Shown here in pieces: positions 1-64,000 of a DNA stretch of 64,000 bases (position 1 is the first letter of the stretch; every line of letters begins with the position of its first letter). Source of the stretch: Halonotius aquaticus (GTDB taxonomy: Archaea > Halobacteriota > Halobacteria > Halobacteriales > Haloferacaceae); the NCBI RefSeq assembly GCF_003605575.1, contig NZ_QKNY01000003.1, positions 1 to 64,000 of the forward strand, written 5' to 3'. Under the pieces are notes generated by a model. That model worked only from the letters and a program-made list of their open reading frames with translations, was not told the DNA's origin and did not search any database. Made by a program: the position numbers and the translations under genes.

Positions 1-96
1 GAGCCACCCCTCAATGAGGCTCCGAATGAGCAGCCGGTGGCGTGGCACGTCCTGAGTGTCGGTGGTCGCCTCGCCGTCGGACTCCTGGTGGCTCAT
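1..96 (-). CDS. Hypothetical protein, N-terminal part (runs off the window)
   Basis: The minus strand opens with an ATG at 94-96 and stays open for 32 codons to the window edge. The visible residues are hydrophilic and acidic at first, then turn basic and hydrophobic (RHRLLIRSLIEG), which is a normal haloarchaeal composition. The alternative frames over this stretch are rich in Trp and Arg and look non-coding. Too little is visible to assign a family. It is transcribed divergently from the archaellin gene. No strong RBS or TATA element was seen close to the start. Confidence 0.5.
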   Translation of the reverse strand, partial: MSHQESDGEATTDTQDVPRHRLLIRSLIEGWL

Positions 97-406
97 TGGT
101 GGGTGCGGTGCAACGGCCAACGGTGGCCGTCGCTGTGTTGCTATCGGATCGTTGTTGGCCGCCGACTAAAATCTCTCCCTCGGAATCGACGGCGGCGGCG
201 GTCAGCAACCTACCAGCACCCACAACAGGCGTTGGTCGATGAAATAATATTGTTTCTGATATAATCGCGTACTCCGAGACGACAGATAGTATCATAGAGG
301 AAAATTTGTAGTCTGAACTTCTTCAAATAGTGTATTAGGTACTAAAATTAGGTTTGATTCGATCTGAGAGTATGCTCTTATTATTATTTTTGATAATTTT
401 AGGCCT
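97..406. other. Intergenic region between divergent genes
   Basis: About 310 bases without a convincing gene. The first half (to about 235) is GC-rich like coding DNA but holds no persuasive frame. The second half is strongly AT-rich and carries the archaellin promoter. Other short open frames here have Arg/Trp-rich translations and were not accepted. Confidence 0.5.
378..391 (+). promoter_or_regulatory. TATA-like element of the archaellin gene
   Basis: A T/A-only tract (TTATTATTATTTTT) lies 16-29 bases before the ATG at 407. This is the haloarchaeal spacing for a leaderless transcript starting at or next to that ATG, and it favours 407 over the internal ATG at 476. Confidence 0.45.
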
Positions 407-1051
407 ATGTTTAATGCCTTCCTGACTACAGTTACAGATATCGCTGCCCTTGTTCCGGGTGAGCGACGTCACACTATGTCCGAGGCAGCTCGCGGTCAGG
501 TTGGGATCGGGACGCTCATCGTGTTCATAGCGATGGTGCTGGTCGCGGCGATCGCCGCCGGCGTCCTGATCAATACCGCGGGGTTGCTACAGGCTCAAGC
601 CCAAGCTACCGGCGAGGAGACGACCGCAGAGGTCAGCAACGTCATCCAGATCAAACACGCCATCGGCGAGGAGACCACGAACAACGGCGACATCGACGTG
701 CTGAATATTAGTATGCGCCTGACGCCGGGCTCAGACCCAATTAATCTCAGCGACGCCTCCTACACCGTGGAGGTCAACGGCAACGCGACCGTCGTCAACG
801 GCAACGAGGATGTGAGCGACGGTGTGTCGTACCACTCGATACAGGGATTGGCTGACAACGGCACCAGCACCTTGTCAGATCAATCTGATCTCATAACCGC
901 CCGGTTTAATCTAACCGCGATTCAGGGGGTAACCCAACTTGATGAGCGAACCAAGGTTCGTTTCATTGCGATCGCGCCTGATGGTGGAACGACATACAAG
1001 GAGTTCAGAGCCCCGAACATGATCGTCAATGGTGAATCGTACATCCTCTGA
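407..1051 (+). CDS. Archaellin (archaeal flagellin) precursor
   Basis: Structural subunit of the archaellum filament. Residues 29-60 carry the class III prepilin-type signal: [17 protein letters not shown] followed by the hydrophobic stretch and the near-invariant GVLINTAG segment of haloarchaeal archaellins. PibD-type peptidase should cut after Gly30. The rest is polar and Thr/Asn-rich, with several N-x-S/T sequons that could be N-glycosylated, as known for haloarchaeal archaellins. The 214-residue length is typical. The start at 407 begins MF as many archaellins do and fits the TATA spacing, but gives a 30-residue leader. The ATG at 476 would give a very short one. No other archaellum or chemotaxis gene is visible next to it. 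Confidence 0.9.
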
Positions 1052-1097
1052 ACTACTCAACAAACGCATTTGCCGAGGCAGCACGTAGCTTCGGCAG

Positions 1098-1430
1098 ATG
1101 AACCACGTTCCTGATTCAGTGGTGACAGCGATCGACACGTTCGGCGAACAGCTGTTACTCGGGGACGCCAGCGCCGTGAGCGGCACGCTCAGAAACGACC
1201 TGCAGATTGAGATCAGTCCGCCTGACGGATCGACTGCTGTCTGTCGATACAAGGCAGTCCATACGCAATCACCGCCAACGCTCAGGGATCGAGGGTCGTT
1301 TGTGACGACTATCGTCGATGGGGTCGATAGTCGACTCCAGCAGTGGGGTATCGACCCACCAGCGGCATACCGTTACGTCGATACCGTCAACGACACACAC
1401 CATTACGAGGGCACTCTACAACTGCCGTGA
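1098..1430 (+). CDS. Hypothetical protein
   Basis: A 110-residue open frame starting 46 bases after the archaellin stop, same strand. Composition is moderately acidic with one Cys, without a signal peptide, membrane segment or metal motif. I do not recognise the family. It could be transcribed with the archaellin gene, but nothing links it to motility. G+C content and codon use fit the host better than the next gene does. The overlapping minus-strand frame (911-1252) has a basic, Ser/Arg-rich translation and was rejected. Confidence 0.55.
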   Translation: MNHVPDSVVTAIDTFGEQLLLGDASAVSGTLRNDLQIEISPPDGSTAVCRYKAVHTQSPPTLRDRGSFVTTIVDGVDSRLQQWGIDPPAAYRYVDTVNDTHHYEGTLQLP

Positions 1431-1645
1431 GACAGCCATCTCCCAACTGAGTGGGTCACTATTGTCGACGGTAGAATCACGATAACCAGACAAATCAGAT
1501 CAACCAAGCATGGACAACGAGAATTCCTCGGAACGAATTGGCGTGTCTGTTGATGTACTATGGAAAAATGATGACGCTCGGATAAGAGAGAATTCTCATA
1601 AGAATCGGAAGAAAGACATCAATAAGATTGGATACAATTCCTATT

Positions 1646-2278
1646 CTACTGACTTCCATACCATTCTTTTCTAAGTTCCCTCTCAGGCCCACAGATCAAA
1701 ATATAATTTACGTCGTAACTGACCTGACTGCCTTCCTCATTTTTCTTTTTTATAGGCCACATTAAACCCTGATATGGATATGATTCATCCCGTTTTGCTG
1801 CACGTACAGATTGAATGATATGGCTTCTACGACCCCAATTGTCCACAGAAGTATCTCCTTCAAATTGTATCCCATTCACCATACCAGAGACTTTGATATA
1901 GCTTTCACCATCCAATTCGCTCTCAAATGGGATCGTCATCACCTCACAAGAAAATTTGTACAATTGATCTAAATTAAGCTCTTTTTTCGGTAAATTTGAT
2001 ATTTTTGGTATATCGTCAGCAGACATAAGACTGTTAGCTAATTTCTTTGCTTTCCGCATATCATCGTCAAAGTTGATTTTTTTAATTTCTGATTCTGTTA
2101 ATTCACCAGAGAACTCACCGGAAATTGTAGCCCACAGCTTTCCCAATTTGCCTGCCGCTGTCCCTGAAAAGCTGGAGCCGGATTCAATTCGCAACTCATC
2201 CACGTCTCCATACAATTCAGAGTAAACTTGTTCAACAGCTCCTTTTGACGCATACATAACGTGCTGATACTCAACCAT
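1646..2278 (-). CDS. AT-rich orphan protein
   Basis: A 210-residue protein of unknown function. It has a YQHVMYASKGAVEQVYSELYGD start, a Ser/Gly-rich segment (residues 33-43) and Lys-rich stretches such as IKKKNEEG. The Lys, Ile and Asn content and AT-rich codons contrast sharply with the acidic, GC-rich neighbours, which suggests recent acquisition. The N-terminal plan (short beta start, glycine/serine patch, long helical region) loosely recalls DUF6414-like proteins, but this is a weak resemblance. It sits 235 bases from tRNA-Trp, a common integration neighbourhood, though no integrase is visible. Confidence 0.7.
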   Translation of the reverse strand: MVEYQHVMYASKGAVEQVYSELYGDVDELRIESGSSFSGTAAGKLGKLWATISGEFSGELTESEIKKINFDDDMRKAKKLANSLMSADDIPKISNLPKKELNLDQLYKFSCEVMTIPFESELDGESYIKVSGMVNGIQFEGDTSVDNWGRRSHIIQSVRAAKRDESYPYQGLMWPIKKKNEEGSQVSYDVNYILICGPERELRKEWYGSQ

Positions 2279-2512
2279 CGATGTTCTGAGTAATATAACG
2301 TGTCAGAACGTAATATAATTTCCCAGAATCGGGTTTACGATTGAATCCACGCAAGTATTATTTGAATCGGCGATGGGATCTACATCACCGCACGACGGCT
2401 CGTTGGTGGAAACAATAGTATTCAAGTAGATCAGAAGTCCAATTTTGTGATTTAATGACTACTGTAGAGACTCACTGTTGGACGGTGAGTTCGATTCACG
2501 AAAGAGAGAAAG

Positions 2513-2691
2513 TGGGGACGGAGGGATTTGAACCCCCGATCGACTGATATCTCCGGTACGCGCCTCGGAACTCCAGAGGGTCGTCATTGCGAACCGATGA
2601 TCAGTCGGTCGCTCGGTATATCAGTCTGGAGTGTCGTCCCGGGCGCGTGGCCTCTGGAGTCAGTCGCCATGCCTGGCTTGGCCACGTCCCC
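2513..2691 (-). tRNA. tRNA-Trp (CCA) with an intron of about 105 nt
   Basis: Reading the minus strand, the acceptor strand GGGGACG (2691-2685) pairs with CGTCCCC (2520-2514), with discriminator A at 2513. The T-arm contains GGTTCAAAT. The anticodon CCA is at 2657-2655 and is followed directly by the intron. The 3' half of the anticodon stem resumes at about 2548. Removing roughly 2653-2549 leaves a normal 7-nt loop and a perfect GACTGA/TCAGTC stem. Haloarchaeal pre-tRNA-Trp is known to carry an intron of this size that acts as a box C/D guide RNA for 2'-O-methylation of its own tRNA. CCA is not encoded. Confidence 0.95.
2549..2653 (-). ncRNA. tRNA-Trp intron, probable box C/D methylation guide
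   Basis: The intron contains CTGA boxes (D-like), an ATGACGA box (C/C'-like) and the segment TCTGGAGT. That segment is the exact reverse complement of ACTCCAGA spanning the anticodon of the same tRNA, as expected for a guide. In Haloferax volcanii the equivalent intron guides methylation at positions 34 and 39. Exact splice sites depend on the bulge-helix-bulge fold and are uncertain by 1-2 bases. Confidence 0.8.
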
Positions 2692-2761
2692 TCGCCAGCA
2701 TCTTACCCGAACCACAGTAAAGGGGTTTCGGTCGCCACCGGCGACCCGCAGCCGGGACTAG

Positions 2762-2986
2762 CTACTCAGCCTCGCTGTCGTGCCAGTCGCAGTCCTGACA
2801 TTTGTAGCCGGTAACAAACGACGTGACGCTCGGCATATACCCGACGGTCAACACGTTGCCGCCGCAGTCCGGACACTCACGGTCGGCGTCCTCGATCTCG
2901 GTCGCTTCCATCGGCGACTCCCCTTCGATCAACTCGGCCAGCGATTCGGCGGTGACCATGCGGCCCTCAACGACGCGGTTGCTCAT
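2762..2986 (-). CDS. Small zinc-ribbon protein, DUF5795-like
   Basis: A 74-residue haloarchaeal protein with two CxxC knuckles, CPDCGG near residue 38 and CQDCDW near residue 63, that should bind one zinc. The N-terminal half begins VVEGRMVTAE and is rich in Glu. It matches my memory of the DUF5795 family, which occurs only in haloarchaea and has no known function. The ATG at 2984-2986 is the only sensible start. A role in nucleic-acid or protein binding is possible from the zinc ribbon but is inference. Confidence 0.85.
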   Translation of the reverse strand: MSNRVVEGRMVTAESLAELIEGESPMEATEIEDADRECPDCGGNVLTVGYMPSVTSFVTGYKCQDCDWHDSEAE

Positions 2987-3049
2987 ACCGACTCGCTAAC
3001 GGAGGCGACACCAAAGACCTGTCGTGCCGGGTGTGGCAAGCGAACCGGC

Positions 3050-3808
3050 TCACTGATCGGCAACGAGTTCGAGCCCATCGTCGCCCTCGACGACCGCGAG
3101 CCCATGATCGTGGATGAACGTCGCTGTGCGCTCGGGGACAATCCGTTCGGCCGAGATCCGGGCGCGCAGCTCTGGTACCAGCGTCCGAAGATCCGCGCCG
3201 GTTTCGACGACCGGCGAAGTACCCAAGAATGCGGTCGACAACTCGGCGTCGGCCGCCCGATCAGCAAGCCGTTGGAGCTCGATCGCGCCAAAAACATCGG
3301 CAAAGTCGATCGCTTCGGTAAAGCCAGCGTAGTAGACCCGTCCCTCACTCGCCGGGCCGACGACCACATCGTTGGTGCGGAGCTTCATCGCCGCCCCATC
3401 GATCATCGTCCGCGACAACAGCGGTGCCGTCCCGCGGATGACGGCCGCCGACGCCGCTTCCTCCTCGCGGAGGAGATGCGTCACCGTGTTGCCCGCCCGC
3501 GCCGAAAACGTCGAGCCGACTTGCGGTTCAAACCGCACATCCGAGGGATCATCAAGCGCGTCGGCAACGATAGCGCGGAGCTCAGCGACCGGCTCGGTGT
3601 CAGTCTGATGGGCGTCCGGCAACTGCTCAGAGTCCGGGTAGTTAACGAGCAGTTCCGCCCCCGAGCGGTCGATCGCGTGGAACGTATCGGCCAACATCGC
3701 TTCGTAGAGATCGGTTGCCGCGGCGGTCGACAGCGGGCTTGTCTCCGAAAGCGCGGGCAACACAAGCCCCTCACGGGGTGGCGACGCCAGCACGGCGATT
3801 ACGGTCAT
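3050..3808 (-). CDS. DUF2064-type nucleotidyl/glycosyltransferase-like protein
   Basis: About 252 residues. The N-terminal MTVIAVLASPPREG segment, the DLYEAMLADTFHAI helix and the segment DVVVGPASEGRVYYAGF follow the plan of DUF2064/TIGR04282 proteins, which share a Rossmann-like fold with CofC and other nucleotidyltransferases. The family's usual acidic metal-binding pair (GxDxP) appears here as IRGTAPLL, so catalysis as in the family is doubtful. The substrate is unknown. The ATG at 3806-3808 is preferred to the GTG two codons upstream. It is preceded by the uracil-DNA glycosylase gene on the same strand. Confidence 0.7.
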   Translation of the reverse strand: MTVIAVLASPPREGLVLPALSETSPLSTAAATDLYEAMLADTFHAIDRSGAELLVNYPDSEQLPDAHQTDTEPVAELRAIVADALDDPSDVRFEPQVGSTFSARAGNTVTHLLREEEAASAAVIRGTAPLLSRTMIDGAAMKLRTNDVVVGPASEGRVYYAGFTEAIDFADVFGAIELQRLADRAADAELSTAFLGTSPVVETGADLRTLVPELRARISAERIVPERTATFIHDHGLAVVEGDDGLELVADQ

Positions 3809-3885
3809 ACCCACGGGTCAGGGCGGCGGCGTCTTGAACACGGTGATCCCAGGTGGGCTGACTGCCCACCGCCGAGCCGCGATCG

Positions 3886-4521
3886 TCAGCGACTCTGGCG
3901 GCCCTTCGTCTGGCGATAATCCCGCGAAAACACGTTCTCGGTTATATGCTCGATAAAGGCCTCGCTGTCGGCGTCAGTCTGCCGGTCGAGTTCCAGCATC
4001 GGGACAAGCTCGAAGCCGCGGCCGCGAACTGTTGTCGCGTGAACCTCCTCGATATCGAAGGCGTCCGGCGACCGGGTTGTGTACTCCATCGCCAGCGATT
4101 CGATCACCCGTTGACCGATGGGGACGATGATCTGGGGGTTCATCATCCGGATCTCGGCGTTGAGATACGGCTCGCAGGTGTTGATCTCGGTTTCGCTCGG
4201 CTCACGATCCGGGTGTCGACAGCGGGTCAGATAGGTACAAAAGGCGTTCTGCATGTCCGGTTCCGCGGCCTCGGGATCGGATCGCACAAAGCCGAGTTCG
4301 CCGAGGATCCACTGGAGGCGGCGACCGGCGTCGTCGCCGGTAAACGGGATTCCTGTCGTGTCGGCACCCTCGTGGGGGCGTTCAGCGATGAAGATGAACT
4401 CGCCGCCGACATCGCCGTAGCCGTGAACGACGTTGCTGCGTGCCTCACAGAGCCCCGGACAGTTGGTACACTCCTCATCCATGCCGAAGGGGTTCTCTAA
4501 CTGGGGCTGGTGGGCGTCCAC
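3886..4521 (-). CDS. Uracil-DNA glycosylase, iron-sulfur family
   Basis: Removes uracil arising from cytosine deamination in DNA. The protein (211 aa) starts with a cysteine pair CTNCPGLC (residues 18-25) that, with later cysteines (CTYLTRCR and CEPYL), should hold a 4Fe-4S cluster. The segment IFIAERPHEGAD plus GIPFTGDDAGRRL corresponds to the catalytic motif A region and the product-site glycine of family 4/5-like enzymes. The usual motif A is GEAPGxxED, and here it reads AERPHEGAD. The second motif is less clear in the C-terminal third. It lies upstream of the DUF2064-like gene on the same strand. Confidence 0.85.
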   Translation of the reverse strand: MDAHQPQLENPFGMDEECTNCPGLCEARSNVVHGYGDVGGEFIFIAERPHEGADTTGIPFTGDDAGRRLQWILGELGFVRSDPEAAEPDMQNAFCTYLTRCRHPDREPSETEINTCEPYLNAEIRMMNPQIIVPIGQRVIESLAMEYTTRSPDAFDIEEVHATTVRGRGFELVPMLELDRQTDADSEAFIEHITENVFSRDYRQTKGRQSR

Positions 4522-4639
4522 ACCGGAGCGTGGGGATCGGTAAGTAAAATACTGCGGGTGCGGCTACAGCCGGGGATAGGTAAGGCCTCCGTCACCGCAG
4601 CCGCGATGAGCAAACCACCGACCGCACCGAGTAGCCTAA

Positions 4640-5530
4640 TCAGAGACCGAGAAGTACCGTTGCCTGATTCGCCAGCTCTGACAGCTCCTCGCTGGTCGTA
4701 AAAACATAGACAGCGAGGAGTTGCACCGAGTTTGTGAGCCCGTGAGCCAGCGCGACGACCGTTAGATTCTCCGTCCACTCATAAAGGGCCCCGTAGATGA
4801 CCGAGCCGGCGAACAACGCCGCGAAGGCCGCAAGCACCTGCACCAGGCTGGCCCCACCAGCGCTGTAGGCCGTCAGGTGGATCGGCACGAAGATGAAACT
4901 CGCCAGCACGATCGCTGTCGGCCGGCTGAAGGAGTGTGTCAGCCGCGTTTGGATGATCCCTCGGTAGAGCAGTTCCTCAAACGGGCCAACGATGAAGATC
5001 ATAAACGGAATCAACACCAGATAAAATGTCGGCTCGATCCCCTCGAAGTTCAACAGGCTGTGGGAGGCTGCCTGGACGCCGAGTGAAAAGGAGATGAGAT
5101 TGACGATCCCGATACTAAACAGGACGACAAACGGCGCGACCGCGATCACCAACACCTGGCCCAGCGTCGGCTTGCGGATGCGCACAAAGGAGATCTCCTT
5201 CCCAGTGGCCCACAGATACGCGGCAGCAATCCCGCCCATCGCCAAGATCTGCCCAAACACAAAATTGATCGCAAGCTCCGCCAACGGCGACAACGGCTGC
5301 TCAATCGGGAACACCAGCGTCGCCGCGAGCAGTGGCAGTACCAACGCGGCCGGCAGTAAGATCGCACCGAAGCCAAGTCCAGCGGCGAGGACGATCGCCC
5401 ACAGCTTTCCCAGCAGCCGCCGGCGCGAGCCGCCGGAGTTGCCGCCGACATCGCTGGTGACGATATGGCCGTCAGCGGTCACCGAGCCGACCGGCTGTTG
5501 ATCTGTCGAATCAGTATTCGGCTCAGTCAT
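4640..5530 (-). CDS. CPBP family intramembrane metalloprotease-like protein
   Basis: A polytopic membrane protein (about 296 aa) of the CPBP/CAAX-protease (Abi) family. It has the motif EELLYRG (glutamate pair plus Arg) and two later histidine motifs, FVPIHL and ALAHGLTNS, which together form the intramembrane active site. About eight hydrophobic segments are visible. The N-terminal 50 residues are polar and cytoplasmic. The ATG at 5528-5530 is preferred to upstream GTG codons. Relatives include prenyl-protein proteases, and the substrate here is unknown. Confidence 0.85.
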   Translation of the reverse strand: MTEPNTDSTDQQPVGSVTADGHIVTSDVGGNSGGSRRRLLGKLWAIVLAAGLGFGAILLPAALVLPLLAATLVFPIEQPLSPLAELAINFVFGQILAMGGIAAAYLWATGKEISFVRIRKPTLGQVLVIAVAPFVVLFSIGIVNLISFSLGVQAASHSLLNFEGIEPTFYLVLIPFMIFIVGPFEELLYRGIIQTRLTHSFSRPTAIVLASFIFVPIHLTAYSAGGASLVQVLAAFAALFAGSVIYGALYEWTENLTVVALAHGLTNSVQLLAVYVFTTSEELSELANQATVLLGL

Positions 5531-5784
5531 CACCACCACCCACAGCGACCGTCATCGGCAACTGACTGCCACGGTGCTGACTGCCGTGTCGAGTGAGCGA
5601 CCGCGGGCAGGCGTGGCGTCGATTCATCGCGGCAACACCGCGGCCGCGGCCGACAACGAACGCGAGGGGCGGAGGCTGACATTACTGGCCAGTCGGTGCC
5701 GGACAGCGAAAAACGCTGTCGTTCAGGCAGCCGACGTGGGTTGCGGACAGCCGGCCGGCCACGTCGATGGCAACGCCCGAACGC

Positions 5785-5790
5785 TTTTAC
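5785..5790 (+). promoter_or_regulatory. TATA-like element
   Basis: TTTTAC lies 23-28 bases before the ATG at 5813, consistent with a leaderless transcript of the DUF5779-like gene. Confidence 0.45.
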
Positions 5791-5812
5791 TGCCACCGGC
5801 TAACCGGGGAGT

Positions 5813-6097
5813 ATGGCGGATTTCGATCTCGACCTCCGCGAGGCGGAGGCGCAACTCGATGATATGCCGAGCGACGAGGTGGTGTTGGGCGTGCTCAACG
5901 GCGAGACCGAGGATACCGAATGGGTACAGTCGATCACCCAGGGCAACGTGCTCGTCCTTGCTGTCGAGGGCGACCTCAACGAGTTGGCCGCCGGCTTTGC
6001 ACGCGAGATCAAAGACATGGGCGGCGAGCTCATGCATTTTCGAGATTTCCTCATTATTACGCCACCAGAAACCGCGATCAATACTGATCGGCTGTAG
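5813..6097 (+). CDS. DUF5779-like haloarchaeal protein
   Basis: A 94-residue acidic protein with the pattern DFDLDLREAE..., VVLGVLNGET, VLVLAVEGDLNELA and a C-terminal MHFRDFLIITPP. This matches the haloarchaeal DUF5779 family as I remember it. It looks like a small alpha/beta domain without cysteines or membrane segments, so it should be cytoplasmic. Function unknown. The start is supported by a TATA-like element 23-28 bases upstream. It is convergent with the DUF2391 gene that ends 86 bases downstream. Confidence 0.88.
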   Translation: MADFDLDLREAEAQLDDMPSDEVVLGVLNGETEDTEWVQSITQGNVLVLAVEGDLNELAAGFAREIKDMGGELMHFRDFLIITPPETAINTDRL

Positions 6098-6182
6098 GCG
6101 GGCGAGTAAGCTGAACAGTCGAGAGGCCTGCGGCGGTGTCGACGACGGCGGCACACCACCACCCAACGTCGCGACAGCGATG

Positions 6183-7517
6183 TTATGCGTCCGTGTTGCG
6201 AGCCGCATCGCCGAGGGCCGCAAGATCGTCGTTGATGTCGGCTCCGGAACTCTCACCGGGTAGGATGTCACCCAGCGACGCGCCGAAGGAGGCGACCGTC
6301 CAGACAACGCTGATCCGCGCGAGGGCGACGACCGGATCGGCCCAACCGTTGACTCGACCCCACAGCGTCATCAACGCCGCCGCCGTCAGAAACGAGACGA
6401 TAGCGATCCCGATCAGGCGGCGGGGGATGACGCCAAAGAGCGGCCGACGGATCCGCACATCCTGTGGCCCGGCCCAGTAGACTAAGGCGAGAATCATCAC
6501 CAGGACAAAGGCCGAGTTGAGCAGGAACGCCACAGGGAGGCCAGCGAATCGAACAGAGAGAAAGTAGTCAGCGATCTCGAAGACACCATCCTCGACAAGA
6601 AACGGGATCGCAAAGAAGATGCTACCGACGAAGGCCTCGGCGATATCCCGGGAGGTGTATTTCTGAATCCGGTCGCCAAAGCCATGGTCAAGGGCGGCCT
6701 GTACCGTCTCCGCGCGGATGCGGGTGACCGCCTCGCGGTGGGAAGCACCAACAGCCGATTCGAGGTCGTCGAACTCCGCCTGAATCGCGTCGACGAGCGC
6801 GCTGTCGGTCAACGCTGCCGCTGTCGTGCGATCGGCTGTCGCCGCCGCGTCGGCCTCGCTGGCGTCGTTGCTTTCGGGTGTCGGCGGCGGTGCCGAGACG
6901 GCCGGCGCGCTGTCGTTGTCTGAGAGGATATCACCCAATGCGGCCCCGATCGAGCCGACCGTCCAGATCACGGTGATACGCGCGATCGCCGCAATCGGTG
7001 AGGTCCAGCCGTTGACCCGCCCCCAGACTGTCATCAACACTGTCGCGACAACAAAGGAGACGACAAGGATCATCACCACCCGGACGGGCAAGCTCCTGAG
7101 AAACACCGTTGTCTCCTGCTGATTTCGCCCTGTCCACTCCAACAGCGCGTAGGTCAACACGACGACAAACAGCGTGTTGGCGAGCAGATAGATCGGGACG
7201 CCGGCGACCGTCGATCCAAAGAGATGCGCCGCAATGTCGAAGACGCCGTCCTCGACGAGTAACGGCGAGGCGAAGATAACGCTGCCAACAAACGCTTCGG
7301 CGGCATCTCGGGGCTGAAGCTCCCGAACGCCGGAATCGAGGAGCCCGCGCTCGTAGGCCTCGACGAGGAGCTGTTTGATATCGTGCGCCGCGGCATCGGC
7401 ACGCGGCGCTGTCGTCTCGACCGTCACCGTGTTGAGATCCGCAAAGAGGCTCTCGATGGTGGTCTCGGCGGGATCGATCGCATCATGGCTGCCGTGCTCC
7501 GTCGACGATCGGGACAT
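6183..7517 (-). CDS. DUF2391 integral membrane protein with two tandem modules
   Basis: A 444-residue membrane protein built from two copies of the same unit. The first, at about residues 69-200, starts RDAAEAFVGSVIFASPLL. The second, at about 290-430, starts RDIAEAFVGSIFFAIPFL. Both continue through VEDGVF, a pair of long hydrophobic segments, a WGRVNGW motif and an ALARI(S/T)V.WTV..GA.LGDIL end. Each unit has about four membrane segments. They are joined by an acidic, Ala-rich cytoplasmic linker. DUF2391 proteins are putative inner-membrane proteins of unknown function and are commonly single-module. Confidence 0.88.
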   Translation of the reverse strand: MSRSSTEHGSHDAIDPAETTIESLFADLNTVTVETTAPRADAAAHDIKQLLVEAYERGLLDSGVRELQPRDAAEAFVGSVIFASPLLVEDGVFDIAAHLFGSTVAGVPIYLLANTLFVVVLTYALLEWTGRNQQETTVFLRSLPVRVVMILVVSFVVATVLMTVWGRVNGWTSPIAAIARITVIWTVGSIGAALGDILSDNDSAPAVSAPPPTPESNDASEADAAATADRTTAAALTDSALVDAIQAEFDDLESAVGASHREAVTRIRAETVQAALDHGFGDRIQKYTSRDIAEAFVGSIFFAIPFLVEDGVFEIADYFLSVRFAGLPVAFLLNSAFVLVMILALVYWAGPQDVRIRRPLFGVIPRRLIGIAIVSFLTAAALMTLWGRVNGWADPVVALARISVVWTVASFGASLGDILPGESSGADINDDLAALGDAARNTDA

Positions 7518-7643
7518 GGCGACTGGCAGGCGGTTTGCGCCGCGCGATCATATAGCTACGCCAGCGAGACAGCCGCCACCGCGATACCACCATCCACGCG
7601 GCGACGTGCCTGTGTTTATGCCGCCACAGCCCCAACCGCAGGT

Positions 7644-8351
7644 ATGCCGATGAAAGGAGACGGCCCGGCCGACTTGCAGGTGATCGATCGCTTCGACGGC
7701 GGCGTCGGCTGGCTGGCCTATCCCGACGAAACGATGCAACGGGCGAGCCACGCGCTCGCAACACCGGACGGCGTCTGGGTGATCGACCCCGTCGATGCTG
7801 CCGGCGTCGACGACCTGCTCGTCGAGGTCGGTGAAGCCGGGCCGGGAGTCAGCGAGGTTGCCGGCGTCGCCGTCTGTCTCGACCGCCACAAGCGTGATGC
7901 CGCCGCAATCGCTCGCCGTCACGATGTCGACGTATACGTTCCGACGTGGATGTCCGGCGTTGCCGACGAGATCGACGCCACGGTCAGCCGGTTTAGGAGC
8001 GACCTCGGCGACTCCGGCTTCGAGTCCTTTGTGATCCGGGATTCGTCGCTGCCGCCATGGCAGGAGGCCGGCCTCTACAATCCCGAAACCGGGACGATGG
8101 TTGTCCCCGAATCGGTCGGGACAGCCGCCTACTTTCTTGCGGGCGAGGAGCGACTCGGCGTCCACCCGATGCTCCGGCTGACACCACCCGAGGGGCTCCG
8201 ATCCCACGGGCGACCGGAGCGGATTCTTGTCGGCCACGGTGCGGGGATTCACGAGGACGCCGGCGGAGCACTTGAGGGTGCACTCAGGTCGTCGCGGGCG
8301 AACACCCCCTCGCTGTACGCAAAAACGCTGAAAGGGTTTCTCACCGGGTAA
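7644..8351 (+). CDS. Conserved haloarchaeal protein, MBL-fold-like
   Basis: A 235-residue protein. Features such as GVWVIDPVDAAGVDDLL, VAVCLDRHKRDAAAIARRHDV and ERILVGHGAGIHEDA follow the order of strands and the second half-site of metallo-beta-lactamase-like proteins, but the full HxHxDH metal motif is absent (LDRHKRD is in its place). Catalysis is therefore doubtful. The ATG at 7644 was chosen because upstream codons give a basic, non-haloarchaeal composition. The next gene starts 3 bases after its stop, so the two are probably cotranscribed. Confidence 0.72.
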   Translation: MPMKGDGPADLQVIDRFDGGVGWLAYPDETMQRASHALATPDGVWVIDPVDAAGVDDLLVEVGEAGPGVSEVAGVAVCLDRHKRDAAAIARRHDVDVYVPTWMSGVADEIDATVSRFRSDLGDSGFESFVIRDSSLPPWQEAGLYNPETGTMVVPESVGTAAYFLAGEERLGVHPMLRLTPPEGLRSHGRPERILVGHGAGIHEDAGGALEGALRSSRANTPSLYAKTLKGFLTG

Positions 8352-8354
8352 TCC

Positions 8355-8783
8355 GTGGTGCTCTATGCGACAGCCGGGCTGCTCGATGTGCTCGTCGAGT
8401 TCGCGACCGACCGTGAGCCACAAGAGGCGAACGTCCCGCTGGCAGCGACACCGGCCGGTGAGTTGACCGGGACTGACGACCGGCTCGCCGATATCGGCCC
8501 GGACACATCGGTGTTGACACACTTCTATCTGCCAGATGCCGGTGGTGCGGTGAGTTCAGTTTTCGGAGTCGATCTTGGCACCCCCTCCGGCGGCGCGCAA
8601 GCCCGTTTTGTCTCACATCCAACCGGCCCGCTTGCGGTGACAAAGGAGGACGATTTGGCTGGGGCCGTCCTCGTGGCGGTTCCGCCGTGGGACGCCGAGA
8701 AAATCCGTGCCTTCGACCGTCGCGGCACGGGCGTCGAGTTGGTCGGCCTTGATGCCGAACCGCCGGTCGAATCGATCGAGTAG
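8355..8783 (+). CDS. Hypothetical protein
   Basis: A 142-residue acidic protein starting at GTG (8355 or 8358), only 3 bases after the previous stop, which implies coupled translation. There is no signal peptide, membrane segment or metal motif. A hydrophobic core segment (GAVLVAVPPWDAEKI) suggests a folded soluble domain. I do not recognise the family. Its stop at 8783 directly abuts the stop of the convergent ribbon-helix-helix gene. Confidence 0.65.
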   Translation: MVLYATAGLLDVLVEFATDREPQEANVPLAATPAGELTGTDDRLADIGPDTSVLTHFYLPDAGGAVSSVFGVDLGTPSGGAQARFVSHPTGPLAVTKEDDLAGAVLVAVPPWDAEKIRAFDRRGTGVELVGLDAEPPVESIE

Positions 8784-8993
8784 CTAGTCCAGATAGCCGA
8801 GATCCCGAAGCTGATCGGTGACCTCAGCGAAATCCTCCTCGGTTACTGTGCCGTCTGGCTCCTGTTGAATGACGATACTCCGCAACAGGAATCGGACGAG
8901 ATCGCTCGTCGAAGTGAAGCTTGTTCCTTCGATCGTCTCCTCAACACGGTTCCCGAGCTCTTTCGGGATCGACACCGTTGTGTAATCAGCCAT
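8784..8993 (-). CDS. Ribbon-helix-helix (CopG/Arc type) DNA-binding protein
   Basis: A 69-residue protein. The first 45 residues give the family plan: a short beta strand YTTVSIPK, helix A (ELGNRVEETIEG), a turn, then FTSTSDLVRFLLRSIV as helix B. Such proteins bind operator DNA as dimers through the paired strands. The C-terminal tail is acidic. No toxin gene lies next to it, so it looks like a free-standing regulator, not an antitoxin. The ATG at 8991-8993 is required for the strand to sit at the N terminus, and longer starts add unrelated sequence. Confidence 0.88.
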   Translation of the reverse strand: MADYTTVSIPKELGNRVEETIEGTSFTSTSDLVRFLLRSIVIQQEPDGTVTEEDFAEVTDQLRDLGYLD

Positions 8994-9123
8994 AGTGACT
9001 GGTGTGGGAGCGACCTGAATAAGTCCTCTGTCGCGGGAGCCGATAGCGCGCTGTCGGGTGTGAGGCGACGGAGCCACCCCGGAGAGCCACACGCCTAAGC
9101 CCATCGCGGACGGTACCCTGGGT

Positions 9124-9369
9124 ATGAGCCGAGAGCAAGCGACGACAGCCGACGGCGACACCGTCTATATCGACCGCGAGGAAGCAGAACGCGGCTCCGT
9201 TGATGTCTTTCATCCAGTGTACTGTGGGGCCGAAGGAACGGAGCGGTGGGGCTACTACTGCAACGCCTGCGGTGGCTTCGACAATGCGATGGATACGATG
9301 GGGCGAATCGTCTGCAACGGCTGTTCGAACATTCGCAAACCCGATGAGTGGGACGCAGCCCACGAGTAA
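9124..9369 (+). CDS. Small zinc-binding protein, DUF5816-like
   Basis: An 81-residue protein with two CxxC motifs, YYCNACGGFDNAMD and RIVCNGCSNIRK, spaced to bind one zinc ion, and a conserved ending DEWDAAHE. It matches the haloarchaeal DUF5816 family as I recall it. Function unknown. The N-terminal half (GDTVYIDREEAERG) resembles a small beta domain. It is divergent from the ribbon-helix-helix gene, with about 130 bases between them. Confidence 0.85.
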   Translation: MSREQATTADGDTVYIDREEAERGSVDVFHPVYCGAEGTERWGYYCNACGGFDNAMDTMGRIVCNGCSNIRKPDEWDAAHE

Positions 9370-9403
9370 GCCGGAGGCAACCTATCAGACAGGCCGTGGG
9401 AAG

Positions 9404-9410
9404 CTTTATC
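9404..9410 (+). promoter_or_regulatory. TATA-like element
   Basis: CTTTATC lies 21-27 bases before the ATG at 9431. It supports a leaderless transcript and fixes the start of the following gene. Confidence 0.5.
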
Positions 9411-9430
9411 ATGGATTACGCCTAACTCCG

Positions 9431-9784
9431 ATGTGGATGGCCACTGTTACCATACCACCGGCTGAAGAGGCCCGAGACGTCTTCAAACGGCTCGGCTACG
9501 CGATCGAGGAGCGCGGTAGCGAGTTCGTCGCCGAGCGGAAATGGCGGCGTGTCCAGGTGACGCCGCTGCGTGCCGAGGACGCCAAATCGCCCGGCGAGAT
9601 CCTTGAATATGGCTCCGAGGGCGGCCCGCGGCTCCGCTGTTTCGTCACCTGGATGGACTGTACCGAACCGCTGCAGTCGTCACTTCAGTCGGCGAAGCCA
9701 CCCTATGATTGGGCGATCATCGGCATCGAGCCCGACGGCGAGTTTCAGGTTGTCCACCCTGATCCGGGCAGTGCCCCGATCTGA
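9431..9784 (+). CDS. Conserved haloarchaeal protein of unknown function
   Basis: A 117-residue protein beginning with a helix typical of a small haloarchaeal family (PPAEEARDVFKRLGYAI). It continues with a basic segment (AERKWRRVQVTPL) and a core LRCFVTWMDC...PPYDWAIIGIEPDG. No catalytic or membrane motif is seen. The start at 9431 is supported by the TATA-like element 21-27 bases upstream, and the ATG at 9437 is an alternative. The universal stress protein gene follows on the same strand 74 bases later. Confidence 0.78.
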   Translation: MWMATVTIPPAEEARDVFKRLGYAIEERGSEFVAERKWRRVQVTPLRAEDAKSPGEILEYGSEGGPRLRCFVTWMDCTEPLQSSLQSAKPPYDWAIIGIEPDGEFQVVHPDPGSAPI

Positions 9785-9858
9785 GCCATGGCCCACGGCT
9801 CTCTCGGCCAGCGAACAGGAGCGATATCTTCTTCATCGCCCGGCGGCGAACGGTGGCA

Positions 9859-10278
9859 ATGACGCTGATCGTCGTCCCGGTTCGGTACCCACTCAGCGAG
9901 CACTCCGCAGCGACGCTTCGGGAGGCGATCAAGATCAGCACCGACCGCGACGCCGAGCTCTCGGTGCTTCACGTTGACCTCTATCAGAACAGCAAGAACG
10001 TCACCCGAACCGATCTCAAGCGGGCGGTCGAACGGGAGTTCGGCGAACTCGACAACGTCCGGTATGTCGTTCGCCGCGGCTTTTTGCTCGAAGAGACGAT
10101 CTTAGAGGAGATCGTCGGCGAGAACGCCGATCTCGTCGTCATCGGCTCCCGACAGGCCGGCCGGTGGCAACGCATGCTCCGAAAGCTGCGGGCCGACCCT
10201 GATATCGGCGAGTTCCTCAAAGGCGAACTTGACTGTACGGTGATCACAGTCAACGCCGACGGCGTGACAAGCCGCTAA
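9859..10278 (+). CDS. Universal stress protein (UspA family)
   Basis: About 139 residues forming one Usp domain. The N-terminal strand is TLIVVPVRYPLSEHS, the middle has ELSVLHVDLY, and the C-terminal half has ADLVVIGSRQAGRWQRML. The last corresponds to the family's G-x2-G-x9-G(S/T) nucleotide-binding region but lacks its full glycine set. ATP binding is therefore uncertain. Start: the ATG at 9859 is preferred over the GTG at 9853. Role in stress signalling is inferred from the family. Confidence 0.85.
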   Translation: MTLIVVPVRYPLSEHSAATLREAIKISTDRDAELSVLHVDLYQNSKNVTRTDLKRAVEREFGELDNVRYVVRRGFLLEETILEEIVGENADLVVIGSRQAGRWQRMLRKLRADPDIGEFLKGELDCTVITVNADGVTSR

Positions 10279-10380
10279 CCAGATTGGCCGCAGATAGCCA
10301 CCGTCCTGTCGAACGGCGGTTCGTCCCACGATATCGTGTCACCACGTCGACGCATAGTGGGCGCTGTAGCCGCAATGTTG

Positions 10381-10387
10381 TTTTATC
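10381..10387 (+). promoter_or_regulatory. TATA-like element of the lycopene cyclase gene
   Basis: TTTTATC lies 21-27 bases before the GTG at 10408, matching a leaderless transcript starting there. Confidence 0.45.
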
Positions 10388-10407
10388 CGTGGGTGCTACG
10401 ACAAGCA

Positions 10408-11154
10408 GTGCCCACCACGTATCTGCAGTTCCATCTCGTTTTGACACTGCCACTGTTGGCCCTGCTGTGGTACCTGACGCCGGCATACGATCGGATTCGG
10501 CGGCGACGCGGCGCAGTCGGGCTGGCGATCCTCGTTGCCATCGCCGTCGCCTACACGACGCCGTGGGGGTCGTATATGATCCAACGCGGCGTCTGGTGGT
10601 ACGGTGAGGGGGTCGTCGCCGCCAGACTGCTGTCGATTCCGGCCGGCGAATACCTGTTTTTCGGGATCCAGACACTGACCGTCGGCTTTTATCTCTACTG
10701 GCGCGGGTTCGATCCGAGCTACGAGACGGGCGATTTCGCGTGGGGGCCCCGGATCGCCGGCGTCGGTGTCGGCGTGCTGTTGTTCGGCGGTGGGCTCTGG
10801 ATGGTGTTTCAGCAGCCGTCGTGGCTGTACCTCGGCGGACTACTCGCGTGGGTTGGCCCCGTCGTTGCTCTCCAGTGGGGCGTCGGCGGCGGCTATCTCG
10901 TTCGTCGGCCGCGGGCGTGGATCGAGGCGGCGTTGGTGCCGACGATCTATCTGTGGATTATCGACCGCTGGGCGATCGGTCAGGGACTATGGGTGCTCTC
11001 CGAGCAGTATACGACCGGGATCGCCCCCTTTGGCCTGCCGATCGAGGAGATCCTGTTTTTCCTCTCGGCTGGGGTGATGACCGTTACCGGGCTCGTGCTC
11101 TTCGAGTGGGTGCTGGACTGGAACGACACGCGGACGGCCGCGGCCAAACAGTAA
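10408..11154 (+). CDS. crtY: Lycopene beta-cyclase (CarR/CrtY type, two-domain)
   Basis: Cyclises the ends of lycopene to beta-carotene, the precursor of retinal for rhodopsins. About 248 residues and seven hydrophobic segments are arranged as two related halves: PTTYLQFHLVLTLP... and AWGPRIAGVGVGVLL.... Each half carries the cyclase-domain signatures, IPAGEYLFFGIQT in the first and LPIEEILFFLSAG in the second. The fused form corresponds to the two subunits (CrtYc and CrtYd) of some actinobacterial enzymes. The GTG at 10408 is chosen from the homologous PTTYLQFH start and the TATA spacing. In-frame starts at 10375 and 10336 exist. No other carotenoid gene is nearby. Confidence 0.9.
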   Translation: MPTTYLQFHLVLTLPLLALLWYLTPAYDRIRRRRGAVGLAILVAIAVAYTTPWGSYMIQRGVWWYGEGVVAARLLSIPAGEYLFFGIQTLTVGFYLYWRGFDPSYETGDFAWGPRIAGVGVGVLLFGGGLWMVFQQPSWLYLGGLLAWVGPVVALQWGVGGGYLVRRPRAWIEAALVPTIYLWIIDRWAIGQGLWVLSEQYTTGIAPFGLPIEEILFFLSAGVMTVTGLVLFEWVLDWNDTRTAAAKQ

Positions 11155-11231
11155 CAGCAGGTATCGTGGCAGGCAAAGGAGCCCCTTCGAAATCCTTTTA
11201 CAGCTTTCGGGTGGAGTATCACCAACTAACC

Positions 11232-11537
11232 ATGGACGTAACTATCGTCTCCGAGGAGGAGAACCCCATGTTGCATCGCACGGATATTCGGTTCGAGACG
11301 GTTCACGACGAGGCCACGCCATCGCGGCTCTCGGTGCGTGACAGTCTCGCGGCCAAACTCGACAAGGACGCCGAAGAGGTCGTCGTCCACGAGCTCGATA
11401 CCACCTTCGGCATGCGAAAAACGGTCGGCTACGCGAAGGTCTACGACAGCCCCGACCACGCCGCTGAGGTCGAACAGGAACACATGTTGGAGCGCAACAA
11501 GATCGCCGACGACGCCCCCGACGCCGAGGAAGCCTAA
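11232..11537 (+). CDS. rps24e: Ribosomal protein S24e
   Basis: A 101-residue small-subunit ribosomal protein. The N terminus MDVTIVSEEENPMLHRTDI, the segment FGMRKTVGYAKVYDS and the C-terminal HMLERNK match archaeal S24e. The usual basic character is lowered, as in halophiles, and the tail is acidic. A TTTTA element at 11196-11200 suggests a short leader. The Kae1-Bud32 gene starts 6 bases after its stop, so the two are cotranscribed. In many haloarchaea rps27ae lies between these two genes. It is absent here. Confidence 0.95.
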   Translation: MDVTIVSEEENPMLHRTDIRFETVHDEATPSRLSVRDSLAAKLDKDAEEVVVHELDTTFGMRKTVGYAKVYDSPDHAAEVEQEHMLERNKIADDAPDAEEA

Positions 11538-11543
11538 GGCGAC

Positions 11544-13256
11544 ATGCGCGTGCTCGGCATCGAGGGCACCGCATGGGCCGCCAGCGCGGCCTGCTACGAC
11601 GACTCCGACGACACCGTTTTCATCGAGTCGGATCCCTACCAACCGGATAGCGGCGGTATTCACCCGCGTGAGGCCGCCGAACATATGGGCGAGGCGATCC
11701 CCAAAGTCATCGACCGCGTGCTCGCGGACGCCGCTGCAACTGTCGACGACGCTGCCGACACAGCCGCCAGCGACGCTGACAGTCCAAACCGCTACGGGAT
11801 CGACTGTGTTGCGTTTTCGCAGGGCCCGGGACTCGGCCCGTGTCTGCGCACGGTTGGCACCGCCGCCCGGGCGGCCGCACAGGCCCTCAACGTGCCGCTG
11901 GTCGGCGTCAACCACATGGTCGCCCATCTCGAAATCGGCCGCCATCAGTCGGGGTTCGACTCGCCGGTCTGTCTGAACGCCTCGGGCGCAAACGCCCACC
12001 TGCTGGGCTACCACAACGGTCGCTACCGGGTGCTCGGCGAGACGATGGACACCGGCGTCGGCAACGCCCTCGATAAGTTTACCCGACACATCGGCTGGGA
12101 GCACCCCGGCGGCCCGAAAGTCGAGGCGGCAGCCACGGACGGCGAGCTCATCGATCTCCCCTACGTCGTCAAGGGGATGGACTTCTCGTTTTCCGGCATC
12201 ATGAGCGCGGCGAAAGACGCAGCCGACGAGGGCGAGGCAATCGAGGATATCTGCTTTTCGCTGCAGGAACACATCTTCGGGATGTTGACCGAGGTCGCCG
12301 AGCGCGCACTGTCGCTGACGGGCACCGACGAACTCGTCCTCGGCGGCGGGGTGGGCCAAAACGCCCGCCTGCAGTCGATGCTGGAAACGATGTGTGAAGA
12401 ACGCGGTGCGAGGTTCTATGTTCCAGACAACCGGTTTCTCCGTGACAACGCGGGGATGATCGCCGTCTTGGGGGCCAAACAGTTCGCCGCCGGGCAGACA
12501 GTCGCCATCAAGGACTCAACGGTCGATCCGAACTTTCGGCCCGACGAGGTCGCTGTCGCGTGGCGGCAGGGTGAGCAGTCAGTCGCGCGTGGCCGTGGCG
12601 TCGAGGCGGCGGCGGCAGCAGACGAGGCGACAGCGACGCAGTCCGTCGGTGATCGGCATGGTCGCCAGCGCGGGGCGGAAGCAGTCGTCGACATCGTTGC
12701 GCCGACTGACTGCGAGTACGAACTGCCCGCTCGGTGTGTTCGGAAACGCCGACTCTCGAAGACCTATCGCCATCCCGCCCTCGATACGACACTCACCGGC
12801 GAACGCACGACGGCTGAGGCGCGACTGACCAGCGAGGCCCGCGCCGCTGGTGTCCCGACACCCCTTGTCTGGGATGTCGACCGCGAAACCGCGACACTCC
12901 ACCTCCAGCACGTCGGCGAGGCTGATCTTGCTGAGCGACTGACCACCGACGCGGTCACGACGGTAGGGAACCATCTCGCCGCGATCCACAATGCAGGGCT
13001 GGTGCATGGCGATCCAACCACCCGAAACGTCCGCGTCGGCGACCGTGTCTGGCTGGTCGATTTCGGCCTCGGCTTCCACTCAGGCCACATCGAGGATTAC
13101 GCGATGGATCTCCATGTGCTCCGGCAGAGTCTCGCGGCGACCGCTGACGACCCAGACCCACTACTCGATGCGGTGAGTGATGGCTACACTGCTGCCGGCA
13201 ACCCCGCGGTCATCGATCGGCTGGCAACGGTCGAGGATCGCGGCCGGTATCAGTAA
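11544..13256 (+). CDS. Kae1-Bud32 fusion: tRNA t6A synthase subunit and atypical kinase
   Basis: Part of the KEOPS complex that makes N6-threonylcarbamoyladenosine at tRNA position 37. Residues 1 to about 325 are the Kae1 (TsaD-like) ASKHA domain, with LGIEGTAWA, GVNHMVAHLEIG carrying the metal-binding histidines, and GGGVGQNARL. After a linker rich in Ala and acidic residues, residues from about 400 form the Bud32 kinase. There KRRLSKTYRHP, HGDPTTRNVRV (the catalytic loop, with P where HGDLT is usual) and WLVDFGLGF (DFG) are visible. The 570-residue length suits the archaeal fusion. It follows S24e by 6 bases. Confidence 0.95.
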   Translation: MRVLGIEGTAWAASAACYDDSDDTVFIESDPYQPDSGGIHPREAAEHMGEAIPKVIDRVLADAAATVDDAADTAASDADSPNRYGIDCVAFSQGPGLGPCLRTVGTAARAAAQALNVPLVGVNHMVAHLEIGRHQSGFDSPVCLNASGANAHLLGYHNGRYRVLGETMDTGVGNALDKFTRHIGWEHPGGPKVEAAATDGELIDLPYVVKGMDFSFSGIMSAAKDAADEGEAIEDICFSLQEHIFGMLTEVAERALSLTGTDELVLGGGVGQNARLQSMLETMCEERGARFYVPDNRFLRDNAGMIAVLGAKQFAAGQTVAIKDSTVDPNFRPDEVAVAWRQGEQSVARGRGVEAAAAADEATATQSVGDRHGRQRGAEAVVDIVAPTDCEYELPARCVRKRRLSKTYRHPALDTTLTGERTTAEARLTSEARAAGVPTPLVWDVDRETATLHLQHVGEADLAERLTTDAVTTVGNHLAAIHNAGLVHGDPTTRNVRVGDRVWLVDFGLGFHSGHIEDYAMDLHVLRQSLAATADDPDPLLDAVSDGYTAAGNPAVIDRLATVEDRGRYQ

Positions 13257-13332
13257 CCGGCACCGCGGCGATCCCCAACCAATCAGCGCAGAAAGGCGAA
13301 TTTTCATTACACTGAAGCAACTACCACCACCC

Positions 13333-13626
13333 ATGGGAAAGAAATCCGAGTCCGGAACGCTGTTTGGCATCCCGTATAACTTCGAACGCCCCTCCATCGG
13401 CCGGCTGCTGTCGGCCCATTGGAAACCCGACGAGGGGATGCTCGTCGAGAAACCGTTCGGCATCGGCTACACGCTGAACCTCGCCAGCTGGCGGTCGTGG
13501 GTCGCCCTGGGTGTCACCGGCGCGCTGCTCTATCAGGAGCGCAGCGGCGGCAGCGATGACGGTGAGGACATCGATCTCGACGACGACGGCGACGACGAGC
13601 CGGTCGAAGTCATCGTCGAAGACTAA
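13333..13626 (+). CDS. DUF5808-like haloarchaeal protein
   Basis: A 97-residue protein beginning GKKSESGTLFGIPYNFERPS and continuing through MLVEKPFGIGYTLNLA and a short hydrophobic segment WVALGVTGALLY. The C-terminal third is an almost pure Asp/Glu/Gly tail. This fits the haloarchaeal DUF5808 family as I remember it. A single weak membrane segment or a surface helix is possible. Function unknown. It is preceded by Kae1-Bud32 and followed 48 bases later by the nucleotide pyrophosphatase. Confidence 0.85.
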   Translation: MGKKSESGTLFGIPYNFERPSIGRLLSAHWKPDEGMLVEKPFGIGYTLNLASWRSWVALGVTGALLYQERSGGSDDGEDIDLDDDGDDEPVEVIVED

Positions 13627-13674
13627 CACCCCGTAAATCGACGCCTCTTTTCGCGCCGCGACGAACCACCAGCC

Positions 13675-14241
13675 ATGCTGCAGTATGTGACGACCAACCC
13701 CGGCAAGCTCCGGGAGGCCAAAAGCTATCTCGGCGACGAGACGATCGACACCTACGACTACGACTATCCGGAGATCCAAGCCCCGACGCTGGAGCCGATC
13801 GCGGCCGCAGGGGCCCGCGATGCCTACCGCGAGGTCGGCGAGCCGGTCGTCGTCGACGACGCTGGGCTCTTCATTGACGCCTTTGATGGCTTTCCGGGGC
13901 CGTACTCCTCGTTTGTCGAAACCACCATGGGCGTCGACCGCGTCTGGGAGTTAGCCGAGCCACTGAGCGATCGCAGCGCTGCGTTCCGCTGTGTGTTAGC
14001 CTACTGTGATGGTGAGGCAGTCGACGACCCCGTCGACGATGGCGACCTCCCAGTACAGTGTTTCACCGGCGTTGTCGACGGCGAGATCGTCGCCCCGCGC
14101 GGTGACGGCGGCTTCGGGTACGATCCGATCTTCGAACACGACGGAGCGACGTTTGCGGAGCGCACCGCCGCGGAGAAAAACGAGCTGTCACATCGTGGCC
14201 GCGCGCTTGCGGCCTTCGCCGAGTGGTATCAGCAGCGGTAG
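13675..14241 (+). CDS. XTP/dITP pyrophosphatase (RdgB/HAM1 family)
   Basis: Hydrolyses non-canonical purine triphosphates (XTP, ITP, dITP) to monophosphates, which keeps them out of DNA and RNA. The 188-residue protein has the N-terminal substrate loop TTNPGKLREA, the metal/catalytic segment VVVDDAGLFIDAFDGFPGPYSS, and the C-terminal GGFGYDPIFEHDG and SHRGRAL motifs. All family motifs are present. It ends one base before the stop of the convergent PIN-like gene. Confidence 0.93.
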   Translation: MLQYVTTNPGKLREAKSYLGDETIDTYDYDYPEIQAPTLEPIAAAGARDAYREVGEPVVVDDAGLFIDAFDGFPGPYSSFVETTMGVDRVWELAEPLSDRSAAFRCVLAYCDGEAVDDPVDDGDLPVQCFTGVVDGEIVAPRGDGGFGYDPIFEHDGATFAERTAAEKNELSHRGRALAAFAEWYQQR

Positions 14242-14844
14242 CTACGCCGATCGTGGCTCCCGGTTCGGGCCGGGGTAGGAATCGTCGGCGACCGTGCCGT
14301 ACAGTCGGTCTGGGTCGAACAGTTGGGCGAACGCCGCTGGTGCGCGCACGCTAACCGGGAACCGCCCGCTGAGTGTCGCCCCAGCCTGCGCGCCGGTGAG
14401 TCCCTCATCAAACGACAACAGGTGCATCGCGCCACCGCGGTAGGCCGAGGCGAGTGCCGGGTGGTCGCCGGGGTGGTGGACAACAGGCTCCCGCCACGAA
14501 TCAATGGCTGCCCGCCAGTCGCTCGCCAGGTCGCTGTCGGCGACCGTTTCGATGACGGCTTCGGCGTCGGCGAGTAGGTCGTCGCTGGCGAGGAGCGTCG
14601 TCCAGGAGTGTTGCCACAGGGGTTCAAGCGCGGCTCTGGCGTCGCCGTCGCCACACAGGTCGGCTACAAGCACGTCGGCATCGGCGACAACGCGGACGGG
14701 CTGTGACTCTCGTGGGTCGGTGATCGCCGCAGCGTCGGCCTCAGAGGCCGCCTCAGTTGTGCGATCGCGGTGTGACGAGAGCGCAGTTTCGATGGCCTCG
14801 CGGTCGACCGTCGGCGCGCGAGCAAACAGCTCGGGCCAGTGCAT
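14242..14844 (-). CDS. PIN-domain-like protein
   Basis: A protein of about 200 residues. The stretch VRVVADADVLVADLCGDGDAR near residue 50 resembles the first strand of PIN nucleases with its leading Asp residues. LLSFDEGL, about 110 residues later, could be the distal acidic cluster. A single missing acidic residue cannot be excluded, so nuclease activity is not certain. The ATG at 14844 is preferred to 14853 because a TTATAAAC element (14870-14863) lies about 20-26 bases upstream of it. It is not paired with a small antitoxin gene. Confidence 0.7.
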   Translation of the reverse strand: MHWPELFARAPTVDREAIETALSSHRDRTTEAASEADAAAITDPRESQPVRVVADADVLVADLCGDGDARAALEPLWQHSWTTLLASDDLLADAEAVIETVADSDLASDWRAAIDSWREPVVHHPGDHPALASAYRGGAMHLLSFDEGLTGAQAGATLSGRFPVSVRAPAAFAQLFDPDRLYGTVADDSYPGPNREPRSA

Positions 14845-14862
14845 ACGCGGCATTGCAGGCCC

Positions 14863-14870
14863 GTTTATAA
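14863..14870 (-). promoter_or_regulatory. TATA element of the PIN-like gene
   Basis: On the minus strand TTATAAAC ends 19 bases before the ATG at 14844, a spacing expected for leaderless transcripts. It is only about 10-17 bases from the alternative ATG at 14853. Confidence 0.55.
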
Positions 14871-14886
14871 GAGCGTTCCCAGTCGG

Positions 14887-15543
14887 TTACTCGCCGAGAA
14901 GGATCGCGGTAACCTCGTCGACAGCGTCCTGTTCGACGACGAGTGCCAGTCGATCGCCAGCCTCAACGGTTGTCGTCGGCAGCGGGATCGTCATCGGGTC
15001 GCGCTTGTGGCCGTGGGCGTAGAGCCGCGCGGTCTCCGGCAGATCGATCTCCGAAACCCGCTGGCCGACGATCGGGGCGTCGTCATCGACAGTGACCGTC
15101 GTCAACTGGAGGGCCTCAGTCAAATCGCCGATCGCGTTGAGACTACCGCCGAGGAGCGCGGTTTTCGCGCCGGCTGCGCCGAGTCGCTGCGGGTAGATGA
15201 CATCATCGGCGGCCGCGGCGTACTCCTCATATTTGTCGCTGCTCACGTCCTCGCTGATCCGCAGGACGGTGCGACAGCCGTACTCCTGGCCGAGCAGACA
15301 GATCTCGTGGTTGACCGCCACGTCGCCGGTGATCCCGCCGATGGCGTCGGCGTCCTCGATGCCAGCTTCCTGTAACACCGATTCGTCGGCCCCGTCGCCG
15401 TGGATCACGGTCAGGCCCGTCTCGCGGGCGCGGTCGACTTTCTCGCGATCGTTGTCAACAACGACGACATCGTAGCCTTCCTCGTCTAACACCCGGGCCG
15501 TGCGGGCTCCAACCCGGCCGTAGCCAACGACAATGATTCGCAT
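14887..15543 (-). CDS. TrkA-type NAD-binding regulator of ion transport
   Basis: A 218-residue protein with an RCK-N Rossmann domain: MRIIVVGYGRVGARTARVL (GxGxxG) and VVVVDND, whose acidic residue reads the NAD ribose. Residues after about 140 form the RCK-C (TrkA_C) domain, ending in a VEAGDRLALVVEQDAVDEV motif. Such proteins gate potassium channels and Trk/Ktr transporters in response to nucleotides. No membrane partner is adjacent, so its partner is unknown. The ATG at 15541-15543 begins exactly at the Rossmann strand. Confidence 0.92.
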   Translation of the reverse strand: MRIIVVGYGRVGARTARVLDEEGYDVVVVDNDREKVDRARETGLTVIHGDGADESVLQEAGIEDADAIGGITGDVAVNHEICLLGQEYGCRTVLRISEDVSSDKYEEYAAAADDVIYPQRLGAAGAKTALLGGSLNAIGDLTEALQLTTVTVDDDAPIVGQRVSEIDLPETARLYAHGHKRDPMTIPLPTTTVEAGDRLALVVEQDAVDEVTAILLGE

Positions 15544-15602
15544 ACGGCTTCGTATGAGAGTCGGCGTCAAAAAGGTATGTTCCCGGCGGCGACAGTGGCC
15601 GC

Positions 15603-16052
15603 TCAGGCCGGTGGATCGGCCACCCACTTCTGGCTAAAGTCGGTGCCACAACTACAGTGGGCGTAGGCGTGGATCACATCGCCCTCGGCGTAGAGCCCGC
15701 CAACCTCCTCGTTTTCGGCCTCGGCAAACGCGAAGCCAAACTCGATGTGGTGATCGTCGGTGGTCACCTCGGCGTCGGTGTCGCCTGCGTCGGGACAGAC
15801 GCCACCGGCGAGACGGTCGTCGATCTCGCCGGTGCGATCCATCGCCTGCTTGGCAAACGCCATCGGATCAAGCCCGGTGCTGTCAGCGAAGGCTTCTCGA
15901 CCAGTCTCGCCGGCCACGACAACGACGACGCCACCATCGACAGCGATACCGGCCGTTGATAGTGGGTGGTCACCATCGAAGACAGTATCAGCGACGTAGA
16001 TCGCTACATCATCCAGTCGGTCGCCGGCGAGAAACGCGGTGAGATCGTCCAT
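15603..16052 (-). CDS. DUF5807-like haloarchaeal protein
   Basis: A 149-residue acidic protein. Its first half holds DDVAIYVADTVFDGD and GGVVVVVAGETGREAF, consistent with a compact alpha/beta domain. Its second half ends with HAYAHCSCGTDFSQKWV. The two cysteines (CSC) may bind metal together with histidines nearby. It matches the haloarchaeal DUF5807 family as I recall it. Function unknown. The ATG at 16050-16052 is preferred to the upstream one at 16076, which would add eight unrelated residues. Confidence 0.85.
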   Translation of the reverse strand: MDDLTAFLAGDRLDDVAIYVADTVFDGDHPLSTAGIAVDGGVVVVVAGETGREAFADSTGLDPMAFAKQAMDRTGEIDDRLAGGVCPDAGDTDAEVTTDDHHIEFGFAFAEAENEEVGGLYAEGDVIHAYAHCSCGTDFSQKWVADPPA

Positions 16053-16113
16053 ACCCGGCGTGGTGACGCCACGCATTTAGGAATATCCACTCGGTCGGGT
16101 ACTAGCCAGCGGC

Positions 16114-16554
16114 TCAGTTGTCGCCATCGAGCGATTCGGCGATCGACTGCAAGGAGTCCCGGGGTTCGTGTTTGACCGTGTAGACGGCGCGATCACCCGG
16201 CGCGCGCAGCCCGTATCGCTCGCTGGCGACGATCACATCACAGATAACGCTGTCGCCGATCTCGCGGTCGAGCCCGCGGAGCCACTCACCGAGTCGGTTG
16301 GTTCCCTCGCCGGTCGACCGGGCCTGTTTGCGGGTGTCATAGGCACCATACAACAGTCGCCCGCTGTCGTCGCCCGCAACGGTCGCAAAATAGTCCGCGC
16401 CGTCGATCACGATCGTGACACGGTCGTCGACGGCAACCGTCTCGGCGACAGCCGTCGGGAGTTCAAGACAGGGCGTGCGGCTGCCACCGCGGCGGACGAT
16501 CGTCGCCCGATATGAGTCGACCGCGTCGCTGTCACTCGGAAGCCGCGTCGACAT
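16114..16554 (-). CDS. Conserved haloarchaeal protein, AbrB/beta-barrel-like
   Basis: A 146-residue protein. Residues 17-60 (YRATIVRRGGSRTPCLELP, then AVAVDDRVTIVIDG) look like a small beta-barrel repeat resembling swapped-hairpin regulators, but the match is weak. No cysteine cluster or membrane segment is present. It lies 11 bases downstream of the S6e gene on the same strand and is probably cotranscribed with it. Function unknown. Confidence 0.75.
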   Translation of the reverse strand: MSTRLPSDSDAVDSYRATIVRRGGSRTPCLELPTAVAETVAVDDRVTIVIDGADYFATVAGDDSGRLLYGAYDTRKQARSTGEGTNRLGEWLRGLDREIGDSVICDVIVASERYGLRAPGDRAVYTVKHEPRDSLQSIAESLDGDN

Positions 16555-16565
16555 GGACGGTCTCC

Positions 16566-17141
16566 TTACGCGTCCGCTTTCTCGTCGTCGCTGTCAGCGT
16601 CGGCCGCCTCGTCAGCATCCGCCGCATCGGCGTCTGCGTCAGCATCTTCCGCAGCGTCTTCGGTATCTGCATCCTCAGCATCGTCGGCGTCCGCCACTTC
16701 ATCATCGTCCGCGTCCTCAGCATCGGCGTCTTCCGCTTCTTCGTCTTCGTCTGGTTCCGGCTCTTCGAGGCCGAGGGCGACACGAACGTTGTCGTCGCTG
16801 TCGACAATCGTCGCGTTGACCTGTGCGGTCTCCTCGGAGACCTGGCGGCCGCGAACGGTGATGCGTTTGCGCTCGCCGTCACGGGTTGGGTTGAAGCCAA
16901 CGCCGCCCTCAAGTAGGCGTTCGCGGATCTGTGCGCCCGGAACATCCTCCCGCATCGGACGGCCTGTCTCGTCGGAGCCACCGGTCAGTTTGAGCGTGTA
17001 CTCATCAAGGCCGACCGCACCGCCGTCGACCTCCTCGCCGAGCTCTCGCCCGAGGAATCGGTTGGCGTCCTGTCCGTCGACCTCATGTTGATACGTCTGT
17101 CCGTCGGTCGGGTCAGCGACGGCGACTTGGAATTCTGCCAT
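16566..17141 (-). CDS. rps6e: Ribosomal protein S6e with an acidic C-terminal extension
   Basis: Small-subunit protein. Residues 1 to about 125 are a complete archaeal S6e core ([59 protein letters not shown]). After that comes a tail of about 65 residues made almost only of Asp, Glu and Ala in DADA/EDAD repeats. I recall the haloarchaeal family being about 125-135 residues, so the tail is extra. The start at 17141 is supported by a minus-strand TATA-like tract (17170-17163) about 22-29 bases upstream. Confidence 0.95.
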
Positions 17142-17162
17142 ACCACTGTCTGTTCGGTCGCC

Positions 17163-17170
17163 GATAAAAA
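17163..17170 (-). promoter_or_regulatory. TATA element of rps6e
   Basis: On the minus strand the TTTTTATC tract ends 22 bases before the S6e ATG, which fits a leaderless transcript. Confidence 0.5.
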
Positions 17171-17213
17171 GCACGTCGAAACCGCCCTCACAGCCACCGG
17201 CGGTTAGTAATCG

Positions 17214-17220
17214 TTATACA
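17214..17220 (+). promoter_or_regulatory. TATA element of the following membrane-anchored protein
   Basis: TTATACA lies 23-29 bases before the ATG at 17243, the normal leaderless spacing. Confidence 0.5.
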
Positions 17221-17242
17221 CCGGACGTACGTTGCCCGAAAC

Positions 17243-18076
17243 ATGCAACGACGCGCTGTGGCCGTGTACGTCGCGTTGTTCGTCCTCATCGGCGTTGCGT
17301 CGTACACGCTGATGGTAACCGCCGAACAACCACAAGTAGCGGTCGAGAATCCGAATTTCCAGCTCTCATCGGGTGATGGATTCACCGTCGACGGACAGTC
17401 CTACACCGCAGCGACGGTCGAAGAGGTCACCGAGGAGGGCGGCCACGGGAGTACAAGCACCCACAGAGAGGCAACGCTCGAATGGACGGTGGCGAATGTC
17501 GAAAACACCGACGACTGGGCAGTCGGCGACACGATCACCGTCGACGAACGCGAGTGGAATGTCGTCAGTACCTCAGCCTCGTCGGTGACCGTCGAGGAGG
17601 CCATCGACCGCACGGCGATCCTCGAAGCCGATCCGGCTGCTGACAACACAACCTACTCCGGTGACAACGGCGAGTTCGTCCTCGTCGACGACGAGCGCGT
17701 CCCTGTCTCGGAGTACTTCGATCCCGCAACAGTGACTTTCACCGAGGGTGAAACGATACCGTACGATGGCCAGCAGGCCACGATCGATACGGTCACCAAC
17801 GAGAGTATCACCGTGTCGTGGACGGCTGATGAGTCCAACAGTCAAACGCTGAAAACCGGCGATACGATCACGCTTGCCGACAACACCACTTACACCGCCT
17901 ACTTCACTGGGCCAAACACCGTTGAGCTGACCGACAACGCCGAGGGCTACCAGGCAGCCGTCAGCGAGCAGGAGACGTTCTCTCAGCGCGTCACCGGGCT
18001 GCGGTGGGTCACGTTCACCGCCGGCTTCATCGCGATGCTGTTGATCGCTTTCGCGTTCCTCCCCTCGCGGTACTGA
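17243..18076 (+). CDS. Membrane-anchored extracytoplasmic protein, unknown function
   Basis: A 277-residue protein with a hydrophobic N-terminal segment (residues 5-27, RAVAVYVALFVLIGVASYTL) and a second one near the C terminus (residues 252-272, WVTFTAGFIAMLLIAFAFLP). The middle 220 residues are acidic, Thr-rich and beta-like with short repeated phrases: VGDTITVDEREW, GETIPYDGQQATI, TGDTITLADNTTY. These suggest three related small beta units lying outside the membrane. Family not recognised. Divergent from rps6e with about 100 bases between. Confidence 0.75.
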   Translation: MQRRAVAVYVALFVLIGVASYTLMVTAEQPQVAVENPNFQLSSGDGFTVDGQSYTAATVEEVTEEGGHGSTSTHREATLEWTVANVENTDDWAVGDTITVDEREWNVVSTSASSVTVEEAIDRTAILEADPAADNTTYSGDNGEFVLVDDERVPVSEYFDPATVTFTEGETIPYDGQQATIDTVTNESITVSWTADESNSQTLKTGDTITLADNTTYTAYFTGPNTVELTDNAEGYQAAVSEQETFSQRVTGLRWVTFTAGFIAMLLIAFAFLPSRY

Positions 18077-18193
18077 ACGCACACCGTTCCAAACGGATCT
18101 TTTTACCTCGGTCGCTGTCGACGGCAGGTGTCGGTGATGGTGACCGCCATGCGGCGTCGCGGAAGCGTCGTGACGATGTGTATGCAGGAAGTA

Positions 18194-18199
18194 TTTATT
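18194..18199 (+). promoter_or_regulatory. TATA-like element
   Basis: TTTATT lies 23-28 bases before the ATG at 18222. Confidence 0.4.
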
Positions 18200-18221
18200 C
18201 CGGCTTCGGTAACGGGAGCAC

Positions 18222-18749
18222 ATGGAACCGGGCGAGTACGTTGTTGACACCGAGGACGACGAACCTGATCTCGCGGTCGTTGTCTTGCAGCGAGACGCAC
18301 CGATCAGCGAAGTCACCGTGTCGGATCCCGATTCGGATCGAACGGTCGCCGCTGATAACCCCGACTACGAGGCCTCCGACCCCGCCGTCAGCGTTGCCTT
18401 TGTCGAATCCGGGCTCAACCGACGGTGGCCAGACTGGACTGACGCCCCACCCAGCGAACTCTATGACGGGGCAACCGAGCACAACGTGAAGCTCTACACC
18501 TTTCCCGAGGGCAGACTCCGGACGCTCACCGGCCAACAAGCGGCGATTATGCTTGCCGAGGAGACGGTTGATCTCACCGCCCTCCAAGCACGGCTCGAAG
18601 ACGCCGGCTGGACGGTCGACCCCGCCGACCATCTGATCACCGTCGAGAAACGCGACGAGCAGTATCGGATCTACAAAACGGGCGACGTTGACGGAACGGG
18701 CAAACTCCGAACGCCGCTGACAAATCTCGTCGAGGAGTACAGCGAGTAG
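18222..18749 (+). CDS. Conserved haloarchaeal protein of unknown function
   Basis: A 175-residue, strongly acidic soluble protein. It starts EPGEYVVDTEDDEPDLAVVV, contains LTGQQAAIMLAEETVDLTALQARLEDAGW, and ends EYRIYKTGDVDG-like, closing with LTNLVEEYSE. There is no signal peptide, cysteine or membrane segment. The start is supported by a TATA-like element 23-28 bases upstream. Family not recognised beyond its haloarchaeal style. The TRAM-domain gene follows 84 bases later. Confidence 0.75.
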   Translation: MEPGEYVVDTEDDEPDLAVVVLQRDAPISEVTVSDPDSDRTVAADNPDYEASDPAVSVAFVESGLNRRWPDWTDAPPSELYDGATEHNVKLYTFPEGRLRTLTGQQAAIMLAEETVDLTALQARLEDAGWTVDPADHLITVEKRDEQYRIYKTGDVDGTGKLRTPLTNLVEEYSE

Positions 18750-18833
18750 CCCCGTTGCCGCTGTCTCCAGCGACATCGCCGCCTGTGGCGTCGATAGGTT
18801 CAAGAGACTGGCCGCGTCTTTTTCAGCAACTCA

Positions 18834-19280
18834 ATGGAGATCCCCGAGCAACTCGCTTGTTTGTACACCGCAGAGCTCACCGAAACCGAGGACAGCTACA
18901 CGCTCACCGTGCCAGCAACGGAGGTCGAAGAGGGGGCTGTCACGCCGGGAGAGACGCTCCGTGTCGCCATACTGGCCGACAGCGAGGGCAGCGATCGCAA
19001 CGACAGTCCCGACGACAGCACCGAGGAAACACCGTCGACAGCGCGGTCTGAGACGCCGACGGCGTCGCAGCCCGAGCCGCCGGTGAGCGAGGATGAGACG
19101 CGCGTCGTCGAGATCGAAGATGTAGGCGACCAAGGCGATGGGATCACCCGCGTCGAACGCGGCTTTGTGGTGATCGTCCCCGAGACCGAGGAGGGCGAGA
19201 CCGTCGAAATCCGGATCGAAACGGTTCGACCGAACGTTGCCTTCGGAACCGTCATCGATCGACTCGACCACGCCGAGTAG
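18834..19280 (+). CDS. TRAM-domain protein, probable RNA-binding
   Basis: A 148-residue protein. The C-terminal 60 residues form a TRAM domain (VEIEDVGDQGDGITRVERGFVV, then the acidic EGETVEIRIETVRPNVAFG), the beta-barrel found in tRNA-modifying enzymes and stand-alone archaeal RNA chaperones. The N-terminal 45 residues (LACLYTAELTETEDSYTLTV) look like another small beta unit. The middle is a disordered acidic/Ser/Thr/Pro linker. In methanogens stand-alone TRAM proteins act in cold adaptation. A similar role here is inference. It is followed by tRNA-Thr on the other strand. Confidence 0.85.
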   Translation: MEIPEQLACLYTAELTETEDSYTLTVPATEVEEGAVTPGETLRVAILADSEGSDRNDSPDDSTEETPSTARSETPTASQPEPPVSEDETRVVEIEDVGDQGDGITRVERGFVVIVPETEEGETVEIRIETVRPNVAFGTVIDRLDHAE

Positions 19281-19397
19281 CCGCCGCCTGCTGTCGTATC
19301 GTGAGATGACTCAATCACCACTGTTCAGTTGCGGCTACTGAACGCTGCTCGGTAGTGATGACTACCCGCTACGTAGATAGGAAGTCAGTGTAAGGAA

Positions 19398-19469
19398 AGC
19401 CTAGGCCGGAATTTGAATCCGGGGTCTCGTCCTTACCAAGGACGCGCTTTACCGCTAAGCTACCCAGGC
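19398..19469 (-). tRNA. tRNA-Thr (GGT)
   Basis: The minus-strand acceptor arm GCCTGGG (19469-19463) pairs with CCTAGGC (one G-U), with discriminator T at 19398. The anticodon stem CGTCC/GGACG encloses the loop TTGGTAA, giving anticodon GGT for threonine. The T-arm has CCGGATTCAAATTCCGG. The gene is 72 nt with no intron, and CCA is not encoded. Confidence 0.95.
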
Positions 19470-19543
19470 ACGCACTCAGTCGTAGTCCGGGTTTGTCTTT
19501 AGGCGTTTCGATTCGGCGGTGCCGCCCCGCGGTTTGTGGCCGG

Positions 19544-20206
19544 TCAGCGATCACCAACAGATGACGCGACTGGGTCGTCGCTGCCGGCGGCCAGCTCGGT
19601 CAGTCGCTGCCGAACCGGCTCGGTGACGACGCTCGCCGCCGGCGGCAACGTCTCATAGTTGCGGGCGGCGTTGGCCGCAAACTCAAGTAACGCCTCGGTG
19701 GGATCAGTGCCGACAGCGGTGACGCCGGCTCGAACTGCCAACACGAAGATATCAGCCTCAAGATTGCGATCGAGCGTGGGGGCGTCAGCGTCGGGCTCCC
19801 GGCGGCGGGTCTGATCCCGACCGAACGCCCGGATGGTTTCGACAGCAGCATCCGAGACCTCGGTTCGGGCCAATAGATAAAATCCCCGCGAGACGAGGAT
19901 GTCGGCCGCCAGAATCTCTAAGTCGGCGTCGATTTCGCTCTCCTCGGCGGTTGTCCATGGCTCCTCGTGGGCCAACGATCGCGTCAGTCGGAGCCCTTCG
20001 TAGATGAGTTGGACGCCAACACTTCGGTCGATAACGGCCTCCGGGGCAAGCGAGGGCTTTCGGCCAAGCGCGCTCTCATACACTAAGACACCGGGTGCCA
20101 TCGACGCCCGCTCAAGGCGATCAAGCAGGACGGCTCGCAGCCGTGGTGGCTCAATATCTTCAACTGTGTCGCGGGCCGCAGTCCGCGCCCGCACGGCAGC
20201 ATCCAT
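19544..20206 (-). CDS. Conserved haloarchaeal helical protein, unknown function
   Basis: A 220-residue, mostly alpha-helical, acidic protein. The ATG at 20204-20206 gives MDAAVRARTAARDTVEDI. A core EPWTTAEESEIDADLEILAADILVSRGFYLLARTE and the later LEFAANAARNYETLP are reminiscent of trans-prenyltransferase helices, but the DDxxD metal motifs are missing. This could be a degenerate member of that fold. That is weak inference, and family assignment is not secure. It is divergent from the coiled-coil gene at 20466. Confidence 0.72.
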   Translation of the reverse strand: MDAAVRARTAARDTVEDIEPPRLRAVLLDRLERASMAPGVLVYESALGRKPSLAPEAVIDRSVGVQLIYEGLRLTRSLAHEEPWTTAEESEIDADLEILAADILVSRGFYLLARTEVSDAAVETIRAFGRDQTRRREPDADAPTLDRNLEADIFVLAVRAGVTAVGTDPTEALLEFAANAARNYETLPPAASVVTEPVRQRLTELAAGSDDPVASSVGDR

Positions 20207-20465
20207 TACAATACTGTAGGCAAGCGACAGGCAAAGACCTTTGGAACCACCCACTCACCGACGGCACGCGGCCGAAACACAGCGGGGCGACAACAGGTCG
20301 CTGATGCTGGCCAACACGGGATATCGCCATCAACGATGACGAATGTCTGACAGAAAGCTGACAGAAACGGCGAGACTTTGGCGTATCAAGGTTTCACGCG
20401 TTCGAAATACAGTATATTTTTAACATAGTATCACGATAATTAATTTCACGACAAACGTATCGCTC

Positions 20466-21734
20466 ATGTCACGTGATCAACTCTCGGACGACGGAACGCC
20501 TGCGGTCGACACGGATGCACTCGGCGCGTGGGTCGCCGAAACCGCGGCGAAGAAAGGCGTCTCCGAGCGGGAGCTCCTCGATGAGATCCTCTCGTCGTAC
20601 TGGGTGCTCGAAGAGCTCTCAGATGTCGTCCTCAACGGCGATCCGACCGCCGAGGGCAGCGAACACACGTCGAGTCGCCAAGAGGCTCCACCGGAGCCCA
20701 CCCCTCGGACGGCATCGCCCGACCGACGGGAACAGCCCACCGACCGGCAGGAGCGATCTACCGACCGCCAAGAACGACCAACTAACGGCGGCGAGCAGCC
20801 GTCGACCAAGCGAAACTCGACGGCCGATCCGGAGCCGTCAGCCGAGTCGAATCGACCGACGGCGTCGACGGCAGACGAGGACTTAGAGCTCTCGGGGATC
20901 GAACAAGAGCTTGGCAAGCTTCGAACGGTCATCAATGAACTGGCGAGCGAACAGTCGCTGCCGACACCGGAGTCGGCGACCCCGAACGCTGAGCATGCTG
21001 ACCCGGACGCGTCGTCGTCAACCGACAGCGACGATGAAGCCGGCGAGTTTGAGGAATTTACGCCGGCAGACACGGAATCGTGGGCGGAGAGTCGCGGCGT
21101 TGTCGCCGAGTTAGACGATGAGCTCATCGAGATCAGAAGCCGGCTCTCCGAGCTCGAAGCCGAGCTCACCGACCGGCTCGCCGAGGAGGCCGACGAACGG
21201 GCGGAACTCGAAGCGTGGATCGAAACTGAGTTCGATAATATCGAGGACGTCCTCCAACACCTGCTGTCGACGACCGACAACCTCGAATATCGGCTTGGGT
21301 CGGCGATCGAATCACAACGCGAACAGCTTGAACCGCTGCAGGCCGCTCATGCCGAACAGGAGCAGTTGCAGACGCTGAAAAACGAGGCGATCGAAAAGGG
21401 CGTCGACGCCGCTGACTGCGACGATTGCGGCGAGACGGTTGATCTCGGTCTGCTGCCGGAGCCGTACTGTCCGAACTGCGATCAGCAGTTCACCGGTGTC
21501 ACCGCAAGCAGTTGGTGGCCCTTTGATACGGCGACGCTGCGAACCGCGACCGCACGACGATCACAGACAGAGAACGCATGGGGAAGCGCCCCAGCCGAGG
21601 AGTCACACGCGGCTGACCGACGATCGAACCAGAACGACCAACCACCAGCAGCCCCACGCAACGATCAACAGGAGCGGTCGGAACTCGACGGCCAACAGCG
21701 AACCGATGGTGGGTTCAATTGGGTTGATGACTGA
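20466..21734 (+). CDS. Coiled-coil protein with C-terminal zinc ribbon
   Basis: A 422-residue protein of unknown function in four parts. Residues 12-55 form an N-terminal helical unit (LGAWVAETAAKKGVSERELLDEIL). Residues 60-140 are a disordered Ser/Pro/Glu/Arg region with the repeated phrase TDRQER. Residues about 215-300 are a coiled coil (DELIEIRSRLSELEAELTDR). Residues about 318-345 are a zinc ribbon (CDDCGETVDL... YCPNCDQQFTG). The tail is disordered. No enzyme motif is seen. An AT-rich 20401-20450 region upstream could carry its promoter. The RecA-like gene follows about 60 bases later on the same strand, so the two may act together. Confidence 0.8.
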   Translation: MSRDQLSDDGTPAVDTDALGAWVAETAAKKGVSERELLDEILSSYWVLEELSDVVLNGDPTAEGSEHTSSRQEAPPEPTPRTASPDRREQPTDRQERSTDRQERPTNGGEQPSTKRNSTADPEPSAESNRPTASTADEDLELSGIEQELGKLRTVINELASEQSLPTPESATPNAEHADPDASSSTDSDDEAGEFEEFTPADTESWAESRGVVAELDDELIEIRSRLSELEAELTDRLAEEADERAELEAWIETEFDNIEDVLQHLLSTTDNLEYRLGSAIESQREQLEPLQAAHAEQEQLQTLKNEAIEKGVDAADCDDCGETVDLGLLPEPYCPNCDQQFTGVTASSWWPFDTATLRTATARRSQTENAWGSAPAEESHAADRRSNQNDQPPAAPRNDQQERSELDGQQRTDGGFNWVDD

Positions 21735-21794
21735 CGATACCCCGAAATCGTCGCCGACCAACTCACGACGGAAAGATGGACTTCGGTGTCATCG

Positions 21795-22658
21795 ATGAAT
21801 AACAACAGCCCACGCCAGGAACACGAGGTGGACGCCACCGCCGAACAGGTCGTCTCGGCGGCGACAATGGCCACCACCGGCGGAGCTACAGCGGCACCCG
21901 CGCAATCGGCTAATCGGCTGTGGGATGACTTCAGTGGTGACAACGACACCGACGCAGAGGCAGCGTCGACTGCTGACGAGGCCGTCGCCACGGAGTCGAC
22001 ATCGACACCCCAGCAGTCTCCAGAACCGGATCAAGCGTTCGACGGCGTGTTGGATACACTGTCCTCGTTTGGGCAATCAACCTCGCCGACACAGGTGCTC
22101 GTATTGAGCCCGACGAATCACGGCGTCACCAATGATATCTTCACGCAGATCTGTGCGACCGAGGGAACGGCCACCCAGAACGTCGTCTTCGTGACCGCGA
22201 CGCGGTCGACCAGCGACCGGCTCCCGATGACCCGAAAGTTCCAGGCGTGGGTTGAGGGACACACAACGCTGATCGAGGTTGGCCAGCCGCGTTCAGACCC
22301 GGAGTCGACCCGCGGCACCAATACGCTGGGACGAAAAGTTGACTCACATAAGGAAGTGCCGAATCCACAGAATCTGGCGAAACTCGGGGTCGTCATCAGC
22401 CACGAGTTCAGCCGGATCGACAATCAGTATCCGACCGTGCTGGGATTCCATACGCTGTCATCGATGGTGCAGCATCTCGGTACTGAAACGGTGGTGCCAT
22501 TCCTGTATACGCTCTGTTCGAAACTCGATGAGTCAGGCGTAATGGGCTACTGTCATCTCGATCCGGGCCGGCACAGCGACGATGATGTCGAGACGATCAA
22601 GTCGGTGTTTGATGTGTCAGTGCGGATTCAGCCGGATGGTAGCGTTGACATCGAATGA
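21795..22658 (+). CDS. DUF7504-like degenerate RecA/KaiC-type protein
   Basis: About 287 residues. A disordered acidic N-terminal 90 residues precede an alpha/beta domain starting VLVLSPTNHGVTNDIFTQIC, where RecA/RadA-family proteins have their P-loop. The consensus GxxxxGK(T/S) is absent, so ATP binding by the usual route is unlikely. Later strands and helices (LAKLGVVISHEFSRIDNQ, TVLGFHTLSSMVQHL, VMGYCHLDPGRHSDDD) follow the haloarchaeal DUF7504 pattern as I recall it. The ATG at 21795 is chosen over the GTG at 21786. It lies about 60 bases after the coiled-coil gene. Confidence 0.75.
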   Translation: MNNNSPRQEHEVDATAEQVVSAATMATTGGATAAPAQSANRLWDDFSGDNDTDAEAASTADEAVATESTSTPQQSPEPDQAFDGVLDTLSSFGQSTSPTQVLVLSPTNHGVTNDIFTQICATEGTATQNVVFVTATRSTSDRLPMTRKFQAWVEGHTTLIEVGQPRSDPESTRGTNTLGRKVDSHKEVPNPQNLAKLGVVISHEFSRIDNQYPTVLGFHTLSSMVQHLGTETVVPFLYTLCSKLDESGVMGYCHLDPGRHSDDDVETIKSVFDVSVRIQPDGSVDIE

Positions 22659-22802
22659 AAAGAAACGTTGGTGAAATCAACTAATCAGCGAGCGGTAGCA
22701 CTGTGGCAGGCTATGTACACGAACAAAAGACACTGACGCTGAGTCGATTGAAAGGGGTTGTAGATCCCTGCTGGGCAGTAAAATAAAAATTAATCGCGCC
22801 GA

Positions 22803-23621
22803 TTAGGCGTCTCGCCCGAATCGAACTTGGTCAAGCAGATCGACGGCTGTCTGTGTTGCCGAGCCGAAATCGAGAGCACCCGAAGTAGAGGCAAGATCGG
22901 CAAGATCGTTTGCGAGCTGGTCGTTGAAGTTCAGTCTAAAGTAGACTTCATTTGTCCCTCCACCCAGCGTCGCAGTGTTAGTCGTAGTGATCGGATCGCT
23001 GCCGTCGGCCTCACTGACATCCGGTGAAATTTTCGTCACGGTGTTGCCGTTATCGGCATCCTGAATGTGGAAAGAGAACACCCGGTTAAGAAGTTCCTGA
23101 TTTGAGGAATCGGTACCGACAGCACTGCCTGGGACATATTCAGCCGAGATTTCGACCTGACCACCAGGATTCACAATCTGCAGTGGGGCGATTCCTTCGC
23201 CGTCACTGGGATCGTACGGAGTTGAGGACGGATATGGTCCGCCGGCTGCCGAAGTGCCATTACGGTTGTAAGGCGCGTTTGTACCGTTTGTGGTATTGGT
23301 GGCAAGGGCCATCTCCAGATCTCCGTTCGTCCCGTTATTAATCGTCATGTTCGGGAACTTACCGTTGTCATCAGCTGCCGTAGGCGCAAAGTCAGATGCG
23401 CTATTAGTGTCATCATTTAAGAAAGTTGAGTAGTTCCCGTTGCTGCTCATCGTTGAGTCACTTAGTTCCCCGTTCTTTTCGATCTGAAGCCTATCTTCAG
23501 CGACGACTTGGAAGTTCGCCTGCGGAGTAACCTGGTTCTGAATTGATGCACCCGTTACTGAGGCAGCCCCACTGAGTGTGGCCGCCGTCCCCAGCCCGAT
23601 GATGAAGTTTCGTCGATTCAT
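22803..23621 (-). CDS. Secreted protein with SipW-type signal peptide (paralogue 1)
   Basis: A 272-residue exported protein. The start MNRRNFIIGLGTAATLSGAA is a positively charged leader plus hydrophobic stretch of the SipW-cognate kind. The mature part is Asn/Thr/Gly-rich with many N-x-S/T sequons and no cysteine. A segment TKISPDVSEADGSD followed by a beta strand region (NEVYFRLNFND) is shared with the protein at 25271-26119 (TKISPAYNDSDSDD... ETVQLDLKINLGN), which indicates a common ancestor. It may form extracellular fibres like TasA, but that is inference. It is transcribed toward the coiled-coil region and away from the peptidase. Confidence 0.85.
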   Translation of the reverse strand: MNRRNFIIGLGTAATLSGAASVTGASIQNQVTPQANFQVVAEDRLQIEKNGELSDSTMSSNGNYSTFLNDDTNSASDFAPTAADDNGKFPNMTINNGTNGDLEMALATNTTNGTNAPYNRNGTSAAGGPYPSSTPYDPSDGEGIAPLQIVNPGGQVEISAEYVPGSAVGTDSSNQELLNRVFSFHIQDADNGNTVTKISPDVSEADGSDPITTTNTATLGGGTNEVYFRLNFNDQLANDLADLASTSGALDFGSATQTAVDLLDQVRFGRDA

Positions 23622-24113
23622 TGTACCGAACGATAGTAATCTCTATATTACATCTATATAATCATTACGAAATAGAACATCTGTATCAATCACGCTGCCA
23701 GTGAGCAGTTGTGCAGAGGTCTTCACGGACTATTTACTGCTAGGACTCTATTTGTAGTCTTTCTCAAATTGGGTTCGGAATCAAGAAGGGAATTTGGCCA
23801 ACTGGCGATTCATTGATCAGACTGGGTCAAACTGAAATCGGTCGATATAGGCCTTGATACGTATCTATCACCACTACCTTCTCAAATAACAAAAATATTC
23901 AAATCCCAATATAGTAAACTATGTTTCTATTAGTGTCTATTTTTATTTTAAATCTGGTGTGATCTACCGCTCAACTAGTTTTCTCGACCAATAGCAAACT
24001 ACCGAAGCCGGTAGAACATAACAACAATCAATGGATCGGAAGGTACATTCACATCGGCCGAATACATACTGAATGATTGCTAATCCACATCTACGTAATC
24101 AATATACAGACCT
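23622..24113. other. AT-rich intergenic region between the surface-protein gene and the peptidase gene
   Basis: About 490 bases with no persuasive coding frame and many in-frame stops. It must hold the divergent promoters of the flanking genes. Several A/T-only tracts (for example around 23885-23905 and 23925-23950) could be TATA elements or a regulatory region, and none is placed at an obvious leaderless distance from the ATG at 24114. Confidence 0.6.
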
Positions 24114-25220
24114 ATGGATCTCAGATCAGCTGCAGGCACGAGTATAACCGTTCTGCTCGTTCTCATCGCGATTTTGATACTGGTAACGCAGGTATTCGGG
24201 TTTCCATCGCCGATTAGCTTCGTAGCCACCGATAGTATGGAACCACAGTTGGAACCGGGAGATGGATTTATTGGAATCCCAGAGCCACTGGCCGGTGAGA
24301 TAGCTCCGGGAGATGTGATCACGTTTGAGGCACAGCGCCTTGGTGGCGGTGGCCTGACAACACATCGGGTTGTCGAAAAGACCGAGCAGGGCTATCTTAC
24401 TAAAGGCGATGCGAACCCGTTCCGGGATCAGGCTGCTGGAGAACCACCGGTACAGCAAAGTCAAATCCGTCTCAAAGCTGTACAAATAAATGATAAAATA
24501 ATTGTCATTCCGAATGTGGGCGATGTTTCGAATGCAGCCGAGGGCGTGATTGGAAGTGTCATCACTGGAATCGGACTCGGTGACATTTCACCCGACAATC
24601 CTGGGATCACCGTTGCCATACTCGGGCTGGTGATGGTACTCGGAGCCGGTGGATATGATTTCATCTCGGATGATACGGCTCGTCTGTCGAGGCGATCGCC
24701 GTCGCGGAACGTAATTGACAGTCGACTCCTCCTTGTTGCAGTGTTACTCGTTTTATCACTGCCATTGCTGTCAATAACAGCTCTTCCAAGCGGTACCAGC
24801 GAACTGTCGATTGAGAGTAGTACCGCTTCGACTGACAATCCAGCAGTTATTGAACCCGGAAATTACACAGAAACCAATACCACCGTAGAGAACTCACAAA
24901 TTCTACCGATGGTGATTATCATTGAGCCAGCAAGCGAAGGGCTTGAAGTATCTAATTCCGTGCTGTCGGCCGGAAGCGACGAGACAGTAACAACAAAGAT
25001 CAAAATCTGGGCACCGGAAGAACCTGGGCGGTACGTGCGGAGCCGGGCGGTGCATTTCTACATTCACGTGCTGCCAGCGAATACCATCGGATTTCTCCAC
25101 AGAATTCATCCGTTCGTTGCGCTCACAGTGACAACCAGCGTCATGCTCCTACCAGTAGCGATTCTATTCCTCTTAATCGTCGGAAACCGAAAGATCCCAC
25201 TACGAGAAGTGAGCCGCTAA
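24114..25220 (+). CDS. SipW-type signal peptidase I with extracytoplasmic extension
   Basis: A 368-residue membrane peptidase of the ER/SipW (S26B) class. An N-terminal membrane segment (residues 11-28) is followed by the catalytic motif TDSMEPQLEPGD (nucleophile Ser41), then HRVVEK (His84) and GDAN (Asp99), which form the Ser-His-Asp arrangement of archaeal and endoplasmic-reticulum enzymes. A second part, residues about 190-368, adds membrane segments and an outer domain (IEPGNYTETNTTVENSQ, ILPMVIIIEP) of beta type. It lies between two genes for SipW-type substrates and should cleave their leaders. G+C is lower than in the housekeeping neighbours. Confidence 0.93.
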   Translation: MDLRSAAGTSITVLLVLIAILILVTQVFGFPSPISFVATDSMEPQLEPGDGFIGIPEPLAGEIAPGDVITFEAQRLGGGGLTTHRVVEKTEQGYLTKGDANPFRDQAAGEPPVQQSQIRLKAVQINDKIIVIPNVGDVSNAAEGVIGSVITGIGLGDISPDNPGITVAILGLVMVLGAGGYDFISDDTARLSRRSPSRNVIDSRLLLVAVLLVLSLPLLSITALPSGTSELSIESSTASTDNPAVIEPGNYTETNTTVENSQILPMVIIIEPASEGLEVSNSVLSAGSDETVTTKIKIWAPEEPGRYVRSRAVHFYIHVLPANTIGFLHRIHPFVALTVTTSVMLLPVAILFLLIVGNRKIPLREVSR

Positions 25221-25270
25221 CAGCACATCTAAAATAATTAGTATGTCAACATACATTTATATTATCCTGG

Positions 25271-26119
25271 TCAGTTCTCGGCCTCATCAGTTTGTATAGT
25301 AATCGCATCAAGCATCTCGACAAGGTCTGTGGTTCCTGCAAAAGACGGAGTTTTATCAATTTGCGATTCGATACCTTTCCGTGGATCTATAGGGTTAGAT
25401 AGAATTCGTAGATAGTTGCCAAGGTTGATTTTAAGATCCAACTGTACTGTTTCTCCCGGCCCTAAGGAAAAGTACCTGTTGGGATCGTCCATACCATCAT
25501 CACTGTCACTATCATTGTACGCTGGTGATATTTTTGTGGGGCCGGTATCAGTAAATCTATCGGGCACTATAAAGCTGTACACCCACCGTACGTCGTGACC
25601 GGTGAGGTCGGAATTATCCACGCTCCCACCGAGCGTCACCTGTTCACCGTACTGACCGTTCGGATCGTATGTCGTATCAGTCCTATCGTAGGCGATGCCG
25701 ATTTTTTGAGACTCACCGCCGTAGTTTTCGACCTCCAGTATGTTCTCAAACCTGAACGTGTCGGAGTCCCGTCTGAGGTCAAACGCGACTTGTAGTTTCA
25801 CATTCTCGTTGACGTATTGATCTCGGCGGTTGACTGTTGCGACTGGTAGCTCCGATTTGTCTATATTATCGAGCGTGTCGCTGGTATCGTCGAAGAAGCT
25901 TGAGTTAGAATCGTACGGTAGGTAATGACTCTGATATCTAGATTTGACGCTACCGTCGTCGTTAAACGCCTTACCAGCTCTGACTTCAACTCGTGGTCTG
26001 ACAACAATACCAAGTTCGGAAGTCGTTTCAATCGAATTGACAATAGATGCCGTCGTCGAAATTGCGCCGCTCCCGGTGGCAAGTGCGCCAAGCCCAAGTA
26101 ATGCATTGCGACGTTTCAT
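25271..26119 (-). CDS. Secreted protein with SipW-type signal peptide (paralogue 2)
   Basis: A 282-residue exported protein. The start MKRRNALLGLGALATGSGAIS is the same leader type as that of the protein at 22803-23621. The mature part has a beta-rich middle (ELPVATVNRRDQYVNENVKLQVAFDLRRD). It then shares with the other protein the TKISP motif followed by an acidic run and a LGPGETVQLDLKINLG strand pair. It ends with an acidic tail (TIQTDEAEN). The upstream ATG at 26191 would add 24 residues before the charged leader and was rejected. It is convergent with the peptidase gene, 50 bases apart. Confidence 0.85.
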   Translation of the reverse strand: MKRRNALLGLGALATGSGAISTTASIVNSIETTSELGIVVRPRVEVRAGKAFNDDGSVKSRYQSHYLPYDSNSSFFDDTSDTLDNIDKSELPVATVNRRDQYVNENVKLQVAFDLRRDSDTFRFENILEVENYGGESQKIGIAYDRTDTTYDPNGQYGEQVTLGGSVDNSDLTGHDVRWVYSFIVPDRFTDTGPTKISPAYNDSDSDDGMDDPNRYFSLGPGETVQLDLKINLGNYLRILSNPIDPRKGIESQIDKTPSFAGTTDLVEMLDAITIQTDEAEN

Positions 26120-26288
26120 TAGTTGTCCTATTGTCAGATGAAAGTAATCGGCGGTATCCCAGCCGATTTGCATACCAAGTTGTTCAGTCAAGAAAGTATC
26201 AGAACAAGCTCCATAACTTGCGAAAACTTTGTACGCTAATAAGATTCACGAAGCACATACAATACGGCTGTCGTTGTATCACATCCGG

Positions 26289-27668
26289 TCAGTCGGTTGT
26301 CCTGTCACCAACCGCGCTCTCACCCACTGCCTCGTGACCCACAATCCGTTCCTGCCCACCCATGTACGGTCGCAACGCTTCCGGCACCGTCACGGTGGCA
26401 TCCTCGTTTTGATAATACTCTAAGATCGCAACCATCACCCGCGGCACTGCCAGCCCCGAGCCGTTGAGCGTGTGGAGATACTCCGCGGATTCGTGCTGCT
26501 CGGGACGGTACTGAATCCCCGCTCGCCGGGCCTGAAACGCCCGAAAGTTCGACACTGAGGAGACTTCCAGCCACCGACCACCCTCCTCAGGGCCGTCTTC
26601 CATGTCGTCACCAGGGGCCCAAACCTCGATGTCGTACTTTTTCGCCTGCGTGAATCCGAGATCGCCGGTACACATCTCCAAGATCCGGTACGGCAGTCCG
26701 AGTTCCTGGAGCACCGATTCGGCCTCGCTAACAAGCCCTTCGAATCGATCATCGCTGTCCTCGGGGCGAACGAAGTTCACTAACTCAACCTTGTTGAACT
26801 GGTGGACACGGACGATCCCACGGGTTTCGGTGCCGTGTTCGCCGGCCTCCTGCCGGAAGTTCGGTGAGTAGGCCTGATATTTGAGGGGGAGGTCGTCATC
26901 CAGCAGGATCTCATCGCGGTGAAGGTTGGTGACGGGCACCTCGGCGGTCGGCAGCAGCCAGAGATCATCGTCGTCGTAGGGTTCGCTGTTGTCGCCCTCG
27001 ATCCGGTAGGCATCCTCGGTGAACTTGGGGAACTGACCTGTCCCACGCATCGACGCGCTGTTGACCGGCAGCGGCGGGAAGATATCGGTGTACCCCTGCT
27101 CGCGGTGGAGTTCCAGCATGAACTGGATCAGCGCATGTTCGAGGCGCGCGCCGTCACCCTTCGCGAAGTAGAACCCACCACCGGAAACCTTCGCACCGCG
27201 GTCGAAATCCAGAATCTCAAGCTCCTCGCCGAGGTCATAGTGGGGTTCGATCTCGTCGGGAAGCTCTCGGTGGTCGTCGAAGCCTTCCCGGCGACGCTCG
27301 ACGTTTTCGCTTTCGTCTGCGCCGACCGGCACGGAATCGTCGGGCAACTGCGGGAGGGTCAGCAGTGCGGCTTCGAGTTCGGCTTCCAGCTCGTCGGCGC
27401 GGGCTTCGATCGCCTGCAACTCGTCTTTGAGCTCCGAGGAGCGTTCGATGGCTTCCTCGGCCTCCTCCTCCTTCCCGTCGGCTTTGAGCTGGCCGATTGT
27501 GCTTGAGACCTCGTTGCGCTCATGTCGGAGGTCATCGCCCTCACTTTTGAGTGATCGCCACTCCTCGTCGATCTCCAGAATCCGATCCAGGTCGACGTCG
27601 ACACCCTTCTGTTCGAGGGCAGCACGAACGGCCGCGGGGTTCTCGCGGACAAACTGTCTACGCAGCAT
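26289..27668 (-). CDS. serS: Seryl-tRNA synthetase
   Basis: Charges tRNA-Ser in the cytoplasm. 459 residues of the class II, bacterial/eukaryotic-like type. Residues 1-115 form the long antiparallel coiled-coil arm (DDLRHERNEVSSTIGQLKADGKEEEAEE). The catalytic core has motif 2 (FRQEAGEHGTETRGIVRVHQFNKVE) and motif 3 (GSGLAVPRVMVAILEYYQ). The serine-binding region includes the TAEVPVTNLH segment. The full length agrees with the family. It is the downstream gene of the RNase R/SerRS pair on the minus strand, 40 bases apart. Confidence 0.97.
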   Translation of the reverse strand: MLRRQFVRENPAAVRAALEQKGVDVDLDRILEIDEEWRSLKSEGDDLRHERNEVSSTIGQLKADGKEEEAEEAIERSSELKDELQAIEARADELEAELEAALLTLPQLPDDSVPVGADESENVERRREGFDDHRELPDEIEPHYDLGEELEILDFDRGAKVSGGGFYFAKGDGARLEHALIQFMLELHREQGYTDIFPPLPVNSASMRGTGQFPKFTEDAYRIEGDNSEPYDDDDLWLLPTAEVPVTNLHRDEILLDDDLPLKYQAYSPNFRQEAGEHGTETRGIVRVHQFNKVELVNFVRPEDSDDRFEGLVSEAESVLQELGLPYRILEMCTGDLGFTQAKKYDIEVWAPGDDMEDGPEEGGRWLEVSSVSNFRAFQARRAGIQYRPEQHESAEYLHTLNGSGLAVPRVMVAILEYYQNEDATVTVPEALRPYMGGQERIVGHEAVGESAVGDRTTD

Positions 27669-27707
27669 TGCCGGAACGTTTTGCCGTCGGTGTGAAAACG
27701 GTATCTA

Positions 27708-29048
27708 TTACCGCTGGGTTTCGGGCACCTGATGGACGGTCTCGCGTTCCTCCTCGTCCATCTCCGCAAAGTCGGCGTCGTCGACGACTTCGAGCCCGCG
27801 GTCGTTGATCGCGTGGCCTTCGAGGTGCAGTTCCTCCATATACTGCTTGTAGAGCCGTTCGACCGTTTCTCCATCTTTCTCCTTGTCGGAGGCCCGATCA
27901 CAGAGCTCGATCAGATCCTCGGGCACGTCGTTTTCGGCGACGATCCAGTGGTTGATGAGATCCGACAGCCGCCGGATCGGACTCGTGAAGTGACCATAGA
28001 TATCGAAGTTCAGCGCGTGATGGCCACCGAAGGGGTCGTTCATGTATTTCGCGCGCGGCATCACCTTGAGGACGGCGCGCTGAATTTTGTTGAGCTGTCG
28101 TCCCGGTGATTCCTCCAGTGCGGCGTTGACGGCTTTTCGTGGTTCATCCCACGAGCCCCCCGGGATCGAGACGCCGTCGAGATCCTGAATCTCCTTGAGG
28201 GCCTCGTTCCACTGGTCGGGCGTCGGCTGTGGATGGACGCGATACATGGCTTCGACGCCGCGATCCCACATCAGCTCGTGGGTGACCGCCTTGTTCGCTT
28301 TCAGCATGCACTCCTCGACGATGGTATGCGCGCGATCCCGTGAGGGGTTGAGCACGAGCGAGCCATCTTCCTTGCGCTGTTCGTGGAGCTGGTCGGCCAA
28401 CTCGTAGACGAGGTTGCACTCCTCGTGGAGCGGCGCGCCCGCCTCTTCGATGCGGTTTTCGGCCTCAGTATAGGTCAGTCGCTCATCGCTGTGGATGACG
28501 GATTTGTAGATGTCGACCTCCTCAAAGGAGAGCGTCTCGCGGTCGATGGTCATCTCGACAGTATGCGCTAAGCGGTCTTCCTCGGGGACAAGCGAGCAGA
28601 CGGTCTCGGCCAACACCGGCGGCAACATATGAACGGTGTAGGCGGGAAGATAGACCGTGTTGCAGCGTTCGACTGCCTCGGCCCACATCTCCGAACCCGG
28701 GTGAACGTAATGGCTGACATCGGCTATATGCACCCACAGCGTGTAGGTTTCCTCGTCGGCGTCGATGCTGATCGCGTCGTCGAAGTCCTGGGCGTCGGCG
28801 GGGTCGGTCGTCCACGCCGTGAGATCGCGGAGGTCGCGTCGCTCCTCGAGTTCATCCTCGATCTCGGCGTACACGTCCTCGGTTCGCTTGCGGGCCTCGA
28901 CGAGCACGTCGCTGGGAAACTCGTCGTTGATCTCGAACTCCTCGAAGAGCTCGGCCCGTTTTTCAGCGAGGCGGTCGGCGACAGCCTCGGTGATTCGAAC
29001 CGGGCCTTGGCCCTCGGCGGTGCCGGCGTCGGCCTGCGCATCTGACAT
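27708..29048 (-). CDS. rnr: RNase R-type exoribonuclease (RNB domain)
   Basis: A 3'-5' exoribonuclease of about 446 residues. The RNB catalytic motif reads TTDPADAQDFDDAISID, with the metal-binding aspartates, and the HFTSPIRRLSDL motif near residue 330 is intact. No cold-shock or S1 RNA-binding domain is visible, so this is a compact form compared with bacterial RNase R. Haloferax RNase R of this kind is reported to be essential. The start at 29046-29048 (MSDAQAD) was preferred to an upstream one that would give 60 unrelated residues. It is divergent from the wHTH gene at 29140. Confidence 0.93.
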   Translation of the reverse strand: MSDAQADAGTAEGQGPVRITEAVADRLAEKRAELFEEFEINDEFPSDVLVEARKRTEDVYAEIEDELEERRDLRDLTAWTTDPADAQDFDDAISIDADEETYTLWVHIADVSHYVHPGSEMWAEAVERCNTVYLPAYTVHMLPPVLAETVCSLVPEEDRLAHTVEMTIDRETLSFEEVDIYKSVIHSDERLTYTEAENRIEEAGAPLHEECNLVYELADQLHEQRKEDGSLVLNPSRDRAHTIVEECMLKANKAVTHELMWDRGVEAMYRVHPQPTPDQWNEALKEIQDLDGVSIPGGSWDEPRKAVNAALEESPGRQLNKIQRAVLKVMPRAKYMNDPFGGHHALNFDIYGHFTSPIRRLSDLINHWIVAENDVPEDLIELCDRASDKEKDGETVERLYKQYMEELHLEGHAINDRGLEVVDDADFAEMDEEERETVHQVPETQR

Positions 29049-29107
29049 GGCCGATCCAACGGGTGGCCGGTAGAAAGGCGTGTCGGGCGGCCATGATACT
29101 GGTGAAG

Positions 29108-29115
29108 TTTTATAC
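29108..29115 (+). promoter_or_regulatory. TATA element
   Basis: TTTTATAC lies 25-32 bases before the ATG at 29140 and is a textbook haloarchaeal TATA element. Confidence 0.65.
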
Positions 29116-29139
29116 TCCTGTCGCTCGGAACCAATATCG

Positions 29140-29412
29140 ATGGCTGGAACAGACGACGAAACGCTTGACGACCTCCCACCGAGCGCGAAACTAGTTTTCA
29201 AAGTCCTCGAGTACAACGGCACCCTCACCCAGAAGGGGATCGTCGAGGAATCGATGCTCTCGGCACGTACTGTCCGGTATGCCCTCGAACGGCTCGAACG
29301 GATCGGCCTCGTCGAGGAGGATGTCTACTTTGCCGACGCAAGACAGAATATCTACGAACTCACGCCACAGGCCGCCGAGGCCATCGAAAACAGCGAAGCG
29401 ATCGCCGACTAG
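29140..29412 (+). CDS. Winged helix-turn-helix regulator (MarR/TrmB-like)
   Basis: A 90-residue protein almost entirely occupied by one winged-helix domain: LPPSAKLVFKVLEYNGTLTQKGIVEESMLSARTVRYALERLERIGLVEEDVYFADARQNIYEL. The RTVRYALERL stretch is the recognition helix. It has no sensor domain, so it may read DNA constitutively or act as a partner of larger regulators. The start is fixed by the TATA element 25-32 bases upstream. It is divergent from the RNase R gene. Its target is unknown. Confidence 0.9.
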   Translation: MAGTDDETLDDLPPSAKLVFKVLEYNGTLTQKGIVEESMLSARTVRYALERLERIGLVEEDVYFADARQNIYELTPQAAEAIENSEAIAD

Positions 29413-29413
29413 C

Positions 29414-29716
29414 TCACACGTTCTTCGAGAGCCGCACCGCCCGGATCGCCGTCAACACGACGACAACGCCGAGTGCCGTCGCCGACGCAAATACGATCGC
29501 CAACAGCAGAAACCAGGCTTCGGGGCCGACGATCGGATACGTTCGTTCAAACCCGACAGGGCCAAGCAGCTCAAAGATACGGACAGCGTATGCAAGCGCG
29601 GCAACGCCGATCCCGACGCCGACACCGACCAGCGTGTTTCGTTTCACCGCCAACGCCTCAAGCAGGGCCGCTGTCGGCGGGCCATCCGTCTCCGCATCAG
29701 CGTCGGGCTCGCTCAT
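29414..29716 (-). CDS. Small membrane protein
   Basis: A 100-residue protein with an acidic N-terminal cytoplasmic stretch (residues 1-20) and two long hydrophobic segments, LVGVGVGIGVAALAYAVRI and FLLLAIVFASATALGVVVVL. I do not recognise its family. The stop is one base from the stop of the convergent wHTH gene. The ATG at 29714-29716 is preferred because upstream residues belong to a non-coding stretch. It follows the MFS transporter gene on the minus strand, separated by 77 bases. Confidence 0.75.
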   Translation of the reverse strand: MSEPDADAETDGPPTAALLEALAVKRNTLVGVGVGIGVAALAYAVRIFELLGPVGFERTYPIVGPEAWFLLLAIVFASATALGVVVVLTAIRAVRLSKNV

Positions 29717-29793
29717 ATCTGCCGCTACGGGCGCGATGATAAAAGCGGCACCGACTGCCGGTCGCCCAGTCGATTGTAACTGCCGACCCCCAA

Positions 29794-31140
29794 TCACTGG
29801 TAGGCGGTAAACTCCTCACCGGCGACGAGAAAGTAGCCGGTGCCAACGAGGCCGATCACGGTCGCAACAGCGAACGCCAGGGTGGGCGCACCGGCGATGA
29901 GTTGGCCCGCGCCGAAGGGGTTCGGCAACCCGCCGTAAAGCGCGCCACCGAGAGCTCCACTCGGGATGACGATCAGATTCCGAAGCAGGTAGTATGCACC
30001 GGTCACCCGCCCGCCTGCATCGGCCTCAGCGGGGCCGACGATCAACGCCTTATGCGCTGGAAGGCCAGCGAACCGAAGCCCGGAGAACGCAAAGAGAACC
30101 GTGAGCACAACGGGATCAGGTGGCGCGCTGATCAACAGCACCGGAAAGATCGCATACACCGCAAACCCGGTCGCAACGACCGGTTTGAGCCCGACCCGCT
30201 CGGCGAGGGCGGCGGCCGGCGCCATCACCACCAGCGCGACGACCATCTCGACGCCGAGCAGCAGGCCGAAAAATGTCGCCGGCGCGAGATCGACGCCGCC
30301 GACCCCCGGCAGTGAGAGCGACAGCCCGACATCAAGAAACTCGGTGACGACGATGATGAAAAAGACGTAGACCATGCCGTTGGCGAACCGAACCAAGGTG
30401 TCGCCGATGAGCAGCGGTCGGAGCGTCGACGGCAACGATCGGAGATCCGAGCGAAGCTGCGACAGCCCTTCGAGTGAATCGCCGAAGCTGTCGTCGCTGG
30501 CATCGTACAGGACGTGTTGGACAACGGTGGCAACGACACCGACGACAACGGCGACAGCGAGGACATAGCGGAAGCTCACGGTGAAATCGGGGTGCAACGC
30601 GAGCAAGGCGGCAGCAAGCACCGGCCCCAACAGAAACGCACTCCGGCGAAACGTCTCGGTGCTGGCAAAGCCGCGAGCCAGTCGCTCGGGTGGGACGCTC
30701 TGTTTGACAATCGCAAACGTCGCTCCGAGGCCGAATGACTTCCAAGCCTGTGCGAGGATGAGGCCGACAAATACCCAGAGCCACGGCTGGATCGTGAGCC
30801 CGCCGATCGCAAATGTCCCGAACGACGGCGCGATCGCCCACAATAGAAAGCCGAGCGTCGACGCCGCACCGAAGAGGGTCAGGGCGTATCGGGAGCCGAT
30901 CCGATCTGAGACCGCCCCACCGGGGTACGGATACAGGGCGCTGAGAAGATTTCCAACCGTCCCAAAGAGCCCGATGACAAAGCCACTGGCACCGAGGACA
31001 CGGAGATACTCCGGGAGAAACCGGGTTGTCATCTGGAAACCAAGGCTAAAGGCAAACATGGCAACCGAGAGAACGAACACGTCACCGGAGAGGGTGACAA
31101 ACTGGCGGTAGCCATCGAGAGGACTGGCCTCCTCGTCCAT
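29794..31140 (-). CDS. Major facilitator superfamily transporter
   Basis: A 448-residue polytopic membrane protein with about twelve hydrophobic segments in two halves. The first inter-helix loop carries PGGAVSDRIGSRYALTLFG, the MFS motif A (GxxxDRxGRR-like). A second such loop (LAERVGLKPVV) occurs in the C-terminal half. The closest style is the drug/metabolite-exporting MFS group, but substrate is unknown. The ATG at 31138-31140 (MDEEASPLDG) is preferred, with 31152 as an alternative. It is divergent from the desuccinylase-like gene at 31254. Confidence 0.9.
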   Translation of the reverse strand: MDEEASPLDGYRQFVTLSGDVFVLSVAMFAFSLGFQMTTRFLPEYLRVLGASGFVIGLFGTVGNLLSALYPYPGGAVSDRIGSRYALTLFGAASTLGFLLWAIAPSFGTFAIGGLTIQPWLWVFVGLILAQAWKSFGLGATFAIVKQSVPPERLARGFASTETFRRSAFLLGPVLAAALLALHPDFTVSFRYVLAVAVVVGVVATVVQHVLYDASDDSFGDSLEGLSQLRSDLRSLPSTLRPLLIGDTLVRFANGMVYVFFIIVVTEFLDVGLSLSLPGVGGVDLAPATFFGLLLGVEMVVALVVMAPAAALAERVGLKPVVATGFAVYAIFPVLLISAPPDPVVLTVLFAFSGLRFAGLPAHKALIVGPAEADAGGRVTGAYYLLRNLIVIPSGALGGALYGGLPNPFGAGQLIAGAPTLAFAVATVIGLVGTGYFLVAGEEFTAYQ

Positions 31141-31253
31141 TAGCAACCCCATCAGCCCAGCACGGCAAAATGATAGCGTGAGAGTCGATACCACGATCAG
31201 TGTGCTCACGTGGGATCGAACCGCTAAAGAACGGGGCGTCCCTCCGTTCGCCA

Positions 31254-32213
31254 ATGACGATTACGCTCGGAACCGCCGCGGCCGATCCCGGAGCGATCGA
31301 CACCGGCCGGCTGGCGGTCGGTGAGACCCGCGACGGCAGCCCGGCGCGGCTCCCGGTTGCGGTCATCAACGGAGCCGACGACGGCAAGCGGCTCTATCTG
31401 CAGGCGGTCAGCGACGGCAACGAGCTCAACGGGCTTGGTGTCATTCGAGAGGTGGTGCCACAGCTTGATCCGGCTGAAATCGCCGGCGAGATCATGATCG
31501 TCGGCATCGTCAACTACCACGGCTTTCAGGTCGCCGAACACCGCAATCCGATCGACGATCGCAAGCTCAACCGGACGTTCCCCGGCGATAGCGAGGGTAC
31601 CGCCAGCGAGCGCATCGCCGACGCCGTTTTCGAGGTCGCCAAAACAGCGGATCTGATCTTGGATCTCCACCAGGGCTCGACCAGTCGCATGATCAACGAG
31701 GTGCGGGTGCGGTGTGGTCGGCGACACACGATGCACAGCGAGTGTCTCCGCTTGGCGAAGGTGTTCAACTGCGGCTACGTCCTCGATCAGAAGGGCCCAG
31801 AGGGGCAACTCGCCCGCGTCGCACCGGATGAGGGGATTCCGACTGTCGACCCCGAACTCGGCGGCTCGGTCGGCTTCGACCCCGAGAGCGTGCAAGCCGG
31901 CGTGGAGGGGGTCTACAATGTCCTCCGGCATTACGAGTTTCTTGACGGCGGGCCCTCGATGGAGCGACAGACCAGAGCCAAGCGGTTCGATCAGTACGGC
32001 GCGTCGGTCGGCGGGCTGGTCGAGTACCGTGCCGATCTCGGCGAGCGTATCGACGCCGGCGACACGCTGTTTGCGGTCACCGACACCTTCGGTCAGGTCA
32101 AAGCCGAAGCCACCGCCGACAACAGCGGCATTCTCTGGCGGTCACGACGACTCCCCCAGGTCGCCAGCGGCGAGTACGTCTGTTCGGTCGGTACCAACGT
32201 CGACAGCTACTGA
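31254..32213 (+). CDS. Succinylglutamate desuccinylase/aspartoacylase family hydrolase
   Basis: A 319-residue zinc carboxypeptidase-like hydrolase. The metal site follows the family plan: a histidine is not seen in the usual GxHGxE position (DGNELNG here), but NYHGFQVAEHRNP, DDRKLNRTFPGD (the RxxN/NR substrate loop) and LILDLHQGSTSRM (DLH, with the metal-binding His) are present. The C-terminal 90 residues form a beta-rich domain with YRADLGERIDAGDTLFAV. The substrate may be an N-acyl amino acid or an unrelated compound. The ATG at 31254 follows an ATG-free stretch and gives the best N terminus. Confidence 0.88.
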   Translation: MTITLGTAAADPGAIDTGRLAVGETRDGSPARLPVAVINGADDGKRLYLQAVSDGNELNGLGVIREVVPQLDPAEIAGEIMIVGIVNYHGFQVAEHRNPIDDRKLNRTFPGDSEGTASERIADAVFEVAKTADLILDLHQGSTSRMINEVRVRCGRRHTMHSECLRLAKVFNCGYVLDQKGPEGQLARVAPDEGIPTVDPELGGSVGFDPESVQAGVEGVYNVLRHYEFLDGGPSMERQTRAKRFDQYGASVGGLVEYRADLGERIDAGDTLFAVTDTFGQVKAEATADNSGILWRSRRLPQVASGEYVCSVGTNVDSY

Positions 32214-32331
32214 CCCCGTCGTCGTGGTGTCGATCAGCTGTGACCATCGACTCAGTCAGCGAAAAACAACCCACAGAGACGCAAAAATAAGTAGTCGGGA
32301 CACATACAATCGCCAACGGAGTCTTCGGGCG

Positions 32332-32397
32332 ATGATACATCACCAACACACAGGGCACGACAGCGGGCCGGGAACCCCCGAGGAGCCACAGGGATGA
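32332..32397 (+). CDS. Putative short leader peptide, coupled to the receiver gene
   Basis: A 21-codon frame begins at 32332 (ATGATACATCACCAACAC) and its TGA stop overlaps the next ATG by ATGA at 32394. It could be a translationally coupled leader or simply chance. Its composition (His, Gly, Pro, Glu) is not informative. Confidence 0.25.
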   Translation: MIHHQHTGHDSGPGTPEEPQG

Positions 32398-32798
32398 CCG
32401 CACCCAAGGTACTGCTAGTCGAGGACAGCGAGTTCATGTCAATGCGGGTTGTCGACGCGCTGGAATCGAACCACGGCATGAATCTGACGGCGGTCGAAAC
32501 AGCCAGCGAGGCACGAACCTGCCTCAAAACCAATAGCTTCGATGTGATCGTTGTCAACTACGAGCTCCCGGATGAAACCGGCATCGAGTTTGCTGGCTCG
32601 CTCAACAAATCGGGCACCGAGCCGTCCGTCCCGATCATCCTCCTAACAGGCAAGGAACTCGAACCGATCGCCAGCGACGCCGTCGACAACGGTGTCACCG
32701 AGTTTGTCTACAAGGGCGACCACGCCGCCGCCGATATGGATGTATTGGCCAACCGTATCGAGACGGTCATCGCCGCCTACGGCACCACGGCTGCGTAA
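32394..32798 (+). CDS. Response-regulator receiver domain protein, atypical
   Basis: A 134-residue single-domain, CheY-like protein. The beta-1 acidic pair is present (LLVEDSEF, Glu10-Asp11), as are the conserved Thr85 (ILLTGKE) and Lys107 (FVYKGD). However the phosphoacceptor position, normally Asp at the end of beta-3, is Asn55 (VIVVNYELPDETG). Classical phosphorylation should therefore fail, unless another residue is used. The codon is AAC at 32556-32558. No output domain is attached. A sensor kinase is encoded at 39661-41727 but is not adjacent. GAGGAG at 32380-32385 may act as its RBS. Confidence 0.92.
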   Translation: MTAPKVLLVEDSEFMSMRVVDALESNHGMNLTAVETASEARTCLKTNSFDVIVVNYELPDETGIEFAGSLNKSGTEPSVPIILLTGKELEPIASDAVDNGVTEFVYKGDHAAADMDVLANRIETVIAAYGTTAA

Positions 32799-32816
32799 TC
32801 GAGTCCCGCTCACCCC

Positions 32817-34133
32817 CTATCGTTCTGGATGTGTCGGCGCGTCGAACCCGCCGCGAACGAGCGGTTTAGCGATGTGGCGACGTGCAGACGGCGGCACCTC
32901 ATACCAGCCCTGCTCCAGTGCTCGATCGATCTGTCGGGTAACCTTCCCGGGGGCCGACGTGCCGCAGTCCCGGCACCGATATCCCTGTCCGCGGCCGGCT
33001 GACTTCATCCGTCGACCACAGCCATCACAGATCGGCGTCACCCGCTCGGTACGGTGGAGTGCCCGAACTGCGAACTTTTCGAGTTTGATCGTGCCGTCGC
33101 TGTACTCGCCACAGACCGTGAGCCGGTCGCCGGTTCGAAGCGAACGCACCCGGTCGCGGAACCGTTTCGTCGGCTCAAAGGCGACACAGTCGGCGGTCGC
33201 GTCACTGCTCGTGTCGTCAGCGTCGTCACCAGCTTCCGAGCCGAGTGTGAAGAAAACATGGCCCCCCTCTCGTGTTTCCGGTGGCTCGGTAACGACGCCG
33301 TCGACACGGGAGGCCACGCCGTCTTGCAGGGAGGCAAGTGTGCCTGCCTGGAGATGCAGGTCGGTTCCCTGATTCGTCACAAAACAGCGAGTTCGTTCGA
33401 CTGACTCGCTGTCGATCGCGCCGGCAACACAGGCGACAGCATCGGGCTCGTCACCACGGATCCCATAGAGGATCGGGCCGGGGGCGTTTGGCACGCAGAC
33501 TGCCTGGCCCGCCTCACGATCGACGGTATCCCAGACGGTCGGATAGCCGCGGTCGGCGGCCGCAAAGACAGAGTCGAGATCAACCTCACGGGGGGAGCCA
33601 CAGCGATCAAACTCGCGGTAGGTGATGTGTTCGTACGTCCACTCATCGAAGGCCGCCCACGCACCGACGGCCGCCAGCGCGCCGATCCGGCCGCGGCCCG
33701 CCACGTCGCAGCCCTCACCTGTCCAGCCGCGATGCTCATAGCCCGCCGCGTCGGCGATATCGACCGCGGTGGCGAGGCTGAGTTGGTCGCCAATGGCGCG
33801 CGCGGCGAAATCGGCGACAGTGTCGGGTACCGCCTCGGGATCGTCATCGGCGACAACGAGCCCGGGGCTCGTTCGGGCGTCGGCGTCGACAGCGAAAGAC
33901 GCGATGTGATCGACAGCAAGCTCGGTCGCGTCGGTGACCGGGAGATCGGTGTGGATCGCCAACGCGGCGTTGCCCCGCGTTTTGTGCTCGACGGCCGGGT
34001 TCAGTCGAACGAGCAGCGTGCGGGTGACCTGCCCGCCAGCGTCGACGATGGCCTCGGCTACTCGGGCGGCGAGGTAGGTCGTACACATCCCCCGCGTTCG
34101 GGAATCGGTGTCGTCGAGCCCGATGACGGTCAT
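32817..34133 (-). CDS. tiaS: tRNA(Ile2) 2-agmatinylcytidine synthetase
   Basis: Modifies C34 of tRNA-Ile(CAU) to agmatidine so it reads AUA, using ATP and agmatine. The 438-residue protein starts with the signature MTVIGLDDTDSRTRGMCTTYLA, the family's GIDDTDSP-type N-terminal motif. Residues from about 330 carry an OB-fold (DRLTVCGEY). A C-terminal zinc ribbon has CDGCGRRMKSAGRGQGYRCRDCG. The upstream start at 34226 would add 31 residues before the conserved start and is rejected. A TATATATAAAC-type element lies on the minus strand at about 34195-34183, so a short leader is possible. Confidence 0.94.
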   Translation of the reverse strand: MTVIGLDDTDSRTRGMCTTYLAARVAEAIVDAGGQVTRTLLVRLNPAVEHKTRGNAALAIHTDLPVTDATELAVDHIASFAVDADARTSPGLVVADDDPEAVPDTVADFAARAIGDQLSLATAVDIADAAGYEHRGWTGEGCDVAGRGRIGALAAVGAWAAFDEWTYEHITYREFDRCGSPREVDLDSVFAAADRGYPTVWDTVDREAGQAVCVPNAPGPILYGIRGDEPDAVACVAGAIDSESVERTRCFVTNQGTDLHLQAGTLASLQDGVASRVDGVVTEPPETREGGHVFFTLGSEAGDDADDTSSDATADCVAFEPTKRFRDRVRSLRTGDRLTVCGEYSDGTIKLEKFAVRALHRTERVTPICDGCGRRMKSAGRGQGYRCRDCGTSAPGKVTRQIDRALEQGWYEVPPSARRHIAKPLVRGGFDAPTHPER

Positions 34134-34265
34134 CGACGGCTGTACCGCCGCGGGGCGAAAATCGGTTTCGGGTCGGCCGAGCCAGTTTATATATAATCGT
34201 ATCGGTGCTGTGAACACAGAAATCAACTGACGTGACGCCGACGGCTGGCTGACGGTGCCGCAACG

Positions 34266-34272
34266 TATATAT
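34266..34272 (+). promoter_or_regulatory. TATA element
   Basis: TATATAT lies 24-30 bases before the ATG at 34296, fitting a leaderless transcript. Confidence 0.65.
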
Positions 34273-34295
34273 GTGATAACTTACTAGCTTCGGCT

Positions 34296-35264
34296 ATGTC
34301 ACGGACAGCACTGGTCGGCAATATCACCGCGATGCTGGAGGACGCCGACTTCCTTGTCAGCGACCGGTGTTCCGTCCGACCGAAAAGCTTCGATCTCGCG
34401 GCCCGCCGCGGGGACGATCTCGTGCTGTTGAAAGTACTCGGCAATATCGACGCGTTCAACCCCGAAACCGGTGCTGAGCTCCGCCGACTCGGCGAATATC
34501 TGTCGGCGACGCCGATGGTGATCGGCCTGCGAACGCGCAACGAGGATCTCAAACCCGGCGTCGTCTACTTCCGCCACGGCGTCCCGGTGTTCAACCCCGA
34601 TACCGCCTACGACCTGTTCGTCGAAGAAGTTCCGCCACTGATCTACGCCGCTCCCGGCGGCCTCTACGTCAGCATCGACGGCGACCTCTTGGCCGACGAA
34701 CGCGAGGAACGCGGCTGGAGTCTGGGCCGACTGGCGACCGAGCTCGGCGTCTCTCGGCGAACCGTCTCAAAGTACGAAGATGGGATGAACGCCTCAATCG
34801 AGGTGGCGATCCACCTGGAGGAGCTGTTTGATCAGCCGTTCTCGAATCCGGTCTCCGTGCTTGATGGCGCGGAAGACGTCCACGACGCTGATCCTGTCCC
34901 GGATGAGCCCGACGCCGACCCCGACGACGAACACGTGTTGACGGTGCTTGCAGAGGCCGGTTTCGACGTGCATCCGACGACGCGCTCGCCGTTTAAGGCC
35001 GTCAGCAAGGCGACCGACCGGCGGGCCAGCGACGTGTTGACCGGCCACTCATCGTTTACCGAAAGCGCGGAAAAACGCGCCGAGCTCATGGGTTCGATCG
35101 GTCGTGTCACGAAAACGCGGTCGGTGTACTTCACGGCCGAACAGACGAAACGCGAGTCCGTCGGCGGGACAGCGATCGTCTCGTGTGAGGAACTGGCCGG
35201 CATGTCTGATCCGGAATCGATCCGCGAACTGATCCAAGACCGAGCGGCCGAACCTGAAGCTTAG
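34296..35264 (+). CDS. Archaeal HTH-type transcriptional regulator
   Basis: A 322-residue regulator of the archaeal family with a nuclease-fold-like N-terminal domain (residues 1-115: [23 protein letters not shown]...[24 protein letters not shown]) and an HTH_3/Cro-type domain (residues about 128-185). The HTH reads [32 protein letters not shown]. The C-terminal 120 residues form a second small domain resembling the first. The function is unassigned in the literature I know. A strong TATA element supports the start. Its last four bases overlap the stop of the convergent glutaredoxin gene. Confidence 0.9.
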
Positions 35265-35506
35265 GCGTAGTGTTCGTCGAGATGGGCGACGATATCGTCG
35301 CTTTCCGGCATCCCGTCGATATCGTGTTCCTCGTCGATCAACACCGGCACACCGGTTTGGCCGCTGACTTCCTTGACCTCGGTGCGCTCGCTGTGTGAGC
35401 GCGGCACCTCTCGGGACTCATACGCAAGCCCGAGTTCGTCGAGTTTTGAGATGACTTTCGCACAGTACGGACAGCCCGGCAGTTCATAGAGGATGAGGTC
35501 TGACAT
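35261..35506 (-). CDS. Glutaredoxin-like protein
   Basis: An 81-residue thioredoxin-fold protein of the glutaredoxin family. The N-terminal [15 protein letters not shown] holds the redox CPYC motif. [26 protein letters not shown] carries the conserved cis-Pro (VPV) and the glutathione-like binding region. Haloarchaea use gamma-glutamylcysteine instead of glutathione, so its partner may differ. The ATG at 35504-35506 gives the standard N-terminal strand. It is convergent with the regulator at 34296, with overlapping stops. Confidence 0.93.
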
Positions 35507-35619
35507 CGACCATCCTACGGTCGGGAGGCAAATGAAGCCACTGGTGTTGTGTGCGAAAGCGTCCCGAACGCGAGATCGCTGCTGGTTCGGCGGCGTCGGA
35601 TCCACTGCGACGGTCGCAG

Positions 35620-36027
35620 TCAGGCGTCAGCTTGGCTGTACAACACGAGCGCGCTGCCCGCAAGTACCGCCTCGGCGACCTTGCTGATCACAGCAATCGG
35701 GTTGAGGCTTCCGCCCATGTAGAACGCCTCGATGCTCCAGCCCTGAAACGCAAACAGCGCGAGGATCGTGATGATCGAATACGCCGCGGCGACAAGAAAC
35801 AGCGAGCGCCGCCAGTAGCGGGTGAGGTAGACCCCGATCCCACCCAGAAAGCCCAGCCCGTTGAGCGCAAACAGGATCGCAAGCGTCTGGCTGAACTGGA
35901 TGGCTCTGGTGACGGCCAGCAGGTGGAGGACGCCGGTGATGATCGCGGCGAGGATTGCGACATATCCCAGCGTGTTGTCAGGCCACTGAATGCCCGCTGT
36001 GCTCGACGTTGCGGCGGTATTTGACAT
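35620..36027 (-). CDS. Four-helix membrane protein, unknown function
   Basis: A 135-residue protein. A short polar N terminus is followed by four hydrophobic segments: LGYVAILAAIITGVLHLLAV, LAILFALNGLGFLGGIGVYL, SLFLVAAAYSIITILALFAF and ISKVAEAVLAGSALVLYSQ. Conserved features include a buried His (VLHLLA). Family not recognised. The ATG at 36025-36027 (MSNTAATSS) was preferred over 36078. It lies downstream of the purine permease on the minus strand, with 130 bases between. Confidence 0.8.
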   Translation of the reverse strand: MSNTAATSSTAGIQWPDNTLGYVAILAAIITGVLHLLAVTRAIQFSQTLAILFALNGLGFLGGIGVYLTRYWRRSLFLVAAAYSIITILALFAFQGWSIEAFYMGGSLNPIAVISKVAEAVLAGSALVLYSQADA

Positions 36028-36159
36028 ACCTGTGGCAACGAAACAATCGCGCAAAAGCGGTCTGGTGCATTCCTGCAACGCTGTGGTACGCCTGCTGACG
36101 GCGTCAGGTCACCGTCTCAGTACGGTGTCGCAGCGAGATCCAAGAGCGGGTTCCCCCGG

Positions 36160-37566
36160 CTACAGGAGCATCCCGCTGGTCTGAATGTAGAAGTAGACGA
36201 TCAGTACCGCCGCCAAGAGCCACTGTCCAAGCCGGATATCATCGGCTTCACCCGAGGCGGCCTTCACGAGCGGGTAGCTGATGATTCCGGCGGCCAGCCC
36301 GTCGGCGATCGAGTACGTCAGCGGCATGATCGTGATCGTCAGGGCCGCCGAGATCGACCACGCCGGATCGCGCCAGTCGATGTCGACGACACCCTCGAAC
36401 ATGATGATGCCGACGATCACCAGCGCGATAAACGAGGCGTAACTCGGGATCGCCGAGGCGATAGCAACAAACGGGATCATCAACAGGAAGAGCGCGGCGA
36501 CGACGAGCGTGGTGAGCCCGGTACGGCCGCCGGCTTCGACACCGGTCGAGGACTCGATGTAGGTCGTCACCGTTGAGGTGCCGAGCATCGCGCCGACGGT
36601 TGTCCCAACCGCGTCGGCCATCAGCGGCTTGTCCATCTCCGGAAGTTCGCCGTTTTCATCGAGGAAGTCACCGAACTGCGCGATCCCGATCAGCGTGCCG
36701 GCGGTATCGAAGAAGTCCACGAAGAAGAAGGTCAGTACGACGAAGCCGAACGTCAGCGGTTCGACCTGTGAGAGCCCATCGATGAACGCGCCGGCCAGCG
36801 GTGTGATGTCGTACTGGATCCCCGTGATGACGCCGATGACGCCCTGCTGTTCGACCGCCGACAGCACCGACTCGTCGACGAGGACGCCGCGGTCAACGAC
36901 GCCACCGAGGGTGAGTGCCCAGCCGGCGATCGCGGTCGTGAGAATCCCGATGATGATCGAGCCGGTGATCCCGCGAGCCCACAGCAGCAGCGTCAGCGCG
37001 ACACCGGAAAGCCCGAGGATCGCCACCGGGTTTGAGCCAACCGAGCCGAGGGTGACGAGGGTTGCCTCGTCGTTGACGATCACCTGAAACTCTTGGAGCC
37101 CGATAAACAGCAGGAAGACACCGATCCCTGCGCCGACAGCGAATTTGACGGGTTCGGGGAAGAGGTTGATAATGTACTCCCGCGCGCCGATGGCCGTCAA
37201 CACGATGAAGATGATCCCTTCAACAAAGACAGCGGCGAGGGCCGTCTGCCACGGGATGCCTAAGCCGAGAACGACGGTGAACGCGAAGAAGGCGTTCAGC
37301 CCCAATCCCGGGGCAAGGCCGAAGGGCCGATTGGCGTACAGTGCCATCACCAGCATCGCGGCCACCGAGGCAAGGATCGTTGTGATGGCGATCATCTGGA
37401 AGACCTCTGGGTCGGTGTAGCCCTCGATGCTGATCGCGTTTGACAACACCGTCGGGTTGACGACGATGATGTAAGCCATCGCGAGGAACGTTGTCGCGCC
37501 GGCGATCACCTCTGAGTTGACATCGGTGTCGTGATCGTCGAGGTCGAAAAACGAGTTGAGTCCCAT
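36160..37566 (-). CDS. Purine permease of the AzgA/NCS2 type
   Basis: A 468-residue membrane transporter with about twelve to fourteen hydrophobic segments. It is of the AzgA (adenine/guanine/hypoxanthine) subgroup. Conserved phrases include TTFLAMAYIIVVNPTVL near residue 25, GLGLNAFFAFTVV near residue 95, a FFVDFFDTAGTLIGIA motif near residue 285 and GTSTVTTYIESSTGVEAGGRTGL near residue 330. These form the substrate site and helix-break regions. It probably imports purine bases by proton symport. The PRTase-domain regulator at 37716 is encoded just upstream on the same strand, which suggests purine-dependent control. Confidence 0.93.
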   Translation of the reverse strand: MGLNSFFDLDDHDTDVNSEVIAGATTFLAMAYIIVVNPTVLSNAISIEGYTDPEVFQMIAITTILASVAAMLVMALYANRPFGLAPGLGLNAFFAFTVVLGLGIPWQTALAAVFVEGIIFIVLTAIGAREYIINLFPEPVKFAVGAGIGVFLLFIGLQEFQVIVNDEATLVTLGSVGSNPVAILGLSGVALTLLLWARGITGSIIIGILTTAIAGWALTLGGVVDRGVLVDESVLSAVEQQGVIGVITGIQYDITPLAGAFIDGLSQVEPLTFGFVVLTFFFVDFFDTAGTLIGIAQFGDFLDENGELPEMDKPLMADAVGTTVGAMLGTSTVTTYIESSTGVEAGGRTGLTTLVVAALFLLMIPFVAIASAIPSYASFIALVIVGIIMFEGVVDIDWRDPAWSISAALTITIMPLTYSIADGLAAGIISYPLVKAASGEADDIRLGQWLLAAVLIVYFYIQTSGMLL

Positions 37567-37715
37567 TTGTGGTATGTAGCGGTTGCTTGCGACACTGACT
37601 TAAAAATTCGCATAATTGTGTGGTGAACTACTAGATCGCTGTCGAATCTCGATGAAGGATCGTGATATCCTGTGAAACGAACTATCGAGCAGGCGACCGA
37701 TCGCCGACCCACAAT

Positions 37716-38429
37716 CTACTCAACGGTCGTCAACGCCGCCACTGGCGCGTCAGTGCGCTCGCGGGCGCGGGCCAGCCCCTCGTCGCCGACAGCGATCAAC
37801 GTGAAGACACCGACGACATCGGCGTCAGCCTGGGCGGCGATATCCAACAGCAACTCCTGGGTTTCCCCCGAGCGGATCAGATCGTCGACGATGAGCACCG
37901 ATTCACCCGCAGCGAGTCCGGCAGCCGGCAGATAGTAGGTGAGTTCAATCCCCGAGGAGAGTCGCTGGCGGGCTTCGATAAACTCCTCGACGGCAGTCTC
38001 CTTGGATTTCTTGGCGTAAGCCAGCCGAGCATCGAAGTATGATGCCATCGCCGCTCCAAGGGTGATGCCGTCGGTCGCGGCGGTCAACACCACGTCCGGG
38101 CGCTCGAAGCCGACGCTGGTCGCCGCCACGGGCGCGACGCGGTCGAGAAACGACTGATCGAAGACGACCGCCGAGTTGTCGACGTACCCCTCGTCGTCGA
38201 CGCTGACCCGAGAGCGGAGTTCCCGTGCGACGGCCTCCCGGCCGATCTCGCCGACGATCGCTTCGGCGCGGTCGACCCCGGGGAGGACGTGGCCGTTGAC
38301 GTATCGGTTGAGATCGCCTTCCGGTAGTCCAGTTTCCGCAGAAAGCTCCGCGTAGGTGCGATCAGTTTTCAACATCCGCAGGACAGCAACGGCCTGTAGC
38401 TGGAGGGCTGCCTTCTCAGCACGGTTCAT
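37716..38429 (-). CDS. PRTase-domain transcriptional regulator (PurR/GfcR-like)
   Basis: A 237-residue protein with an N-terminal HTH of about 60 residues (LQAVAVLRMLKTDRTYAELSAETGLPEGDLNRYVNG) and a C-terminal type I phosphoribosyltransferase domain. That domain has the PRPP-binding loop ESVLIVDDLIRSGET, with the acidic pair DD. Such proteins sense PRPP or nucleotides and control purine or sugar genes. The 3'-adjacent gene on the same strand is a purine permease (150 bases away), supporting a purine role. The regulator family is known in haloarchaea, but the exact target here is inferred. Start: the ATG at 38427-38429. Confidence 0.85.
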   Translation of the reverse strand: MNRAEKAALQLQAVAVLRMLKTDRTYAELSAETGLPEGDLNRYVNGHVLPGVDRAEAIVGEIGREAVARELRSRVSVDDEGYVDNSAVVFDQSFLDRVAPVAATSVGFERPDVVLTAATDGITLGAAMASYFDARLAYAKKSKETAVEEFIEARQRLSSGIELTYYLPAAGLAAGESVLIVDDLIRSGETQELLLDIAAQADADVVGVFTLIAVGDEGLARARERTDAPVAALTTVE

Positions 38430-38594
38430 ACCACCGTTTCGAGATTGTGTAAGTATGAATACATCGGTACGGGAACAGCGACACGTATCCAGTGAAGTGG
38501 ATACCAACAGGGCATTCTGGAGCGGACGAGGGATCGAGAACACCGACTTCACGACTGTCTGTGCTGTGAGAGTTCGCTACTTTTGCAAACAATA

Positions 38595-38613
38595 GTTTTT
38601 GAAATCGAAAAAC
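38595..38613 (+). repeat. Inverted repeat in the dpsA promoter region
   Basis: GTTTTT (38595-38600) and AAAAAC (38608-38613) form perfect 6-base arms about a 7-base spacer, 54-72 bases before the DpsA ATG. It may be an operator, for example for an iron- or redox-responsive repressor. Confidence 0.45.
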
Positions 38614-38666
38614 GTATTTCTATATCCCAAATAGTTAAGTGGGTGGCAGCCGAACAAATAGTTGCT

Positions 38667-39212
38667 ATGAGTACCCAACAGACAGTTCGCCAGCAGTACG
38701 ACGAGATCGAAGAATCGGAGGCCCTCGGTCTCGACGCCGACAAAGCCGAGCAGATCGTCGACGCGCTGAACACGGATCTCGCCAACGCCTACGTGCTGTA
38801 TCACCAACTCCACAAACACCACTGGAACGTCGAGGGGGCGGAGTTCCGTGACATCCACGTGTTCCTGCAAGAAGCCTACGAGAATATGGAAGCCGGCGCG
38901 GACATGATCGCCGAACGCGCCCAAGCCATCGGCGGTGTCCCAATCGCCGGCCCGGCCAACCAAGAGGAACACGCCACCATCGAGTTCGAAGGTGAGGATG
39001 TCCACGATATCCGCACCTCTCTACAGAACGATATGGAGGCGTACGCCACCATCATCGAGGGGATGCGCGACCACATCCAGCTGGCGGCGAACCTCGGCGA
39101 TCCGACGACTGAGCACATCCTCAAGGAGATCCTCGTCGACATCGAGGAAGACGCCCACCACATCGAGCACTACCTCGAAGACGACACGCTCGTCGACTCA
39201 GCGAGCAACTAA
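38667..39212 (+). CDS. dpsA: DNA-protecting ferritin-like protein DpsA
   Basis: A 181-residue Dps-family mini-ferritin that oxidises and stores iron and protects DNA from oxidative damage. Residues 30-60 carry the helix with the ferroxidase residues: LANAYVLYHQLHKHHWNVEG (two His) and the later FRDIHVFLQEAYENMEAGADMIAERA, with the conserved His, Asp and Glu. The C-terminal helix has EEDAHHIEHYLED. Family length is normal. The ATG at 38667 was preferred to one at 38583 that would add 28 unrelated residues. A DtxR-type iron regulator is encoded at 62637-63311. Confidence 0.95.
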   Translation: MSTQQTVRQQYDEIEESEALGLDADKAEQIVDALNTDLANAYVLYHQLHKHHWNVEGAEFRDIHVFLQEAYENMEAGADMIAERAQAIGGVPIAGPANQEEHATIEFEGEDVHDIRTSLQNDMEAYATIIEGMRDHIQLAANLGDPTTEHILKEILVDIEEDAHHIEHYLEDDTLVDSASN

Positions 39213-39257
39213 CGACCGCCGCGGCCACTCGTTTTTTGCCCGAACGCACAGCAACCA

Positions 39258-39357
39258 CAGTCACAACGAAGGCGGACGCGACACACAGTCACGACTACCC
39301 GAAAACGCTCAGTCACAACAACCATCCAGTCACGACAACTGCTTACCCGGTCACAAG
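39258..39357. repeat. Five short direct repeats (CAGTCACRAC)
   Basis: Between dpsA and a small minus-strand gene, five near-identical 10-base units occur at 39258, 39286, 39310, 39327 and 39348. Four match CAGTCAC(A/G)AC exactly and the fifth is CGGTCACAAG. Spacings are 28, 24, 17 and 21 bases. The function is unknown; a protein-binding array or a degenerate minisatellite are both possible. Confidence 0.55.
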
Positions 39358-39391
39358 CTCGCAATACGCACTGACGACAGAAACAGACAGA

Positions 39392-39556
39392 TTATCGCGG
39401 GATAGAGACGCTGTAGTCGGTGGCGATCCAGCCGTCAGCATTGCCATCCTCGGTAAACACAGTTCGCTCAGGCGTCGCGTTACAGACCGTCACACGCGGC
39501 GTGTCAGCGGCCGCGTCAGGGTCAGTTTCCGGCCCGGTCGTGTCGGTGGTTTCCAT
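39392..39556 (-). CDS. Small haloarchaeal protein, unknown function
   Basis: A 54-residue acidic protein with an N-terminal Thr/Asp/Pro-rich half and the C-terminal phrase TVFTEDGNADGWIATD, which recalls small conserved haloarchaeal families but I cannot name it with confidence. The ATG at 39554-39556 has a TATA-like element (39588-39582) at 26-32 bases upstream on the minus strand, which strongly supports it as a real gene. One cysteine is present (VTVCNATPE). It is too short for most automatic gene calls. Confidence 0.65.
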   Translation of the reverse strand: METTDTTGPETDPDAAADTPRVTVCNATPERTVFTEDGNADGWIATDYSVSIPR

Positions 39557-39581
39557 ACACCGTCTTAGGTAGGCCTAAAGG

Positions 39582-39588
39582 CATATAC
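39582..39588 (-). promoter_or_regulatory. TATA element of the small minus-strand gene
   Basis: Minus-strand GTATATG lies 26-32 bases before the ATG at 39556, normal for leaderless haloarchaeal transcripts. Confidence 0.6.
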
Positions 39589-39660
39589 GTTTTGGTCGAC
39601 CTAACATCCCGCCGGCGAACAGCGATCGACAGCAGCGCCAGCGCACGATTGATCAATCCG

Positions 39661-41727
39661 CTATGGTGGTGGCGATGGAGCCGGGAGTCGAATCTCGATC
39701 GTCGTTCCCTGCTGTGTTTTTGGGACACTGATTTCGCCGTCGAGGGTCGTTATGATCCAGTAGGTAAGCCACAGACCGAGCCCCTGGCCGTGAACGAGCG
39801 GGTCTTCTTTCCCATCAGCCAACACCTGCCGTTCATCCTCCGGCAGCCCCGGGCCATCATCGGTGATCGTGATCTGAAGTTGGTCGTCGGTTTCGGCGAC
39901 GGCAAGGTGGATCTCCGGTTGTTCGCCACCGTGGACAGCGGCGTTTTCGAGCAGTTCCCACAGCGGTGTCTCGATCCGTGGCAACGTTGTTGCGATCGCA
40001 GACGCTGGGATCTCGGTTGTCACCGACGCCTCGGGATACCGGGTGGTGAGTTGGTCGATCGCCTGCTCTAAGATCGGTGCGAGATCAACCGTTTCCAACT
40101 CCGGAGACAGTTCACGGTTGGCCTCAATACGGCGTGCGGACTCAGTAAGATCGAGCAGTCGGTCGGCGGTCTCGACGATCTGTTCGGCCTTCGATGCGTC
40201 GTCGCCGTCCAACTCCGTCGCCAACAACTCGGCGTAGCCGTTGATCACGGTGAGCTTGTTGCGGACGTTGTGTCGCAACACGCGGTTAATGACACTGATA
40301 AGCCCCTCCCGTTGGCGACGATCACTGGCATCCCGAACCATCACCTGGGCACCGACGATATGTTCCGGCGTTCGCGATTCCGGATCGATACCAGCCTCAT
40401 AGATTGGGACGGCTCGGATATCAACATACACCGTCCGACCGGAACGCGTTGCGATCGGCAGATCACGCACTTGGATTGATTCGCCGTTTGTGACCTCTGT
40501 GAAGTAGTCCTCAGCTAATTCGATCGTCTCATCATCAGTCCCGAGTATCGACATCGGCTCGCCGGTGAGCTCAGCAGGCTCGTATCCAAGAAAGTCCTCG
40601 ACCGAGGGAGAGACGAATTTGAATCGACCAGCAAGATCGATCCGAAACACGAACGCAAAGCTGGCGGCGATGACCGCCCGATACAACTCGGTTCGTTCAT
40701 CGAGTTCGCGCTCTCGTTCGATGAGCGTACGTCGCTGTCGTTCGAGATCCGTGACATCAGTGAGGGCTAAGACCTCAACTGTCGAATCGCCGAGAGTCAT
40801 CGATCGCGGGGAAACAAGATAGTATTCTGTCCCCTCACTGCTGTCACGGGCAACGATCTGTTCGTCGTCGCTTTCGCGGGTGGCGGCGACCGCCGGAAGT
40901 ACGTCGGCAAGTGATTCGCCGGTCGAATCCGCTAGTTCAGGAAAGGCGGCTTCGGCAGCCGGCGAGTAGTCCTGAATCCGGTCGCGGGTATCGAGGATGA
41001 TCGCCGCCTCATCGCCTTGGGCGGTTGTCCGAACAGCCAAGAACTGCTCGCCAAAGATGAACAGCGTGCCGATCGCGAAGGCGGCAACGCCGATCGGGGC
41101 ATAGATGAAGTTGATCAACTGCGGGGTCGCAATCGCAACGAGATCAAGCGTGACAGGAAGAGCGAGCAGCCCCGTCAAGACCCCCAGCGGTTTGGTGTCG
41201 TACCCTGACTCGACATACAGTTCGAAGATCATGAACAGGCCGACGGCGGCAAGCACATACGCCAGACTTGTTGAGATCCAGTGGACGATCCCGTGATCGA
41301 TCGCCAGATAACGGAACGGTGTCGTCACCGGCGTCGTCGTAAAGTAGAGGCCGTGAAGCGGGTTCGTGAGCTTGATTGAGACGATCGTAAGGAAGACAGC
41401 CATACCAAGCCGGCGGAGTATCGTATTTTTGTGGAGCGACCGACCGGTGTAGGCGGACGCAAAGTACAGCCACGCCCAGACGGTCGCAAACCCTGAGATG
41501 AGGCCGACAATGTAGGTTGCCTCTCGAAGGGGCGCGGGAACAACAAAAAACGCCGTTTTGAGGATCGCCCAGATACCGGTCGTCGCAAGCAGGCCGACCA
41601 GCCCATACCGCATCTCAGCATCGTTGAAACTGCGGGCGCGCGGAATCGAGGCAAAACAGGCGAGCCCGCTGAGGAAAAACAGCCCCATGTAGGCAACGCC
41701 GGCAGAAGTCGTCCACGGTGCGGTCAT
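39661..41727 (-). CDS. Sensor histidine kinase with seven-helix N terminus and PAS domains
   Basis: A 688-residue kinase. Residues 1 to about 225 form seven hydrophobic segments of the histidine-kinase N-terminal 7TM type (MTAPWTTSAGVAYMGLFFLSG...). A PAS-like unit at about 235-330 precedes a second PAS at about 345-470 (FRIDLAGRFKFVSPSVEDFLGYEP). The kinase core has the H-box VLRHNVRNKLTVI (phosphoacceptor His), the N-box in ELLENAAVHG and the G-box in DDGPGLPEDE. No receiver domain is attached or adjacent. Signal and partner are unknown. A TATA-like tract precedes it on the minus strand. Confidence 0.93.
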   Translation of the reverse strand: MTAPWTTSAGVAYMGLFFLSGLACFASIPRARSFNDAEMRYGLVGLLATTGIWAILKTAFFVVPAPLREATYIVGLISGFATVWAWLYFASAYTGRSLHKNTILRRLGMAVFLTIVSIKLTNPLHGLYFTTTPVTTPFRYLAIDHGIVHWISTSLAYVLAAVGLFMIFELYVESGYDTKPLGVLTGLLALPVTLDLVAIATPQLINFIYAPIGVAAFAIGTLFIFGEQFLAVRTTAQGDEAAIILDTRDRIQDYSPAAEAAFPELADSTGESLADVLPAVAATRESDDEQIVARDSSEGTEYYLVSPRSMTLGDSTVEVLALTDVTDLERQRRTLIERERELDERTELYRAVIAASFAFVFRIDLAGRFKFVSPSVEDFLGYEPAELTGEPMSILGTDDETIELAEDYFTEVTNGESIQVRDLPIATRSGRTVYVDIRAVPIYEAGIDPESRTPEHIVGAQVMVRDASDRRQREGLISVINRVLRHNVRNKLTVINGYAELLATELDGDDASKAEQIVETADRLLDLTESARRIEANRELSPELETVDLAPILEQAIDQLTTRYPEASVTTEIPASAIATTLPRIETPLWELLENAAVHGGEQPEIHLAVAETDDQLQITITDDGPGLPEDERQVLADGKEDPLVHGQGLGLWLTYWIITTLDGEISVPKTQQGTTIEIRLPAPSPPP

Positions 41728-41984
41728 TAATACACCACTAATACGTGTCCGAGAAGCATAAAAACCGGGTCAGCGCACCGCCGCGCGACAGTGGCTCGGC
41801 GTCGTTCGAACTACCCAAAACTGCTGTATGAGATGGCTATAGTCAGCGATATTCCAGCCAGTCTGCGCATTGTCAACGGCGGCCGAGCGATTCATAGCTG
41901 ACCAGACAACTTTTGTGAAGCAGATTGCCCACCCCCGGGAGAGAGTGCCACAGTCTTAACAGACCTGCGACCCAACAGGACGTT

Positions 41985-42773
41985 ATGAGTCCACCCGCAG
42001 ACAGCCCATCTGATCCGCCGGAGCGCGACGAGTTGGCGGCCCAACTTGACGACCTCGAGGCGACGCTCACAGACCTCCGAGGTGAGCTTCGCGACCAAGG
42101 TCGCCGCGGGCCACCACAGCCCCCACAACTGAGCGAGTTGCTTCGGTTTACCGAGCAGTATACCATCCCGACACTGATTGCGATCCTTGAGGCGACGATC
42201 CGCTCGCTTGAGTTGCTGCGGCGGACGCTCCGGTTGGCTGATCCCGAACGCGCTGCCCGCGAGGAGGGGGCTGCCGCCCGGGGCCGACTTGACGAGGTTG
42301 GCAGCGAGGCCGGACGACAGCTTGCCGACGCGTTGACGGAACTTCGCACCGCGCTGTCCGAAGCCGACCTCCCCGAGAACGCCGAGTCTCGTGATCTCAT
42401 TACTGATGCCCGGGAGCTGACCGGCGAGATCGAACGCCGGCTCAGAGACGCCGAACAAACCGTCAGCGATCACCGCGACAAGGAACGACAGGACGGTCAC
42501 CGCCAGCCGACCACCGACAGCGATACCGCCGGCGGTGGTGGCGTCCTCATCGACGTGAGTGACGATGGCGCGGACGCAACACGAGAGGAAGACAAGGGCG
42601 ACGACGCGGACAGCCAACAGTCCACCAGCGACGACGGCCCTGAGGTGGATGTCGACGCCGAACTCGAATCGATCAAAGACGAACTCGATGCGGCCGAACA
42701 GGCGATCGACGACGCGGAACGTGAGGAGAAGCCGGACAGCTCGACGGAAGACGATGACACCGACGCGACTTAG
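41985..42773 (+). CDS. Coiled-coil protein of haloarchaea, unknown function
   Basis: A 262-residue acidic protein. Residues 12-40 (ERDELAAQLDDLEATLTDLRGEL) and the C-terminal segment (DAELESIKDELDAAEQAIDDAEREE) are coiled coils. Residues about 50-85 (LSELLRFTEQYTIPTLIAILEATIRSLELLRRTL) are a more hydrophobic helical core that could contact membrane. A disordered Asp/Ser/Gly-rich region lies between. The family is a haloarchaeal one of unknown function. The ATG at 41985 was preferred to 41925. It is divergent from the kinase gene and convergent with the OB-fold gene, whose stop adjoins it. Confidence 0.8.
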   Translation: MSPPADSPSDPPERDELAAQLDDLEATLTDLRGELRDQGRRGPPQPPQLSELLRFTEQYTIPTLIAILEATIRSLELLRRTLRLADPERAAREEGAAARGRLDEVGSEAGRQLADALTELRTALSEADLPENAESRDLITDARELTGEIERRLRDAEQTVSDHRDKERQDGHRQPTTDSDTAGGGGVLIDVSDDGADATREEDKGDDADSQQSTSDDGPEVDVDAELESIKDELDAAEQAIDDAEREEKPDSSTEDDDTDAT

Positions 42774-43181
42774 TTACTCGATCGGGCGGAAGCGATAGCC
42801 GTCCCACGACTGGCTGGCCGGCTCGCGGATGCCAGCCTCGGGATCGCGGAGTTCTTCGGCGTAGACGGGCTCGACCGTGTCACCGATCTCGACGCCGTCG
42901 GTCGTCAACTGGCCGATAGCGCGCACCGACTCGCCATCAACGTCGAACTCGACGATAGCGAGGTGGTTCGGCTCGCGGACACCCGGCGGCGTCGCCGTCG
43001 AGGTCGTCCACGTGATAACGGTGGCTCGGTACTTGCTAAGGTCGACCGTTCCGACCGGCTCCGCGCCGTCGGGGCCGAGCGGATGCGCCGGATACAGGAT
43101 CGACCCGTCTGGGTAGCGGGCGGCCTCCATCGGCGGCTGCTCGTCGCTCTCGGCGTCGTGTGGATCCTGGTGCTCGCTCAT
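42774..43181 (-). CDS. DUF35-type OB-fold protein linked to a thiolase
   Basis: A 135-residue protein of the DUF35 (OB-fold, acyl-CoA-associated) family. The core GTVDLSKYRATVITWTTSTATPPGVREPNHLAIVEFD is the beta-barrel, ending with AYAEELRDPEAG-like loops. The usual N-terminal rubredoxin-like zinc ribbon, with two CxxC pairs, is absent. In archaea such proteins bridge thiolase and HMG-CoA synthase and help channel acetoacetyl-CoA. Its ATG overlaps the stop of the thiolase gene by ATGA (43178-43181), so the two are translationally coupled. Confidence 0.85.
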   Translation of the reverse strand: MSEHQDPHDAESDEQPPMEAARYPDGSILYPAHPLGPDGAEPVGTVDLSKYRATVITWTTSTATPPGVREPNHLAIVEFDVDGESVRAIGQLTTDGVEIGDTVEPVYAEELRDPEAGIREPASQSWDGYRFRPIE

Positions 43182-44332
43182 TGTCCGGCCTCCATGATCG
43201 TCGTTATGACACAGTTGCCAAAGCCACCGACGTTGCAGGCAAGCCCAGTCTCGGCCTCGACCTGTCGCGGCCCGGCGGTGCCGGTGAGTTGTTTGTAGAT
43301 CTCATATACTTGGGCGACACCGCTGGCACCGAGGGGATGGCCCTTTGATTTCAGGCCGCCGGAGGTATTGATCGGCAGTTCGCCGTCACGGTCGGTGACA
43401 CCCTCCTCGACGGCTTTCCAGCCCTCGCCCTGCTCGAAGAAGCCGAGCCCCTCCGATTGGAGAAACTCAAGAATGGTGAACATGTCGTGGAGTTCGGCCA
43501 CATCGATATCGTCGGGGCTGAGGCCCGCTTGCTCGTAGGCGATCGCACTTGAGTCGACGACACCATTCATTACTGTTGGATCCTCGCGCTCGTGGACAAC
43601 GTGGGTGTCGGTCGCGCCGCCGATGCCGGAGATGACGGCGTAGTCGTCGGTGTACTCGCTGGCGACCGACTCGGGACACAGCAGGAGGGCAGCCGAGCCA
43701 TCAGTGATGGGACAGAAATCGTATAGCCGTAGCGGATCGGCGACGATCGGCGACTCCATGACCGTATCGAGGTCGACCTCCTTTTGGAACTGGGCGTGTG
43801 GGTTGTCGACGCCGTTTTTGTGATTTTTCACGGCGACCTTGGCGAGACTTTCGCGTGGGGCGTCGTACTCGTGGAGGTATCGCCGGGCGGTCAGCCCAGC
43901 AAAGGAGGGCAGCGTGACGCCGTGTTTGTACTCCGCGGGGTGGGTCAGCGAGGCGATCACGTCGGTCGCCTCGGCGGTGCTGCGGTGGGTCATCTTCTCG
44001 CCGCCGATCAGCAGCGTCAGGTCGCTGGCACCGGACGCAACGGACTGCCACGCGCTGTAGACGCCCGCGCCGCCGGAGGAGCTTGTCTGGTCGATTCGGG
44101 CCGTGTAGGCCGGCAGCGCGTCGAGATCGTGGGCGACGGCGTTGGCGATGCCGGTCTGGCCCTCGAACTCGCCGCTGGCCATATTCGATACGTAGAGATG
44201 CTCAAGGTCGTCGCCGTCGATTTCAGCGTTGGCCAAGCAGTCCTGGCCGGCCTCCGCGAGTAGCTCGCGGATCCAGCCCTCGCGTTGGCCAAACTGGGTC
44301 ATCGACGCGCCGACGATCGCAACGCGATCCAT
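43178..44332 (-). CDS. Acetyl-CoA acetyltransferase-like thiolase
   Basis: A 384-residue thiolase of the archaeal/SCP-x type. It starts MDRVAIVGASMTQFGQREG. The acyl-acceptor cysteine region is replaced by TSSSGGAGVYSAWQS, so the catalytic Cys expected near residue 85 is seen as Ser and needs checking. The conserved His motif is present as GGLKSKGHPLGASGVAQVYE, and the C-terminal Cys-containing segment is TGLACNVGGFGNCVIT. Archaeal thiolases of this class work with HMG-CoA synthase in mevalonate synthesis. The OB-fold partner gene overlaps its 3' end. Confidence 0.88.
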   Translation of the reverse strand: MDRVAIVGASMTQFGQREGWIRELLAEAGQDCLANAEIDGDDLEHLYVSNMASGEFEGQTGIANAVAHDLDALPAYTARIDQTSSSGGAGVYSAWQSVASGASDLTLLIGGEKMTHRSTAEATDVIASLTHPAEYKHGVTLPSFAGLTARRYLHEYDAPRESLAKVAVKNHKNGVDNPHAQFQKEVDLDTVMESPIVADPLRLYDFCPITDGSAALLLCPESVASEYTDDYAVISGIGGATDTHVVHEREDPTVMNGVVDSSAIAYEQAGLSPDDIDVAELHDMFTILEFLQSEGLGFFEQGEGWKAVEEGVTDRDGELPINTSGGLKSKGHPLGASGVAQVYEIYKQLTGTAGPRQVEAETGLACNVGGFGNCVITTIMEAGQ

Positions 44333-44419
44333 ACCACGTCTCTCACGGCGGGGTAGTTACCGATTTCCCTTCCAACCCATCTCGGGCGATTTAACAGGAC
44401 GGCCGGCCGAGAACCCGGT

Positions 44420-44833
44420 ATGGAGCCGGATCGCACGCTGCCGTATCTCGGAGCTGTGGCGTCGCTCGTCTTTACCGTGGTCGCCGCCGCGCCGTATGTG
44501 CTTATCACCGGACAGACGGAGCTGTTGGGTGCCTACTATGGGGCTGGCCCGTTCGGTCTCACCGGCGGGATCTTTCTGGCCATCCTGGGAGTTGTGATCT
44601 TCCTCTCAGGTGTCCGTGGGCAGGCTGATCCGACGCTTGTCGCCGGGATCATGCTCGCGGTTGGGCTGGCTATCTTTGGGCTGACAGCCGCCTGGACGCT
44701 GCTGCTTCCGTCGGGAGTCATCTACAGCTTCCCGCCACAGTACGATTGGCTGGAATTCCATCCCTGGGCAACCCTTGTTGCCAGCGGGCTCATCGGCGGG
44801 GCTGCGGCGGGATACGCGTTCGTCGTCAACTGA
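44420..44833 (+). CDS. Four-helix membrane protein, unknown function
   Basis: A 137-residue protein with four hydrophobic segments: LGAVASLVFTVVAAAPYVLI, GGIFLAILGVVIFLSGV, LVAGIMLAVGLAIFGLTAAWTLL and WATLVASGLIGGAAAGYAFVV. It lacks charge motifs typical of transporters. It is a conserved haloarchaeal membrane protein, but I do not recognise the family securely. It is divergent from the thiolase and convergent with the quinone-reductase gene, 22 bases apart. Confidence 0.8.
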   Translation: MEPDRTLPYLGAVASLVFTVVAAAPYVLITGQTELLGAYYGAGPFGLTGGIFLAILGVVIFLSGVRGQADPTLVAGIMLAVGLAIFGLTAAWTLLLPSGVIYSFPPQYDWLEFHPWATLVASGLIGGAAAGYAFVVN

Positions 44834-44855
44834 GTTTGGTACTATAGCCGCCCGC

Positions 44856-45818
44856 TCAGGGGGTGATAACGAGTTTGCCGAGGAAGCTCTCCGCCAGCAC
44901 CGCACGCTGAGCCTCGGCTGCGCCGTCAAGATCGTACTGCTGAGCGATCTCAATATCCAGGTCGCCCGACGCCAACAGTTGCGCTACATTGCGAAGCGGG
45001 TCTCGCAGATCGGGCGTGTTGAACATGCTCATCAACGTCAACTGCAGATCCTTCCCACGGACGGCTGAAGACTGGCTGAAGCCGACCGATTGCTCCTTTT
45101 CGCCGATGCCGACGACGCGACAGCCGGTAGCGGCCACGTCGGCATCGAACTGGAGGTACTCGTGCATGCGGTGATCGAGAACCACGTCGACACCGCCGTC
45201 GCTGGCGTCAAGGACTGCGTCGGCGAGATCATCGCGGTGGTAGTCGAAGACGTGATCCGCGCCAAGATCGCTAAGCTCGTCGTGATACTGCGGGCTGGCG
45301 GTCGTGATCACCTGTGCGCCCGCGGCGGCCGCGATTTGGACGGCTGCATGGCCGACGCCGCCGCTCCCACCGTGGATCAGACACCTGTCGCCGAGCTGGA
45401 GGTCAGCGTGGTCGATCAGCGCGCGCCACGCCGTGACGGCGGCGACGCCCGCCGCACCGGCAGCGACGGTGTCGACGCCTTCGGGGAGGGTGACGACTCG
45501 GTCGTCGGGGATCGCCGCGTACTCGGCGTACCCGCCGTAGTGATCCTTGCCGATGCCTGTAGCCATGACCGCGTCGCCCTCGCTGAACCCGGTCACGTCG
45601 TCGCCGACGGCAACAACCTCGCCGGCGGCGTCGATGCCGGGGATCATCGGCAGGGTGAACGGCTCGTAAGAGCCCTCTCGAAAGTAGGTGTCGACGGGGT
45701 TGACTGCTGCACCGTCGACGGCGATCAGCACCTCATCGGCCGCCGGTTCGGGGCGGTCGAGTTCGTCTACCTGGAGTACGTCGGTGCCACCGTGGCTATG
45801 GAATCTGACGGCGCGCAT
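44856..45818 (-). CDS. NADPH:quinone oxidoreductase family protein (MDR superfamily)
   Basis: A 320-residue medium-chain dehydrogenase/reductase without zinc ligands, hence of the quinone-reductase type. The start MRAVRFHSHGGTDVLQVDEL and VNPVDTYFREGSY match that subgroup. The Rossmann motif GGSGGVGHAAVQIAAAAGAQVI sits near residue 150. The Cys positions needed for structural and catalytic zinc are missing. Substrate unknown. It is transcribed downstream of nothing obvious and ends convergent with the membrane-protein gene. Confidence 0.92.
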   Translation of the reverse strand: MRAVRFHSHGGTDVLQVDELDRPEPAADEVLIAVDGAAVNPVDTYFREGSYEPFTLPMIPGIDAAGEVVAVGDDVTGFSEGDAVMATGIGKDHYGGYAEYAAIPDDRVVTLPEGVDTVAAGAAGVAAVTAWRALIDHADLQLGDRCLIHGGSGGVGHAAVQIAAAAGAQVITTASPQYHDELSDLGADHVFDYHRDDLADAVLDASDGGVDVVLDHRMHEYLQFDADVAATGCRVVGIGEKEQSVGFSQSSAVRGKDLQLTLMSMFNTPDLRDPLRNVAQLLASGDLDIEIAQQYDLDGAAEAQRAVLAESFLGKLVITP

Positions 45819-45885
45819 ATCTGGGTTGAGGAGTGGGAGTCGAATAAACGCCGCGGCGGGGTCGGGTCGTCAGCAACCTGCCGGA

Positions 45886-47814
<1,929 letters not shown>

Positions 47815-47971
47815 GGATTCTGGGAGTCGACAGCCGCGGATAAGTGTTGTTGGATGCGGTCGTGGGGGCACACAAACACGGCGATGTGTTCACACCCGCT
47901 GGTAGTGTGCGTCGTCAACCGGGGAGGTCGGGTGATGAAGAACTATTGCGGTTCGACCCATAGTCTGTGCA

Positions 47972-49384
47972 ATGCCAACAATGACCGACCTCGCTGTCAT
48001 CGGTGCCGGGCCGGGCGGCTACACCGCGGCGATTCGCGGCGCACAGAAGGGCCTCGATGTCGTCCTCGTCGAGCGCGAAACCGTCGGCGGCGTCTGTCTC
48101 AACCACGGCTGTATCCCCGCGAAGGCGTTGATCCACGCCGCCGGCTTCCAGAAGGATATCGACCACTGGAACGCCCTCGGCATCGAGACCGGCCCGGTCG
48201 ATGTCGACTTCGACGCCATCCAAGATTGGAAGGACAGCGTGGTCGACACACTCGACCAGCAGGTGCTCGATAGCCTCGATCACCACGGCGTCGAAGTGAT
48301 CGAAGGCACCGCTCGGTTCGCGGACTCGAATACACTTCACGTCGACAATGATAGCGGCACCAGCGACGACGAGCCGCAACCGATCACCTTCGAGACGGCG
48401 ATCATCGCTACCGGCTCCGATCCCATCGAGATCCCCGGCCTCGAATACGACCAGAAAGGCGTCATCTCCTCCCGAGAGATCCTGCAGGTCGATGAGGTGC
48501 CCGACGAGATCGTCGTCGTTGGCGGCGGCTACATCGGGATGGAAGCAGTGACGAAATTCTCGAAGTTCGGCGCGCGCGTCAAGATCGTTGAAGCTCTCGA
48601 CCGCGTGCTCACCCAGTTCGAGCCCGAAATCGTCGATTCGATTCAGGAGACCAGCGAGATGTACGACGACGAGATCTACACCTCGACGCTGGCCCAGGGC
48701 GTTGAGTACGACGACGGCCGGCCCGTCCTCGTCGCCGAGCAGGACGACGAGGAAATCCGGCTCTCCGGCGATTACATCGTCGTCGCTGCCGGCCGGGAGC
48801 CAACCGCCGCATACGACCGGCTGAGGCTCGATACCACCGACATCGAACACACTGACAACGGCGTCATCGATGTCGACGACCAGCTTCGGACGGCCGACGA
48901 CAGCATCCTTGCGATCGGCGACGCTGCCGGCCCGCCGTATCTGGCACACGTCGCCGCCCACGAGGGGAAAGTCGCCGCCGCGGTCGCCGCTGGCGAAGAG
49001 CGCGCTGTCGACACCGAGTATATGCCGACAGTGATGTACACCGACCCGGAGGTCGCCACCGTCGGCCTATCTGAGGCTGCGGCTACCGAGCAGTACGACG
49101 ACGTGCTGGTCGGTCGGGTGCCGATGGCAACCTCCGGTCGCGCGCTGACGACCGACAAAACGTCAGGGTATCTCAAGGTGATCGCCGACAGCGACGAACA
49201 ACTGCTTGGTGTGCGGATCGTCGGGGCACGCGCCTCGGATACGATCGCCGAGGCGACGCTGGCCCTCGAACTGGAGGCCTCGCTCGGCGATATCGTGACC
49301 ACGATGCACGCCCATCCGACATTCCCGGAGACACTCGTCGAGGCTGCCGAAGCCGCCCGGGATGAAGCAATCCACGCGTACTGA
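47972..49384 (+). CDS. lpdA: Dihydrolipoamide dehydrogenase (E3 component)
   Basis: A 470-residue flavoprotein disulfide reductase that reoxidises dihydrolipoamide in 2-oxoacid dehydrogenase or glycine-cleavage complexes. It has the FAD motif LAVIGAGPGGYTAAIRGA, the redox-active disulfide GGVCLNHGCIPAKAL, the NAD motif VVVGGGYIGMEAV, a second FAD motif ILAIGDAAGPP and the C-terminal active-site region MHAHPTFPE (catalytic His-Glu pair). No E1 or E2 gene is nearby, so it may be a second paralogue. Start at 47972 or 47981. Divergent from thrS. Confidence 0.93.
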   Translation: MPTMTDLAVIGAGPGGYTAAIRGAQKGLDVVLVERETVGGVCLNHGCIPAKALIHAAGFQKDIDHWNALGIETGPVDVDFDAIQDWKDSVVDTLDQQVLDSLDHHGVEVIEGTARFADSNTLHVDNDSGTSDDEPQPITFETAIIATGSDPIEIPGLEYDQKGVISSREILQVDEVPDEIVVVGGGYIGMEAVTKFSKFGARVKIVEALDRVLTQFEPEIVDSIQETSEMYDDEIYTSTLAQGVEYDDGRPVLVAEQDDEEIRLSGDYIVVAAGREPTAAYDRLRLDTTDIEHTDNGVIDVDDQLRTADDSILAIGDAAGPPYLAHVAAHEGKVAAAVAAGEERAVDTEYMPTVMYTDPEVATVGLSEAAATEQYDDVLVGRVPMATSGRALTTDKTSGYLKVIADSDEQLLGVRIVGARASDTIAEATLALELEASLGDIVTTMHAHPTFPETLVEAAEAARDEAIHAY

Positions 49385-49646
49385 ACGCCATACTGTTGGG
49401 CACGTTGCCGTGGATGGAAGATGTGTTCGGAACTGACCCACCTGATTACTCACCTGGCACCGAACCGCCGAAAAACACGTCGTATGTGAGCGTCCCACAC
49501 GAATACGTCGACAGTCGAAACAGGCGGCCGATACCGGCTGCAGCATCAGTCATGATTGATCACATTGAACCGGGGAGACCAGCTCAGACCCCGAAAAACA
49601 GGCGTTTGTCTCGTTTGTGTGGGTTCGACGGACGACGTAGCCTACA

Positions 49647-49655
49647 TTTATTATT
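49647..49655 (+). promoter_or_regulatory. TATA element
   Basis: TTTATTATT lies 21-29 bases before the ATG at 49676, a normal leaderless spacing. Confidence 0.6.
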
Positions 49656-49675
49656 GTCGAAGCCAAGGGTAAGAT

Positions 49676-49894
49676 ATGATCGCAGAGACGGCGTCGCAGA
49701 TCGCACTTCCGGGCGAACTCGAATCACCCCGAGCAAAGCTTGTGTATCTGTTCCTGTCGATGAACGGCACCGTGACAATCAACGAACTGCAGAATGGCCT
49801 CGATATGAAGAAGATCTCCTTGTACAGCGTCCTCAAATGTCTTGAGAAGCAGAACCTGATCTCGAAAAACGGCGACAGCTACGCGTTGGCATAG
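49676..49894 (+). CDS. Small winged-helix regulator
   Basis: A 72-residue protein made of a single winged helix-turn-helix domain: SPRAKLVYLFLSMNGTVTINELQNGLDMKKISLYSVLKCLEKQNLISKNGDSY. The helix KKISLYSVLKCLE is the probable recognition helix. No sensor domain. It contains one Cys that could be redox-responsive. A TATA element sits 21-29 bases upstream of the ATG, so it is expressed leaderless. The 290-base region before it, after the lpdA stop, holds no convincing gene. Target unknown. Confidence 0.85.
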   Translation: MIAETASQIALPGELESPRAKLVYLFLSMNGTVTINELQNGLDMKKISLYSVLKCLEKQNLISKNGDSYALA

Positions 49895-49981
49895 GTCGTC
49901 AGTCGTCGTCGAACTGTCTCGAACAATTCTCGGCAGCTGCATAGATTTTCTTACCGGTGATACACGCCGTAATACCCACAC

Positions 49982-51262
49982 TTAGCCCTGCCAGACTCGC
50001 ACGTGGTCGGCGGTTCCAGCCCCGACAGCAGCACGGCCCTCGGTGAGTGAGACACCGGTTAGATTCGTCGTCAGCGGGCCATCGAGGTCGAACGACCATG
50101 CCGGCGTAATCCCGTCGTCAGTTCGCCGGAGTGCATCGATCGTCCAACGATCGGTCGTCGGCACAAGTAGTTCGGGCTGGCCGTCGCCGTCGAGATCGCC
50201 AGCCAGGCCGCCATCGAGATTCCGTGAGCCATAGGTGTGACTCGAATACCCCTCACGCGTGGCGACGACTGAAAGTTCGTCGTCGCGGAGGCGGTAGAAC
50301 TCGACGGTTCGGTCGACGTGTGGTTTTCTGACGACAGCGAGTTCGCGGGTTCCGTCCGGGGCGAACGATGCAACACAGAGCTGGTGTCGCCAGCCGGAGC
50401 CATAGATCGGCCCTGTTGCCACCTCGGATCCACCGGTATCATACACCCGAATCCGCGCACCATCGGTCGAATCAGCGACGGTTGTGACGAGCTCAGTTTC
50501 ACCGTCGCCATCGAGGTCAGCCACCAGCGGTGACACCCCCTCGAAAACGGTCGGCGCGTCGAGTTCCACAGTTGTTATGACGCCCTCGGCGGCAGTATCG
50601 ATAACCGCCAGACTGCCAGCCTCGGTTTGATCGCCGAGCGCGCCGTGGCGGTATCGATCCGTCTTCGCCCCGTAGACCGCCAGCCGGCTGTCGTCGACGG
50701 CGACAAGCCGGGCGTCAACCGGTGCGGCCACGGCCAGTCGCGTCGGTGACGCATCGCGCCAGAGCACAACGTCGCCGTTGGTAGCGACATAACAGAGCCC
50801 GCCATCGATGGGAACTGGATGGGTGTGGTCGGCACAGTCCGCCGGTCGGGCGATGAGTTCGGGCGGCCCAGTCGTGCGGTAGCCAACTGGTGGGAGTTGA
50901 ATGGTACCGTGGTCGACCACCAGTTCGCTGTCGCCGCCACTGAGACGGTGAGTTGTGGCGACACCGTCGGACGTGACGATCGTCCAATAGCTATCGGTTT
51001 TACCGGTAGCGAGTAGCCATGCCGGGCGGCCGTCGACATCGATTTCCACCGGAGACGCGTCAGCGACGTTGCCGGTTCCGGCGAGGAGGCGGTTCCCGCT
51101 GGCCTGTAGGTGGGTGTAGGCCGCTGTCGCCGTCGCCGGGCGCGCCGGTGGCGAGCCTGACGGCCCTGATGGAGCGGCTGACTCATCGGTTCCGAGACAG
51201 CCGGCTGTGGCTGTCGCTGCCGAGCCGAGTACGCACAGTAGCCGGCGACGTGAGAGCGGCAT
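49982..51262 (-). CDS. Lipoprotein with FG-GAP-type repeats, Tat-like leader
   Basis: A 426-residue exported protein. The N terminus MPLSRRRLLCVLGSAATATAGCLG has a twin-arginine leader (SRRRLL) and a lipobox (TAGC), so Cys22 should be lipid-modified and the protein anchored outside the cell. The mature part holds beta-propeller repeats of the FG-GAP type: VADLDGDGETELVTTV near residue 250 and AGDLDGDGQPELLVPT near 370, with calcium-binding-like DxDxDG loops. Function may be adhesion or binding; not known. It is convergent with the small wHTH gene. Confidence 0.9.
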   Translation of the reverse strand: MPLSRRRLLCVLGSAATATAGCLGTDESAAPSGPSGSPPARPATATAAYTHLQASGNRLLAGTGNVADASPVEIDVDGRPAWLLATGKTDSYWTIVTSDGVATTHRLSGGDSELVVDHGTIQLPPVGYRTTGPPELIARPADCADHTHPVPIDGGLCYVATNGDVVLWRDASPTRLAVAAPVDARLVAVDDSRLAVYGAKTDRYRHGALGDQTEAGSLAVIDTAAEGVITTVELDAPTVFEGVSPLVADLDGDGETELVTTVADSTDGARIRVYDTGGSEVATGPIYGSGWRHQLCVASFAPDGTRELAVVRKPHVDRTVEFYRLRDDELSVVATREGYSSHTYGSRNLDGGLAGDLDGDGQPELLVPTTDRWTIDALRRTDDGITPAWSFDLDGPLTTNLTGVSLTEGRAAVGAGTADHVRVWQG

Positions 51263-51350
51263 TGCTGGCTGTTGGTGTAGTAGTCGGAAAAAGCCGTGCC
51301 GATTGCTTACCAGCAGCGCAACGACGACTCACTTCGTTCGCAGAATTGAA

Positions 51351-51424
51351 TGGGCTCGCCCGGATTCGAACCGGGGTCACGGGCACCCAAGGCCCGAAGT
51401 ATGGCCAAGCTAACCCACGAGCCC
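51351..51424 (-). tRNA. tRNA-Pro (TGG)
   Basis: Minus-strand acceptor GGGCTCG (51424-51418) pairs with CGAGCCC, with discriminator A at 51351. The anticodon stem CGGGC/GCCCG encloses CTTGGGT, giving anticodon TGG for proline. The T-arm has GGTTCGAATCC. The gene is 74 nt without intron, and CCA is not encoded. Confidence 0.95.
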
Positions 51425-51469
51425 GCAACCAACGATACCGGGGACGTGGTGTAAAGCGTTTCGTTTGGC

Positions 51470-52705
51470 TTACCCCACAGTGCAGTCATCACCGACGCCA
51501 GGCGCGCTGGCGGCAACCCCCTCGTCACGCAGTTCAGCAGCGAATCCCTCACAGTTGTCGCCGTGGTTGACGAGCACCGTCGCCTCCTCGTAGGCATCGA
51601 GAAATGATCGCAACCCATCGCGGTCGGCGTGAGCAGAGAAATCAAAGAGTGCAGTTTGGGCAGCGACCGGCCGAACCCCGCCGTTGAGCTCACATCGGCC
51701 CGTCTCAAGCAGTTCTCGCCCGGGCGTCCCCTCGACCTGATAGCCGGTCAGCGAGATCCGGTTGGTCGGGTCGGTTCTAATCTCGGGGATATAGGTCATC
51801 GCCGGCCCGCCGGCGAGCATCCCACTGGTGGTGACGATAACGGTATTTTGAGCGGCGATCCGTTTTCGTTGGCCGTCCCGGCCGGTGACTGTGCGCGCGT
51901 GGCGGGCGGCGCGATCGAGAGCGTCGGCATCGCGCAGAAAATCAGGGTACCCCCGAAGCATGTCAAGTACCTCGACGCCCATCCCGTCGACGTAGCAGTC
52001 GATATCGTGGGCGGCACAGACCATGAGCACCTCCTGTGTGCGCCCGATCCCGAAGGCCGGGACGACGACAGTGCCACCCTCCCACAGCGTCGTCCGCGTC
52101 GTCTCCGCGAAGCGAGCTTCGACCGACTCGCGGTTCTCGTGGGACACGTCTGCGTAGGTTGATTCACAGATAACGACATCCGCCGCGGGCCGCGCTGTCG
52201 ATCCCGACAACAACCTGGTGTCGTCGGTGTGAAAATCCGCAGTGTACAGCAGCCGCGTGTCGCCGTCGTCGACGAGAACGTGCGCGCTGCCGGGGATGTG
52301 GCCGGCGTCGTAGAGGGTGATCTCGTGGCCTGCCGCCTCGAAGGACTCGCGGTAGCCGTGTCGACACTCGACTTCCCCGAGGCGGGCGACGTGAGTCTGC
52401 GTAAAGGGACACTGCATGGTGCCGCCATGGAGTTTCAGCGTATCGCGGGCAAGAATCCGGGTCAGTGCCGCGGTCGGCGGCGTCCAGTGGATCTCGGGGC
52501 GGCGGTCACCCGAGAGCAGCGTCGGCACCGCACCGGCGTGATCGAGGTGGCCGTGGGAGACAACAACGGCTTCGGGCTCGATGTCACCGACAGGGTACTG
52601 CATCGGCGTTGCTGTCTGAACCCCGTAATCAAGCAGCAGGCGATCGTTGACGAGGATTGCACTGCGACCAACCTCGCCAGCCCCGCCGAGAAACTGCACG
52701 TCCAT
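51470..52705 (-). CDS. Beta-CASP metallo-beta-lactamase ribonuclease (aCPSF2-like)
   Basis: A 411-residue nuclease related to CPSF-73 and RNase J. The metallo-beta-lactamase domain has the metal motif VSHGHLDHAG and later acidic and His ligands (YTADFHTDD, YDAGHIPGSAH). The beta-CASP domain spans residues about 190-350, with CESTYADVSHENRE, VVPAFGIGRTQE, TTSGMLAGGPA and FSAHADRDGL. The N-terminal KH domains of the larger aCPSF1 are absent, so this is the short form. Its role is probably RNA processing or decay. The ATG at 52703-52705 (MDVQFLGGAGEVG) is used in preference to 52711. Confidence 0.92.
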   Translation of the reverse strand: MDVQFLGGAGEVGRSAILVNDRLLLDYGVQTATPMQYPVGDIEPEAVVVSHGHLDHAGAVPTLLSGDRRPEIHWTPPTAALTRILARDTLKLHGGTMQCPFTQTHVARLGEVECRHGYRESFEAAGHEITLYDAGHIPGSAHVLVDDGDTRLLYTADFHTDDTRLLSGSTARPAADVVICESTYADVSHENRESVEARFAETTRTTLWEGGTVVVPAFGIGRTQEVLMVCAAHDIDCYVDGMGVEVLDMLRGYPDFLRDADALDRAARHARTVTGRDGQRKRIAAQNTVIVTTSGMLAGGPAMTYIPEIRTDPTNRISLTGYQVEGTPGRELLETGRCELNGGVRPVAAQTALFDFSAHADRDGLRSFLDAYEEATVLVNHGDNCEGFAAELRDEGVAASAPGVGDDCTVG

Positions 52706-52756
52706 TAGCAACTGATCGTCGCTGGCGACGCTTTCATCCGTCGATCCGCGGTCGCG

Positions 52757-53050
52757 TTAGGTGTCGAGTGCTGGATCGCCTGCTTTCGCTTGGACGGTGA
52801 AGTGTTGGTAGCCGCCGTAGGCGAGTTCGAGCGCGCCAAGCCACCAGTTCCAGCGGTCGACGAGATCCGCACCGTCGGGGGCATCCTGTAGATTATCGAC
52901 AATGTCGTCAACGCTGAGCGCGACGCCGCGGTCGGCTTCGGGTTTGCCGACGGCGGCGAGATCGGTTGCCTGGCGGACGACGACGCGGCGGTCGGCCGCT
53001 GGGCTATCGAAGGCCTCTCGCAGGGCGTCGTCGAGATGAGTCGCGTCCAC
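52757..53050 (-). CDS. Hypothetical protein
   Basis: A 97-residue acidic haloarchaeal protein starting with GTG (53050). It holds a helical N terminus (THLDDALREAFDSPAADRRVVVRQATDLA), VALSVDDIVDNLQ and WNWWLGALELAYGGYQHF. The tryptophan-rich stretch and repeated acidic residues suggest a small helical domain. Family not recognised. It lies 66 bases downstream of the dihydroorotase gene on the same strand. Confidence 0.72.
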   Translation of the reverse strand: MDATHLDDALREAFDSPAADRRVVVRQATDLAAVGKPEADRGVALSVDDIVDNLQDAPDGADLVDRWNWWLGALELAYGGYQHFTVQAKAGDPALDT

Positions 53051-53116
53051 AGTTGGTTAACGGGCGCAGTGCATATGAGTCCAGCGGCCGCCCCACGGCT
53101 GGTGGAACGCGACCCC

Positions 53117-54445
53117 TCAGGCGCGGACGTTTTCGCCGTCGACGTCGCCAAACTGCTCATCATCATCGCTGCGGTCACGTCCATCGGCCGGCGTGCGCTC
53201 ATAGACGACCTGGCCGCGAACCATCGTGAGTTCCGGGAAGACGCCTTGCCGACCTGCAAACGGCGTCCACCCGCATTTGCTGTGCGTGTCGTCGCCGCGG
53301 ATCGCTCGGGGGTCGTCAGGGTCGACGAGCACGAGGTCGGCGTCGTAGCCGGGGGCGATCCGCCCCTTCGATTCCAGATCGAAGATCTCGGCCGGGTTGT
53401 GAGCCACGAGATCGACGACGCGCTCGTAGGTGAACTCTCCTTGGCGAGCCGATTCCAACAGCAGCGGCAGCATCGTCTCGACGCCGGGGACGCCGCTGGG
53501 GGCCTCCCACAGGCCAGCATCCTTCTCCTCGCGTGTGTGCGGCGCGTGATCGGTTGCAACGATGTCGACGGTGCCGTCGGCGACGCGTTCAAAGACGGCC
53601 TGGCGGCGATCCTCGCTCCGGAGCGGCGGGTTCATGCGGCCGTGGGTGCCGAGCTCGTCGAGATCCGCACGGGAGAGATAGAGATGATGTGGACAGACCT
53701 CACAGGTCGCGCCGCCGTCGACGGCGGCATCGATCCCCTCCGGCGTCGACGTATGGGCGATGTGGAGATCTGCACCCGTTTCCTGGCCGACATCGGTCGC
53801 ATAGTCGACAGCCGCCGCCTCAGCCTCGGCTGTGCGGTAGGTGCTCCAGAGGTCGGCGTTGGCCGCCCGGCCCGGCCCGCCGGCGTCGGCGTCGCGGGCG
53901 GCAGTGTGGAAGAGGGTTTCGTCCTCGGCGTGGACGGTGACCGTTACCCCCTCGTCGACGGCGCGGTCGACGGCGTCGGCAAAATCATCGGGAGCGACAC
54001 CCATGTCGCCGGTCGAATCCGCGAGGAAGACTTCACCGAGCGCGCAGAGTGGGCGGTCGAACAGCGAGTCAGGCTCCCAGTCGCCGGTGACGCCGCCGTT
54101 GATCCCATAATCGATACAGGCCTGCTCGGCGGCTGCAGCCTTAGTGTCGAAGCTCTCGCCGGTCGTCGTCGGTGGCGACGTGTTCGGCATGTCGATGACG
54201 GTGGTCACGCCACCAGCAGCCGCACTCCGGGTGCCGGTTGTCCACGTTTCCTTGTGTGCGTATCCAGGTTCGCGGAAGTGAACGTGGGCGTCGATTGCGC
54301 CCGGCAAAAGCAGGTTGCCGGCGGCGTCGATCACCGACTCGTCGGGAGCTGGATCAAGCTCAGGCTCGACCGCAGCGATCTGTTCGCCGTCGATGCGGCA
54401 GTCGACGGTGCGACCATCGACGAGTTCGGCGTTCGTGAGGAGCAT
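53117..54445 (-). CDS. pyrC: Dihydroorotase
   Basis: Catalyses the reversible ring closure of N-carbamoyl-aspartate to dihydroorotate in pyrimidine synthesis. The 442-residue amidohydrolase has the metal motif DAHVHFREPGYAHKE (HxH), VTVHAEDETLF and HIAHTSTPEG for further His ligands, and the catalytic Asp in ATDHAPHTREEKD. The C-terminal part ends with SKCGWTPFAG. The usual metal-bridging Lys is replaced by other residues and should be checked. The long upstream start (54634) adds 63 basic residues and is rejected in favour of 54445. No other pyr gene lies adjacent. Confidence 0.95.
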   Translation of the reverse strand: MLLTNAELVDGRTVDCRIDGEQIAAVEPELDPAPDESVIDAAGNLLLPGAIDAHVHFREPGYAHKETWTTGTRSAAAGGVTTVIDMPNTSPPTTTGESFDTKAAAAEQACIDYGINGGVTGDWEPDSLFDRPLCALGEVFLADSTGDMGVAPDDFADAVDRAVDEGVTVTVHAEDETLFHTAARDADAGGPGRAANADLWSTYRTAEAEAAAVDYATDVGQETGADLHIAHTSTPEGIDAAVDGGATCEVCPHHLYLSRADLDELGTHGRMNPPLRSEDRRQAVFERVADGTVDIVATDHAPHTREEKDAGLWEAPSGVPGVETMLPLLLESARQGEFTYERVVDLVAHNPAEIFDLESKGRIAPGYDADLVLVDPDDPRAIRGDDTHSKCGWTPFAGRQGVFPELTMVRGQVVYERTPADGRDRSDDDEQFGDVDGENVRA

Positions 54446-54681
54446 GCTGTGGGCTGTGGGTGGCAGGCTCCTAAGTGTCGCGGATGGCGCGGTCGCAATA
54501 CGGCCGCAGCCGGTAGGGATTTGTGTGCGGAGCCACTCGTTTGGTATACTGTGACACGACACGACGCACGGGCGACCGGCAGGCCGCCAGCCGGGACGGC
54601 GATTCGTGGGCGAACCCCCCGGGTAGCAACACACTTATCCGCCGACCGGACTGACGAGTTGGTAATTACTGAGAGACAATC

Positions 54682-56904
54682 ATGAACGAAGTGCAACTTG
54701 AAGTGGCGAAGGCGTACCCGAACGATTCGGGTCGCGGGATCGCCCGTCTTGACCCCGATACACTGCTGCATCTCAAGCTCTCGCCGGGTGACATCATCGA
54801 GATCGAGGGCGCGGAAACGAGCGCCGCGAAGGTCTGGCGCGCCGACCGCCAAGACTGGAACACCGACACCGTCCGCATCGACGGCTTTACGCGGCAGAAC
54901 GCGGATGTCGGCATCGGTGAACGCGTCTCGATCCGCAAGGCCGAGGCCGAAAAGGCCGAAAAGCTCGTCCTCGCTCCGCCCGAGGAGGCCAGCGTCCAGT
55001 TCGGCAGCGACGCCGCTGGGATGGTTAAACGACAGATCTTGAAGCGGCCGGTTGTCGAACGCGACATCGTCCCGGTGATGTCCTCAACGAACCACCCCTT
55101 TATGCGCTCGCCAGGACAGGCGATCCCGCTGATCGCCGTCGAAACCGAGCCCGAGGGCGTCTGTCTCATCACCGAGGATACCGACGTGGAACTTCGCGAG
55201 GAACCCATCTCGGGCTTCGAGAAGACCGGCGGCGGGATCACCTACGAGGATATCGGCGGCCTCGAAAACGAGATCCAGCGCGTCCGCGAGATGGTCGAGT
55301 TGCCGATGAAACACCCCCAGATCTTCAAGAAACTCGGTATTGAGCCGCCACAGGGGGTGTTGCTGCACGGTCCGCCGGGTACCGGCAAGACACTGCTTGC
55401 AAAGGCCGTCGCCAACGAAACGTCGGCCAGTTTCTTCTCTATCGCCGGCCCGGAGATCATCTCGAAATACTACGGGGAAAGCGAGCAGCAACTCAGGGAG
55501 ATCTTCGAAGACGCCAAAGACGAGTCGCCATCGATCATCTTCATCGACGAACTCGACTCCATCGCGCCGAAACGCGAGGACGTGACCGGCGAGGTCGAAC
55601 GGCGTGTTGTCGCCCAACTGTTGACGATGATGGACGGCCTCGAAGCTCGCGGCCAGGTCGTCGTCATCGCCGCGACCAACCGTGTCGACAGCGTCGATCC
55701 CGCGTTGCGTCGGCCGGGGCGGTTTGATCGAGAGATCGAGATCGGCGTCCCCGACGAAGTTGGCCGCAAGGAGATCCTCCAGATCCACACCCGTGGGATG
55801 CCGCTGTCTGACGATGTGTCGCTGGGCCACCTTGCTGGCGAAACGCATGGCTTCGTCGGTGCCGACATCCAGAGTCTGACCAAGGAGGCGGCGATGAAGG
55901 CACTCCGGCGGTACCTCCCGGAGATCGATCTCGACGAGGAGGATATCCCGCCAAGTTTGATCGATCGGATGATCGTCAAACGCGAGGACTTCCGGGGCGC
56001 ACTCAACGAGGTCGAACCCTCGGCGATGCGGGAGGTGCTCGTCGAGTTACCCAAGATCACCTGGGACGATGTCGGCGGGCTCGAATCACCACAACAACAG
56101 GTCAAAGAGGCCGTTGAGTGGCCGCTGACAAGCCCTGAAAAGTTCGAACGGATGGGCGTTGAGGCGCCGAAAGGCATCCTGTTGTACGGCCCACCCGGGA
56201 CTGGCAAGACGTTGATGGCGAAGGCTGTCGCCAGCGAGACCAACGCCAACTTCATCTCGGTGCGGGGGCCACAGCTGCTCTCGAAGTGGGTCGGGGAATC
56301 CGAGAAGGCGATCCGCCAGACGTTCCGGAAGGCCCGGCAGGTCAACCCGACGATCATCTTCTTCGATGAGCTCGACAGCCTTGCGCCCGCACGCGGCCAA
56401 GACATGGGCAACAACGTCTCGGAACGGGTTGTCAACCAACTGTTGACCGAACTCGACGGGCTCGAAGAGATGGGCGATGTGATGGTCATCGGCGCGACCA
56501 ACCGCCCGGATATGATCGACCCCGCCTTACTCCGCTCGGGGCGGTTCGATCGCTTGGTGAAGATCGGCCAACCCGACGAGGAAGGCCGCGAGCAGATCCT
56601 CAAGATCCATACCGACGACACACCACTGTCGCCCGATGTCAGCCTCCGTGAGATCGCTGAGATCACCGACGGCTACGTCGGCTCGGATCTGGAGTCGATC
56701 GCCCGCGAGAGCGCGATCGAAGCCCTTCGGGACGACGACGACGCGACGGAAGTCGAGATGCAGCACTTCCGGCAGGCGCTTGAATCGGTGCGCCCGACCG
56801 TCACCGACGAGATCGAGGCCTACTACGAGGATGTCGAAGAGCAGTTCCGCGGCGGCGGCGACCAACTCGGCGACCGTCGGGGCGGCCGCGTCGGCTTCCA
56901 GTAA
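54682..56904 (+). CDS. Cdc48/VAT-type AAA+ ATPase
   Basis: A 740-residue hexameric unfoldase that pulls apart proteins and feeds the proteasome. The N-terminal domain (residues 1-180: [23 protein letters not shown]) is the double-psi barrel and four-stranded barrel. D1 and D2 AAA domains follow. D1 has Walker [14 protein letters not shown], Walker [13 protein letters not shown] and the arginine-finger region [14 protein letters not shown]2 has [25 protein letters not shown] and [14 protein letters not shown]. The C terminus is acidic and Gly-rich, with FQ at the end. A TATA-like CTTATC (54634-54639) suggests a leader of about 15-20 bases. Confidence 0.97.
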
Positions 56905-57038
56905 AGCTGGGCGTCGACACCGCTGTCTTTTGAGCAGCTCACATCGATTTTCGAACCGGGGAGCTACCGAATCAGCAACAGCGGCTGTCGATCGAGCACG
57001 CACCGGTGGAACCGACGCCGCGGTGGTGGGCCGGTTCG

Positions 57039-57488
57039 TTACGCCAACAGGGCGTCGAGCACCGGCTGATAGAGGAACGGGAGTGCGTAGTAAGCGGCGT
57101 ACACCAACACGAGCAGTGAGATCGCAAAGCCCGCTTTCGGGCGTTCGAACGTCATATCGTTGCGGGCTTCGACCGCTCTGGACTCGTACTCGAAGAAGTC
57201 GGTGATGAACACGCCGATCACCGGCAGCATGAGGATCATACCGCTGGTCGGTCGGTACACGGTAAACAGCAGCCCGAGGATGACAAGCCCGGTGGTGGTG
57301 AACACGTGTGGCGGATAGCGGCTGAGCCCGTCGTCGTCGCCGGTTTGCTCAACCTGTTGTTTCTGCGTGCGGTGGCTCATCAGTCGGGTGACGATGTTGC
57401 CGACCGCAAGGGTGAGGATGGCAATCGGGAGCATCGGCCCGACCGTCTCGATCCAGCCGAGGGGAACGAGAAACTGTAGTGGGTACAT
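57039..57488 (-). CDS. Four-helix membrane protein, unknown function
   Basis: A 149-residue membrane protein with four hydrophobic segments: IETVGPMLPIAILTLAVGNIV, VFTTTGLVILGLLFTVY, MILMLPVIGVFITDFF and FAISLLVLVYAAYYALPFL, separated by a charged loop MSHRTQKQQVEQTGDDDG. Family not recognised; conserved in haloarchaea by style. It starts 2 bases before the stop position of the preceding NAD-kinase-like gene, so the two are probably cotranscribed. The start is ATG (57486-57488). Confidence 0.8.
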   Translation of the reverse strand: MYPLQFLVPLGWIETVGPMLPIAILTLAVGNIVTRLMSHRTQKQQVEQTGDDDGLSRYPPHVFTTTGLVILGLLFTVYRPTSGMILMLPVIGVFITDFFEYESRAVEARNDMTFERPKAGFAISLLVLVYAAYYALPFLYQPVLDALLA

Positions 57489-57490
57489 AC

Positions 57491-58240
57491 CTAGTCCTGT
57501 GGCGACGACTCATTAGAGTTTTTCCAATTGCGCCCGCGCTCACCGAGCCGGCGACGGTCAACAACGGTGATCGATCCCGCAACCGAGACGGAAACCGTGA
57601 GGTCGGCACCGCCACTGGCGACCGCTCGGCCGTCGGCGAGGACGCTCACAGCGTCGTCGCGCTCAACCCGGAGCGTCAGCGGCGGGCTGACAACCCACTG
57701 ATCGGCCGTCATCGCAAACGGGGCGATGGGAACGACCGCGAGGCCGGTGTCGGGTGCGAGCCGCGGCCCGCCGGCAGCCCGGCTGTAGGTGGCCGTTCCC
57801 AGCGGCGTGGCGACGACGACGCCGTCGGCGCGAAACGTCGTCAGCGTCGTCTCCTCGGTCACCGCTCGGTACTCCGAGATCCGGGCTGGATCGGTCGTCA
57901 CGATCGCACAGTCCCGAACAGCACGCGTCGCCGTGTCACCAGCCTGTACTGACAGCACCCGGCGGGTGATCGTTGGCACTGTCGTCGCCGCGTGGGCCGC
58001 GAGGTGTGCAAGCAGGGTCGAGCGATCGGTTGGCGTGTCATCGCTGTCGCTCGCTGGCAGCAAGAGCAACGGTCGATCAGGCTCGTTGTCGACAGCCGCT
58101 CGGAGGGCAGCGTCGTCGACGGCGAGGAGCACGTCGGCGGCCGCCGGATCGACAAGGCTGAGTTCGTCGATCGCCGCGACCGTCTCGCGCAACTGCGTGG
58201 CCACCGCATCGGCCGGTGTCTGGGCGACGGCAACGTTCAT
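57491..58240 (-). CDS. NAD-kinase-like protein lacking the GGDG motif
   Basis: A 249-residue protein. Its C-terminal half matches the NAD kinase domain: ADGVVVATPLGTATYSRAAGGPRLAP, then VVPIAPFAMTADQWVVSP. Its N-terminal half lacks the conserved GGDGT (here LLAVDDAALRAA) and the NE motif. Phosphoryl transfer to NAD is therefore doubtful. It could be a pseudo-kinase or a related enzyme. The ATG at 58238-58240 is preferred to 58255. It is the first gene of a pair with the membrane protein at 57039, 2 bases away. Confidence 0.82.
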   Translation of the reverse strand: MNVAVAQTPADAVATQLRETVAAIDELSLVDPAAADVLLAVDDAALRAAVDNEPDRPLLLLPASDSDDTPTDRSTLLAHLAAHAATTVPTITRRVLSVQAGDTATRAVRDCAIVTTDPARISEYRAVTEETTLTTFRADGVVVATPLGTATYSRAAGGPRLAPDTGLAVVPIAPFAMTADQWVVSPPLTLRVERDDAVSVLADGRAVASGGADLTVSVSVAGSITVVDRRRLGERGRNWKNSNESSPQD

Positions 58241-58328
58241 CGAGATCGCTCCCACGCTACGTGCCGCATGCTCGGAGGCTGCGGCCGCACCGACAAAAGT
58301 CCCGCGTCGGCGAAGCCATCGCGTGCCA

Positions 58329-58952
58329 TCAGGCGGCCACGAACTCGTAGGCGTAGACGTGGTTGAGCAACAGATAGGTGATGACGCCTAACGCCAGCGA
58401 GAGAATCCACGTCCCGGCAGCGACACGACCGACAGTGCGGTGGGGTGTCTGCGTGCGAAGCTCCTCAGGCGTATGCGTCAGTCCGAGCACGACAGCGTAC
58501 AAGACGAGTGGCATCGCCAGAATCGACAGCAGGATGTGGATTGCCAGCATAAGCAGGTAGGCCGGATACACCCACTCCCACAGCGGCACCCAACTGTAGG
58601 CCGAGTCAAGCACGAACTCTTTGGTGCCGCCGCCGGCGACTTTCGGGAGGTACATACTCAAAAACAGGAGGATGAGGACGAACGCCGAAAGCATCGCGTG
58701 GGCATGTTTACTCACCTCGTCGTTGCGGATCCAGTACCAGCCGGCGGCCAGCGACGTGACCGCAAACGTGTTGACGACGGCAATCGCGTGGGCCAGCAGA
58801 TTGACCTGTCCAAGGCTCAGTTCCGGAAAGAGGGCCTGTACCGAGGGCACCGCGAACACGCCGACGACTGCCGCGTAGCCGACCACGGCCAAGAGCAGTG
58901 TCGTCGCCCGCGGGTGGTCACGAGCCCAGCCGCCGACCATCGGAGTCTCCAT
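58329..58952 (-). CDS. DUF420 membrane protein
   Basis: A 207-residue membrane protein with about five hydrophobic segments: LLLAVVGYAAVVGVFAVPSV, LLAHAIAVVNTFAVTSLAAGWYWI, AMLSAFVLILLFLSMYL, YPAYLLMLAIHILLSILAMPLVL and WILSLALGVITYLLL. Conserved His residues (LLAHAI, SKHAHAML, AIHILL) match the DUF420 (CtaM-like) family, which is linked to cytochrome-oxidase assembly. That role is inferred. The ATG at 58950-58952 is preferred over 59009. Downstream is the NAD-kinase-like gene, 88 bases away. Confidence 0.88.
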   Translation of the reverse strand: METPMVGGWARDHPRATTLLLAVVGYAAVVGVFAVPSVQALFPELSLGQVNLLAHAIAVVNTFAVTSLAAGWYWIRNDEVSKHAHAMLSAFVLILLFLSMYLPKVAGGGTKEFVLDSAYSWVPLWEWVYPAYLLMLAIHILLSILAMPLVLYAVVLGLTHTPEELRTQTPHRTVGRVAAGTWILSLALGVITYLLLNHVYAYEFVAA

Positions 58953-59057
58953 ACCCCGACTTGGGACGTGTCGGTAATGCGGGTTTCGACTCACTGCGAG
59001 CAGCGGCACAGCAGCCGCGCGGTACGAGCAGCGGCGAACAGCGATGCGGTGACGGTC

Positions 59058-60113
59058 TTACTCGCGGTCGATGACACCGGTCACGGTCGCCGTCTCGACG
59101 GCCGCATCGAGGTCGACACCGTTGCCGAGGATCGTGTACCGATCCCGGATTTCGTGAGCCGTCGTCAGCGCCTCCAGCACCTCATCGTCACTGACCCCGA
59201 GTTCGTCGGCTGTCGTCGGCGCGTCGATGCTGTCGAGGGCCTGTCGGATCGCCCGCCAGCGGCCGCCGTCGCCGCTATGGAGGTATTCGGTCAAAATCGA
59301 GCCGACGCCGACCTGGTGGCCATGCAAGGCTTTGTTCGGCGCGATGCGGTCGAGTTGGTGGGAAAACAGGTGTTCCGCGCCCGAAGCGGGACGGGAGGAG
59401 CCTGCGATCGACATGGCGACGCCGGAGGAGACGAGCGCCTTGACGACGATCCACGCGGACTCTTCGAGATTTGGGCGGATCGAAGCGGCATTGTCGACCA
59501 ACATCTCGGCGGTCATCTCCGAGAGCGCGGCGGCGTACTCGGAGTATTCGACGTTTTTGAGTCGGTGGGCGAGCCGCCAGTCCTGGACGGCGGTGTAGTT
59601 CGAGATGATATCGGCACAGCCGGCGGTCGTCAACTCCCACGGCGCGCGGGCGATGACTTCCGTGTCGGCGACGACCGCCAACGGCGGGTCGGCGGCGATC
59701 GAGTGGCGGCTGTCGCCCTCCGGGATCGACGAGCGGCCGGAGACGATGCCGTCGTGGCTGGCGGCGGTCGGTACCGAGACGAAGCCGCGGTCGATCTCGT
59801 CTGCGGCCATCTTGGCGATGTCGATTGGTTTGCCACCCCCAAGCGCGATCAGATAGCCGGCGTCGATATCGCGGGCGATCTCGGTGACACGCTCGATAGA
59901 GTCGAAGCTAGCTGACTCGATTGTCACCGTCGTCGGGTCGTCGAGTTGGGCGCGGAGCCGGTCGCCCGCGAGCTCGTTCGGCGTTGGGCTGGTGACGACA
60001 AGCGGGTCGCCGTGGAGGTGGAGTTCGGCGACCGCTTGACCAAGCTCCTCGATGACGCCGTGGCCGACGACCACATTCCGTGGGAGCTTGATCCAGGTCG
60101 ATTTGTCGAACAT
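59058..60113 (-). CDS. egsA: sn-Glycerol-1-phosphate dehydrogenase
   Basis: Reduces dihydroxyacetone phosphate to sn-glycerol-1-phosphate with NAD(P)H, which sets the stereochemistry of archaeal lipids. The 351-residue protein starts FDKSTWIKLPRNVVVGHGVIEELGQ. It has GGGKPIDIAKMAA, the zinc-binding cluster AGCADIISNY, and the His-containing SGAEHLFSHQLD and HGHQVGVG regions. All family motifs are visible. The ATG at 60111-60113 was chosen. It is divergent from the APC transporter. Confidence 0.96.
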   Translation of the reverse strand: MFDKSTWIKLPRNVVVGHGVIEELGQAVAELHLHGDPLVVTSPTPNELAGDRLRAQLDDPTTVTIESASFDSIERVTEIARDIDAGYLIALGGGKPIDIAKMAADEIDRGFVSVPTAASHDGIVSGRSSIPEGDSRHSIAADPPLAVVADTEVIARAPWELTTAGCADIISNYTAVQDWRLAHRLKNVEYSEYAAALSEMTAEMLVDNAASIRPNLEESAWIVVKALVSSGVAMSIAGSSRPASGAEHLFSHQLDRIAPNKALHGHQVGVGSILTEYLHSGDGGRWRAIRQALDSIDAPTTADELGVSDDEVLEALTTAHEIRDRYTILGNGVDLDAAVETATVTGVIDRE

Positions 60114-60198
60114 ACTCGCCAATCGACGGCCCAGCATGAAACCATTTGGTGTCGCTACGGCCCCAGCTTATTACCTCGCCGGGAGTGAACCCTTGACA

Positions 60199-61623
60199 AT
60201 GAGTAGCGAGCCGACCGGCACCAACATCGAGGGCGAGGCACCCGACGCCGAGCCGGTCGTCGAGACCGACGAGGCGACGATCACCGAAGACGCCGAACTC
60301 GAACGGACGCTTGGGCTCTCCGGTGGGTTGGCTATCGGCATCGGGACGATGATCGGCGCGGGCATCTTCGTCTTTCCGGGGCTGGCCGGCGCAGAAGTCG
60401 GGACGGCGGCTGCAGCCTCCTTCGGCGTCGGCGGGATCATCGCCTTACTGGTCGCGCTGCCGACCTCAGAGCTGGCAACGGCGATGCCGAAAAGCGGCGG
60501 CGGCTACTATTTCATCTCTCGTGGGCTGGGAACGCTTGCGGGGACAATCATCGGCCTCTCATTGTGGATCGGTCTCGTATTTGCGACCGCGTTCTATCTG
60601 GTCGGGCTGGGGTTTTACGCACTGGATGGGCTTGCCCTGGTCGGGATTACCGTCGGCGCGAGTCCGGGGATCATCGTCTCCACGATCGCCGTCATCGCCG
60701 GGATCGGATTTACCGTGTTGAACGTGACCGGCACCGAAAACGCGGCCAAACTCCAAAACGGGATCGTCGCACTGTTGTTGTCGATGCTGGTCGCGTTTCT
60801 CGCCTTCGGGATGGCCGACGCCCTCGGACTCGTCGATGCCGGCACGCCACCCGGCGAGGCGCGAAACGTCTGGGCGGTCGGCCCGATCATGTCGGTGGCC
60901 GCCCTCGTGTTCACCTCGTATCTCGGCTTCGCACAGGTCGCCACCGTCGCCGGCGAGATGAAATCCCCTGGGCGGAACCTCCCGCTTGCGATGCTTGGCT
61001 CGGTGCTGATCGTCACCGCGATGTATGTCATAACGATCTTCGTGGCGACGAGTGTCTTCACACAGGACGCCCTGGCCGCCGCCGGCGAGACCGCGATGGT
61101 CGAGATCGGTCGCGCGCTGCTCGGGACGCCAGGCGCGCTCGTGATCATCATCGGCGGGCTGTTGGCGACGATGTCGTCGGCCAACGCCTCGATCCTCAGC
61201 ACCTCGCGAGCCATCTACGGCGTCTCGAAGGACGCCTTGCTTCCGGGGTGGGCGAGTCGAATCAACCTGAAATATGGAACCCCACACGTCGCCCTTGGAC
61301 TGGCCGGCGGCCCGGTGATCGTCCTGGCGGCGACCCGGCAGGTGCAACTGCTCGCCGAGGTCGCCTCCTTCCTGCATCTGATCATGTACGGGTTGATGTG
61401 TGTCGCGCTGATCGCCATCCGCCGCGACAGGCCCGAGTGGTACGATCCCGACTTCGTCGTTCCGGGTGGGCCGGTGATCCCGGCGGTCGGCGCGGTGGCG
61501 AGTTTCGGCCTGATCGCGTTCATGGATCCGCTGTCGATCGGCGTTGGTCTTGGCGTCATCGCGGCGACCGCCGGGTGGTACTTCTATTACGCCCGCGACA
61601 TACGTCTCAAGGGAGCCCTCTAA
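60199..61623 (+). CDS. APC-superfamily amino acid permease
   Basis: A 474-residue transporter with about twelve hydrophobic segments. The start of helix 1 has the unwound substrate-binding motif GTMIGAGIFVFPG. The later segment PKSGGGYYFISRGLG corresponds to the helix 2-3 region. An acidic 40-residue N-terminal tail precedes the first helix, as often in haloarchaea. Substrate probably an amino acid or related. The next gene, a Usp protein, starts with its ATG overlapping this gene's TAA by one base (TAATG), so the two are coupled. Confidence 0.93.
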   Translation: MSSEPTGTNIEGEAPDAEPVVETDEATITEDAELERTLGLSGGLAIGIGTMIGAGIFVFPGLAGAEVGTAAAASFGVGGIIALLVALPTSELATAMPKSGGGYYFISRGLGTLAGTIIGLSLWIGLVFATAFYLVGLGFYALDGLALVGITVGASPGIIVSTIAVIAGIGFTVLNVTGTENAAKLQNGIVALLLSMLVAFLAFGMADALGLVDAGTPPGEARNVWAVGPIMSVAALVFTSYLGFAQVATVAGEMKSPGRNLPLAMLGSVLIVTAMYVITIFVATSVFTQDALAAAGETAMVEIGRALLGTPGALVIIIGGLLATMSSANASILSTSRAIYGVSKDALLPGWASRINLKYGTPHVALGLAGGPVIVLAATRQVQLLAEVASFLHLIMYGLMCVALIAIRRDRPEWYDPDFVVPGGPVIPAVGAVASFGLIAFMDPLSIGVGLGVIAATAGWYFYYARDIRLKGAL

Positions 61624-62336
61624 TGAGCCGCGTCCTCGTCCCCGTCGAAGTCTTGGCGGGTAAGACGGTTGCACCGGGGCTGATGACCCTGCTGGGAACG
61701 GTCGATGTGACCGTCCTCGGCTATCACGTCCTGCCCGAACAGACGCCGCCGGATCAGGCGCGCCACCAGTATGAGGAACGCGCGACCGCCGCGCTGGAAG
61801 ACCTCAGCGAAGAGTTCCGGGCGGCCGGTGGCGCGGCCGACCACCGGCTCGTGTTCACCCACGACCGCGAACAGACAGTCACCCGAATCGCCGATGAGAT
61901 CACCGCCAACGCGTTTGCGATCTCCGGGATGACCGGCGATGTCGACACCATCCTTGTCTCGCTGTCGGGCGACGTGGCTGTCGACCGGATCACCGCGTTC
62001 GTGACGGAACTGATCGGCGACCGCGAGATCGCCGTGACGCTGTTGCTCGCAAGCGGCGCTGAGGCGGCGGTCGACGATCGCTTAGAAACTGCTGCGACCC
62101 AGCTTCGCGAGGCCGGGATCGACACAAACACGTCGACTGCAGCCGGCTCGCCGTTCGATTCGCTGATGGATGCGGCACCAACCCACGACGCGATTGTGAT
62201 CGGCGAGGCAGCCCCCTCGCTGCGGTCGCTCGTTTTCGGTGATGAAGCCGAGCGCGTGGCCGCGTCCTCTGTCGGCCCGGTGTTGGTCGTCCGCCGAGAG
62301 GAAGAGAAGGCTGAAGCTACCGATTCAGAGCAGTAA
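61623..62336 (+). CDS. Universal stress protein, two-domain
   Basis: A 237-residue protein made of two Usp-type units. The first has SRVLVPVEVLAGKTVAPGLM. The second, from about residue 135, has REIAVTLLLASG and ends DAIVIGEAAPSLRSLVFGDEAERVAASSVGPVLVVRRE, with the family's G-x-serine region. ATP-binding residues are only partly kept. It is translationally coupled (TAATG) to the APC permease, suggesting that it acts on that transporter's regulation, as in other haloarchaeal transporter-Usp pairs. Confidence 0.88.
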   Translation: MSRVLVPVEVLAGKTVAPGLMTLLGTVDVTVLGYHVLPEQTPPDQARHQYEERATAALEDLSEEFRAAGGAADHRLVFTHDREQTVTRIADEITANAFAISGMTGDVDTILVSLSGDVAVDRITAFVTELIGDREIAVTLLLASGAEAAVDDRLETAATQLREAGIDTNTSTAAGSPFDSLMDAAPTHDAIVIGEAAPSLRSLVFGDEAERVAASSVGPVLVVRREEEKAEATDSEQ

Positions 62337-62404
62337 TGCACTTCCAGTATCGAAGTCGAGGAGACCGAGGGCAAGAACGGAGCGACGCGCCGAAATCGAG
62401 TCAG

Positions 62405-62411
62405 ATATATT
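62405..62411 (+). promoter_or_regulatory. TATA element
   Basis: ATATATT lies 26-32 bases before the GTG at 62437, consistent with a leaderless transcript. Confidence 0.55.
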
Positions 62412-62436
62412 GAACCGAACGTCGTACCTGCCCACT

Positions 62437-62583
62437 GTGAACGTCGAATTCGAATGCATTGTCTGTGGCGAAACAGCAGTCGCATCGGTTGACGACGATG
62501 AGGTACCGGACGACGATGAGCCGATGGAGACGCTCCACGACTGTCCAAACTGTGGGATCGAAACGATCTGGGTCGAAGCCTAA
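62437..62583 (+). CDS. Small zinc-binding protein
   Basis: A 48-residue protein with two CxxC motifs (CIVCGET and CPNCGIE) able to bind one zinc ion. The region between them is a run of Asp and Glu. The GTG start at 62437 is supported by the TATA element 26-32 bases upstream. Upstream in-frame codons would add a basic, unlikely segment. It belongs to a group of very small haloarchaeal zinc proteins. Function unknown. Confidence 0.75.
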   Translation: MNVEFECIVCGETAVASVDDDEVPDDDEPMETLHDCPNCGIETIWVEA

Positions 62584-62636
62584 CGCACCACGCCACGTGT
62601 CGCCCTGCTGGTATCGCGGTGGCAACCGCTCACAGC

Positions 62637-63311
62637 TCAGGCTACAGCCTCATCAACCGGCTCAACCCGAATCGACCGCGCAACGGATTCAGGAAGGCTC
62701 TGTTCGTCGCCGCTGGCGGTTTCGACGGTAATCATCCCGAACGGCGCGATATCGGTGAGTTCGAGCTCCGTCCCCGGCGTGATGCCGGCCGCTTCGAGAT
62801 AGGTCAACTCTTCCTCGTCGCGGTCGCTAACGCGGCTGACGACGACGTGGTCGCCGGTCTCAAACTCGGTGAGTCGGACGGCATCGTCGCCTTCGATCGG
62901 GTCGAGTTCGACACCCGGAATCGGATCGCCGTGGGGGTCGACAGTCGGGTTATCGAGGGCCTCGGCGACGCGGCGTTCAAACTCCTCAGAGATGTGGTGT
63001 TCTAAGGCGTCGGCCTCCTCGTGTACCTCGTGCCAGTCGTAATCGAGGTGTTCGGTGAGATACGTTTCCAGCAGGCGATGGTGGCGAATCACCTCTAAGG
63101 CGACAGTTTCGCCCTCCGCGGTCAACTCGACGCCCTTGTACTTCTCGTGGTCGATAAGGTCGTTTTCGGCCAGCGAACTCACCATGCTGGTGACCGTCGG
63201 CGGGGTCTTCTCAAGATACTCCGCGATTTCGGAGGTCGACACCGGCGGCCCGCCCTCGGTCTGAAGGACGTAAATCGCTTTCAGGTAGTCCTCCATGGTG
63301 TCGCTGAACAT
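62637..63311 (-). CDS. DtxR/MntR-family metal-dependent regulator
   Basis: A 224-residue repressor. The N-terminal winged helix has MEDYLKAIYVLQTEGGPPVSTSEIAEYL, with TPPTVTSMVSSLAENDLI as the recognition part. A dimerisation/metal domain follows, with HRLLETYLTEHLDYDWHEVHEEADALEHHIS. The C-terminal 80 residues form an SH3-like domain (FeoA type), with GITPGTELELTDIAPFG. Such proteins respond to Fe(II) or Mn(II). In Haloferax and Halobacterium relatives control iron uptake and manganese transporters. Its regulon here is unknown. DpsA lies in the same window. Confidence 0.93.
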   Translation of the reverse strand: MFSDTMEDYLKAIYVLQTEGGPPVSTSEIAEYLEKTPPTVTSMVSSLAENDLIDHEKYKGVELTAEGETVALEVIRHHRLLETYLTEHLDYDWHEVHEEADALEHHISEEFERRVAEALDNPTVDPHGDPIPGVELDPIEGDDAVRLTEFETGDHVVVSRVSDRDEEELTYLEAAGITPGTELELTDIAPFGMITVETASGDEQSLPESVARSIRVEPVDEAVA

Positions 63312-63368
63312 ACAGGGGCTAGCGGTGTCGAGGGCAAATAGCTACCGGGAAGCAGCGACGACCGCGGG

Positions 63369-64000
63369 CTATCCACCGGGGCCCATCAGATGACTGCGGA
63401 GAATATCCGGCGTCTTGGTGCCGGATTCGGTGTTGAGCAACACCACCGTCTCGTCGCCATCGAAGCCGCCATCGTCGGCGTACCGCCACGCGCCAGCCGG
63501 GGCCGCGCCGCCGGCCGCGCCCATCTCGATGACCTCGTTGCTGGCGACGGCGACCGCCGATTCGAGGATCTCATCGTCGTCAACGGTGACGGCCGCCCCG
63601 TTGAGTCGCTCCAAGGCAGCGACAGCCTGCTCACCGCCGGCCGGATCAGGCACCTCCAGTTCGCCGACGATCGTATCCGGGACAGCCCACGGCTCGGGTG
63701 CGCTCGCGCCGCTGTCGACCGCGGTGGCGATCGGTGCACACCCCGTCGGCTGTACCGCCACCAAGGTTGGCGTCTCGTCAGCAACGCCAATCGTGACCAA
63801 CTCCTCAAAGCCAGCGGCAACGCCAACGACCACCTCGCCGGTGCTTGCCGGGACGAAAACGACATCCGGAACCGCGCCGAGATCCGCATACAGCTCGAAG
63901 GCCAGGGTCTTCGCGCCCTCCTGTCGGTACGGCGTGGTGAACTCCTGTAGCGAGTAGTAGTCGCCAGCCAACTGCTCGTCGACAGCGTCGGCGGCATCCG
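63369..64000 (-). CDS. Threonine synthase-like PLP enzyme, C-terminal part
   Basis: A PLP-dependent fold type II enzyme running off the window at 64000. About 210 codons are visible. The sequence TPYRQEGAKTLAFELY, then DVVFVPASTGEVVVGVAAGFEEL and TLVAVQPTGCAP follow the threonine-synthase plan, in which the Ser/Gly-rich loop binds the cofactor phosphate. The end LNTESGTKTPDIL is also typical. The glycine loop is not the standard GxGGx form. The N terminus with the PLP Lys is outside the window, so identity with true ThrC is not proven. Confidence 0.85.
   Translation of the reverse strand, partial: DAADAVDEQLAGDYYSLQEFTTPYRQEGAKTLAFELYADLGAVPDVVFVPASTGEVVVGVAAGFEELVTIGVADETPTLVAVQPTGCAPIATAVDSGASAPEPWAVPDTIVGELEVPDPAGGEQAVAALERLNGAAVTVDDDEILESAVAVASNEVIEMGAAGGAAPAGAWRYADDGGFDGDETVVLLNTESGTKTPDILRSHLMGPGG

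Follow-up and report, generated by a model that had tools for sequence, protein, structure and literature searches.

The window analysed here, a stretch of 64,000 nucleotides of Halonotius aquaticus DNA, contains three adjacent genes coding for a signal peptidase (S) and, on either side of it, two paralogous exported proteins (A and B). The peptidase-plus-subunit module to which these genes belong is real, conserved and wider than the original prediction had seen, and it most likely serves a surface fibre. That A, S and B form a surface-fibre cassette, in which a peptidase trims the leaders and mature A and B polymerise outside the cell, is considered probable. In Bacillus and in a few thermophilic archaea, donor-strand fibres are known that assemble independently of the type IV pilus machinery.

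The peptidase and the paralogous exported proteins

The three open reading frames lie exactly where they had been predicted. A (22803..23621, minus strand) is a beta-rich protein of 272 aa with a twin-arginine leader at about residues 1-25 and six N-x-S/T sequons; S (24114..25220, plus strand) comprises 368 aa; and B (25271..26119, minus strand), likewise with a twin-arginine leader, comprises 282 aa when read from its ATG, longer GTG or TTG starts being possible. The plus-strand S gene is flanked on both sides by minus-strand genes.

S had been described as a SipW-class peptidase with Ser41, His84 and Asp99, and these residues were found as described, invariant in 82 of 82 aligned relatives. 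The TIGR02228 model scored 55.1 bits against S, above its curated cut-off of 51.85, and a search of the PDB with the S profile matched SEC11 chains; armadillo matches in the same search covered a short segment and were dismissed as an artefact. The equivalog model of Bacillus SipW (NF046067) gave 30.4 bits, far under its cut-off of 190. On sequence grounds, S is assigned to the archaeal/eukaryal-type signal peptidases I (S26B, which include SipW), where Ser-His-Asp replaces Ser-Lys.

Hydropathy analysis of S predicted four membrane segments (residues 11-29, 165-183, 205-223 and 339-357). The resulting topology would place two domains outside, namely the catalytic ectodomain with Ser41, His84 and Asp99 (about residues 30-140; 24201..24533, plus strand) and a second ectodomain of no known family (about residues 226-336; 24789..25121, plus strand). 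The latter corresponds to the large extra outer domain that had been foreseen; it lies between two further membrane segments and is kept throughout the family. Homology of this domain to DUF5305 or to the subunits was considered and rejected, as the comparison gave no signal.

As the same genome encodes three other S26B peptidases, processing may not fall to S alone. A second S-type peptidase of 741 aa (L002:367-2592, minus strand; G000:C5:44554-45606) carries a long acidic tail and two C-terminal HTH_33 winged-helix matches, and its gene adjoins genes for DUF5305 and DUF7344 proteins; a similar gene of 765 aa occurs in H. terrestris (L105). Another S26B peptidase gene is preceded, at L033:1468-9041 (G000:C2), by genes for exported proteins whose leaders are of the camelysin/TasA type (LSRRK...GTSAFFSDEE); this is a separate, more classical SipW/TasA-like set. 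In a third set (L032:7427-11708, G000:C17), consecutive genes encode an exported protein of 210 aa, an S26B peptidase, a protein of 263 aa and a DUF5305-like protein of 506 aa. At L149:5621-6807, the S gene is broken into two frames, and the same genome has another, intact S-family match.

The SipW-type leaders attributed to A and B read MNRRNFIIGLG and MKRRNALLGLG, respectively. The TKISP motif and the acidic run following it were seen in both proteins, and in the family alignment I-S-P is a near-invariant signature, as are an asparagine in mid-protein and a late phenylalanine. The N-x-N/strand pair that had been proposed as a shared C-terminal feature was not conserved in this alignment; what is conserved towards the C terminus is F...DLLD.I..G. 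BLASTP aligned A with B at 25% identity (E 3e-6), with the leader contributing part of the match. With the leaders removed, profile-profile comparison of five A-type proteins with two B-type and four Halorubrum proteins gave a probability of 99.6% and an E value of 9e-24 over 223 columns; the paralogy of A and B is beyond chance, in line with the original prediction. In a single-sequence search of their own genome at E <= 0.1, A and B found only each other. Neither protein contains cysteine, and they are therefore not lipoproteins.

Fold, relatives and export of the subunits

A scan of A and B against Pfam and NCBIfam assigned them to no family and yielded weak leader matches only. The match of B to the fimbrial adapter TafE (NF052522) and that of A to a formate-TAT model were confined to the leader, far below cut-off, and were discarded. 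Kinship with TasA and camelysin, which the original prediction had suggested, was not borne out, since neither A nor B matched PF12389, TIGR04088 or NF046066, and membership was ruled out on these comparisons; TasA structures were also absent among the 50 matches listed for each of the A and B models. The cassette resembles Bacillus tapA-sipW-tasA in that a Ser-His-Asp peptidase is encoded with two exported (here putative) fibre proteins, but it differs in that A and B match no TasA, camelysin or TIGR04088 model and in that S is opposite in strand to A and B.

Structure prediction had been proposed as a check for a fibre-type fold, and its outcome was divided between the two proteins. The AlphaFold model of B, built from 11 sequences, reached a pLDDT of 68 and a pTM of 0.72. 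In a Foldseek search of 350,542 PDB chains it matched first the AbpA bundling pili of Pyrobaculum calidifontis (7UEG; E 1.1e-3, probability 1.00, TM 0.31/0.45, rmsd 16 Å), second the Sulfolobus thread (Saci_0406, 7PNB; E 2.9e-3, probability 0.97, TM 0.28/0.40) and third 9IKJ 'TLP-1a' (E 0.033, probability 0.38), which we take to be a filament subunit. Judged from the predicted model, it is unlikely that two named filament subunits, with 9IKJ as a presumed third, would top the search by chance. The global TM-scores of the three matches are low (0.27-0.45) and the rmsd values large, so that the resemblance of the modelled B fold to filament subunits is loose and amounts to a good lead rather than to proof. 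For A, the model was poor (pLDDT 56), and Foldseek returned no significant fold match in the PDB; its weak matches include carbohydrate-binding beta-sandwiches.

AbpA shares with the haloarchaeal proteins the exported, archaeal beta-sandwich subunit, but the PDB sequence search returned no match to the 7UEG chain, and the haloarchaeal side has twin-arginine leaders, the S ectodomain, DUF5305 and coiled-coil partners. For the Sulfolobus thread, the fold match likewise stands against a loose superposition and the lack of a match in the PDB sequence search.

An independent relation was found to the DUF1102-like proteins (PF06510) encoded at S loci. The A/B profile matched these proteins in hhalign at 97.6% (E 3e-12, 155 columns, leader included), and they in turn match a solved structure named 'Pilin' (PDB 9P0A) at E 1e-6. 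In Natronorubrum bangense, the protein encoded two genes before S matches 9P0A at E 1.6e-21; compared directly, the A/B profile reached only E 0.054 with 9P0A. What A and B share with these proteins is the leader type, the profile relation and, in other haloarchaea, S-family peptidase neighbours; what sets them apart is the ISP motif, an additional length of about 50-80 aa and the Pfam DUF1102 model (PF06510), which gave no match above cut-off with A or B. The surface-fibre reading of the original prediction is supported in part, by the loose fold match of B and by the DUF1102-like/pilin relation, and finds no backing in the A fold or in TasA/camelysin membership.

Donor-strand complementation has been described for TasA, bundling pili and threads (PMC9674648; PMC9715654). 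By analogy, it may operate in the A/B system.

For the export route, the leaders of 129 DUF1102-like or A-like proteins were surveyed, of which 115 fitted the search pattern. All 115 contained RR, and 112 had a hydrophobic residue at position +4, a criterion based on the TatFind rule; A (RRNFI) and B (RRNAL) have both features. Among the 14 leaders off the pattern, 12 were inspected: several have RR, two have RK, two lack both, and a further two seem to be truncated or wrongly assigned. The near-invariance of RR, although lysine would do equally well for Sec, suggests that A, B and their relatives are exported via Tat.

Recurrence of the module in haloarchaea

A search of other haloarchaea for neighbourhoods of a peptidase and exported proteins had been proposed as a check, and such neighbourhoods do recur. 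Of 80 named haloarchaeal loci with S, 64 encode an exported protein of the DUF1102-like or A-like kind within 5 kb, and 67 encode DUF5305. Both subunit and DUF5305 frequencies drop with distance from S, the subunit matches per 2-kb bin outward being 50, 61, 29 and 4. Of the 392 genomes of the order, 290 have S (81 of 95 genera) and 300 have DUF5305 (83 genera); when the lists were compared by eye, 289 genomes had both, 11 had DUF5305 alone and one, which is 78% complete, had S alone. DUF5305 is the usual partner of S. In H. aquaticus it is encoded away from the cassette, beside the second S-type peptidase. A-type subunits are rarer, occurring in 23 of the 392 genomes with a first profile (E <= 1e-6) and in 31 of 167 genomes in the family with a second profile (E < 1e-25).

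Fuller loci comprise three exported subunits, S, DUF5305, a coiled-coil gene, DUF7504, a CheY-type/HalX-type regulator and a DUF7344 winged-helix protein. Two of these components lie next to the cassette. The first (20466..21734, plus strand) encodes a coiled-coil/zinc-ribbon cytoplasmic protein, recognised by its co-location with A-type genes and by an alignment with C-x2-C...C-x2-C. In 28 of 31 genomes, no more than 11 kb separates the best match to this gene from an A-type gene, and we conclude that the coiled-coil gene belongs to the module; in two of the three exceptions, the two genes are on different contigs. The second (21786..22658, plus strand) encodes a DUF7504 protein (PF24336, 87.9 bits), probably regulatory; in Halohasta, Halobellus and Halorubrum, DUF7504 genes adjoin those for the coiled-coil protein, S, A or DUF5305. 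Both neighbours are members of the module that were absent from the earlier reading, as were the partner DUF5305 and the twin-arginine character of the leaders.

A haloarchaeal S/DUF5305/DUF1102-like module also occurs on PULR01000059.1, a contig that bears the title of a Mollicutes MAG and is probably misbinned. The literature searched contained no paper mentioning DUF1102 or DUF5305.

Probable exchange at a fixed site and the proposed mechanism

Among the named relatives of H. aquaticus, Halonotius terrestris, H. pteroides and H. roseus came out as the closest. The order DUF7114, coiled-coil gene, DUF7504, cassette and serS is the same in five Halonotius species, and with site and both flanks conserved throughout, the cassette site is fixed. 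A and S were found in four of the five; in the fifth, incomplete genome, the place of A and the beginning of S fall into an assembly gap. Only three of the five (the window, the fifth genome and H. roseus) carry a B-type gene, so the A/B pair is not obligatory. The cluster is AT-richer than its surroundings, as had been stated, with GC contents of 0.53 (A), 0.51 (S), 0.48 (B) and 0.38 (the gap between A and S) against 0.613 for the window. Its interpretation as an island did not hold: a recent island is ruled out by the conserved site and flanks, only the content of the cassette apparently being exchanged, and low GC is common to most A-type genes of other genera. A further AT-rich stretch (GC 0.47-0.52) lies near the start of the window, at 1001-3000. 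Exported proteins of 416-554 aa with an A-type leader are encoded repeatedly in Halonotius genomes (L026:5962-7212, L027:6736-8400 and L162:7853-9130), adjoining genes that resemble RNA polymerase subunits.

Between the window and H. pteroides, identity is 93% for DUF7114, 79% for the coiled-coil protein, 81% for DUF7504 and 94% for serS, and drops to 33% for A and 47% for S. The trees of S, A and the flanks rest on few Halonotius, with five species only. The S tree groups the window with H. terrestris (support 99/97) and rejects its grouping with H. pteroides (AU p 1.6e-5), and the A tree, with a very long branch, agrees (support 90/94, AU p 9e-4). The coiled-coil and DUF7504 data reject the grouping with H. 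terrestris (p 0.018 and 0.002, respectively). Fast evolution of A and S in place, with no exchange, would fit the long A branch, the small number of species and the pace at which surface proteins evolve; it appears unlikely, given that S, a catalytically constrained membrane enzyme, shows the same conflict, that the flanks reject its topology, and that the fifth genome is closer to the window in the surviving parts of S (78%) and of B (69%) than in DUF7504 (59%) and the coiled-coil protein (46-56%). A and S share a history that conflicts with that of the flanks; joint replacement by recombination is the simplest reading, and their inheritance together supports S as the peptidase of A itself.

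Two other readings of function were weighed against the surface fibre. A and B can also be read as secreted, non-polymerising beta-sandwich proteins, that is, as monomeric or S-layer-associated proteins with a glycan-binding or structural role, adjoined by chance by S as a second general signal peptidase. The carbohydrate-binding folds among the weak matches of A, its six N-glycosylation sequons and the occurrence of S in most genomes of the order are in keeping with this, but filament subunits are the top fold matches of B, S and A share a history at odds with the flanking genes, and DUF1102-like exported proteins are usually found beside S genes; we regard the explanation as rather improbable. 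Far less plausible still is a locus for defence or contact-dependent surface variation, where hypervariable exported proteins and their processing enzyme are swapped under phage or grazing pressure. The low identity of A and S between species relative to serS and the conflicting trees agree with such a locus; a surface fibre would be equally hypervariable, however, and a pilin among the relatives and the fibre-like model of B point away from it.

For the preferred surface-fibre cassette the following mechanism is proposed, in which cleavage of A and B by S, export through Tat, polymerisation and any contribution to adhesion or biofilms are putative. A and B would be exported, probably via Tat by virtue of their twin-arginine leaders, and membrane-held S, with its catalytic domain outside, would cut the leaders behind a junction of a small and an aromatic or aliphatic residue. 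The mature beta-sandwich proteins would then polymerise extracellularly, most likely through donor-strand complementation by the freed N terminus. The second ectodomain of S may hold the fibre or seed its growth, as may the DUF5305 protein, whose gene lies elsewhere in the genome, and the coiled-coil and DUF7504 partners would probably act in regulation or cytoplasmic assembly. The full combination of Tat-exported subunits, a dedicated S26B peptidase with an assembly-type ectodomain, polymerisation outside and an allelic cassette, fixed in position, through which subunit and peptidase are swapped together between species is put forward tentatively, as a possibility short of even odds.

These findings suggest that about three quarters of the genomes sampled from a haloarchaeal order carry a module of this general kind, made up of a processing peptidase and subunits and filed under family names that carry no function. 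The system bears on whether fibre subunits can exit via Tat and on how specific a peptidase is for the subunit inherited with it. If the proposal is true, a fibre type would be swapped between species along with its own processing enzyme.
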